Shown here: positions 1 to 35,612 of the stretch, in pieces
How positions within the stretch are numbered: position 1 is the first letter of the stretch
Layout of the letters: every line of letters starts with the position of its first letter
From: Bacteroidales bacterium
GTDB lineage: Bacteria; Bacteroidota; Bacteroidia; Bacteroidales; WCHB1-69
Reading direction: 5' to 3'
Assembly (NCBI GenBank): GCA_017525245.1
Contig: JAFXTE010000081.1
Span: 1 to 35,612, forward strand
Length of the DNA stretch: 35,612 bases
Notes under the pieces: generated by a model
Told to the model about the DNA's origin: nothing
Databases searched by the model: none
The model's input: only the letters and a program-made list of their open reading frames with translations
Translations under genes and position numbers: made by a program

Positions 1-58
1 AGATGGGCGGCGGGGAAATAGCTGCCGTTGCCTGAAGTTTCACGACCGCCGCCCATCT
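1..58. repeat. Perfect 13-bp inverted repeat at the left edge
   Basis: AGATGGGCGGCGG at 1-13 is exactly complementary to CCGCCGCCCATCT at 46-58, leaving a 32-nt spacer. The window edge may cut a longer repeat. Its function is not evident. Confidence 0.6.
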
Positions 59-233
59 TCTTCCCCCTTTTCCTTGAATGTGGCGCACCATTCCGCCAGT
101 GACGATAGGAACTGGCGGAATCTCCTCCGTTCAAAGACAAAATTTCCTCAAACAGTCTGAGGCATACTTGCGAAACTTGAGTAATAGTATAGTCATCGTT
201 ATTGTCAAAGTCATAGTCCTTCTTCAGCAACAT
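1..233 (-). CDS. Partial hypothetical ORF running off the left edge
   Basis: A leftward reading frame opens with ATG at 233-231 and has no stop before the window edge. It reads MLLKKDYDFDNNDDYT and continues for 77 residues. An A-rich stretch lies just before the ATG, as is common in Bacteroidota, and the ORF is divergent from the glycosyltransferase at 379. I do not recognise a family. The second half is rich in Ser, Arg and Gly, overlaps two perfect inverted repeats, and looks less protein-like than the first 35 residues. Another minus frame (about 156-43) gives a plausible short stretch ending in TGA, so a frameshifted or degenerate gene is possible. Coding status is uncertain. Confidence 0.35.
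   Translation of the reverse strand, partial: MLLKKDYDFDNNDDYTITQVSQVCLRLFEEILSLNGGDSASSYRHWRNGAPHSRKRGKKMGGGRETSGNGSYFPAAH
90..121. repeat. Perfect 11-bp hairpin
   Basis: ATTCCGCCAGT at 90-100 and ACTGGCGGAAT at 111-121 form a perfect stem around a 10-nt loop. No T-run follows on either side, so it is not a classical intrinsic terminator. It lies inside the leftward ORF and 30 nt from the 46-58 repeat arm. Confidence 0.6.
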
Positions 234-268
234 TTTTTCCACAAATTCCGAGCATATCAAAATCTTTG

Positions 269-276
269 TATTTTTG
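269..276 (+). promoter_or_regulatory. -7 promoter box TATTTTTG
   Basis: The box matches the Bacteroidota TAnnTTTG consensus and lies about 100 nt upstream of the glycosyltransferase start at 379, so the leader would be long. No clear -33 TTTG is seen. Confidence 0.4.
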
Positions 277-378
277 CCGACCTTTTATTTTTAAACCCGA
301 ATTTTGAAATTAACATTTTTATATACTTATAAATCAGATAATTATTAATCTTAAAAAATCTTAAAATAGTATCGCATT

Positions 379-1515
379 ATGAAAATTCTATTTGTCATCG
401 ACGCCTATTTCACGAACAACAACGGCACCAGCATCTCGGCGCAACGGTTCGCGGACGAACTTCGCAAACGCGGTCACGAGGTGCGGATTCTCACCTCCTG
501 CGACGAAAGCCACGAGAACGTTTACAGCATGCCCATGTTGACAATCCCCTTTTTTCAAGGACTGATCGAGAAACACGGCTTCCAATTCGCCAAATGCAAG
601 AAAAAAATCATCAAGGAGGCGGTACAATGGGCGGACATCGTCCACTGCTTCATGCCCTTCATGCTGGAAAACAAGACCAAAAAAATCGCCGACAAAATGG
701 GCAAACCCACGACGGCTGCCTTTCACGTACAAGCCGAAAACATCACCTCCAGCTTCGGATTAGGAAAAGTGACATGGGTTAACGATATGATTTACAAGAT
801 TTTCCGAAACGTGACCTACAACCATTACACACACATTCACACCCCATCACAATTTATGGCAAGTGAGATTGAGAGGCGTGGATACACGGCTAAAATCCAT
901 GCTATTTCCAACGGCATCCAGTCGGATTTCACCTGGACAAAACGGCCGAAAGAGCCCATGTTCGCCGACAAAATCCTCATCATGATGGTCGGGCGGCTTG
1001 CCGGTGAAAAACGCCAGGACATCATCATCAATGCGTTGCATTATTCCAAATACGGCGACAAAATCCAGCTGGTTTTCGCCGGAAAAGGGCCGAAATTCAA
1101 ACAATATTACAAATTAGGACAGCAACTGAAGAACCCGCCCATCTTCACGTATCTCCCCAAAGAGAAACTGATCAACTTACTGGCACAGTGCGACTTGTAC
1201 GTACACGCATCGGACATGGAATCGGAGGCCATCTCCTGTATCGAGGCCTTCGCCACCGGGCTGGTGCCGGTCATCTCCAACAGCTCCCTTTCCGCCACCA
1301 AGCAGTTTGCCCTTGACGAACGCAGTCTGTTCAAAGCCGGCGACCCCAAAGACCTCGCCCGTGCCATCGACTATTGGCTTGACCACCCAGAAGAAAAGAA
1401 AAAGATGGAGAAAATCTACTCCGAATCCGCCGCAAAGTACAATATCAACAATTCCATAACTCTGTTTGAAGAGATGCTGGAAGAGGCCATCCAAGATCAT
1501 GAAAAATCTAAATAA
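379..1515 (+). CDS. GT4-family glycosyltransferase
   Basis: This 378-aa protein is a retaining GT-B glycosyltransferase of family GT4, probably moving a sugar from a nucleotide-sugar donor to a lipid or glycan acceptor at the cytoplasmic face of the inner membrane. The N-terminal Rossmann half opens MKILFVIDAYFTNNNGTSIS, with the Asn/Gly-rich loop usual for GT4. The C-terminal half has VGRLAGEKRQD, FAGKGP and the E-x7-E donor motif (E281 and E289 in ESEAISCIEA). The closest described group by pattern is the 1,2-diacylglycerol 3-glucosyltransferase type; the substrate cannot be read from the sequence. There is no signal peptide or membrane segment. Length is normal for the family. Its last 17 nt overlap the esterase start at 1499, so the two are probably cotranscribed and translationally coupled. 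Confidence 0.88.
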   Translation: MKILFVIDAYFTNNNGTSISAQRFADELRKRGHEVRILTSCDESHENVYSMPMLTIPFFQGLIEKHGFQFAKCKKKIIKEAVQWADIVHCFMPFMLENKTKKIADKMGKPTTAAFHVQAENITSSFGLGKVTWVNDMIYKIFRNVTYNHYTHIHTPSQFMASEIERRGYTAKIHAISNGIQSDFTWTKRPKEPMFADKILIMMVGRLAGEKRQDIIINALHYSKYGDKIQLVFAGKGPKFKQYYKLGQQLKNPPIFTYLPKEKLINLLAQCDLYVHASDMESEAISCIEAFATGLVPVISNSSLSATKQFALDERSLFKAGDPKDLARAIDYWLDHPEEKKKMEKIYSESAAKYNINNSITLFEEMLEEAIQDHEKSK

Positions 1516-2641
1516 AATGACACTCTGCGTACTGATTGTCTTGTTAATACTGTCTCTGACTTGTGGGAACGCGCAGGAGCCGCCACGTGATTCCATCTTC
1601 CTGCATCCTGACGGGTCTGTGACGTTTCTATACCAAAACCCCGACGCGAAGTCGGTCAAGGTCTATTGCGACTGCAAGCTGCGGAAGGAGACCCCGATCA
1701 TCCGCACCGAGAATTACCATTCCGCAAAGATGTCCAAAGACAGTTCCGGATTATGGGCTTACACCACCCCACCCTTGCCACCGGAGGTTTACACCTACCA
1801 GTTCGGGAGTGACTCGCGACGTTTTCCCGACCCCACCAACCCCGACTCCATCCGCGTGCGCTGCGAGAAGATGAGTGTGTTCACCGTTGGCGGTACCCCG
1901 CAAACCGACCTCTATCGCGCAGAACCGCTTCGTGGTCATCTGGACACGTTAGAGTTCCAAAGCCGCAACGAGACCGTGACGCGGCGCATCATCGTCTATA
2001 CGCCGCCGCAATATACGGAGGGCAACCGCCAGTTCCCCGTCCTCTACCTGCTGCACGGGCTCAACGGAAACGAGACGGCTTGGAATGACCGGGGACGCGC
2101 CGCGCAAATTCTCGACAACCTCATCGTCCAAGAGAAAGCGAACCCGATGATTTTAGTGATGCCCGATGCCAACCCCCGATGCCTGATAGGACAACGGGAA
2201 GATGTCAGCCTGTTCAAGAACCTCCTTCTCTATTCTTCCTGGGACAAGATGGAGTTCGAGAAATGCTACCCCGAGATGGACTCGCTCCTCAGCAGCCGTT
2301 ACCTTTTCTCAACACGTGCAGGCTGCCGCGCCGTGGCCGGTTTGTCAGCCGGCGCGAAGCAATCCGCCAACCTTGCCAACCTTTACGACAGCACTTTCTC
2401 GTCCATCGGACTGTTCTCGCCAGTAGTCGGGAAAAAGCAGTTGCCGCAGAGCACTTATTCCCAATATTGGATCAGCAGCGGCACAGGTGACCTCTTCCGT
2501 CTTCAAATCAACAAATTCTGCAAGAAGATGCAGCGCAAACACATCCCCTACACGATGTACAGCTCCGCAGGCGGCCACACCTGGCGCAACTGGCGTGTCT
2601 ATTTCTCGGAGTATGTGCGGACGTTGTTTTGGCGGGACTGA
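1499..2641 (+). CDS. Secreted alpha/beta-hydrolase esterase (PF00756 type)
   Basis: A 380-aa exported esterase of the enterochelin/feruloyl esterase family. The start at 1499 gives a proper signal peptide (MKNLNK then a Leu/Ile/Val core, ending near CGNAQ). The upstream ATG at 1466 would add charged residues translated from the glycosyltransferase tail. Residues about 30-130 form a beta-rich E-set/CBM48-like domain, and the rest is the hydrolase. Visible catalytic elements are YLLHGLNG (oxyanion region), nucleophile S283 in GLSAG, D331 in GTGD and H360 in GGHTWRNW. Known relatives cleave feruloyl or acetyl esters on plant xylan, or siderophore esters; the substrate here is unknown. The stop codon is followed two bases later by the GATGARGC ladder leading into the next gene. 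Confidence 0.85.
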   Translation: MKNLNKMTLCVLIVLLILSLTCGNAQEPPRDSIFLHPDGSVTFLYQNPDAKSVKVYCDCKLRKETPIIRTENYHSAKMSKDSSGLWAYTTPPLPPEVYTYQFGSDSRRFPDPTNPDSIRVRCEKMSVFTVGGTPQTDLYRAEPLRGHLDTLEFQSRNETVTRRIIVYTPPQYTEGNRQFPVLYLLHGLNGNETAWNDRGRAAQILDNLIVQEKANPMILVMPDANPRCLIGQREDVSLFKNLLLYSSWDKMEFEKCYPEMDSLLSSRYLFSTRAGCRAVAGLSAGAKQSANLANLYDSTFSSIGLFSPVVGKKQLPQSTYSQYWISSGTGDLFRLQINKFCKKMQRKHIPYTMYSSAGGHTWRNWRVYFSEYVRTLFWRD

Positions 2642-2642
2642 C

Positions 2643-2720
2643 GATGAGGCGATGAAGCGATGAGGCGATGAAGCGATGAGGCGATGAGGCGATGAAGCGA
2701 TGAAACGATGAATGAAACGA
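2643..2720 (+). repeat. (GATGARGC)n tandem array / minicistron ladder
   Basis: About nine copies of an 8-bp unit GATGAGGC or GATGAAGC fill the gap between the esterase stop and the PCMD start. Each unit reads ATG-ARG-CGA-TGA, and each TGA overlaps the next ATG as ATGA. The final ATGs belong to the downstream gene. Confidence 0.9.
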
Positions 2721-3772
2721 TGAATAGTAAGCGAAATAGAAGGTTGTGGCTCGTAATGACGGGCTTAATTATCCATTATCAATTATCCATTATCAATTAC
2801 GCTGTCGCACAGACGCAGATGGCGAACCGCGATTTCGAGCAGTGGACGAGCGTCGGGAAGGGCGATGCCGTGCCTAAGCAGTGGCACTCTTACGGTGACG
2901 CGGACTGCCAGCTGAAGGGCATCTACTCGTGGGGGTGCGGTCCGATGACCAAGAACCACAGCAACCGCGTGTCGGGCCACACGGGCTACGGCTGCGAGAT
3001 CCAATCGACCTCGCTCGCGGGCAATATCGTCAACGGGGTGCTCACCACGGGACAGATGCAGTTCGCCTCGACGGACAACAAGAACCCCGACAACTGCACC
3101 TACAGCGACAAGGACAACAAATGCGGGCACAAGGCCGCCATGGCTTTCACCGGCCGCCCCGACTCGGTCTATTTCTGGTGCAAGTTCGACATGAAGAAGC
3201 CCTCCAATGTGGCCGTCGCGAAGTTCCACCTCCACGGCAACATAGCGTACAAAGACATATCGACACACACTCCCGCCACGGCGCAGAAAGGCAAGATCGG
3301 AAACGCTTTTTGCGAGTTCAGAGACCCCAACGACGGGAAATGGCACCAATACAAGTTCGCCTTCACCTACTATGACGAACAGAACCGTGTGGTGAAGACC
3401 GCCACGCGCACGCCTTCGTACATCCTGGCCTGCTTCTCCACCAACAAGATCGCCAAAGGCGGCCACTCGGGCGACAAACTGTCCATCGACGACATCGAGA
3501 TGGTGTATAACAAACGGTTGTCCTATTTATATATAAATGGTATAGCACTACCGGATTTCGACCCTGACCGAACCGAATACAGTTATAGCTGCAATAGTGT
3601 TGTCACGCCTGTGGTCGAAGCCGAGGCGCAATCGCCAAATGCCCAGATGCGAATTGAGCAGCAAGACCGAAGCATCCGTATTGTAGTGATTCATGACGAC
3701 GGGGAAAAGGTTTATACGATTGCATTGTCGGCGAATTATGCGAATTATGCGAATTTTTCGATGAAGCGATGA
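2708..3772 (+). CDS. Secreted PCMD-family protein
   Basis: This 354-aa protein is predicted to be exported. Its body (about residues 35-275) matches the putative carbohydrate metabolism domain (PCMD, PF13201) found next to Bacteroidota polysaccharide-utilisation and surface genes: NRDFEQW at the start, NGVLTTGQMQF in the middle, RPDSVYFWCKF, and a late KLSIDDIEMVY strand. The C-terminal 75 residues form a small beta domain (YLYINGIALPDFDP) resembling a cadherin-like or DUF4971-like repeat. Molecular function of PCMD is not established. Start alternatives are 2708 and 2720, both inside a GATGARRC array. The signal-peptide core (LIIHYQLSIINYAVAQ) and the last ten residues (ending NYANYANFSMKR) are encoded by intergenic-type repeats, so both ends of this gene appear repeat-derived. 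Confidence 0.72.
   Translation: MNETMNSKRNRRLWLVMTGLIIHYQLSIINYAVAQTQMANRDFEQWTSVGKGDAVPKQWHSYGDADCQLKGIYSWGCGPMTKNHSNRVSGHTGYGCEIQSTSLAGNIVNGVLTTGQMQFASTDNKNPDNCTYSDKDNKCGHKAAMAFTGRPDSVYFWCKFDMKKPSNVAVAKFHLHGNIAYKDISTHTPATAQKGKIGNAFCEFRDPNDGKWHQYKFAFTYYDEQNRVVKTATRTPSYILACFSTNKIAKGGHSGDKLSIDDIEMVYNKRLSYLYINGIALPDFDPDRTEYSYSCNSVVTPVVEAEAQSPNAQMRIEQQDRSIRIVVIHDDGEKVYTIALSANYANYANFSMKR
2766..2802 (+). repeat. ATTATC-type tandem repeat inside the signal-peptide region
   Basis: Two copies of ATTATCCATTATCAATT lie in tandem within the 5' coding part of the PCMD gene and supply the hydrophobic segment. Related units recur in spacers elsewhere in the window. Confidence 0.75.
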
Positions 3773-3774
3773 TG
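3730..3774 (+). repeat. GCGAATTAT and GATGAAGC repeats at the PCMD 3' end
   Basis: GCGAATTAT-GCGAATTAT-GCGAATTTT is followed by CGATGAAGCGATGA, which contains the stop codon. The same GCGAATT unit recurs at 25420-25485, and the same GATGAAGC unit at 2643, 7616 and 27721. Confidence 0.75.
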
Positions 3775-3800
3775 TAGGGACGCGATTTATCGCGTCCTCC
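3775..3800 (+). repeat. Palindromic REP-like element, possible terminator
   Basis: GGACGCGA (3778-3785), a TTTA loop and TCGCGTCC (3790-3797) form a perfect 8-bp stem. The flanking GTAGGG makes it resemble the element at 34180-34207. No T-run follows, so termination would be weak or factor-assisted. Confidence 0.6.
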
Positions 3801-3876
3801 TGAAACGTGTTTCGGCAAAATAAACACCTGTTGAAAAAAAATTATTTGCCTCAATGATTGGGAATTAAAAAAAGTG

Positions 3877-3884
3877 TATTTTTG
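3877..3884 (+). promoter_or_regulatory. -7 promoter box TATTTTTG of the str operon
   Basis: A perfect TAnnTTTG box about 60 nt before rpsL, in an AT-rich leader. The only upstream TTTG (3845-3848) is spaced too far (28 nt) to be a confident -33 element. Confidence 0.6.
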
Positions 3885-3945
3885 CAGCCCGAAATTTTAG
3901 TGTAAAAAGAACTTAAAATCAAAAAATTAAAAGGAAAAAAAGTTT

Positions 3946-4332
3946 ATGCCTACCATTCAACAATTAGTAAGAAAGGGAAGAAAAAGACTTACCACTCAAA
4001 GTAAGTCAAAGGCTTTGGACGCATGCCCGCAGAGACGCGGTGTTTGCTTGAGAGTTTATACCACCACGCCGAAAAAACCTAATTCAGCCATGCGTAAGGT
4101 GGCCAGAGTTAGAATGACCAACGGCAAAGAGGTGAACGCCTACATCCCCGGTGAAGGCCACAACCTGCAGGAGCACAGCATCGTGCTGGTGCGCGGCGGT
4201 CGTGTGAAAGACCTCCCCGGTGTCCGTTATCACATCGTTCGCGGTGCCCTTGACTCCGCCGGCGTTGACGGCCGTCTGCAAGGACGCTCCAAATACGGTG
4301 CAAAACGTCCCAAAAAAGCCGCTGGTAAATAA
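3946..4332 (+). CDS. rpsL: Small ribosomal subunit protein uS12
   Basis: 128 aa, normal length. S12 sits at the decoding centre of the 30S subunit and takes part in tRNA selection. Diagnostic stretches are [17 protein letters not shown] and [13 protein letters not shown]. The lysines at the usual streptomycin-resistance positions in both stretches are wild type, so the sequence predicts a drug-sensitive form. The Asp in VKDLPG, which is methylthiolated in some bacteria, is present. First gene of the rpsL-rpsG-fusA-rpsJ operon, 80 nt ahead of rpsG. No strong Shine-Dalgarno is visible, only an A-rich leader, as usual for Bacteroidota ribosomal genes. Confidence 0.99.
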
Positions 4333-4412
4333 AAATTCCCTTAAAGTGTAAATTGAACGCCGCGATTGGCGATTCAAGAGTAAATAACCAAAATTATTGA
4401 AGATACAAAAGT

Positions 4413-4880
4413 ATGAGAAATTCACATGCAAAGAAAAGGATCATTCTTCCGGATCCGAAATTCAATGACGAACAGGTAACCAAATTCGTCAACAACATCA
4501 TGTTGAAAGGCAAAAAGAACCTTGCTTTCGAAATCTTCTACGGCGCTATCGACATCGTGAGCGAGAAAACCAAGGAGAACGGTCTCGAAGTGTGGAAGAA
4601 AGCCCTCGAAAACGTCACCCCGAGCGTGGAAGTCAAGAGCCGCCGCGTGGGTGGTACCACCCTCCCCGTCCCTGAGGAGATCAAGCCGGGCAGAAAGCAG
4701 TCTGTAGGTATGAAGAACCTGATCACCTTCGCACGCAAACGCCACGAGAAAACGATGGCTGACAAGCTCGCCCAGGAGATCATGGCAGCATACAAGAGTG
4801 AAGGCGCCGCTTTCAAGAAGAAAGAGGAGATTCACAGAATGGCAGAGGCCAACAAGGCATTCGCTCACATGCGCATGTAG
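4413..4880 (+). CDS. rpsG: Small ribosomal subunit protein uS7
   Basis: 155 aa, normal for a bacterial S7, the primary assembly protein that binds the 3' major domain of 16S rRNA and lines the E site. The sequence carries the expected motifs: [28 protein letters not shown] for the beta-hairpin region, and a C-terminal helix [20 protein letters not shown]. Second gene of the str operon, with 54 nt to fusA. In enterobacteria S7 also acts as translational autoregulator of this operon; no such site can be shown here. Confidence 0.99.
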
Positions 4881-4934
4881 TCCGGCCACGCCACCCCCAT
4901 TTTCATTTCACCTTACCGTACAGTTTTCGAGACG

Positions 4935-7028
<2,094 letters not shown>

Positions 7029-7110
7029 ACGTAAGACGTGAGACTTAAGACTTTAGGAATTCAGATCACTGGTCACTGATCACAAAGAAAAAAAAACAAT
7101 TAAACAATTA
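7029..7110 (+). repeat. fusA-rpsJ spacer with degenerate short repeats
   Basis: The spacer holds GTAAGACGTGAGACTTAAGAC and a GATCACTGGTCACTGATCAC segment, then an A-rich leader before rpsJ. The GTAAGACGT unit recurs at 20860-20937 and related GACTGAGGACT units at 7548-7578. No promoter box is seen, so rpsJ is probably cotranscribed with fusA. Confidence 0.55.
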
Positions 7111-7116
7111 AAATAA

Positions 7117-7431
7117 ATGGCTCATAGAATTAGAATCAAACTGAAATCATTCGACCACACGTTGGTTGACAAGTCTGCCGAGAAGATCGTCAAGACTGTG
7201 AACAGCGTGAAGGACGACAAAGTGGTGCTCGTTGGCCCTATTCCGCTTCCGACCCACAAGAAAATCTTCACCGTGAACCGCTCCACCTTCGTCAACAAGA
7301 AGTCAAGAGAGCAATTCCAGCTTTCCACCTACAAGAGAATCCTGGACATTTACGGTACCACCACTCAGACCATCGACGCTTTGATGAAGCTGGAATTGCC
7401 CAGCGGCGTTGACGTTGAAATCAAAGTCTGA
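7117..7431 (+). CDS. rpsJ: Small ribosomal subunit protein uS10
   Basis: 104 aa, full-length S10, a 30S head protein that also pairs with NusB in antitermination. Family signatures are [51 protein letters not shown] and the terminal [13 protein letters not shown]. It has a slightly longer loop ([13 protein letters not shown]) than many Bacteroidota S10 proteins. In most Bacteroidota rpsJ is followed by rplC and the rest of the S10-spc cluster; here it is followed by a palindrome, tRNA-Ala and a terminator, so the operon ends at rpsJ. Confidence 0.98.
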
Positions 7432-7442
7432 AGTAGGACAAC

Positions 7443-7459
7443 AGCCTGATTATCAGGCT
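7443..7459 (+). terminator. Short palindrome after rpsJ
   Basis: AGCCTGAT and ATCAGGCT flank one T, forming a hairpin 12 nt after the rpsJ stop, followed by TAATTT. It is a weak terminator or an RNA-processing site between the rpsJ mRNA and the tRNA. Confidence 0.45.
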
Positions 7460-7465
7460 TAATTT

Positions 7466-7539
7466 GGGGCGTTAGCTCAGTTGGCTAGAGCGTTTGACTG
7501 GCAGTCAAGAGGTCGTGAGTTCGATTCTCATACGCTCCA
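7466..7539 (+). tRNA. tRNA-Ala (GGC)
   Basis: A 74-nt cloverleaf: acceptor GGGGCGT/ACGCTCC, anticodon loop CTGGCAG with anticodon GGC (reads GCC), and T-loop GTTCGATTC. The G3-U70 wobble, the alanine identity element, is present. CCA is not encoded. It lies 34 nt after rpsJ with no promoter box of its own visible, so it may be processed from the str transcript. Confidence 0.97.
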
Positions 7540-7580
7540 CATAATGTTAGACTGAGGACTGAGGACTTGAGACTTAGGAA

Positions 7581-7610
7581 GGGCGTGGCCGTTTTGGCTG
7601 CGCCTTTTTT
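7581..7610 (+). terminator. Intrinsic terminator after tRNA-Ala
   Basis: GGGCGTGGCC and GGCTGCGCC pair (with G-T wobbles) around GTTTT, followed by six or more T. A close relative of this hairpin lies on the minus strand at 20941-20969. Confidence 0.85.
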
Positions 7611-7613
7611 GTT

Positions 7614-7646
7614 GCGATGAAAACGATGAGACGATGAAGCGATGAT
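7614..7646 (+). repeat. GATGARRC array
   Basis: Four units (GATGAAAAC, GATGAGAC, GATGAAGC, GATGATCC) follow the terminator, the same family as at 2643 and 27721. Here no gene start follows on this strand. Confidence 0.75.
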
Positions 7647-7685
7647 CCCGTCACTTTCATCACGGGCATCGTACCTACACCATCT

Positions 7686-8120
7686 CTACTGCTCTACGTT
7701 ATTCTTGCTGTAATAATTGAGATCAACGCGCTCGGTCCAACCCTGCATCTGCCAGAACTTGTTGCCGATTTCGTTGTTCTTCAGCACCAATAGGCCATTC
7801 TTTTTGATGCCCTCCTGTTCGATGGCATGATAAACCATGCCGAGGAGCGCCTTGCCGATACCGCGCTGACGCAAATCCTTGCGCACGACCGTATGGTAGA
7901 TGTAAGCGCGGCGTCCGTCCATGCCGCACATAATCACGCCGACAATCTCGCCGTCCATCACCGCAACGAAATTGGAGGTTGGGTTCTTTTTCAAAAACTT
8001 GGCGATGCCTTCAGCGGAGTCGTCATAACCGCGCAACGCCATTCCTTCGGTAATCGACCACAACGCATACACCTGCTCGTAGTCTTCAATCGTCATCAGT
8101 CTGATTTGATACTCTTGCAT
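7686..8120 (-). CDS. GNAT-family N-acetyltransferase
   Basis: 144 aa with start at 8120. It belongs to the GCN5-related acetyltransferases, which transfer acetyl from acetyl-CoA to an amine; the substrate is unknown. The fold order is visible: IRLMTIEDYEQVYALW (beta1-alpha1), FVAVMDGEIVGVIMCG (beta2-3), YIYHTVVRKDLRQRGIGKAL (beta4 and the Q/RxxGxG/A acetyl-CoA loop), then NGLLVLKNNEIGNKFWQMQGW with the typical late N..A/F...GF/W pattern. A -7 box (TACATTTG, 8144-8151) puts the transcript start near 8138, which leaves almost no leader for the ATG at 8135 and excludes longer forms, so MQEYQIRLM at 8120 is preferred. Divergent from the gene at 8252. Confidence 0.85.
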   Translation of the reverse strand: MQEYQIRLMTIEDYEQVYALWSITEGMALRGYDDSAEGIAKFLKKNPTSNFVAVMDGEIVGVIMCGMDGRRAYIYHTVVRKDLRQRGIGKALLGMVYHAIEQEGIKKNGLLVLKNNEIGNKFWQMQGWTERVDLNYYSKNNVEQ

Positions 8121-8143
8121 AACTGGAATTTTCATTGAAGGCG

Positions 8144-8151
8144 CAAATGTA
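8144..8151 (-). promoter_or_regulatory. -7 box TACATTTG for the GNAT gene
   Basis: A perfect TAnnTTTG on the minus strand 24 nt upstream of the preferred start at 8120. It decides the start choice. Confidence 0.6.
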
Positions 8152-8222
8152 CATAAATTTCGAATACATGCTGACAAGTGAAATTGAAGAAGAACGACAC
8201 ACTTTTCACTCTGAAAAAATTG

Positions 8223-8230
8223 TATTTTTG
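8223..8230 (+). promoter_or_regulatory. -7 box TATTTTTG for the gene at 8252
   Basis: A perfect box 22 nt before the ATG at 8252, so an upstream in-frame ATG at 8135 would not be on the mRNA. Confidence 0.65.
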
Positions 8231-8251
8231 CACATTCAACCTCTATCCTCA

Positions 8252-8971
8252 ATGGTCACAAAGAAGAAAGAAAAACCGCAAATCATCTCGTTGGACGCAT
8301 TCGGGAGCGCCAAAGATTACTGGCTCTGCTGGGTGCAATCGCCGCTGTCGCATTTCCCTTTCGCCGCAAGCGTGCAAAAACAATTCGGGTATCCATGCAG
8401 TTATATCGGGGACATCAGCCTCGAAGATATTCACCCCGACCTGAAGTTTCCGATGTACTTCACCAACTTCAACGTGGATTACGATGTAAATCTGGTCATT
8501 CTGGCGAACCACGTCACGGCTCCCACCACATTATCCATGGACCAGCAAAATCCGCTGTTAGGAGGGCTGCTTTTTGAAGACGAATACTATCTTTTCAACA
8601 ATCAAGGGCTTACAAAAATCCCTTTCTCTTATCCGCAAGCGGATTTCCTGTATCTGCTCTCCACAGACAAACAGGCGGACATCACCGACTACATCGAACA
8701 GCTTCCGTTGATTCCAGACACCAAGATAATATGCCAGGACACGCCTAAACAAATGGCAGACAGCCAGAAAAAAAGCAAACAAGTATTGGATTTCCTGCAA
8801 TACTTGTTCTACGAATCAGAAGCAGCGGTGAAAGAATTCCGTCAACGGAAACTATCCCAACAGCTGCACCACAAGATGTCAGTGGCCGAAACCAACTACG
8901 GGTATTTAAGATTCCCCGTAGAGGATAACAGAACGATTACCAGCAATTTACTAAGAAGAGAAGACTATTAA
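8252..8971 (+). CDS. Uncharacterised Bacteroidota protein (possibly IPExxxVDY-like)
   Basis: A 239-aa cytoplasmic protein without signal or membrane segment, starting MVTKKKEKPQIISLDAFG. The arrangement YWLCWVQSPLSHFPFAASVQKQFGY, then MYFTNFNVDYDVNLVILANH, then LFEDEYYLFNNQ and ADFLYLL recalls the small IPExxxVDY family of Bacteroidota, but the signature itself is not intact and this protein is longer, with a C-terminal extension rich in Gln, Lys and Arg. Function is unknown. The start follows from the promoter box at 8223. Its TAA stop overlaps tail-to-tail with the cstA stop (shared TTAA, 8968-8971). Confidence 0.7.
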   Translation: MVTKKKEKPQIISLDAFGSAKDYWLCWVQSPLSHFPFAASVQKQFGYPCSYIGDISLEDIHPDLKFPMYFTNFNVDYDVNLVILANHVTAPTTLSMDQQNPLLGGLLFEDEYYLFNNQGLTKIPFSYPQADFLYLLSTDKQADITDYIEQLPLIPDTKIICQDTPKQMADSQKKSKQVLDFLQYLFYESEAAVKEFRQRKLSQQLHHKMSVAETNYGYLRFPVEDNRTITSNLLRREDY

Positions 8972-10431
8972 CAATTCATAATCCATAATTCATAATTCAT
9001 AATTTCCTTACGGCCTTCCTTATGGAAGAACCAGCACACCGTGCCAACCGTGACCACGGCGGCAAGAATGTAACCTACCGTGCGGGGAAGGAATGCGCCG
9101 AGGAATGTCGGGGAGACGAACACGAAACTGACCGTGACCATCGTCATGAAAAGAGCCGGGAGCAATGCTATCCAATAGTATGGTTTCGATTTGGTGCGAC
9201 GCAGATAGACCGTCACCGCCCACAAAGTGAAGGCGGCGAGCAGCTGGTTGGCCCAGGAGAAATACTGCCAGATCACCTGGAAGCCGGACGGTGCGGCGAG
9301 GCTGAACACGAGAAGTCCGCCCGTGACAGCAAATAGCGGAATGGCAATCCACAAACGTTTTTTAATGCTCTTCTGCTCCAAATGCATGAAGTCGGCCACG
9401 ATGAGACGGGCGGAGCGCAACGCGGTGTCGCCGGAAGTGACGGCCGCACTGATGACGCCCAAAATCGTGATGATGGCGATGCCCACAGGGAACCATGTGT
9501 TGGCAATATGGCCGACCATGGCGGGACCGCTCTTGGCCTGCAACGCCGCATCAGAATGGTAGAAGTAGGCGGCGGCGGCAGCCCAGATCAAGGCAACAAT
9601 GCCTTCCACAATCATGGCACCGTAGAAGATGCGCCGTCCCTGACGCTCGTTGGTCATGCAGCGTGCCACCAAAGTCGATTGCGTGGCATGGAAACCCGAC
9701 ACCGCACCGCACGCTATACTGATGAACATCATCGGGAAGATGGGGTTGGCAGCTGCTTGCGGGTGGCGGTTCTGCAATCCGCTCCAGATTTCGGGGATTT
9801 CAGGCCGGTAAATGGCGAAGGCGACCACGATGGCCACAGCCATGCCCATCAGTAGAAAACCAAACACAGGATAGATGCGCCCGATCACCTTATCGATAGG
9901 TAACAAAGTGGCTATCAAATAGTAAAGCAGAATGATAACCACCCAGATATAGACACTCATATTTGGGGTAAACTGCGTCTGCAAGAGCTGCGCAGGCGTG
10001 TTGACGAATACCACGCCGACCAGAATCATCAGCAGCACCATGAAGCCGCGCATGAACTGTTTGACCCCGTTACCGAGGTAAGTGCCATGGGTTTCTGGAA
10101 GGCTGCAGCCATTGTTCCGAAGGGAAATCATACCGGAAAGATAGTCGTGGACGGCACCGCCGAAGATGCATCCGAAAACAATCCACAGGTAAGAAGCTGT
10201 GCCGAACTGCGCACCCATAATGGCACCGCAGATCGGGCCAACACCCGCGATGTTCAGAAACTGGATCAGGAAGAGTTTCCACGGCTTCATCGGCACGTAA
10301 TCCACACCGTCGGCCATCGTGGTGGCCGGGGTCTGCCGTTTTTCATCCACTCCGAACACCTTCTCCACGAAACGGCCGTAGAACAAGTATCCGAGAACGA
10401 GTAATGCTAATGAGATACAGAATGTTACCAT
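8968..10431 (-). CDS. cstA: CstA-family carbon starvation / peptide-pyruvate transporter
   Basis: 487 aa, a multi-spanning inner-membrane transporter of the CstA family, whose studied members import pyruvate or peptides under carbon limitation. Signatures are LFYGRFVEKVFGVDEKRQTPA and DYVPMKPWKLFLIQFLNIAGVGP (the conserved N-terminal hallmark), GCIFGGAVHDYLSGMISLRN, and ACGAVSGFHATQSTLVARC. About 12 hydrophobic segments are seen. It is shorter than the roughly 700-aa E. coli protein, as in the compact form common in anaerobes. The last dozen residues (ending MNYELWIMNC) are encoded by an ATAATTCAT repeat and look acquired. A -7 box at 10513 and a repeat-containing leader precede it. Confidence 0.9.
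   Translation of the reverse strand: MVTFCISLALLVLGYLFYGRFVEKVFGVDEKRQTPATTMADGVDYVPMKPWKLFLIQFLNIAGVGPICGAIMGAQFGTASYLWIVFGCIFGGAVHDYLSGMISLRNNGCSLPETHGTYLGNGVKQFMRGFMVLLMILVGVVFVNTPAQLLQTQFTPNMSVYIWVVIILLYYLIATLLPIDKVIGRIYPVFGFLLMGMAVAIVVAFAIYRPEIPEIWSGLQNRHPQAAANPIFPMMFISIACGAVSGFHATQSTLVARCMTNERQGRRIFYGAMIVEGIVALIWAAAAAYFYHSDAALQAKSGPAMVGHIANTWFPVGIAIITILGVISAAVTSGDTALRSARLIVADFMHLEQKSIKKRLWIAIPLFAVTGGLLVFSLAAPSGFQVIWQYFSWANQLLAAFTLWAVTVYLRRTKSKPYYWIALLPALFMTMVTVSFVFVSPTFLGAFLPRTVGYILAAVVTVGTVCWFFHKEGRKEIMNYELWIMNC
8971..9003 (-). repeat. ATAATTCAT tandem repeat at the cstA 3' end
   Basis: Units of about 10 bp (ATTCATAATCC, ATTCATA, ATTCATA) encode the C-terminus of CstA and abut the convergent stop codons. 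Confidence 0.75.
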
Positions 10432-10506
10432 ATAACTATAACTATGACTATAACTATGACTATAACTGTTGGCATTTAGCCATTGGCTTTTAGCCGACAG
10501 TTAAAC
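10432..10506 (-). promoter_or_regulatory. cstA leader with tandem array and hairpin
   Basis: Next to the start codon is an ACTATAACTATG array (10432-10467), related to the array at 31793-31826. Beyond it, AACTGTTGGC (10464-10473) pairs with GCCGACAGTT (10493-10502) with one mismatch, so the predicted mRNA begins with a hairpin. The loop holds an imperfect repeat of GGCWTTTAGCC. Whether it regulates cstA is not shown. Confidence 0.5.
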
Positions 10507-10512
10507 AAGCGG

Positions 10513-10520
10513 CAAAAATA
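10513..10520 (-). promoter_or_regulatory. -7 box TATTTTTG for cstA
   Basis: A perfect TAnnTTTG on the minus strand about 80 nt upstream of the cstA start. Confidence 0.6.
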
Positions 10521-10614
10521 GTTTTTTTATGCGGACGTTGTGTCGTTTATAGCGACTTGTTTGTTTTTTTTCAAAAAAGTAAGACAGGGTTATTCTGTGT
10601 CCTTATATTTTTTG

Positions 10615-10622
10615 TAATTTTG
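10615..10622 (+). promoter_or_regulatory. -7 box TAATTTTG for the TonB receptor
   Basis: A perfect TAnnTTTG followed by a leader of about 50 nt to the ATG at 10679. It lies within a T-rich divergent promoter region shared with cstA. Confidence 0.6.
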
Positions 10623-10678
10623 CCAATTGTTTTTCTGTGTTTTACAGTAACCTTATTTCTACTGAAAAATTGAAGTCA

Positions 10679-13600
10679 ATGAAGCATATATCACGTTTTT
10701 CAAGAGTGTTAAATGGTCATTTTGCCATTATTTTGTTATCCGTATTGTTTTCAGTTTGTGGAATGACTGCATTTGGGCAGACCACCACCTCCACCATCAC
10801 CGGTAACATCAGTGACGGCAAAGAACCGATACCGGATGCCGTGATCACCATTGTACACGAACCGAGCGGCATCCCATATTACGCTCTCTCCAACTCAAAA
10901 GGCAACTATGTGATCAACAACATTCTCGCTGGCGGTCCTTATACCGTAAGGGTGGAACGACTCAACTACAAGACGATGATTGTGACGGATGTGGAAGCCC
11001 CGTTGGCCGAAGCTGTGGTCGTGGATGTTGTGCTTACAGCCTCTTCCGTGCGTCTGGAGGAGGTAACTGTGTTCGGAGACGATCTCAACTCTCCTATGAA
11101 CATCCGCCGTTCCGGAGCGAGTACGCATTTCGGTACCAAAGAGATTGGAATCGTTCCCTCTGTCAACCGCAGCCTCTATGATGTGCTTAAACTCACGCCG
11201 CAAAGCATCGGCACCGATGATGGCGTCTCCATCGGCGGCGGCAATTACCGCAGCTCGATGGTCTCTGTGGATGGTGCCAGTTTCAACAACGCCTTCGGCA
11301 TCGGCTCGAGCCTGCCGGCTGGCGGCACCCCCATCTCCATCGACGCTATTGACCGCCTTGATGTCAACATCACCCCCTTCAACGTCCGCCACAGCGGATT
11401 TCTGGGCAGCTCCATCAACATGGTCACCAAGCACGGCACGAACACATGGCATGGCTCCATATACGACTACATGAAAGGCAGTGCGCTGCAAGGTCATAAG
11501 GTAGGTGATTCCCGCCTGACCAGTTCTTTAACATCGAAAAACACGATAGGATTCACGGTGGGTGGACCCATTGTTAAAAACAAGCTCTTCTTTTTCCTCA
11601 ATGGAGAATATACATTGGACTACGAATCAGGCTCCCCTATCCAAGCCCGTCCTAACCCAGACTACAGCTATGGCGGCAGTTCTGGCTACAGCCGTCCGAC
11701 TGTGACGCAGATGGAGGATATCCGGCAATTCCTGAGCGACAGGTTCGGTTACAACCCCGGCAATTATCAGGACTACTCCATCAAAACCCCTGATTACAAG
11801 CTTTTCGCACGCATAGACTGGCGCATCAACGAAAACAACATGTTCCATATCAGGGTGAGCCACACGCATGTTGCCGTGTCCAATCCTCCTTCCACCTCTA
11901 TGAGTCCGTTGGGAGGCAAAGACACCCGGGTTCCCTATGGAGACACCATTTTCATAGTGAATAGTGATGATGCCGGTCGTCGGTCTCAATATGCGCTGCC
12001 GTTTGAGTCGGCACGGTATAACCAGATCTTGAATTTCACCACGATGGCTGCCGAGTTGAACACCCGCCTGATGAATGAACAGGGCGGCAACATGCTGCGT
12101 CTCACCTGGTCACGGCAGAACGAGCCACGTTCCTTCGTGGGTGACATCTTTCCGACCGTGGATATTATGGCACCTTATAGTGACATGAACGGAAACCAGC
12201 AGTTGGGTCTGTTCACCACATTCGGTCCGGATCCGTTCACATACGGCAACCTACGTCGGGTGAACTCCTTTACCGCCACCGATGAGTTCATCTATAAAAC
12301 GGGCATCCATAACATCCTTGCGGGAGTGCAGATCGAGTGGAACCACATCGTGAACGGTTTCATGCAGGGTGGTGCCGGATGGTATGTCTATGATTCCTGG
12401 CAATCGTTTGTTGACGATGTCAATGGTGTGGAAGGGGCAGGCCCGGCGCTGTTCATGATCACCCACGCTAATAGCGACAACCCCACGGAACAGGTATTCC
12501 CCACTTTCAATCACAGCCAACTTTCTCTGTATGGGCAGGACGAGATGGTCTTCAGCAAGTTCTTCAAGCTGACGATGGGTCTGCGTCTGGAGATGCCGTT
12601 CATCCGTTTCCGCTATGACAACCGCAACATGGAATTCGACCAGATAGTTTCCGCGCATCCGAACAGTTCCTTTGCAGGCCTCAGCACTGCTGACTACCCG
12701 CAATTCAACATGCATTTTGCTCCTCGCATCGGCTTCAACTGGGACATCACCCATAACCGTAAGGTCATCCTCCGAGGCGGAACTGGTCTCTTCACAGGAC
12801 GAATCCCCAACGTGTGGTTAGTGAGTGCTATCGGCAACTCCAACTGCCTGCAGTACCAATATATCGCCAACACCTCAACAGGTTCCGATGTGGTCGGGTT
12901 CGATCCTGACCGGGAAAATATCATCAACAGCATCTATGCCAGCCACAACTACAGCCGTCAGGGACTCCCTGCCCCTTCATACGCCACCCTTTTAGCCAAA
13001 GATTTGAAGATGCCGACAAGCTGGAAGTCATCTCTCGCACTTGATGTTCTCATCCCTGGCGATATCAAGGCTACCGTGGAAGGAATTTATTCCTTTAACT
13101 TTAACGAAGTTTACGCTTCCTTGTTAGGTTATAGTGAAGATGGTTCCATACAGTTACCCGGCGAACCGGAGGCGCGTACGCACTATGTCAGCGAGAACAT
13201 CACCAACAGACAAGGATCCATCATGCACGGCTATTACCTCCATAACGAAAAAGGTCAGCACGGACAGTATTTTTCTGTCTCCGCCCAGCTGACCAAGAAT
13301 TTCCGCTTCGGGCTAAACCTTTTTGCGGCCTACACGTTCAGCCACGCCACAAACCTCTCTGACGGTAACTCCGACCAAGTGTCAACGTTTGCAAACACTG
13401 CGACTGTTAACGATTGTAACAGCCCTGAGTTGGGTTATTCCGCATACGTGGCTCCGCACCGTGTGATTGCCGGCCTCGGCTATACCATCAAAGAGGGCAA
13501 GCGCACTGCCACCAAACTTGGAATCTTCTATGAAGGCCTCAACATGGGGGTTTACAACGGGTACTATGTGACCCGATACTCCTACCTCATCGGCAACGTC

Positions 13601-14041
13601 AGTGGACTCACCAGCCCGCAGCTGATATACATCCCCACTGCCGAGGAGTTAGCCGCCATGCCGTTCTCTTCCGAGGAGAGCCGTGCCGCATTCGAAGAAT
13701 TCATCAGCAACAACCGCTACTTGAGCAAACATAGAGGCGAATATTCCAAGCGCAACGGAGGAAAGGCTCCGTGGCTCAACCGCATCAACCTCAAGGTCGC
13801 GCAGGAGTTCTACTTTAACCTCTCGGGACACAAGCAATCACTTGAGGTCGGTGTGGACATCAACAATCTCGGCAACCTGCTCTGCAGCAAATGGGGCGCC
13901 TATCGCGTGCTCGACAGCGAGACACTCCTGAACTATGACAAGGAAAACAGCAAATACAGCTTCTCTCAACCCACGTGGTCTGTCTATAACAACTTGTCCT
14001 CCACGTGGCACCTTCTGCTTCATTTGAAGTATGCGTTTTAA
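10679..14041 (+). CDS. TonB-dependent outer-membrane receptor, Oar-like
   Basis: 1120 aa. The start at 10679 (MKHISRFSRVLNG) gives a signal peptide ending near AFGQ; an upstream GTG at 10637 would add 14 residues and is less likely. Mature order: a carboxypeptidase-regulatory beta domain (about 35-115: TSTITGNISDGKEPIPDAV to YTVRVERLNYK), a plug (SVNRSLYDVLKLTPQSIG, SSMVSVDGASFNN, SSINMVTKHGTN), then a long beta-barrel ending LHLKYAF with the terminal Phe required for outer-membrane insertion. No SusD partner follows, and the plug resembles Oar-type receptors rather than SusC. The ligand is unknown. Monocistronic: its own promoter at 10615 and a terminator at 14055. Confidence 0.9.
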   Translation: MKHISRFSRVLNGHFAIILLSVLFSVCGMTAFGQTTTSTITGNISDGKEPIPDAVITIVHEPSGIPYYALSNSKGNYVINNILAGGPYTVRVERLNYKTMIVTDVEAPLAEAVVVDVVLTASSVRLEEVTVFGDDLNSPMNIRRSGASTHFGTKEIGIVPSVNRSLYDVLKLTPQSIGTDDGVSIGGGNYRSSMVSVDGASFNNAFGIGSSLPAGGTPISIDAIDRLDVNITPFNVRHSGFLGSSINMVTKHGTNTWHGSIYDYMKGSALQGHKVGDSRLTSSLTSKNTIGFTVGGPIVKNKLFFFLNGEYTLDYESGSPIQARPNPDYSYGGSSGYSRPTVTQMEDIRQFLSDRFGYNPGNYQDYSIKTPDYKLFARIDWRINENNMFHIRVSHTHVAVSNPPSTSMSPLGGKDTRVPYGDTIFIVNSDDAGRRSQYALPFESARYNQILNFTTMAAELNTRLMNEQGGNMLRLTWSRQNEPRSFVGDIFPTVDIMAPYSDMNGNQQLGLFTTFGPDPFTYGNLRRVNSFTATDEFIYKTGIHNILAGVQIEWNHIVNGFMQGGAGWYVYDSWQSFVDDVNGVEGAGPALFMITHANSDNPTEQVFPTFNHSQLSLYGQDEMVFSKFFKLTMGLRLEMPFIRFRYDNRNMEFDQIVSAHPNSSFAGLSTADYPQFNMHFAPRIGFNWDITHNRKVILRGGTGLFTGRIPNVWLVSAIGNSNCLQYQYIANTSTGSDVVGFDPDRENIINSIYASHNYSRQGLPAPSYATLLAKDLKMPTSWKSSLALDVLIPGDIKATVEGIYSFNFNEVYASLLGYSEDGSIQLPGEPEARTHYVSENITNRQGSIMHGYYLHNEKGQHGQYFSVSAQLTKNFRFGLNLFAAYTFSHATNLSDGNSDQVSTFANTATVNDCNSPELGYSAYVAPHRVIAGLGYTIKEGKRTATKLGIFYEGLNMGVYNGYYVTRYSYLIGNVSGLTSPQLIYIPTAEELAAMPFSSEESRAAFEEFISNNRYLSKHRGEYSKRNGGKAPWLNRINLKVAQEFYFNLSGHKQSLEVGVDINNLGNLLCSKWGAYRVLDSETLLNYDKENSKYSFSQPTWSVYNNLSSTWHLLLHLKYAF

Positions 14042-14054
14042 CGATAAAAAAAAA

Positions 14055-14079
14055 ACTCCGCAATTGCGGAGTTTTTTTT
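14055..14079. terminator. Bidirectional terminator between convergent genes
   Basis: ACTCCGC-AATT-GCGGAGT forms a perfect stem, with a run of A before it and a run of T after it. It serves the TonB receptor and, in the other direction, the gene whose stop is at 14078. Confidence 0.92.
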
Positions 14080-14917
14080 ATCTCGGCACCAACGCGATCC
14101 GGAATCCGCAGTCTTCATAGCGGGAATGGATGCTTCCGCGGTCGCGGGTGGCGCACCGGCTGTACGAAGCCGCATAGTTCCAGCTGCCGCCCCGCTGCAC
14201 GCGATAGGAGGTCTCCTGATTGTTCATAGGGTTGTTCCAGTTCGTATTATCCGCGTAGAAATTCTCATCGTACCAGTCTTCACACCATTCCCAGACATTC
14301 CCGCTCATGTCGAAAATGCCTAACTCGTTGGCTGTTTTGATCCGCACGTCGTGGGTGCGCTGGCTACTGTTGTCATAGAACCATGCAATCTGCTTGAGAT
14401 CGTTGCTGCCGGCATAACGCACTCCTGCACTTTTCAGACCGCCACGAGCGGCATATTCCCATTGTGCCTCGGAGGGCAATGCGAAATGATAACCTTCAGG
14501 CAGTTCAGAAGCGAGATACTTGTTCAGTCGGACGATGAACCGGTGGCACTCCATCCAGCTCACACGTTCAACAGGGAGTGTGTTGCCTTTCCAATAGCTC
14601 GGATTGTTGTCACGTCCCATCACCGCCATCCACTGCGCCTGCGTCACCTCCGTCTCACCGATGTAAAAGTCTGTCAGCGTGACATTATGTGCGGGGACTT
14701 CCTTGGCCTTACAGCTGTCATCCCGTTCAGCGACACATCCCAGCTCCAGATCTCCTCCCTTCACAAACACCATCTTCAAAGGGACATGGTTCACGGTAAA
14801 CACTCGGTTGCCTGTACCTTGCGTCTGCGCCGACAGCACTCCTGCAAAAGAGAACAGCGAAGTCAGAAAGCACACAGCAACTATTTTCCACTTTATCAAT
14901 AACATTTCTCTATTCAT
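14078..14917 (-). CDS. Secreted FGE/SUMF1-fold protein lacking the catalytic cysteines
   Basis: 279 aa with a signal peptide (hydrophobic core IVAVCFLTSLFSFAG, cleavage near LSAQ). The rest is a single formylglycine-generating-enzyme-like domain (PF03781): FVKGGDLELG, IGETEVTQAQWMAVMG, PVERVSWMECHRFI, LPSEAQWEYAARGG, DMSGNVWEWCEDWY and RGGSWNYAASYSRCATRDRG, ending GFRIALVP. In true FGE two cysteines lie just after the GGS motif; here those positions appear to be Tyr and Ser, and the only Cys nearby aligns with a later, non-catalytic one. It is therefore probably a binding or structural member of the fold, like many Bacteroidota exported SUMF proteins. Last gene of the minus-strand cluster. 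Confidence 0.85.
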   Translation of the reverse strand: MNREMLLIKWKIVAVCFLTSLFSFAGVLSAQTQGTGNRVFTVNHVPLKMVFVKGGDLELGCVAERDDSCKAKEVPAHNVTLTDFYIGETEVTQAQWMAVMGRDNNPSYWKGNTLPVERVSWMECHRFIVRLNKYLASELPEGYHFALPSEAQWEYAARGGLKSAGVRYAGSNDLKQIAWFYDNSSQRTHDVRIKTANELGIFDMSGNVWEWCEDWYDENFYADNTNWNNPMNNQETSYRVQRGGSWNYAASYSRCATRDRGSIHSRYEDCGFRIALVPR

Positions 14918-14925
14918 TTTATATA

Positions 14926-14945
14926 TTCATTCTTCATTCTACATT
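14926..14945. repeat. ATTCATTCTTCATTCTACATT unit
   Basis: A short array in the 26-nt gap between two minus-strand genes. The same unit is expanded at 25491-25585. Confidence 0.6.
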
Positions 14946-15711
14946 AATTAATAACTGCTCTCCCATCCTTTTTACCCACAATCTTTTCGCCTCTCGAAGT
15001 CATCGCTTTCAATTCTGCAATCAAAAAATCGCGGAAAGTGATGGTAGTATATTCAATCTTCTCATAGTGAATGCCTTCCAAAAGATGGTCTCCGCCGTCA
15101 GAGATGAAGTTGAGCGTGACGAGCTTATAGAGCCGTTTGTCATCTATAGGCTTACCTTGCACAGTGATATTAACAGGTTTGTTGTTTTTATAGACAATGA
15201 CCGCACCGGCGTAGGGAGCATTGAATTTGTCGTTGAAACGGCCTAACGTCTTCTTCAACTCACTGCCTTTCAACACGATAAAAGTCAAGTAATTGTCAAA
15301 TGGGGAGATACGGTACAAATCGCCGACCGTGACATCGCCAGCAGGCATGGAGGTGCGGATACCTCCGAAGTTGAGCATCGAAACGTCAAGATTGTCGAAG
15401 GTAGTGTCTTTAATATACTTTGACGCTTCATCCAACAGGATGTCTGTCAGAAAGTTGGAAAGCGGACTTTCAAGTGCAAAAGACTCCAGTTCCTGATCTG
15501 TGTGCGCAATCACCACCTGCATTTGTTTTTCTATCAGCGCCTGCTTCTTTGCCACATATTTGGCCAGTTTCGGGTTCACTTTCGCATCATACGTTGAATC
15601 CAACCGAACCATTCTGTACTGATACTTGAACTTCGGTGCAGAAACATTTTGAGCATAACCAAAAGCTGTTATGCTCAAAATGATGCAGATGATGAATGTC
15701 TTAACGTTCAT
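14944..15711 (-). CDS. Secreted 5'-nucleotidase C-terminal-domain protein
   Basis: 255 aa with a signal peptide ending near FGYAQ. The protein matches the substrate-recognition domain of UshA-type 5'-nucleotidases (PF02872): SPLSNFLTDILLDEA, NFGGIRTSMPAGDVTVGDLY, SPFDNYLTFIVLKGSELK and NFISDGGDHL. The metallophosphoesterase half that carries the active site is absent, and there is no such gene beside it. In many Bacteroidota the two halves are separate adjacent genes, so a partner may lie elsewhere; alternatively this domain acts alone as a nucleotide-binding periplasmic protein. Only 4 nt separate it from floA, suggesting cotranscription. Confidence 0.82.
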   Translation of the reverse strand: MNVKTFIICIILSITAFGYAQNVSAPKFKYQYRMVRLDSTYDAKVNPKLAKYVAKKQALIEKQMQVVIAHTDQELESFALESPLSNFLTDILLDEASKYIKDTTFDNLDVSMLNFGGIRTSMPAGDVTVGDLYRISPFDNYLTFIVLKGSELKKTLGRFNDKFNAPYAGAVIVYKNNKPVNITVQGKPIDDKRLYKLVTLNFISDGGDHLLEGIHYEKIEYTTITFRDFLIAELKAMTSRGEKIVGKKDGRAVIN

Positions 15712-15715
15712 TTCA

Positions 15716-16696
15716 CTATTTTTTTGACGGATTTTGGCCGCCTTGTCCCATCTTGCTGATACCGTCGCGCATGGAGGTGTCGGCCTTGATGTTCTCCAAC
15801 TTGTAGTAGTCCATCACACCGAGATTGCCGCTACGGAAAGCATCTGCAAGAGCTCTCGGAACCTCAGCTTCGGCGAGAATCACCTGAGCCCGGGCTTCTT
15901 GTGCCTTAGCCTTCATCTCCTGCTCTTGCGCCACAGCCATAGCGCGACGCTCCTCGGCTTTGGCTTGCGCGATGTTCTTGTCAGCATTGGCCTGGTCCAT
16001 CTGCAGCATAGCACCGATGTTCTTACCCACATCCACATCCGCGATGTCAATGGAGAGGATTTCGAACGCCGTACCGGAGTCCAAGCCCTTGGTTAACACG
16101 AGTTTGGAGATGGAATCCGGGTTCTCAAGCACCGACTTGTGCGTATCCGCGGAACCGATGGCGGAGACGATACCCTCACCTACACGGGCGATGATGGTCT
16201 CTTCGCCGGCACCGCCCACCAACTGGCGGATATTCGTGCGCACGGTCACTCTTGCTTTGGCAATCAGCTGAATGCCGTCCTTCGCAACAGCCGCCACCGG
16301 AGGCGTGTTGATGACTTTTGGGTTCACGGATGTCTGGATGGCCTCCAACACGTTACGCCCGGCCAGGTCAATAGCCGTGGCTGCCTTGAAATCGAGGGTT
16401 ATGTTGGCCTTGTCGGCGGAAATCAGCGCGTTGACGACAGGCTTCACGTGACCGCCAGCAAGATAGTGGGCTTCCAACTGGTCACGACTGATGTCTATGC
16501 CCGCTTTGGAAGCTGTAATCATCGAGTTGACAATCATATCCGGCGGAACGCGACGCCAACGCATCAGAATCAGTTGCACTAAAGAGACGTGGACACCGTT
16601 CAGTATGGCGATGAACCACAAGCGCAAGGGCACCATCCAGAAAAACAGGATGACCAGCGCCAATACAATCACTATTGTGATAACAGTTTGAGTCAT
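15716..16696 (-). CDS. floA: Flotillin-like protein FloA
   Basis: 326 aa. FloA is a membrane-anchored scaffold that organises functional membrane microdomains. An N-terminal hydrophobic hairpin (residues about 5-45, [20 protein letters not shown] and a second segment) is followed by an SPFH-like region ([50 protein letters not shown]) and an Ala/Glu-rich coiled coil ([20 protein letters not shown]). This is the pattern of the UPF0365/FloA family, with normal length. It lies 6 nt downstream of nfeD, its usual partner. Confidence 0.95.
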
Positions 16697-16702
16697 AATG
16701 TA

Positions 16703-17173
16703 TTAATTTTGATGAGAAATTTCTACGATAACTTTGCTTCCTTCGATCTTATGGATTATAATGGGTGAATTTTCGTCGATGAAACCTTGCATGGAGACAA
16801 CTTCCGCTTCGGTATCACCGAAAAGTCCGGTACCGGTCGGGGCGAGACGAGAAATAGCAACGCCTTCCATCCCCTCTTTCAGCTTGGACTCATCAACCTC
16901 GTTCATCTTGCTGTCTATCTGTGTTTTAAGCTGAAGTTTACGCCACGTCTTCGTCCGCATCATCAACCAGAAGAAGCCGATAGTAAGGATGGCTGTGAGC
17001 ACGAGCGTGAGGAATCCAACCGTAGTGCCGAACTGCACAAACGCAGTGACCACTCCGGCAATCATGCACAACACCCCGATAATAGCCACCACCCCGCCGG
17101 GGATGACGAGGAAATCCAGGATCATCAGGACGATGCCGAGGAGGATGAGGAGGATGAGACTGATGTAACCCAT
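16703..17173 (-). CDS. NfeD-family membrane protein
   Basis: 156 aa with three or four hydrophobic segments (LILLILLGIVLMILDFLVIPGGV, VVAIIGVLCMIAGVVTAF, FLTLVLTAILTIGFFWLM) and a C-terminal OB-like beta domain (GMEGVAISRLAPTGTGLF ... IIHKIEGSKVIVEISHQN). This is the short NfeD form without the ClpP-like protease domain, which pairs with flotillin-type proteins; the neighbour floA supports this. The start codon at 17173 sits one base from a tandem-repeat leader shared with tyrS. Confidence 0.92.
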   Translation of the reverse strand: MGYISLILLILLGIVLMILDFLVIPGGVVAIIGVLCMIAGVVTAFVQFGTTVGFLTLVLTAILTIGFFWLMMRTKTWRKLQLKTQIDSKMNEVDESKLKEGMEGVAISRLAPTGTGLFGDTEAEVVSMQGFIDENSPIIIHKIEGSKVIVEISHQN

Positions 17174-17174
17174 G

Positions 17175-17219
17175 GTAATGGTTATTGGTTATAGGTTATA
17201 GGTTATAGGTTATTGAAGC
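17175..17219 (-). repeat. GGTTATA tandem leader repeat upstream of nfeD
   Basis: 45 bp: GTAATGGTTAT, several 7-bp GGTTATA/GGTTATT units and TTGAAGC. The same element, two units shorter, precedes tyrS at 18547-18577. It lies one base from the nfeD start codon. Confidence 0.85.
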
Positions 17220-17258
17220 AGTTAGTAGTTAATAGTTAATAGTTAGTAGTTAAAGTTA
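17219..17258. repeat. AGTTAGTAGTTAATAGTTA array
   Basis: A 7-bp-period array (AGTTAGT, AGTTAAT) fills the space between the GGTTATA array and the tyrS stop. Nothing else is visible there. Confidence 0.75.
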
Positions 17259-18542
17259 GACGAATTTGACGATATAGTAGTTCTTTTTGCCTTTTTGAAC
17301 GAGGACATATTTGCCGTTGAGGAGGTCGTCTTTGGTGACGATTTTGTCTTCCTTCACCTTTGTCTTGTTGATGGCGACACCGTTGTCTTTGAGCATTCTG
17401 CGGGCTTCGCCGTTGGAGTTGAAGACTTGGGTGTGTTTGGCGAGGAAATCGACCACGCCGCAGGTTTCGTCGAGAACGGTCATCGGCACCTCGAATTGCG
17501 GAACGCCCTCAAACACAGAAAGGAACATCTCCTCGGAAAGGGCGGCGAGGTTCTCGGCGGTGCCTTTGCCGAAGAGGATTTCGGAAGCGTTGACGGCCGC
17601 GTCATAATCCTCCTGCGAGTGTACGCGCACAGTCAAATCCTTCGCTAACGCCTTTTGCAGGATGCGCAAGTGCGGCTCGGCATCATGCTGACGCTCCATC
17701 TCCTCAATCTCCTCTTTCGTGAAATGGGTGAAGATGCGGATGTAACGTTTGCTGTCATCGTCGGAGCAGTTGAGCCAGAACTGGTAGAAGGCATACGGGG
17801 AGGTGCGGGCGGGATCAAGCCATACGTTGCCCTTCTCGGTCTTTCCGAACTTGCCGCCGTCGGCCTTGGTGATGAGCGGACAGGTGAGCGCGTAAGCCTC
17901 GCCGTTGAGCATACGACGGATGAGTTCCGTGCCGGTGGTGATGTTGCCCCACTGGTCGGAGCCACCCATCTGCACCTTGCAGTTTTGCGTCTGGTAGAGA
18001 TGCAGGAAATCGTAGCCCTGCACCAACTGGTAGGAAAATTCGGTGAACGACATTCCATCGCCCTCGCCGTTGAAGCGCTTCTTCACGGAATCCTTCGCCA
18101 TCATATAGTTGACGGTCAAATGTTTGCCGATGTCGCGAATAAACTCCAAGAAGGAGAACTTGCTCATCCAGTCGTAATTGTTGACTAACAGAGCGGCATT
18201 GGGCTCCTTGCTGTCGAAATCAAGGAACTTGCTCAGCTGCTTCTTGATACATTCTTGGTTGTGACGTAACGTAGCCTCATCCAAAAGGTTACGTTCTTGG
18301 CTTTTGCCGGAGGGGTCGCCAATCATGCCTGTAGCACCGCCAAGCAAAGCGATGGGTCTGTGACCGCAACGCTGCAGGTGCGACAACATCATGATGCCCA
18401 CCAAATGGCCGATATGCAGTGAATCCGCCGTCGGGTCGATGCCCAAATAGACGGAACAGACTTCTTTGTTAAACAACTCTTCGGTTCCGGGCATGATATC
18501 ATGCAACATGCCACGCCATCTTAATTCTTCTACGAAATTCAT
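17256..18542 (-). CDS. tyrS: Tyrosyl-tRNA synthetase
   Basis: 428 aa, class I synthetase that charges tRNA-Tyr. HIGH motif HIGH at residues 43-46 within [10 protein letters not shown], tyrosine-site residues in [10 protein letters not shown] and [20 protein letters not shown], and the KMSKS-type motif KFGKT at 231-235. A C-terminal S4 RNA-binding domain ([18 protein letters not shown]) completes it. Normal length for the bacterial TyrS type. It follows a small lipoprotein gene on the same strand with a 53-nt gap that contains the repeat leader at 18547-18577. Confidence 0.98.
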
Positions 18543-18546
18543 CTTT

Positions 18547-18577
18547 GTAATGGTTATGGGTTATAGGTTATTGAAGC
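18547..18577 (-). repeat. GGTTATA leader repeat upstream of tyrS
   Basis: 31 bp sharing both ends (GTAATGGTTAT and GGTTATTGAAGC) with the 45-bp copy at 17175-17219 but carrying two fewer 7-bp units. It ends four bases from the tyrS start codon. Confidence 0.85.
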
Positions 18578-18595
18578 TTTCTTTGAACGGTTTCA

Positions 18596-18988
18596 TCACG
18601 GGATTACCATCGTTACCTTCCACTCGTCATTCTCTTTCACGAGATCCCACTCTGCTTGCTTGTCTTCTCCGTCCACTTTGAAAGTGCTGGCACATGCGGC
18701 TGTGGAATCTGTCTGGTTGACGATTTTAGTTTCCGTAAATTCAATTTCACGTTTGCGCATCGTCTCAAGTTGCTCAGGTCTGTCTTTCATACTTTCTTGG
18801 AGCTGTTTGATCACCACCTGCGATTTTTTGGTCGTGACCTGGTACATGTGTGTAAAGTCAGCCGTGTAAAAAGCTTTCAGGAACGACTCGGTGACTGCCT
18901 CTGGGGTGTTTTTCTTCTTGCTGTTCTGACAAGCACCCATCATCAGACAAGCGCATGCCAAAAATAGGATCCAAAATCTTTTCTTCAT
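18596..18988 (-). CDS. Small lipoprotein with DUF4878-like domain
   Basis: 130 aa. A lipobox (MMGAC, Cys at about residue 20) follows a hydrophobic stretch, so it is predicted to be lipidated and anchored in the envelope. The body (ESFLKAFYTADFTHMYQ to EWDLVKENDEWKVTMV) has the helix-then-sheet layout of the NTF2-like DUF4878 lipoproteins common in Bacteroidota. Function unknown. It has its own -7 box at 19012-19019 and may be first gene of a minus-strand transcript that runs through tyrS, nfeD, floA and beyond, since no other box is seen in between. Confidence 0.8.
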   Translation of the reverse strand: MKKRFWILFLACACLMMGACQNSKKKNTPEAVTESFLKAFYTADFTHMYQVTTKKSQVVIKQLQESMKDRPEQLETMRKREIEFTETKIVNQTDSTAACASTFKVDGEDKQAEWDLVKENDEWKVTMVIP

Positions 18989-19011
18989 ATTTCTATCTCA
19001 AATAAAACTTG

Positions 19012-19019
19012 CAAAAATA
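19012..19019 (-). promoter_or_regulatory. -7 box TATTTTTG for the lipoprotein/tyrS transcript
   Basis: A perfect TAnnTTTG on the minus strand 24 nt from the lipoprotein start. Confidence 0.65.
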
Positions 19020-19079
19020 CAATTTTTTTGTGATTTGTGATTAGTAAATAGTAATAGTGAAAAATAAACGATTAGAAGA

Positions 19080-19113
19080 TTATGATTCATCGCTTTTCAT
19101 CGCATCATTCATT
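19080..19113 (-). repeat. GATGAAAAGC-type repeat after ettA
   Basis: Read on the minus strand, the bases after the ettA stop are TAATGAATGATGCGATGAA, then AAGCGATGAATC: the GATGARRC family again at a gene end. Confidence 0.55.
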
Positions 19114-20791
19114 AAATCACCGTAATCTTCTTGTAGCGAATCCGTTTCGGGGCCTCATTACCAAGGCGCATTTTCTTGTTCTCTTCGTACTCCGTATAAC
19201 TTCCTTCAAAGAAATAGACCTGCGAGTCGCCTTCGAATGCGAGGATGTGGGTGCAGATGCGGTCGAGGAACCAACGGTCGTGGGAGATGACCACCGCGCA
19301 GCCCGCGAAGTTCTCCAAACCCTCCTCTAAGGCCCGCAACGTGTTGACATCGATATCGTTGGTGGGCTCGTCCAAAAGCAGCACGTTGGCCTCCGACTTG
19401 AGTGTAAGTGCGAGATGCAGACGGTTGCGCTCACCACCGGAGAGCACCCCGGCCTTCTTGTTCTGGTCGGTGCCGCCGAAATTGAACCGCGACAAGTAGG
19501 CCCGCGAGTTGATGAGCCGTCCGCCCATCATAATCTGCTCGTTGCCCTCGGAAACGACCTCCCAGACACTCTTTTCGGGGTCAATAACCGTGTGTTGTTG
19601 ATCAATATAGCCCACCTTCACGGTCTCCCCTACCTTAAAGTCGCCGCTGTCCGGCTTCTCGAGTCCCATGATGAGGCGGAAAAGTGTGGTTTTTCCGGCA
19701 CCGTTCGGTCCGATGACCCCCACAATGCCGTTTGGCGGCAAGTTGAAGTTGAGGTCGTCGAAGAGCAACTTGTCGCCGAATGCCTTGCGCACATGGCACG
19801 CCTCTATGACGTTGTTGCCCAAACGCGGTCCGTTGGGGATGAAAATCTGGAGTTTTTCCTCCTTCTCCTTCACATCCTCGTTGAGCAGCTTGTCGTATGC
19901 GCTCAGACGGGCTTTCGACTTGGCATGACGGGCTTTCGGAGCCATGCGCACCCACTCCAACTCGCGCTCTAACGTCTTCATGCGCTTGCTCTCCTGCTTC
20001 TGCTCCATGGCGAGACGATTGGCCTTCTGTTCCAGCCACGATGAGTAGTTGCCCTGCCACGGGATGCCTTCACCGCGGTCGAGTTCGAGAATCCAGCCAG
20101 CCACGTGGTCGAGGAAGTAACGGTCGTGGGTGACGGCGATGACCGTGCCCTTATATTGCTGCAGATGAGCCTCCAACCACTCCACCGATTCAGCATCGAG
20201 GTGGTTGGTGGGCTCGTCGAGAAGGAGGATGTCGGGCTCGGTGAGGAGCAGACGGCAGAGAGCCACGCGGCGGCGCTCACCACCGGAGAGGTTCTTGGCG
20301 GGCGTGTCGCCGTCGGGACAGCGCAGCGCATCCATAGCGCGCTCCAGCTTGGAATCCAGTTCCCAGGCATCGTATTGCTCGATGAGGTCGGTAAGTTCGC
20401 CCTGCCGTTCGATGAGCTTGTTCATCTCGTCGTCGCTCATCGGCTCCGAGAACTTCATGTTCACCTCTTCATATTCCTTTAATATATCCACAACGGGCTG
20501 AACGCCCTGCATCACCACTTCCTTAACCGTCAGATTGTCATCTATTTGCGGTTCCTGCGGAAGATAGCCTATGGAATAGCCCGGGGAGAAGACCACCTCG
20601 CCCTGGTAGGACTTGTCTATTCCGGCGATGATCTTCAGCAAAGAGGACTTTCCCGCACCGTTAAGGCCGAGCACGCCAATCTTCGCCCCATAGAAGAAGG
20701 AGAGGTAAATATTTTTAAGCACTTGTTTTTGCGGCGGGAACGTCTTGCTGACATTCACCATCGAGAAAATGATTTTCTTGTCGTCTGCCAT
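19112..20791 (-). CDS. ettA: ABC-F ATPase EttA (energy-dependent translational throttle)
   Basis: 559 aa from the start at 20791 (MADDKKIIFSMVNVSKTF). Two ABC ATPase domains without membrane segments: Walker A GLNGAGKSS (42-50) and GPNGAGKTT, signatures LSGGERRRVAL and LSGGERNRLHL, Walker B regions DEPTNHLDAES and DEPTNDIDVNT, with the ABC-F linker between. EttA binds the ribosomal E site and gates entry to elongation according to ATP/ADP. Length and the C-terminal extension (YFFEGSYTEYEENKK) match EttA rather than Uup or resistance ABC-F proteins. A -7 box at 20811-20818 rules out the longer start at 20821. Confidence 0.95.
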   Translation of the reverse strand: MADDKKIIFSMVNVSKTFPPQKQVLKNIYLSFFYGAKIGVLGLNGAGKSSLLKIIAGIDKSYQGEVVFSPGYSIGYLPQEPQIDDNLTVKEVVMQGVQPVVDILKEYEEVNMKFSEPMSDDEMNKLIERQGELTDLIEQYDAWELDSKLERAMDALRCPDGDTPAKNLSGGERRRVALCRLLLTEPDILLLDEPTNHLDAESVEWLEAHLQQYKGTVIAVTHDRYFLDHVAGWILELDRGEGIPWQGNYSSWLEQKANRLAMEQKQESKRMKTLERELEWVRMAPKARHAKSKARLSAYDKLLNEDVKEKEEKLQIFIPNGPRLGNNVIEACHVRKAFGDKLLFDDLNFNLPPNGIVGVIGPNGAGKTTLFRLIMGLEKPDSGDFKVGETVKVGYIDQQHTVIDPEKSVWEVVSEGNEQIMMGGRLINSRAYLSRFNFGGTDQNKKAGVLSGGERNRLHLALTLKSEANVLLLDEPTNDIDVNTLRALEEGLENFAGCAVVISHDRWFLDRICTHILAFEGDSQVYFFEGSYTEYEENKKMRLGNEAPKRIRYKKITVI

Positions 20792-20810
20792 ACTGTTCGT
20801 TTTTATGCGG

Positions 20811-20818
20811 CAAAGATA
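20811..20818 (-). promoter_or_regulatory. -7 box TATCTTTG for ettA
   Basis: A perfect TAnnTTTG on the minus strand 20 nt from the ATG at 20791. The transcript start would fall downstream of the alternative ATG at 20821. Confidence 0.7.
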
Positions 20819-20859
20819 CAATTTTTTGGTTATTGGCTGTAGGCTCAGATTACGCGAGA

Positions 20860-20937
20860 AAAGGACGTAAGACGTAGGATGGTTGGAGCAAACCCGTACT
20901 TACGTCTCAAATCACACGTCTCACGTCTCAAATCACA
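20860..20937. repeat. ACGTCTCACGTCTCAAATCAC repeats
   Basis: Degenerate copies of GACGTAAGACGTAGG and, on the other strand, ACGTCTC/AAATCAC units fill the ettA upstream spacer. Related to the 7029-7056 spacer. Confidence 0.6.
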
Positions 20938-20940
20938 TTG

Positions 20941-20969
20941 AAAAAGGGCGCAGCCACCAACCACGCCCA
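20941..20969 (-). terminator. Intrinsic terminator of the FISUMP gene
   Basis: On the minus strand GGGCGTGGTT-GGT-GGCTGCGCCC is followed by TTTTT, a fully paired stem with wobbles. It shares GGGCGTGG and GGCTGCGCC with the terminator at 7581-7610. Confidence 0.82.
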
Positions 20970-20996
20970 TTGCATATCTCACATCGCAAATCTTAG

Positions 20997-21974
20997 CTAA
21001 TCGCGGATGCAGCGGACAGAATATCCCATGTACTTGCCGACAGGGGACCAAGTCCAGTCGGGGTAATCGTAGAACAAGTAGAGTTGGGAGGAGTTGTTGT
21101 TATCGGAACGTGTAGATGTCCAGAAGCAGGCGTAGCGACCCGCATTGTAAAACGTCGTACCGTTATAGTTGCCTGCCGGAACGGCGGTAAAGCCCGTGGC
21201 GTTGTTCGTGCTTTGGTCGTTACCCACCGCATAATTTTTCGTGGAATTATTCCACCACGTTGGGGAAGCTAACGCCTTGGCAATATAGCGGCTGTTGTCA
21301 CCGCAGGTGTATTCGCTCTGGCTGCCAACATAGTTGATCATCGCCTTCCACTCCGCATCACTCGGCACATGCCAGCCACTGGGACAGATTCCTTGCACAC
21401 CGCTGGGATTGGTATTGCTGGGGGCTTCACCGTGCATCACTGCCGGCCAGTTGTACAAGTATCCCCTCTCCGCCAACGGGATGTCGGAACTGATGTAGTC
21501 GTAATAGAACGGTTCGGTATCACTTGAGCCAGACTCACCGGCAGGAACAGCCGTGCCGTCCGCGTAGTGCGTCGTCCTAAGGTTCTCCCTCATCCACAGC
21601 TGGCCGCCTATCCATACCGCGTCATAGCTATTACCATCTGCATCCATAACAGCATTTTGCACAATGGTTCCTGTCGGCTCACTACCGCCACCTCCAGGGG
21701 TGTCGCTGAACGTGGCGACATATTCGGCGTTGCCACTCACCACAATCTTACGAGGATTTTCAGCATTACCGTCATTCCAGCTGTTGAAATAGCAGCCTTC
21801 GGCAGGAACAGCGGAGATGGTGGCGGTCTCGCCGTCCTTGTAGGTGCCAGAACCCGTTACGGAGCCCCAAGCGTCGTTGTTGGATTTCACCGTAATGGTG
21901 TAGCTTTTCTTACAGCCCGTCATAGAAAGAACTACCATAAGGGCCAACACTGTCATTGAAATCAGTTTTTTCAT
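20997..21974 (-). CDS. FISUMP-domain lipoprotein
   Basis: 325 aa. The signal peptide ends in a lipobox-like MTGC. Residues about 25-92 form a divergent InlB B-repeat-like domain (YTITVKSNNDAWGSVTG ... YVATFS), followed by a Gly-rich linker (TPGGGGSEPTG) and a Fibrobacter succinogenes major paralogous (FISUMP) domain: DADGNSYDAVWIGGQLWM, MRENLRTTHYADGTAVP, GICPSGWHVPSDAEWKAM, and the terminal YMGYSVRCIRD. The family is abundant in Fibrobacter and Bacteroidota surface lipoproteins; its role is unknown, with adhesion or substrate binding usually suggested. Its own -7 box (22028) and terminator (20941) make it monocistronic. Confidence 0.88.
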   Translation of the reverse strand: MKKLISMTVLALMVVLSMTGCKKSYTITVKSNNDAWGSVTGSGTYKDGETATISAVPAEGCYFNSWNDGNAENPRKIVVSGNAEYVATFSDTPGGGGSEPTGTIVQNAVMDADGNSYDAVWIGGQLWMRENLRTTHYADGTAVPAGESGSSDTEPFYYDYISSDIPLAERGYLYNWPAVMHGEAPSNTNPSGVQGICPSGWHVPSDAEWKAMINYVGSQSEYTCGDNSRYIAKALASPTWWNNSTKNYAVGNDQSTNNATGFTAVPAGNYNGTTFYNAGRYACFWTSTRSDNNNSSQLYLFYDYPDWTWSPVGKYMGYSVRCIRD

Positions 21975-22027
21975 CGTATTCGATATTAGTTAATATTGAT
22001 AAACTCGCTTTTACCATTTCCAAACGG

Positions 22028-22035
22028 CAAAAATA
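22028..22035 (-). promoter_or_regulatory. -7 box TATTTTTG for the FISUMP gene
   Basis: A perfect TAnnTTTG on the minus strand 54 nt upstream of the start at 21974. Confidence 0.6.
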
Positions 22036-22209
22036 AAAAAAATATAACAGATATGCAATCGCTAACGCGGTTAACACATCATCCTTCATCATCCTTTCAT
22101 CGTTTTTCATCGGCCTTCATCACTCACTGTTCACCGTTCACTAATCACCGGTCACACAACTCAAAAATCAACAAAATATCAACCGATGTAAATGATACTA
22201 TAAAAAGTG

Positions 22210-22217
22210 TATATTTG
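22210..22217 (+). promoter_or_regulatory. -7 box TATATTTG for secDF
   Basis: A perfect TAnnTTTG about 70 nt before the secDF start, with an A-rich leader. Confidence 0.65.
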
Positions 22218-22285
22218 CAACCTTAAAAAAATTAGGTTTAGAAAGTTATAAATATTTATAAATCAAAAAATTAATAGAAAGAAAG

Positions 22286-25200
22286 ATGAAAAACAAAGGA
22301 CTGATTTTATTCTTTACTATCCTAATTGCGCTGGTTTGCATCTACTGTCTTTCCTTCTCCTTCGCTTCTTGGAGAGTGGAAAACAAGGCAGCGAAATTCG
22401 CAAATGACCCCGCAGCCATCGCGGAAGTGAAGAAAGCGGCTAACGGTGACGTTATGCTCGAAAAGCATTTGGTTGATTCCCTGGTGGATGCCCGCACGCG
22501 CCAGTATCTGACCGGCATGAACGACTCAACCGTCTATCTCGGAAACACTTACAAACAGTGTAAGTACAAAGAGTTGAACCTTGGTCTGGACCTGAAGGGC
22601 GGTATGAACGTGACCTTGGAGATTTCTATGCCCGACGCTGTGAAGAGCTTAGCCACCAACACCGGCGACCAACTGTTCAAGAACGCATTCGAGAAAGCAC
22701 AGACGGAATATGCCAACACGGTGAACGGTGACTTTATCGATATTTTCGTGAAGAACTTCAACGCGGAGAAAAAGGCGCTTAACCTCAACAACGCCAACCT
22801 CCGCACCTATTTCGGCGAACGTTCCGGTTTGAAGAACGCCTCCGACGACGACATTATCAGCTTCATCCGCAAGGAGAGCAACGAGATCGTCGATCGTACG
22901 TTCAAGATCCTGCGCACCCGTATCGACCGTTTCGGTGTGGCACAACCCAACCTGCAGATGCTGCAAGGTGGCCGTATCCTCGTGGAGCTGCCTGGTGTTA
23001 AGGAACCCGAACGTGTCACCGACCTGTTGAAGAGCACCGCCAAGCTGGAGTTCTGGGAAGTCTATAACGACGTGGTGGGCGGCAAGTCCATCCAACAGCG
23101 CTTCGCCGAAGCCGACGCCAAATTAGCCCAAGAACTGCAGGCCAGAAAGAATGCCGCCCCGAAATCCGAGGCCGACACTGCTTTAGACGCCGCCCTCGCA
23201 GCTGACACCACCCTCGCGGCTTTGGACACTGCCGTTCCCGCAGACGAAGATGAGGACGAAGAAGACGAAGAGATTGGCGAAGGCGCCATCCTCAGCCATG
23301 CAGCCTCTGCCGGCGGCATCGCTATCGCCTACTTCAAGGAAGCCGACATGCCGCATATCGACCAGCTCCTTCCCGAGCTGAGCCGCATCCTCGGCGACCC
23401 CAACGTGGTGTTCTACTGGGGTTCCGCTGAACGCGAAATGGGTAACCTCTATCCTCTCTACCCTCTCAAACGCAAAAACGAACGTTTCGGACCGCTGTTG
23501 AGCTCTGAGACCATCGGAGGCAACCGCGTGGTGCGCACCGCCCGTCAGGACGTTGACCAGAACAACCGCGTGGTCGTCACCATGTCTATGGAAGACCAAG
23601 CCGCCGACGAATGGCGCAAGATCACCCGCGAGGCTGCCAACAACAGCACCAAGATGACCAACATCGCCATCGTGCTCGACCAGTTCGTCTATTCCGCACC
23701 TACCGTGCGCAGTGAGATTCCGAACGGCAACTCCGAAATCTCCGGTAACTTCACCATCGAAGAAGCGAAGGACCTCGCCACCGTGCTGAACTCCGGTAAC
23801 CTGGAGGCTGGCGTCAACATCGTCCAATCCGAAATCGTCGGTCCTACACTGGGTAAGGAATCCATCCGTTCCGGTTTGCTCTCCTTCCTCGGTGCCTTCC
23901 TGTTAGTCATCATCTACATGTTCTTCTATTACAGCCGTGCCGGTCTGGTTGCTGACCTCGCCCTGTTGATGAACGTCTTCTTCATCATCGGCATTCTCGC
24001 CTCCATGGGCGCTGTCCTGACGTTGCCTGGTATCGCCGGTATCGTCCTGACCTTGGGTATGGCTGTCGATGCGAACGTGATTATATATGAACGCGTGCGC
24101 GAGGAAGTGCGCGCCGGCAAGGGTATGCGCGTGGCCATCGACGAAGGTTTCAAACATTCCTACTCCGCCATCATCGACGGTAACGTCACCACCTTGATCA
24201 CCGCTATCGTGCTGTACATCTTCGGTTCCGGTCCTATTCAAGGTTTCGCCACCACGTTGATCATCGGTATCTTGTCATCCTTGTTCACCGCCATCCTTGT
24301 GGCTCGCGTGATCATCGATGCCCGTCTCAAGAGAGGCAAAGAGTTCTCCGTTGGCACCCCGCTGACCATCAATGCGTTCACCAACACTCATTTCGACTTC
24401 CTCAAGACCAGAAAGTTCTTCTATATCCTTTCCGGTTCCTTGATCATCATCTCCCTGATCTCCTTCTTCACTCTCGGTCTGCAACCCGGTGTTGACTTCA
24501 CCGGCGGCCGCAGCTATGTGGTGCGCTTCGACAAGGATGTCATCACCAAGGATGTCCGTGAGGCTGTCATCAAAGAATTCGGCGGTTCCCCCGAGGTCAA
24601 GACCTTCGGTAGCAACAACCAAGTCCGTATCGTCACCAATTACAAGATTGAGAGCAACGACGTGAAGGACGACGAACTTTGTGAGAAGAAACTTTACAAC
24701 GCTTTGAAGGGCTTCTATGACAAGAAGGATCTCACTGAATACGACTTCACACATCTGACCAACGATGTCCGTGGTATCCAGTCGTCATCGAAGATCCAGC
24801 CCACAGTCGCCCGCGAGCTGTTGCGCAACGCTTTCTGGGCTGTGCTGGCTTCTCTGGTGTTGATCTTCATCTACATCGCCATCCGTTTCCGTAACTGGCA
24901 GTTCGGTATGGCCGGTGTATTTGCCCTGTTCCACGACTCCTTCCTGACCATCGGTATGTTCTCCTTGTTCTACAAGGTCATGCCGTTCACCATGGAAATT
25001 GACCAGAACTTCATCGCCGCTATCTTGACGGTGATCGGTTACTCCATCAACAACGTGGTGGTCATCTTCGACCGTGTGCGTGAGAACTTGGCTCTGTACC
25101 CGAAACGCAGCAACTACGCCAACTTCAACGCCGCTATCAACGGCACGTTGGGACGTAACGTGAACACCGCCGCCACCACCTTGATCACCCTGTTGGTGAT

Positions 25201-25363
25201 CTTCATCTTCGGCGGCGAGGTTATCCGCGGATTCGTGTTCGCCATGTTCGTCGGTATCGCGTTCGGTACCTACTCCGGCATCTTCGTGTCCAACCCGTTG
25301 GCTTACGACTTGTTGAAGCTGAACAAGAAGAAAGCCGGCCGCGACGAAGAACAGAAAAAGTAA
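22286..25363 (+). CDS. secDF: SecDF fusion, protein-export membrane protein
   Basis: 1025 aa, a natural SecD-SecF fusion as is usual in Bacteroidota; it uses the proton gradient to complete Sec translocation. SecD half: TM1 (about 6-26), GLDLKGGMN (100-108), the P1 domain (RTRIDRFGVAQPN, ILVELPGVKEPERV), GVNIVQSEIVGPTLG, five membrane helices and GMAVDANVIIYERVREE. SecF half from about residue 700: FTGGRSYVVRF, GYSINNVVVIFDRVREN, and the closing FGTYSGIFVSNPLAYDLL. An acidic insert (DEDEDEEDEEIGEG, about 318-331) interrupts the P1 region. Highly biased codon use suggests strong expression. Its own promoter (22210) and terminator (25389). Confidence 0.98.
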   Translation: MKNKGLILFFTILIALVCIYCLSFSFASWRVENKAAKFANDPAAIAEVKKAANGDVMLEKHLVDSLVDARTRQYLTGMNDSTVYLGNTYKQCKYKELNLGLDLKGGMNVTLEISMPDAVKSLATNTGDQLFKNAFEKAQTEYANTVNGDFIDIFVKNFNAEKKALNLNNANLRTYFGERSGLKNASDDDIISFIRKESNEIVDRTFKILRTRIDRFGVAQPNLQMLQGGRILVELPGVKEPERVTDLLKSTAKLEFWEVYNDVVGGKSIQQRFAEADAKLAQELQARKNAAPKSEADTALDAALAADTTLAALDTAVPADEDEDEEDEEIGEGAILSHAASAGGIAIAYFKEADMPHIDQLLPELSRILGDPNVVFYWGSAEREMGNLYPLYPLKRKNERFGPLLSSETIGGNRVVRTARQDVDQNNRVVVTMSMEDQAADEWRKITREAANNSTKMTNIAIVLDQFVYSAPTVRSEIPNGNSEISGNFTIEEAKDLATVLNSGNLEAGVNIVQSEIVGPTLGKESIRSGLLSFLGAFLLVIIYMFFYYSRAGLVADLALLMNVFFIIGILASMGAVLTLPGIAGIVLTLGMAVDANVIIYERVREEVRAGKGMRVAIDEGFKHSYSAIIDGNVTTLITAIVLYIFGSGPIQGFATTLIIGILSSLFTAILVARVIIDARLKRGKEFSVGTPLTINAFTNTHFDFLKTRKFFYILSGSLIIISLISFFTLGLQPGVDFTGGRSYVVRFDKDVITKDVREAVIKEFGGSPEVKTFGSNNQVRIVTNYKIESNDVKDDELCEKKLYNALKGFYDKKDLTEYDFTHLTNDVRGIQSSSKIQPTVARELLRNAFWAVLASLVLIFIYIAIRFRNWQFGMAGVFALFHDSFLTIGMFSLFYKVMPFTMEIDQNFIAAILTVIGYSINNVVVIFDRVRENLALYPKRSNYANFNAAINGTLGRNVNTAATTLITLLVIFIFGGEVIRGFVFAMFVGIAFGTYSGIFVSNPLAYDLLKLNKKKAGRDEEQKK

Positions 25364-25388
25364 GTTCATTTTAATTTAGATACTTTGA

Positions 25389-25415
25389 GGGGAGTCTTGC
25401 CGACTCCCCTTTTTT
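25389..25415 (+). terminator. Intrinsic terminator of secDF
   Basis: GGGGAGTC-TTGCC-GACTCCCC followed by TTTTTT, 25 nt after the stop. A perfect 8-bp GC-rich stem. Confidence 0.95.
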
Positions 25416-25419
25416 ATCT

Positions 25420-25485
25420 GCGAATTTTGCGAATTTTGCGAATTAGGCGAATTATCGGCGAATTTTGCGAATTAGGCGAATTATC
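25420..25485. repeat. GCGAATTTT / GCGAATTAG tandem array
   Basis: Seven copies of a 9-10 bp GCGAATT unit, partly in a higher-order repeat. The same unit occurs at the PCMD 3' end (3730-3761). Confidence 0.85.
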
Positions 25486-25490
25486 AATTC

Positions 25491-25585
25491 AATTCTTCTT
25501 CATCATTCTACATTCTACATTCAGCATTCTACATTCAGCATTCATCATTCTACATTCTTCATTCTTCATTCTACATTCTTCATTA
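25491..25585. repeat. CATTCTACATT / CATTCTTCATT array
   Basis: About twelve copies of a 7-8 bp unit (CATTCTA, CATTCTT, CATTCAG) directly upstream of the ricT promoter. Translated in one frame it gives repeated ILHS residues, but the promoter lies downstream, so it is not coding. A short copy is at 14926-14945. Confidence 0.85.
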
Positions 25586-25594
25586 AAAAAATCG

Positions 25595-25602
25595 TATCTT
25601 TG
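25595..25602 (+). promoter_or_regulatory. -7 box TATCTTTG for ricT
   Basis: A perfect TAnnTTTG 20 nt before the ATG at 25622; it fixes the start and excludes the repeat-encoded extension. Confidence 0.7.
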
Positions 25603-25621
25603 CCGCTTAATTACTTTTGAA

Positions 25622-27247
25622 ATGAGAAACGACAATAATAGACGCAGAAACCACCGCAGGAACGACGGTGATGAACTTCAGAAAGAGACCCATGCGAACG
25701 TAAATACAACTGATAACAAGAACGTTGAAGATAAGGCGGCGAAAAAGGCGGACCGCCCGGAGCCTACGCAAAACGAGGCACCCAAAGAGAAGGAAAAAAT
25801 CGCGGATAAAGAACAAAACAAGGGGAAAGGGCAAGAGGCGGACAAAGGACAAAACGCTGACAATAACCGCAATCGCAAAGACAACAACAACCGCCGGCGC
25901 GAGAAAAACAAAGCCAAAGGCGAACGGCTGCTGAAAGATCCCTCCCTTGAGCATTCCGAAGATGAGACGGAAGAAGACCGTGAGTATTTCGACACGATGA
26001 CCGCCGAGGAGTTGGAGGAGGCCACCAAGAGTCTGCGGCGGAAGACCGCTGCCATTGACAAACAGGATCTTGAAAGCAACGTCCCGTCACAAGGCGAAGA
26101 TTGGGAGCAATATCTCGATATCGACATCCGCACTGGTGTGTCACATGAGGCCGGCAAAATTGCTGCCAACATCTTCCACACCCGTGGTTTGAAAGATCTC
26201 CCGAATCCGGAACACGCGCATTGCTCGCAATACCAGTACAGTTCCTGCAAGCTGCCCTCCATGAACTGGATGGACAACCTCGAGATCGGACTGGAGCATC
26301 TGGAGTTCCCCATCGCCGAGGTGCGCTTCAAAAACAGCCACAAAGATTTCTTCTTACTGCCGCCAAATGCCACTATCAAGGTGGGCGACATCGTGGCTGT
26401 GGAGGCCAACACCGGTCACGACATCGGCATTGTCTCCATGCTCGGTTTACAGGTACAGCGGCAGATGCAGGCCAAGCACGTGAAGCCGGAGGATGTCACG
26501 AAAAAACTCTACCGGCACGCCCGCTATGCCGACATCGAAGAGTGGATCGCCACCGTCGATAAGGAGTACACCACCATGCTCTCCTCGCGCTACACAGCTT
26601 GGGACCTGGATTTGAAGATGAAAGTCAACGATGTGGAGTACCAAGGCGACGGCACGAAAGCCATCTTCTACTATTCCGCCGAGGAGCGGGTGGATTTCCG
26701 CGAACTGATCAAGATTCTGGCCGAACAGTTCCACATCCGTATCGAGATGCGGCAAATCGGCGTGCGGCAGGAAGCGGCGCGCTTGGGAGGCATCGGCTCC
26801 TGCGGCCGCGAACTCTGCTGTTCGCAATGGCTCACCAACTTTCAGTCCGTTTCCACCAACACCGCCCGCACCCAGCAGCTCTCCCTCAACCCGCAGAAGC
26901 TGGCTGGCATGTGCGGCAAACTCAAATGCTGCCTCAATTTCGAGCAGGAGACCTACCAACGCGAGCTCAAAGAGTTCCCTTCCCCTCATGTGGTGCTGAA
27001 AACCCAGAAAGGCAAGGGCATATACAACAAAATTGACATCTTTAAGAAGCTGGTATGGTACGCCTATCAAGACGATCCCAACAACCTCTTCTCCATTCCG
27101 CTTGACCGGGTGAAACAGATCATTAAGATGAACGAGCAGGGCAAGATGCCCGAGAACTTAGAAGGTTTCGCCGTTGTCAACCAGAAGAAGATGGAGGAAG
27201 GCGGAAACGTCAGTGCCGAAGAACTCAAACACATTGCAGACTCCTAA
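25622..27247 (+). CDS. ricT: RicT/PSP1-domain protein
   Basis: 541 aa. RicT (YaaT), known from Bacillus as a subunit of an Fe-S complex affecting RNA maturation and development, is found across Bacteroidota next to gldH. Residues 1-130 are a highly charged, low-complexity Asn/Arg/Lys/Glu tail, probably disordered. The PSP1 core follows (FFLLPPNATIKVGDIVAVE, GHDIGIVSMLG), then the Cys signatures SCGRELCC (C394, C399, C400) and GMCGKLKCC (C431, C436, C437), candidate cluster ligands. The start at 25622 is set by the promoter box at 25595; an upstream in-frame ATG at 25385 would be encoded by the tandem arrays. Four nt separate it from gldH. Confidence 0.93.
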   Translation: MRNDNNRRRNHRRNDGDELQKETHANVNTTDNKNVEDKAAKKADRPEPTQNEAPKEKEKIADKEQNKGKGQEADKGQNADNNRNRKDNNNRRREKNKAKGERLLKDPSLEHSEDETEEDREYFDTMTAEELEEATKSLRRKTAAIDKQDLESNVPSQGEDWEQYLDIDIRTGVSHEAGKIAANIFHTRGLKDLPNPEHAHCSQYQYSSCKLPSMNWMDNLEIGLEHLEFPIAEVRFKNSHKDFFLLPPNATIKVGDIVAVEANTGHDIGIVSMLGLQVQRQMQAKHVKPEDVTKKLYRHARYADIEEWIATVDKEYTTMLSSRYTAWDLDLKMKVNDVEYQGDGTKAIFYYSAEERVDFRELIKILAEQFHIRIEMRQIGVRQEAARLGGIGSCGRELCCSQWLTNFQSVSTNTARTQQLSLNPQKLAGMCGKLKCCLNFEQETYQRELKEFPSPHVVLKTQKGKGIYNKIDIFKKLVWYAYQDDPNNLFSIPLDRVKQIIKMNEQGKMPENLEGFAVVNQKKMEEGGNVSAEELKHIADS

Positions 27248-27251
27248 CCCC

Positions 27252-27725
27252 ATGAAACGCATCACATTCATCATCGCCTGCGTCGCACTGCTATTCTGCA
27301 GCTGCAACCCGAAAACCTACTACAGCGAGGTCAAATCGGTGCCGCACGAGAAATGGGCGGTTGACAAGCCGCTGTATTTCAAGATGAACATCGAAGACTC
27401 CATGCAGTACTACAACATGTACTTCCTAATCCGCAACACCACCGACTTCGAGACGCAGAACTTTTACGTCTTCATGAGGACGAAATACCCCGATGGTCAC
27501 ACCGAGCAAGACACGTTAGGGTTCATCCTCTGCGACAAGTTCGGCAACTGGACCGGGCGCGGTCAGGGAAGGCTGAAAGACAACAAGTTCCTGTTCCAAC
27601 CGAAAGTCCGGTTCCCCTACAACGGCGAGTACATCTTCACCGTCACCCACGGCATGAGAACCGACGTGGTGGAGGGGGTGGAAAGTTTTGGGATTGTGTT
27701 GGAGAAGTTCGAGGAATCACGATGA
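27252..27725 (+). CDS. gldH: GldH-family lipoprotein
   Basis: 157 aa. A lipobox (LLFCSC) follows a short hydrophobic stretch, and the protein begins its mature part with NPKTYYSEVKSV. The order DKPLYFKMNIEDS, YYNMYFLIRNTTDFETQN and FPYNGEYIFTVTHGMR matches GldH, a lipoprotein needed for gliding in flavobacteria but kept in non-gliding Bacteroidales, where its role is unclear. No other gld genes are in the window. The position after ricT is the usual one. Its TGA stop lies within the first GATGAGGC unit of the minicistron ladder leading to the nuclease gene. Confidence 0.85.
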   Translation: MKRITFIIACVALLFCSCNPKTYYSEVKSVPHEKWAVDKPLYFKMNIEDSMQYYNMYFLIRNTTDFETQNFYVFMRTKYPDGHTEQDTLGFILCDKFGNWTGRGQGRLKDNKFLFQPKVRFPYNGEYIFTVTHGMRTDVVEGVESFGIVLEKFEESR

Positions 27726-27749
27726 GGCGATGAAACGATGAGACGATGA
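27721..27749 (+). repeat. Minicistron ladder (GATGARRC)n linking gldH to the nuclease gene
   Basis: ATG codons at 27722, 27730, 27738 and 27746. The first overlaps the gldH stop (27723-27725). Each of the first three opens a three-codon frame (ATG-ARR-CGA) whose TGA overlaps the next ATG by the ATGA pattern. The fourth ATG is the nuclease start. Confidence 0.88.
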
Positions 27750-29086
27750 AAACAAATTACCCAATCATTTCATGGTCCGCAAAAAACGCGGATGTCAAAC
27801 CGCCACAATATGGCCGTTCCAATATTCACGGTTTCTCCGATGAATATTTTTGTAACCTATTGACAAACAGCGACCTCAAATCGCTACTTCGGCGAGATGT
27901 GCTGCTTTCTGTCCCTTGTCGCGCCATTCCCTACGAACCCGCGATAGCTTTGGTGGACGAGACTAACGGCACGTTCATTGATGTGGAGATTGACGTGCCG
28001 TATCATGGATGGTATCGTTTCCCGATGCATTATGCGGAGGGCAAAGATGGTGTTCGCGACCGGTACTTTAACGAATGCGGTTGGACGGTGGTGCGGTTCA
28101 CGGAACGACAGATACGGCAACAACCGGATGCCTGCGTGGAGCTGCTCCGGAGGGTCGTTGCCACATTGAAAGGAGAAAACGAGGTACTTGACGGAATCGT
28201 GCAGCCGGAACAGCGGTGGACACAGAAAGAGGCGGTGGAAATGGAGAAGGAATTATTCCGTGAAAAGCTGCTGCAGATCCAGTCGTTCGGGCAGCCCGAG
28301 TTCCTTCCCGAACTGCGCGAGAAGGTGGCCGAGAACGATTCCCGGTCCTGCAGATCCGTCCACCCTGACATCGTCTTCAACGAGGCTTCGCACACGTATG
28401 CCGACGCCTGCAACCAGACCGGTACGGCAGACTACACCTCCGTGACCACTCTTATCGAGAAATTCTTCCCCTTCTTTGATGAGGAGGCCTACATCGAGCA
28501 CTTTATGACCGAATCGGGTAAAACCCGCGAAGAGGTCGTCCGCAAAATGCTCGAGCCCTCCGAGCGCGGCACGTTCATGCACCAGCAAATCGAATATTTC
28601 CTAAAAGGAAAACCTCACGAAGAGGATTTCAAGGAATTCCAGCTCTTCCTTAAGTTCCACGAGGAGCAGATTCTCAGGCGCGGGCTCGAATTTTACGATG
28701 CGGAGAAGATCGTCACGCTCCCGCAGTACGGCATTGCCGGCACCGTCGATGCGCTCTTCCGCAAGCCCGATGGCAACTTCGTGATGGTTGACTGGAAGCG
28801 CAGCAAGAACCTCATCATCGACGGCTATCCCAAGAAATACGGTCCCGGCCGCGGCCTCTCCATCCTCTCCCACCTTGACAACTCCAGCTACTACCACTAC
28901 GAGTTACAACAAAGTTTCTACAAGTATATCCTTGAAACCGAATACGGCATGAAGGTCTCCTCCATGATCCTCTGCGTGCTACATCCGGAATACGACCGGT
29001 ATTACACGATTAAGCTCTCCGACTACCGCGTTCAGGAAGTGCGGGAGATGGTTGCCGCGCTTATTTCTTTAAGTATCAGGCAATAG
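27746..29086 (+). CDS. Two-domain nuclease: DUF559-like plus RecB/MGME1-like PD-(D/E)XK
   Basis: 446 aa, no signal or membrane segment. The N-terminal part (about 45-130) looks like a DUF559/Vsr-type endonuclease fold: E81 and D83 in DVEIDVPYHG, then RDRYFNECGWTVVRFTERQI. The C-terminal part (about 210-445) is a RecB-like PD-(D/E)XK nuclease: SVTTLIEKFFPFF, H279 and E283 in GTFMHQQIEYFL, D335 in AGTVDALF, D349 and K351 in VDWKRSK, and QQSFYKYILETEYG. All catalytic positions of the C-terminal domain are present; the N-terminal active site is less certain. DNA processing or defence is inferred, supported by the SF1 helicase gene downstream on the same strand. The stop (TAG) lies in the first AGGCAATAG repeat unit. 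Confidence 0.82.
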   Translation: MKTNYPIISWSAKNADVKPPQYGRSNIHGFSDEYFCNLLTNSDLKSLLRRDVLLSVPCRAIPYEPAIALVDETNGTFIDVEIDVPYHGWYRFPMHYAEGKDGVRDRYFNECGWTVVRFTERQIRQQPDACVELLRRVVATLKGENEVLDGIVQPEQRWTQKEAVEMEKELFREKLLQIQSFGQPEFLPELREKVAENDSRSCRSVHPDIVFNEASHTYADACNQTGTADYTSVTTLIEKFFPFFDEEAYIEHFMTESGKTREEVVRKMLEPSERGTFMHQQIEYFLKGKPHEEDFKEFQLFLKFHEEQILRRGLEFYDAEKIVTLPQYGIAGTVDALFRKPDGNFVMVDWKRSKNLIIDGYPKKYGPGRGLSILSHLDNSSYYHYELQQSFYKYILETEYGMKVSSMILCVLHPEYDRYYTIKLSDYRVQEVREMVAALISLSIRQ

Positions 29087-29128
29087 GCAATAGGCAATAG
29101 GCAACAGGCAACAGGCAACAGGCAACAG
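29078..29128 (+). repeat. AGGCAAT/AGGCAAC array, left flank of the four-helix-bundle gene
   Basis: About seven 7-bp units, AGGCAAT changing to AGGCAAC. The first unit supplies the nuclease gene stop codon. The complement of this unit follows the next gene at 29541-29570. Confidence 0.9.
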
Positions 29129-29165
29129 AAAACAAAAGTCATATTAAATACCAAAACATTATATT

Positions 29166-29537
29166 ATGAATAAGATTAATGATTACAAAGATTTATTAGT
29201 GTGGCAAAAAGCCATGAATTTAGTGGTTGACGTATATAAAACCACTAAAATGCTACCCAAAGAAGAGGCCTACGGCTTGTCTGATCAAATGAGAAGAGCC
29301 GCAGTTTCTATTCCTTCAAATATCGCTGAAGGATATGGGCGACAAACGCCTAAAAGCTATGCCCAATTTCTAACCATTGCAAGAGGTTCCGCATACGAAT
29401 TGGAAACCCAAATACTTTTATGCCAAAAAATTCATCCCTTATCTTCGGAAATCGTTGAATCATTAACTGCCACTATTTCTGAAATAAAAAAAATGCTAAC
29501 CTCTATCATAAACAAACTTCACCAACAACTATCCTAA
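29166..29537 (+). CDS. Four-helix-bundle protein (S23/23S rRNA IVP-like)
   Basis: 123 aa of the four-helix-bundle family first seen in intervening sequences of 23S rRNA genes; related proteins (Avd) serve diversity-generating retroelements. Signatures are NDYKDLLVWQKAMNLVVDVY, PKEEAYGLSDQMRRAAVSIP, NIAEGYGRQTPKSYAQFLTI, and the final helix KKMLTSIINKLHQQL. The family is thought to bind nucleic acid; its cellular role is not established. The gene is clearly AT-richer than the nuclease and helicase genes on either side and is bracketed by inverted arrays of one repeat unit, which points to insertion as a cassette. No promoter box is seen. Confidence 0.9.
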   Translation: MNKINDYKDLLVWQKAMNLVVDVYKTTKMLPKEEAYGLSDQMRRAAVSIPSNIAEGYGRQTPKSYAQFLTIARGSAYELETQILLCQKIHPLSSEIVESLTATISEIKKMLTSIINKLHQQLS

Positions 29538-29540
29538 TCC

Positions 29541-29570
29541 CTATTGCCTTTTGCCTTTTGCCTTTTGCCT
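29541..29570 (-). repeat. Inverted AGGCAAAA array, right flank of the four-helix-bundle gene
   Basis: CTATTGCC followed by TTTTGCC units; the complement reads AGGCAAAAGGCAAAAGGC then AATAG, an inverted and slightly diverged form of the left-flank array at 29078-29128. Confidence 0.88.
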
Positions 29571-29602
29571 AATAATAACAACACACGCTAAAACTTACAA
29601 TT

Positions 29603-31432
29603 ATGACACACTTTCTCGAAAAGCTTTCCGACGCCATCGACATCCAGCAGCAACGGCAGGACCAGGAATACAACGAACTGATGGAACGGCCGTTGCGCGA
29701 GCGCGTGAGCCGGGGCTACACGATGACCAACCTGCACGCGGAGTTTGAGTTCTACGACGGGGTGCCCTCGCGCTTTGTGCCCGCTCCGACCGGCACCCTA
29801 CGCTACATCAGCCGCGTGCATATCCACTGCGACTACAACATCTCCAAATTCCGTGAGGGCACGCAGGTGCGGCTCAGTCACGGTCCGCACTCGTTCATCA
29901 TGGAGATCGAACAGGACGATGTGAACGACTTCGTGCTGCGTTCCAGCAGTTACGAATACCAACACAACATGCTGGATATCAGGAACCACCCGCACGACGG
30001 CTGGGAAGTGAATGCCGTAAACTCCAACATCACACAGCGACTGCTCCGCGCCACGTGGGAGAACCTCTACGGCAACCCCGACTACTGCGAGCATCTCGAA
30101 CGGTTCCTCACCGGACAGTTCCACAACCAGTACCGCGAATCGCCGTCGCCGGACTGCGGCAACCCTTCACAGAACGAAGCTATCCGAAAATCCTTCGTCT
30201 GCCGCTATTTCCATCTGATCCAAGGGCCACCGGGCACGGGCAAGACCTTCACCATCGCGAAAATCGTCTATTACCTGATGAAAATGGGCAAGAAGGTTTT
30301 CGTGACCGCACCCACCCACACGGCCATCAACAACTGCCTGAACGCCATTGCCAACGAACTACAGGACAAACGGTTCGTGGTGAAGGTTGGGGAACGGCAT
30401 CAGGCGGACGAAATCATGAACAATCCGCACATTACACGCAAAAAGTCGCTAAAACGTTACGAATATCAGCACGATTCTGAGCTTTCGCAGGTCGGTTTTG
30501 TGGTGGGCGGCACCCCTTTCGCACTCTGCGCGCCCGCGTCCAAAAAGCTGGACGGCTGGCTCTTCGACTACGTCATCATGGACGAGGCCGCACAAATGAG
30601 CATCCCACTCGCGCTGCCCGCCATCATGCGCGGTTCGCGGCTCATCTTCGTCGGCGACCACCAGCAGCTCGACCCCATCGTGCCGCAGGACACCGGCAAC
30701 CGCTTCTTCGACGGCAGCATCTTCAAACGGCTCGCCGACCTCTACCCGCAAGACATCACCCTTCTAGACCAATCGTACCGCCTCAACGAAAACCTGATCA
30801 GCATCCCGAACCAGCTGTTCTACAACGGACGCATTGCCGCGAAACATGCGTTGCAGCAGCCTTATACCGATTTTAACTGTCCGTCTGCGCCGCAAATCGT
30901 CAGGCACCCCTCCAACGAGTTGTTAGTCATTCATCACGAATTTGACTCGCTCGGCCGTTCCCCCTACGAGGCCAACCTCACCGCCGACATAGTGACCGAC
31001 CTGCTGTGCAACGGTGTGCCAGTCAGCGAGATCGGAATCATGAGCCCCTACCGTGCGCAGATTCGCGAAATCCGACGCGCGTTGTTGGAGAAGGCCGGCG
31101 CGGAAATAGCGCAAACCATCTTTGTCGATACGGTGGAACGGATGCAGGGACAAGAGAAGGACTACATTATATATAGTATGTCCAACTCCAATCCTGCGGA
31201 GGTGGAAGACCATCTGGAGTTTTTCTACAGTCCGAACCGCCTGAACGTGGCTCTCACCCGCGCCCGCGTGAAGTGCGTGGTGTTCGCCAACGAGAAGATT
31301 TTCACGTTCTGCAACGAGTTGTTGCAAAATCCAGACACTCCCCCACTCTTACACCATGGCGTGGAAGTCTTCAAAAGATATTATGACGCGGCCACAAGAC
31401 TTGAGCTTGAGTCAGAGGAAGAGGATTGGTAA
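29603..31432 (+). CDS. SF1B helicase, Upf1/Dna2-like
   Basis: 609 aa. An N-terminal region with a beta-barrel segment (FREGTQVRLSHGPHSFIMEI, about 85-105) precedes a complete SF1 helicase core: Walker A GPPGTGKT (208-215), motif Ia TAPTHTAINN, Walker B DEAAQ (D327, E328), motif III GDHQQLDPI, motif IV LDQSYRLNE, motif V VERMQGQEKD and motif VI NVALTRAR. The type resembles UPF1/DNA2/NAM7 helicases (AAA_11/AAA_12) that move 5'-3' on RNA or DNA. There is no fused nuclease domain; the nuclease gene upstream may supply one. No promoter is seen between it and the four-helix-bundle gene. Confidence 0.9.
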   Translation: MTHFLEKLSDAIDIQQQRQDQEYNELMERPLRERVSRGYTMTNLHAEFEFYDGVPSRFVPAPTGTLRYISRVHIHCDYNISKFREGTQVRLSHGPHSFIMEIEQDDVNDFVLRSSSYEYQHNMLDIRNHPHDGWEVNAVNSNITQRLLRATWENLYGNPDYCEHLERFLTGQFHNQYRESPSPDCGNPSQNEAIRKSFVCRYFHLIQGPPGTGKTFTIAKIVYYLMKMGKKVFVTAPTHTAINNCLNAIANELQDKRFVVKVGERHQADEIMNNPHITRKKSLKRYEYQHDSELSQVGFVVGGTPFALCAPASKKLDGWLFDYVIMDEAAQMSIPLALPAIMRGSRLIFVGDHQQLDPIVPQDTGNRFFDGSIFKRLADLYPQDITLLDQSYRLNENLISIPNQLFYNGRIAAKHALQQPYTDFNCPSAPQIVRHPSNELLVIHHEFDSLGRSPYEANLTADIVTDLLCNGVPVSEIGIMSPYRAQIREIRRALLEKAGAEIAQTIFVDTVERMQGQEKDYIIYSMSNSNPAEVEDHLEFFYSPNRLNVALTRARVKCVVFANEKIFTFCNELLQNPDTPPLLHHGVEVFKRYYDAATRLELESEEEDW

Positions 31433-31627
31433 GTCCTATACCGATAATCGCATTTTATTTCATAAAATCACCGAAAAACAATCCCATCATTCAGCGAAGA
31501 ACAGGAGGTCTTTCTTTAACACCCTCAAATATCTATCTGAATTTCAAAAACATAAAGATAAAATAAAAAAAAGTTCACACTTGCCGACACAACAAAAAAA
31601 ATAGTATCTTTGCCGCCGTAAATGACT
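31433..31627 (+). other. AT-rich spacer before tRNA-Pro
   Basis: About 195 bp without a credible gene. A short ORF overlapping the helicase end (31356-31604) has AT-biased, low-complexity content. Only the promoter at 31605-31612 is recognisable. Confidence 0.6.
31580..31612 (+). promoter_or_regulatory. Promoter of tRNA-Pro
   Basis: A -7 box TATCTTTG at 31605-31612 with CTTG at 31580-31583 as a -33-like element, spacing 21 nt. The transcript would start a few bases before the tRNA at 31628. Confidence 0.65.
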
Positions 31628-31701
31628 CGGGGTGTGGCGCAGTTGGCTAGCGCACTTGCATGGGGTGCAAGGGGTCGGAAGTTCGAGTCTTCTCACCCCG
31701 A
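31628..31701 (+). tRNA. tRNA-Pro (GGG)
   Basis: A 74-nt cloverleaf: acceptor CGGGGTG/CACCCCG with the C1-G72 pair typical of tRNA-Pro, anticodon stem CTTGC/GCAAG around ATGGGGT with anticodon GGG, and T-loop GTTCGAGTC. CCA is not encoded. Confidence 0.97.
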
Positions 31702-31716
31702 CGAATCAAACGGAAA

Positions 31717-31748
31717 ACGGATGTGACGATGGTCACGTCCGTTTTTTT
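31717..31748 (+). terminator. Intrinsic terminator of tRNA-Pro
   Basis: ACGGATGTGAC-GATG-GTCACGTCCGT followed by seven T, an 11-bp stem with one wobble. Confidence 0.93.
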
Positions 31749-31749
31749 G

Positions 31750-31826
31750 TTCAAGGTTCAAGGGTTCAAGGTTAGAAGGCTATTGGTCAAAAGTTATAGT
31801 TATAGTCATAGTTATAGTCATTAGTC
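31750..31826. repeat. TTCAAGG and AGTTATAGTCAT arrays
   Basis: Three TTCAAGG-type units (31750-31773) are followed by AGTTATAGTTATAGTCAT units (31792-31826). The second is the complement of the cstA leader array at 10432-10467. Confidence 0.75.
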
Positions 31827-31890
31827 TTTGTCTTTCGATGTAAAGTGACAAAAAATAAACTTTTGTCGCCTATTATTTTAGAATATTGTG

Positions 31891-31898
31891 TACCTTTG
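31891..31898 (+). promoter_or_regulatory. -7 box TACCTTTG for tdh-kamA
   Basis: A perfect TAnnTTTG 40 nt before the ATG at 31938. An upstream TTTG at 31862 is spaced 25 nt away. The box rules out the longer ORF start at 31845. Confidence 0.65.
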
Positions 31899-31937
31899 CG
31901 CCCTCAAAAATTGTATTCACAAAAAAATCAGATAACG

Positions 31938-32891
31938 ATGAAGAAAATACTGGTCATTGGAGCATGCGGACAGATTGGTTCCGAGTTAACCCCCGCATTG
32001 CGTGCAGTTTATGGTACGGACAACGTGGTTGCCGCCGACATGGTTTACCCCCTGAAGGGCGATTTGGCCGATGCCGGTCCATCCTGCAAAATTGACGCCA
32101 CCAACGCGCAAGACATCGCCGACGCGGTGAAAAAATACAACATCGACGCGATTTACAATCTCGCCGCCATCCTCTCCGCAAAGGCAGAGGCCAACCCCAT
32201 GCTGGGCTGGAACGTCGGCGTGGGCGCACTCATCAACTGCCTGGAGGTTTCCCGTGAATTCGGCTGCTCTCTCTTCACCCCCAGCTCCATCGGCGCTTTC
32301 GGTCCCGACACCCCGCACGACATGACCCCGCAGGACACCATCCAACGTCCGAAGACCATCTACGGAGTCACCAAGGTCACCGGCGAGCTGCTCAGTGACT
32401 ACTATTTCAAACGCTTCGGCGTGGATACCCGTTCAGTGCGCTTCCCTGGCTTGATCTCCAACGTGACGCTCCCCGGCGGCGGCACCACCGACTACGCTGT
32501 GGAAATCTACTACGCCGCCGTGAAGGGCGAGAAATTCATCTGCCCCATCGCGAAAGGCACCTTCATGGACATGATGTACATGCCCGACGCCCTGAAAGCA
32601 GCTATGGACCTCATGGAAGCCGATCCGAGCAAGTTGGTACACCGTAACTCCTTCAACATCACGGCTATGAGCTTCGAACCGGAAATGATTTTCAACGAAA
32701 TCAAGAAGCATATTCCCGACTTCCAGATGGAGTACCAATACGACGAGCTGCGCCAAACCATCGCCGACTCCTGGCCGAACCAGATGGACGACCACTGCGC
32801 CCGCGAGGAGTGGGGTTTCAAACCGCAATATGACCTCGCCTCTATGACCGTTGATATGATCAAGGTACTCAAGGCGAAATATCAGAAATAG
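31938..32891 (+). CDS. L-threonine 3-dehydrogenase, epimerase-like SDR type
   Basis: 317 aa, extended SDR fold. It probably oxidises L-threonine to 2-amino-3-ketobutyrate with NAD+. NAD-binding GACGQIG (8-14), active-site S116/S117 region in PSSIGAFG and the Y142-x3-K146 pair in IYGVTK. The stretches RFPGLISNVTLPGGGTTDYA, FMDMMYMPDALKAAMDLM and TIADSWPNQMDD are those of the UDP-galactose-epimerase-related threonine dehydrogenases found in Bacteroidota, as opposed to the zinc-dependent E. coli Tdh. Another epimerase activity cannot be fully excluded. The ligase partner Kbl is not in the window. kamA follows 32 nt later, consistent with an amino-acid catabolic operon. Confidence 0.87.
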   Translation: MKKILVIGACGQIGSELTPALRAVYGTDNVVAADMVYPLKGDLADAGPSCKIDATNAQDIADAVKKYNIDAIYNLAAILSAKAEANPMLGWNVGVGALINCLEVSREFGCSLFTPSSIGAFGPDTPHDMTPQDTIQRPKTIYGVTKVTGELLSDYYFKRFGVDTRSVRFPGLISNVTLPGGGTTDYAVEIYYAAVKGEKFICPIAKGTFMDMMYMPDALKAAMDLMEADPSKLVHRNSFNITAMSFEPEMIFNEIKKHIPDFQMEYQYDELRQTIADSWPNQMDDHCAREEWGFKPQYDLASMTVDMIKVLKAKYQK

Positions 32892-32923
32892 AAATTTTTA
32901 GATAAAATCAATTCATTATAAAT

Positions 32924-34162
32924 ATGGCAAGTAGAAGAAAAGAACTTTTCCCCAACGTTACCGACGCTGAATGGAACGATTGGAGATGGCAGGTCCGCAA
33001 TAGAATCGAGACCCTTGAAGAATTGAAGAAATACATCGAATTGACCCCGGCTGAGGAAGAGGGCGTGAAAAAGTCCCTCGCCACCCTCCGTATGGCCATC
33101 ACCCCGTATTATCTGAGTCTTATCGACCCGAACAACCCCAAGTGCCCAATCCGCCGCCAGGCCATCCCGACGGCCGCCGAGGTACACCAATCACCCGCCG
33201 ACCTGCTCGACCCGCTGCACGAGGATGAGGACTCCCCGGTTCCCGGCCTCACCCACCGCTATCCCGACAGAGTTCTGTTCCTCATCACCGACATGTGCTC
33301 GATGTACTGCCGTCACTGCACCCGCAGACGTTTCGCCGGCCAGCACGACTGCGAGTCCACGCAGGACCGCATCCAGGCCGCCATCGACTACATCGCCCGC
33401 ACCCCGCAAGTGCGCGACGTGCTGCTTTCCGGCGGTGACGCTTTGATGGTGGGCGACAAGATGCTCGAATCCATCATCCAACGTCTGCGCGCCATCCCGC
33501 ATGTGGAGATCATCCGCTTGGGCTCCCGCACCCCTGTGGTTTGCCCGCAGCGCATCACCGATGACCTCGTCAACATGCTCAAGAAATACCATCCGATTTG
33601 GCTCAACACCCACTTCAACCACCCGAACGAGGTGACCGAAGAGGCGATGGCCGCTTGCGCCAAACTGGCGGATGCCGGTGTTCCGCTCGGCAACCAGACC
33701 GTGCTGTTGCGCGGCGTGAACGACGACACCGAAATCATGAAGCAGCTCGTGCACGACCTCGTGCGCATGCGCGTACGTCCGTACTACATCTACCAATGCG
33801 ACCTCTCCATGGGTCTGGAGCATTTCCGCACGCCCGTTTCCAAGGGTATCGAGATCATCGAGAACCTGCGCGGACACACCTCCGGTTACTGCGTGCCGAC
33901 CTTCGTGGTCGATGCTCCTGGTGGTGGCGGCAAGATTCCGGTGATGCCTCAGTACGTCATCTCCCAAAGCCCGCACAAGGTGATCCTCCGCAACTACGAA
34001 GGCGTGATCACCACCTACACCGAGCCCGAGGACTATCAGGAGAACACCTGCAGTCCGCTGCCCGACAAGAAGCACGTCGAAGGCGTGGCCTCCCTCCTCC
34101 ACGGCGAACAGATGGCCCTGGAGCCGAACGAGCTGGCGAGAAAGAAACGCCACAAAAAATAG
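32924..34162 (+). CDS. kamA: L-lysine 2,3-aminomutase
   Basis: 412 aa, a radical-SAM and PLP enzyme converting L-lysine to L-beta-lysine, the first step of lysine fermentation or of osmolyte synthesis. The cluster motif CSMYCRHC has C125, C129 and C132; the PLP lysine is K337 in PGGGGKIPV; and D293 and D330, which hold the lysine side-chain amino group in the clostridial enzyme, are both present, so lysine specificity rather than EpmB-type activity is likely. N- and C-terminal extensions give the full fermentative length. No kamDE, kdd, kce or kal genes are in the window. Cotranscribed with the threonine dehydrogenase gene upstream. Confidence 0.96.
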   Translation: MASRRKELFPNVTDAEWNDWRWQVRNRIETLEELKKYIELTPAEEEGVKKSLATLRMAITPYYLSLIDPNNPKCPIRRQAIPTAAEVHQSPADLLDPLHEDEDSPVPGLTHRYPDRVLFLITDMCSMYCRHCTRRRFAGQHDCESTQDRIQAAIDYIARTPQVRDVLLSGGDALMVGDKMLESIIQRLRAIPHVEIIRLGSRTPVVCPQRITDDLVNMLKKYHPIWLNTHFNHPNEVTEEAMAACAKLADAGVPLGNQTVLLRGVNDDTEIMKQLVHDLVRMRVRPYYIYQCDLSMGLEHFRTPVSKGIEIIENLRGHTSGYCVPTFVVDAPGGGGKIPVMPQYVISQSPHKVILRNYEGVITTYTEPEDYQENTCSPLPDKKHVEGVASLLHGEQMALEPNELARKKRHKK

Positions 34163-34179
34163 GCAACGATTATTACAAT

Positions 34180-34207
34180 GTAGAGGCGAATAATTATTCG
34201 CCCCTAC
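34180..34207. repeat. REP-like palindrome
   Basis: A 28-bp near-perfect palindrome around GCGAATAATTATTCGC with GTAG and CTAC ends and one mismatch. It is similar in layout to 3775-3800. Confidence 0.75.
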
Positions 34208-34216
34208 GTATTTTCT

Positions 34217-34250
34217 ACAGGTACGGCGGGTGACTGCAGTACCTGTTTTT
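34217..34250 (+). terminator. Terminator of tdh-kamA
   Basis: ACAGGTAC (34217-34224) and GTACCTGT (34239-34246) form an 8-bp stem around 14 nt, followed by TTTTT. It abuts the stop of the convergent PIN gene. Confidence 0.85.
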
Positions 34251-34253
34251 GTG

Positions 34254-34469
34254 TTATTCCATCGCGTGGCTCAGCTCCTCCCTTGCGCTTCCATTAATCT
34301 GAATTTTACCAAGTTGCTTAAGATGAAGTAGTTCCAAAAGGACAAACTCTGAGATGACATATTGATTACCACTAGGATATTCAATATCATACCTCAGTTC
34401 TTCGTCTAATTTTGGACTATTGCTCAGAAGCCAGCCAACAATGTGAGTGTCAAGAAAATATCGAGACAT
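34254..34469 (-). pseudogene. Truncated PIN-domain (VapC-like) toxin
   Basis: 71 aa, against about 120-130 for VapC-type PIN ribonucleases. The N-terminal half is recognisable: YFLDTHIVGWLLSNSPKL with the first catalytic Asp (residue 7), and YVISEFVLLELLHLKQLGKI with the second-strand Ser and acidic residues. The C-terminal half, with the remaining metal-binding Asp residues, is missing; the frame stops after EELSHAME, directly against the kamA terminator. It is probably inactive. Its start follows the 37-aa ORF at 34471 with a one-base gap, the gene order of an antitoxin-toxin pair. Confidence 0.7.
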
Positions 34470-34470
34470 A

Positions 34471-34584
34471 TTAGTTGAGGTTGTATGGGTCCTCAGTCAA
34501 CTCAACGATTTTGATGTATTTGATTTTTTTTCTAGGCCTTTTCGCCTTCTTTGCATCATCCTTCGAATTTCTTTTAGGTGCCAT
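34471..34584 (-). CDS. 37-aa basic ORF, possible antitoxin remnant
   Basis: The minus-strand frame starts at ATG 34584, reads MAPKRNSKDDAKKAKRPR, continues KKIKYIKIVELTEDPYNLN and stops at 34471-34473, one base before the PIN start codon. It is strongly basic at the N-terminus with a short beta-like segment (IKYIKIVEL). Position and coupling suggest an antitoxin or its remnant; no family is recognised. A -7 box at 34629-34636 lies 45 nt upstream. Confidence 0.5.
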   Translation of the reverse strand: MAPKRNSKDDAKKAKRPRKKIKYIKIVELTEDPYNLN

Positions 34585-34628
34585 AACGGGTAAGTTTTAC
34601 TTCGTATAAACTATTATTTTTTCAGCTG

Positions 34629-34636
34629 CAAAAATA
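34629..34636 (-). promoter_or_regulatory. -7 box TATTTTTG for the PIN locus
   Basis: A perfect TAnnTTTG on the minus strand upstream of the 37-aa ORF. Confidence 0.6.
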
Positions 34637-34940
34637 CATTTTATTTTGAAACAACAACATTATTTTTCAAGAAAATTTTTCATTTCATTTCTTAACTATT
34701 AATTATTAAAATCAAGAATCGCAAGTCTCGTGGAAAAATTGTATTTTCGCGACAAAAAACGAAAACCGCTATGATTATGCGCAAAATCACTCTATCCGAC
34801 AAATTTTAGTACCGCGATGTCATCCTCTCCGCCGCGATACTGCCGCTGGGGAGATACTATTTCGTGGATGGCCAATGGAAAAAAGAGGATTAGCCCTAAG
34901 ATAAAATATGTTTTTCTGTCAACTAATTTGTTGACATTTT
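34637..34940. other. AT-rich spacer with a broken ORF
   Basis: No intact gene. It contains an imperfect -7 box (TATTTTCG, 34742-34749) followed by the stop-interrupted frame at 34771-34893. Confidence 0.55.
34771..34893 (+). pseudogene. Possible gene remnant with in-frame stop
   Basis: From ATG 34771 the frame reads MIMRKITLSDKF, then TAG (34807-34809), then YRDVILSAAILPLGRYYF and VDGQWKKED before a second TAG (34891-34893). Codon choice downstream of the first stop looks coding. It may be the 5' part of a decayed gene; no family is recognised. Confidence 0.35.
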
Positions 34941-34943
34941 TTG

Positions 34944-34951
34944 TATTTTTG
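34944..34951 (+). promoter_or_regulatory. -7 box TATTTTTG for the HTH/AbiEii operon
   Basis: A perfect TAnnTTTG. The transcript would start near 34958, downstream of the in-frame ATG at 34941, and so favours TTG 34977 or ATG 35013 as start. Confidence 0.65.
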
Positions 34952-34976
34952 CACGTTCGTTATTATAATTACTGTT

Positions 34977-35534
34977 TTGAAACAAAGTGCAGGGCAATAT
35001 ATCAGCAAATTGATGGTTAGAGACCATTACAACCAGTCGGCGTTGGCAAGGGAATTGGGTATCTCACGTCAGATGCTGAGCTATATTGTGCTTGACCAAA
35101 GAGAAATAACGCTTCCATTGTCCCTGAAAATCGAATCTCTGTTTGCTCTTCCCGAAGGCAAAATCCTGAAAATCCAGAACGAATACAAAATCCGGCAATA
35201 CAAGGAGAGTCTCAGACGAGAGTTGTTCGAGAGACTGGAGCAGGCACACGCTTTCTGGTCTTACGACAATGTCACGGCAAACAATCTGCCTGATGAATTG
35301 CTGATCGAAAAAGTGTTTGTGCATCTCGACATGGATGATATCGCAAAATTATTCGAACTTTTCCCTAAAAAATACATCCAAAAAGTATGGCGTGAGAATA
35401 TGGCCGTCCAAGGGGAGTACCTTTTCGACCTGAATGTGATGATCGCGCTCGTCTTCTTCCACATCAAAAAACCTGAAGCGTTCCTCCACCGCCAGGAAAT
35501 GTCACATCTGAAAAAAATAACTCACTATGCGTAA
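34977..35534 (+). CDS. XRE-type HTH protein, predicted antitoxin of an AbiEii-type pair
   Basis: 185 aa if translation begins at TTG 34977. That start keeps KQSAGQYISKLM, which aligns with the first helix of HigA/XRE-like HTH domains; ATG 35013 would cut into it, and ATG 34941 overlaps the promoter box. The HTH is YNQSALARELGISRQMLSYIV, followed by ITLPLSLKIESLFALPEG. The C-terminal part (about 85-185; LPDELLIEKVFVHLDMDDI, LFELFPKKYIQKVWREN) is an added domain common in HTH proteins encoded before nucleotidyltransferase toxins in Bacteroidales. It overlaps the next gene by 8 nt (ATGCGTAA), implying coupled translation. Confidence 0.75.
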   Translation: MKQSAGQYISKLMVRDHYNQSALARELGISRQMLSYIVLDQREITLPLSLKIESLFALPEGKILKIQNEYKIRQYKESLRRELFERLEQAHAFWSYDNVTANNLPDELLIEKVFVHLDMDDIAKLFELFPKKYIQKVWRENMAVQGEYLFDLNVMIALVFFHIKKPEAFLHRQEMSHLKKITHYA

Positions 35535-35612
35535 AGGATTAACCCCGAACATTGAAGCCATCATCGACAACGTGTCACAACTGGAATGCATCAAACCCTA
35601 CACTTTGTGCGG
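35527..35612 (+). CDS. Nucleotidyltransferase toxin, AbiEii/AbiGii type (partial)
   Basis: Only the first 28 residues are in the window: MRKGLTPNIEAIIDNVSQLE followed by CIKPYTLC and the start of a Gly codon. The pattern before a GGTAL motif (KPYTLCGG) is that of AbiEii-type nucleotidyltransferases, but the catalytic part lies beyond the edge. It begins inside the stop of the HTH gene. The call depends mainly on the N-terminal pattern and on the antitoxin-like neighbour. Confidence 0.6.
   Translation, partial: MRKGLTPNIEAIIDNVSQLECIKPYTLC

Follow-up and report, generated by a model that had tools for sequence, protein, structure and literature searches.

The window, the whole 35,612-nucleotide stretch analyzed here, belongs to the 3.68-Mb genome (G000) of a rumen-type Bacteroidales bacterium and carries gldH on its + strand, followed by a nuclease-like gene. 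Orthologs of gldH exist in 37 of the 40 genomes of the genus. The two genes are joined by a tandem array of an octamer that forms two further arrays in the window.

27252..27725, + strand: gldH (PF14109, 4e-33; TIGR03511), with its TGA stop in the first repeat unit
27719..27751, + strand: octamer array, (ATGARRCG)3 plus ATG, forming a ladder (read from the sequence)
27722..27733, + strand: minicistron 1, M-R-R-stop (read from the sequence)
27730..27741, + strand: minicistron 2, M-K-R-stop (read from the sequence)
27738..27749, + strand: minicistron 3, M-R-R-stop (read from the sequence)
27746..29086, + strand: nuclease-like gene, starting at the last array ATG (open reading frame; DUF559 at aa 96-136)
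2642..2727, + strand: second octamer array, beginning 2 bp past the stop of a co-directional upstream gene
7615..7645, + strand: third octamer array, behind tRNA-Ala and with no co-directional gene to start

The junction reads GAATCACGATGAGGCGATGAAACGATGAGACGATGAAAACA, with ATGs at 27722, 27730, 27738 and 27746, 8 bp apart. gldH ends in CGA TGA, the TGA (27723-27725) lying within the first repeat unit, and at every rung the stop of a minicistron and the next ATG overlap as ATGA. Close overlap (-4 or -1) of co-directional frames is therefore present rung by rung, with the minicistrons interposed. The 20-nt gap from the gldH stop to the nuclease start is filled wholly by the array, which would allow a ribosome to pass along it rung by rung. 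An earlier note, made from the letters of the window, had described the four ATGs, the minicistrons, the ATGA rungs and the gldH stop within the first unit, and all of these are exact on re-reading. Its placement of the nuclease start at the last ATG stands as well: the ORF reading of the window has the nuclease frame shut by the TGA at 27731-27733, which makes 27746 the first start available, and in G036 and G031, where this junction has no array, the aligned protein starts with an ATG at the corresponding position. The N-terminus of the nuclease-like protein is conserved among relatives, and a start at 27950 set by a codon-based gene caller was judged to be a caller error. The protein carries DUF559 near its N-terminus; towards the C-terminus, aa 305-434 resemble a Cas4 model with a score far under the cut-off.

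A scan of the + strand of the window from 25619 to 27845 found no TANNTTTG element, the sequence that we take to be the consensus of the element scanned for. A single transcript over gldH and the nuclease-like gene is thus plausible on sequence grounds. A -7 element related to TANNTTTG is mentioned in the accessible part of PMC6847099. gldH itself opens at 27252 with ATGAAACG, one form of the repeat unit, and gene starts encoding M-K-R might have seeded the octamer.

The second array (2642-2727) sits between co-directional genes. The third (7615-7645) has tRNA-Ala at 7466-7540 ahead of it, and the gene at 7686-8252 is convergent with it. A chance origin of the arrays was rejected: ATGARRCGATGARRCGATG has 10 matches in the window and none in 100 shuffles. 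RNA structure was rejected too. The array RNA is weakly structured, with the centroid unpaired at 27716-27760 and 2630-2730, and no array is stable beyond shuffles (z-scores 0.25, 0.20 and 1.39). Downstream of the nuclease-like gene, a gene for a 23S rRNA intervening-sequence protein (29166-29537, PF05635) is flanked on both sides by heptamer arrays (window positions 29077-29570), whose units CAGGCAA (29077-29128) and CCTTTTG (29540-29570) look inversion-related.

The octamer and its junctions in related genomes

ATGARRCGATGARRCGATG occurs 125 times in the 3.68 Mb of G000, and a reversed control not at all. The four-ATG pattern exists in 10 of 104 family genomes, all belonging to one of 17 genera, with 76 matches in G000, 70 in G007, 169 in G027, 98 in G032, 23 in G038 and 1-5 in each of five others. 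Among the 37 gldH-bearing genomes, the gldH sequences nearest to that of G000 are those of G027, G007 and G032 (97, 95 and 92 percent, respectively); expansion of the octamer thus took place within one group of sister species. Period-8 arrays are mostly intergenic, 22 of 26 being covered by called genes over less than 30 percent of their length. Heptamers are plentiful in the G000 regions read, where 62 of 69 period-7 arrays lie outside genes. Orthologous octamer arrays differ in length between sister species, and their presence in four separate assemblies led to rejection of assembly error. These data identify the octamer as a lineage-specific intergenic microsatellite of unit ATGARRCG, the gldH-nuclease ladder being one of its arrays. 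Two G000 loci (L032 and L035, on contigs 6 and 21) share an identical array with identical flanks; with a contamination value of 6.46 percent, the G000 assembly may mix strains.

Of 30 loci read, 18 have the nuclease-like gene next after gldH. Between the gldH stop and the nuclease start the spacing runs from -4 (ATGA, G036) and -1 (TGATG, G031) up to 288 bp, and the two frames overlap at 2 of these 18 syntenic junctions; the close junction is not conserved. In G027, G007 and G032, gldH ends three codons later with TAA, and gaps of 39, 51 and 69 bp carry irregular CGATGA copies, as does the 48-bp gap of G028. Among the junctions read the exact ladder exists only in G000, and its closest sisters lack it.

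Two other junctions keep both of their ends. At kdtA, arrays of 11 (G000), 8 (G032), 6 (G007) and 3 (G004) ATGs are bounded by the same stop and the same start, which bears out the claim that copy number can vary while both ends are kept. Some kdtA units read ATAA, retaining the stop and losing the start. Where relatives lack an array, this junction is TAATG (G016), TGATG (G003), +2 (G035, G033) or +3 (G013, G008). At a SpoU-type methyltransferase, the gap in all four clade genomes (G000, G007, G027 and G032) is occupied by 5 to 19 ATGs, from shortly past the stop to the start; these arrays contain several 10-bp steps and one 18-bp step, which break the -4 overlaps.

Strand and position of the arrays relative to genes

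Strand and position were tallied for 115 arrays in fetched parts of G000, G007, G027 and G032, with genes called by a home-made codon-usage script. The sample comprised the first 100 of 125 three-ATG matches plus the listed four-ATG matches in G000, the first 100 of 169 matches in G027, the places listed for G007, and 98 of 98 listed in G032, minus one place (C20:272). Homology of the 700 bp upstream sorted the 115 arrays into 69 ortholog groups.

At co-directional junctions 84 arrays read with the genes and 8 against them; by ortholog group the ratio is 47 to 4 (p 2e-10). The arrays thus respect gene strand, as the coupling proposed in the earlier note would have it. The preference for co-directional gaps that it also expected is not clear: they hold 92 of 111 arrays and make up 431 of 543 gene pairs. 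The remaining arrays of the 115 lie in convergent gaps (9), divergent gaps (10) and at contig edges (4).

The most regular feature of position is contact with the upstream stop. Among 55 groups with a same-strand upstream gene, 40 have an array within 10 bp of its stop and 15 have no stop contact, on a score that counts a group when any member makes contact and that is partly self-fulfilling where the array overlaps the ORF end; often the stop lies inside the first units. In the TRF array set (337 kept, after dropping 11 inside genes, 30 at edges and 54 in convergent or divergent gaps), 67 of 84 sense octamers and none of 7 antisense octamers lie within 10 bp of a stop. Only 7 of 84 sense octamers come within 10 bp of a called start, so the octamer does not share the start-adjoining position of the TAACTGA type. 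Seventy of the 84 sense arrays stop 38-305 bp short of the next called start, distances that depend on called starts, which may err downstream. A frequent order at junctions of G000 and G027 is stop, octamer array, mixed heptamers, ATAACC heptamers and start.

Heptamers separate the stop from the ATG. In a tally confined to regions selected for octamers, 32 heptamer arrays lie 0-10 bp past a stop, of which 20 have three-frame stops in the sense direction only and 2 in the antisense direction only; the corresponding figures are 32 and 22 for 101 arrays far from both genes (Fisher p 0.007 for near-stop versus far). Three-frame sense stops without any ATG occur in 33 of 60 stop-contact heptamer arrays. 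Stop-bearing heptamers without an ATG thus behave like the octamer, so the ATGA ladder is not what the arrays have in common; the shared factor is the presence of sense-strand stops. ATAACC heptamer arrays, whose three-unit pattern exists in 26 of 104 family genomes, were all in the sense direction at co-directional junctions (37 of 37 in the fetched parts of G000, G027, G032 and G007); 25 of the 37 lie at most 11 bp from the start called next, and not one comes within 10 bp of a stop.

The octamer also occurs outside the clade. In Oscillochloris (Chloroflexi), where it is embedded in a longer dispersed repeat, the 31 arrays are not biased in orientation (4 versus 3), and none of the 16 that have a same-strand upstream gene touches its stop. 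The presence of stops therefore does not by itself enforce the pattern in every genome. Loci with the octamer inside longer repeated flanks include L093, L106 and L132 in Oscillochloris and L123, L157, L168 and L171 in Kastovskya. Other single organisms contributed 34 arrays at 32 loci; tandem junctions there hold 10 sense arrays versus 4, with gene models trained on one locus each. In seven of the 34 (L100, L102, L113, L125, L128, L163 and L183) a same-strand stop is no more than 10 bp away, which extends stop contact beyond the four clade genomes, and all seven arrays called inside genes run in the stop-free direction.

One of these loci reproduces the ladder in a distant host:

L102, about 1518-3071, - strand: Arthrobacter sp. 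MYb213 IS3-type element with a nine-ATG exact octamer ladder (frames orfA/orfB)

The first TGA of this array shuts a 166-codon frame with a weak HTH_Tnp_1 match under the cut-off, and its last ATG starts a 330-codon frame containing an integrase core. Two relatives on plasmids, with about 69-70 percent identity over the matched parts, lack exactly 64 bp at the junction and read CTGATGG or TTGATGG there, a single case that rests on a distant alignment. The sequences fit an octamer array that grew by slippage where a stop and a start overlapped.

Known counterparts and the role of the arrays

The closest published counterparts are the TAACTGA heptamers of Beggiatoaceae, Cyanobacteria and five Bacteroidetes (MacGregor 2015, PMC4679880). 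As far as the accessible part of that paper goes, both repeats are short, tandem, intergenic and sporadic among relatives, and both have gene-strand orientation (for TAACTGA, in some genomes), sense stops in all frames and copy-number indels between close strains. They differ in place, TAACTGA in BOGUAY lying mostly just upstream of start codons and the octamer just past stop codons, and in that the octamer unit, unlike TAACTGA, holds an ATG overlapping a TGA. Long simple sequence repeats with 5-11 nt units (Mrazek 2007, via PMC4679880) resemble the octamer in unit length, intergenic excess and scatter, whereas the accessible account of them mentions no unit with a stop/start overlap. Phase-variable simple sequence repeats are likewise slippage-prone tandem repeats beside genes; in the octamer, by contrast, a change of copy number shifts no coding frame and removes no stop or start, and the arrays lie outside genes. 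Each rung is also a -4 co-directional overlap like those of ATGA/TGATG gene pairs, and gene pairs that carry arrays have plain ATGA or TGATG junctions in relatives. Unlike the pairs described in the accessible parts of PMC6728339 and PMC10666635, the ladder, known here from its letters, interposes three three-codon frames. In the literature searched, beyond which most subscription papers lay, no description of such a ladder was found.

These observations suggest that the octamer is probably an intergenic repeat, oriented by strand and anchored at stops, with a unit that resembles a stop/start overlap, and that the ladder is likelier a by-product than a device for coupling. In the sense direction each unit holds a TGA, and all three frames are shut within 24 bp because 8 is not a multiple of 3; in the antisense direction the unit has no stop in any frame. 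Arrays at gene ends would therefore persist mostly in the stop-bearing direction, antisense arrays being disfavoured because they would extend the upstream protein. Slippage would lengthen or shorten arrays harmlessly, since each unit would regenerate the stop, and also the start where the array meets the next gene. The geometry of the ladder would follow from the repeat unit itself. Counting against the idea of protein extension, arrays placed past an intact stop (offset +2 or more; some TAA or TAG) keep their orientation too. The idea that the extra stops serve as an active fail-safe is ranked low because one study (PMC6764699) reportedly found no evidence for selection of fail-safe stops in eubacteria.

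The earlier note had proposed instead that ribosomes finishing gldH re-initiate at each ATGA and pass through the three minicistrons into the nuclease-like gene, in an arrangement selected because coupling survives changes in copy number. This has a minor share of the probability. Beyond the exact geometry at gldH-nuclease and the stretch of + strand without TANNTTTG, it gains from the distance involved: according to the accessible part of PMC10666635, coupling in E. coli and Haloferax drops steeply with distance and is nearly abolished at about 20 nt; across the 20-nt gap of this junction the rungs could therefore matter. Bacteroidetes rarely have Shine-Dalgarno signals, even at overlaps (PMC6728339, accessible part), and avoid AUG near starts (PMC6847099, accessible part), so an array rich in AUG next to a start is out of the ordinary. 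The kdtA and SpoU-type junctions hold both ends despite copy-number change, and the same geometry arose independently in the Arthrobacter orfA-orfB pair. In 16 arrays an ORF of at least 50 codons begins at an array ATG, which is the last one 15 times and the second last once; two of the 15 ORFs are short (55 and 57 codons), and a hand count puts about 8-10 independent groups against 1 behind these figures.

Such arrays are few, however: 103 of the 119 start no ORF of at least 50 codons from their own ATGs. Besides the 16 that do, another 16 arrays reach one only via irregular steps between ATGs, no longer than 16 nt. Arrays also occur in convergent and divergent gaps, ATG-free heptamers occupy the same position, the SpoU steps of 10 and 18 bp break the overlaps, and the ladder is not conserved at gldH. 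Nor are array ATGs specially conserved. Among 44 variant units, scored where flanked by canonical units, the three ATG sites have 14 mismatches versus 9 at the two CG sites, so that start-destroying variants are as frequent per site as others. Strand orientation, the last-ATG bias and the kept ends at kdtA thus stand from the earlier interpretation, the last-ATG rule for only the 16 of 119 arrays that open such an ORF. Coupling as the general role of the arrays does not, the shared feature being stop contact. Stepwise re-initiation is possible, judging from the sequences, as a permitted side effect at gldH-nuclease and perhaps ten other junctions, rather than as the selected role of the family.

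A stronger form of the same idea is decidedly unlikely. Here an array running from stop to start (gldH-nuclease, kdtA and several others) would act as a copy-number rheostat, each added unit imposing one more obligatory termination and re-initiation, and the same invention would have been made independently in the actinobacterial IS3-type element. If so, slippage would change the downstream-to-upstream protein ratio by geometric steps, and frame, stop and start would never be lost.

It is more doubtful still that the arrays are RNA- or DNA-level elements bound by a protein. Their strand orientation and weak RNA structure agree with this, and for TAACTGA MacGregor proposes binding by S1, Csp or Csr proteins (PMC4679880, accessible part), but copy number and spacing change fast and heptamers of many differing sequences occupy the same place. 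Insertion of a mobile element carrying the octamer, which the longer repeated flanks in Oscillochloris and Kastovskya would suit, was rejected as highly improbable because upstream homology divides the 115 clade arrays among 69 groups and the G000 and G027 junctions inspected share no flank.

Read as a stop-anchored repeat, the octamer, like the heptamers, has a place and direction that track gene punctuation: stop-bearing arrays come after gene ends, and ATAACC heptamers before starts. This points to a simple rule governing which short repeats are retained when a genome is compact. The kdtA series, with 3, 6, 8 and 11 ATGs in four species, is a natural set for serial re-initiation in hosts that rarely use Shine-Dalgarno signals.
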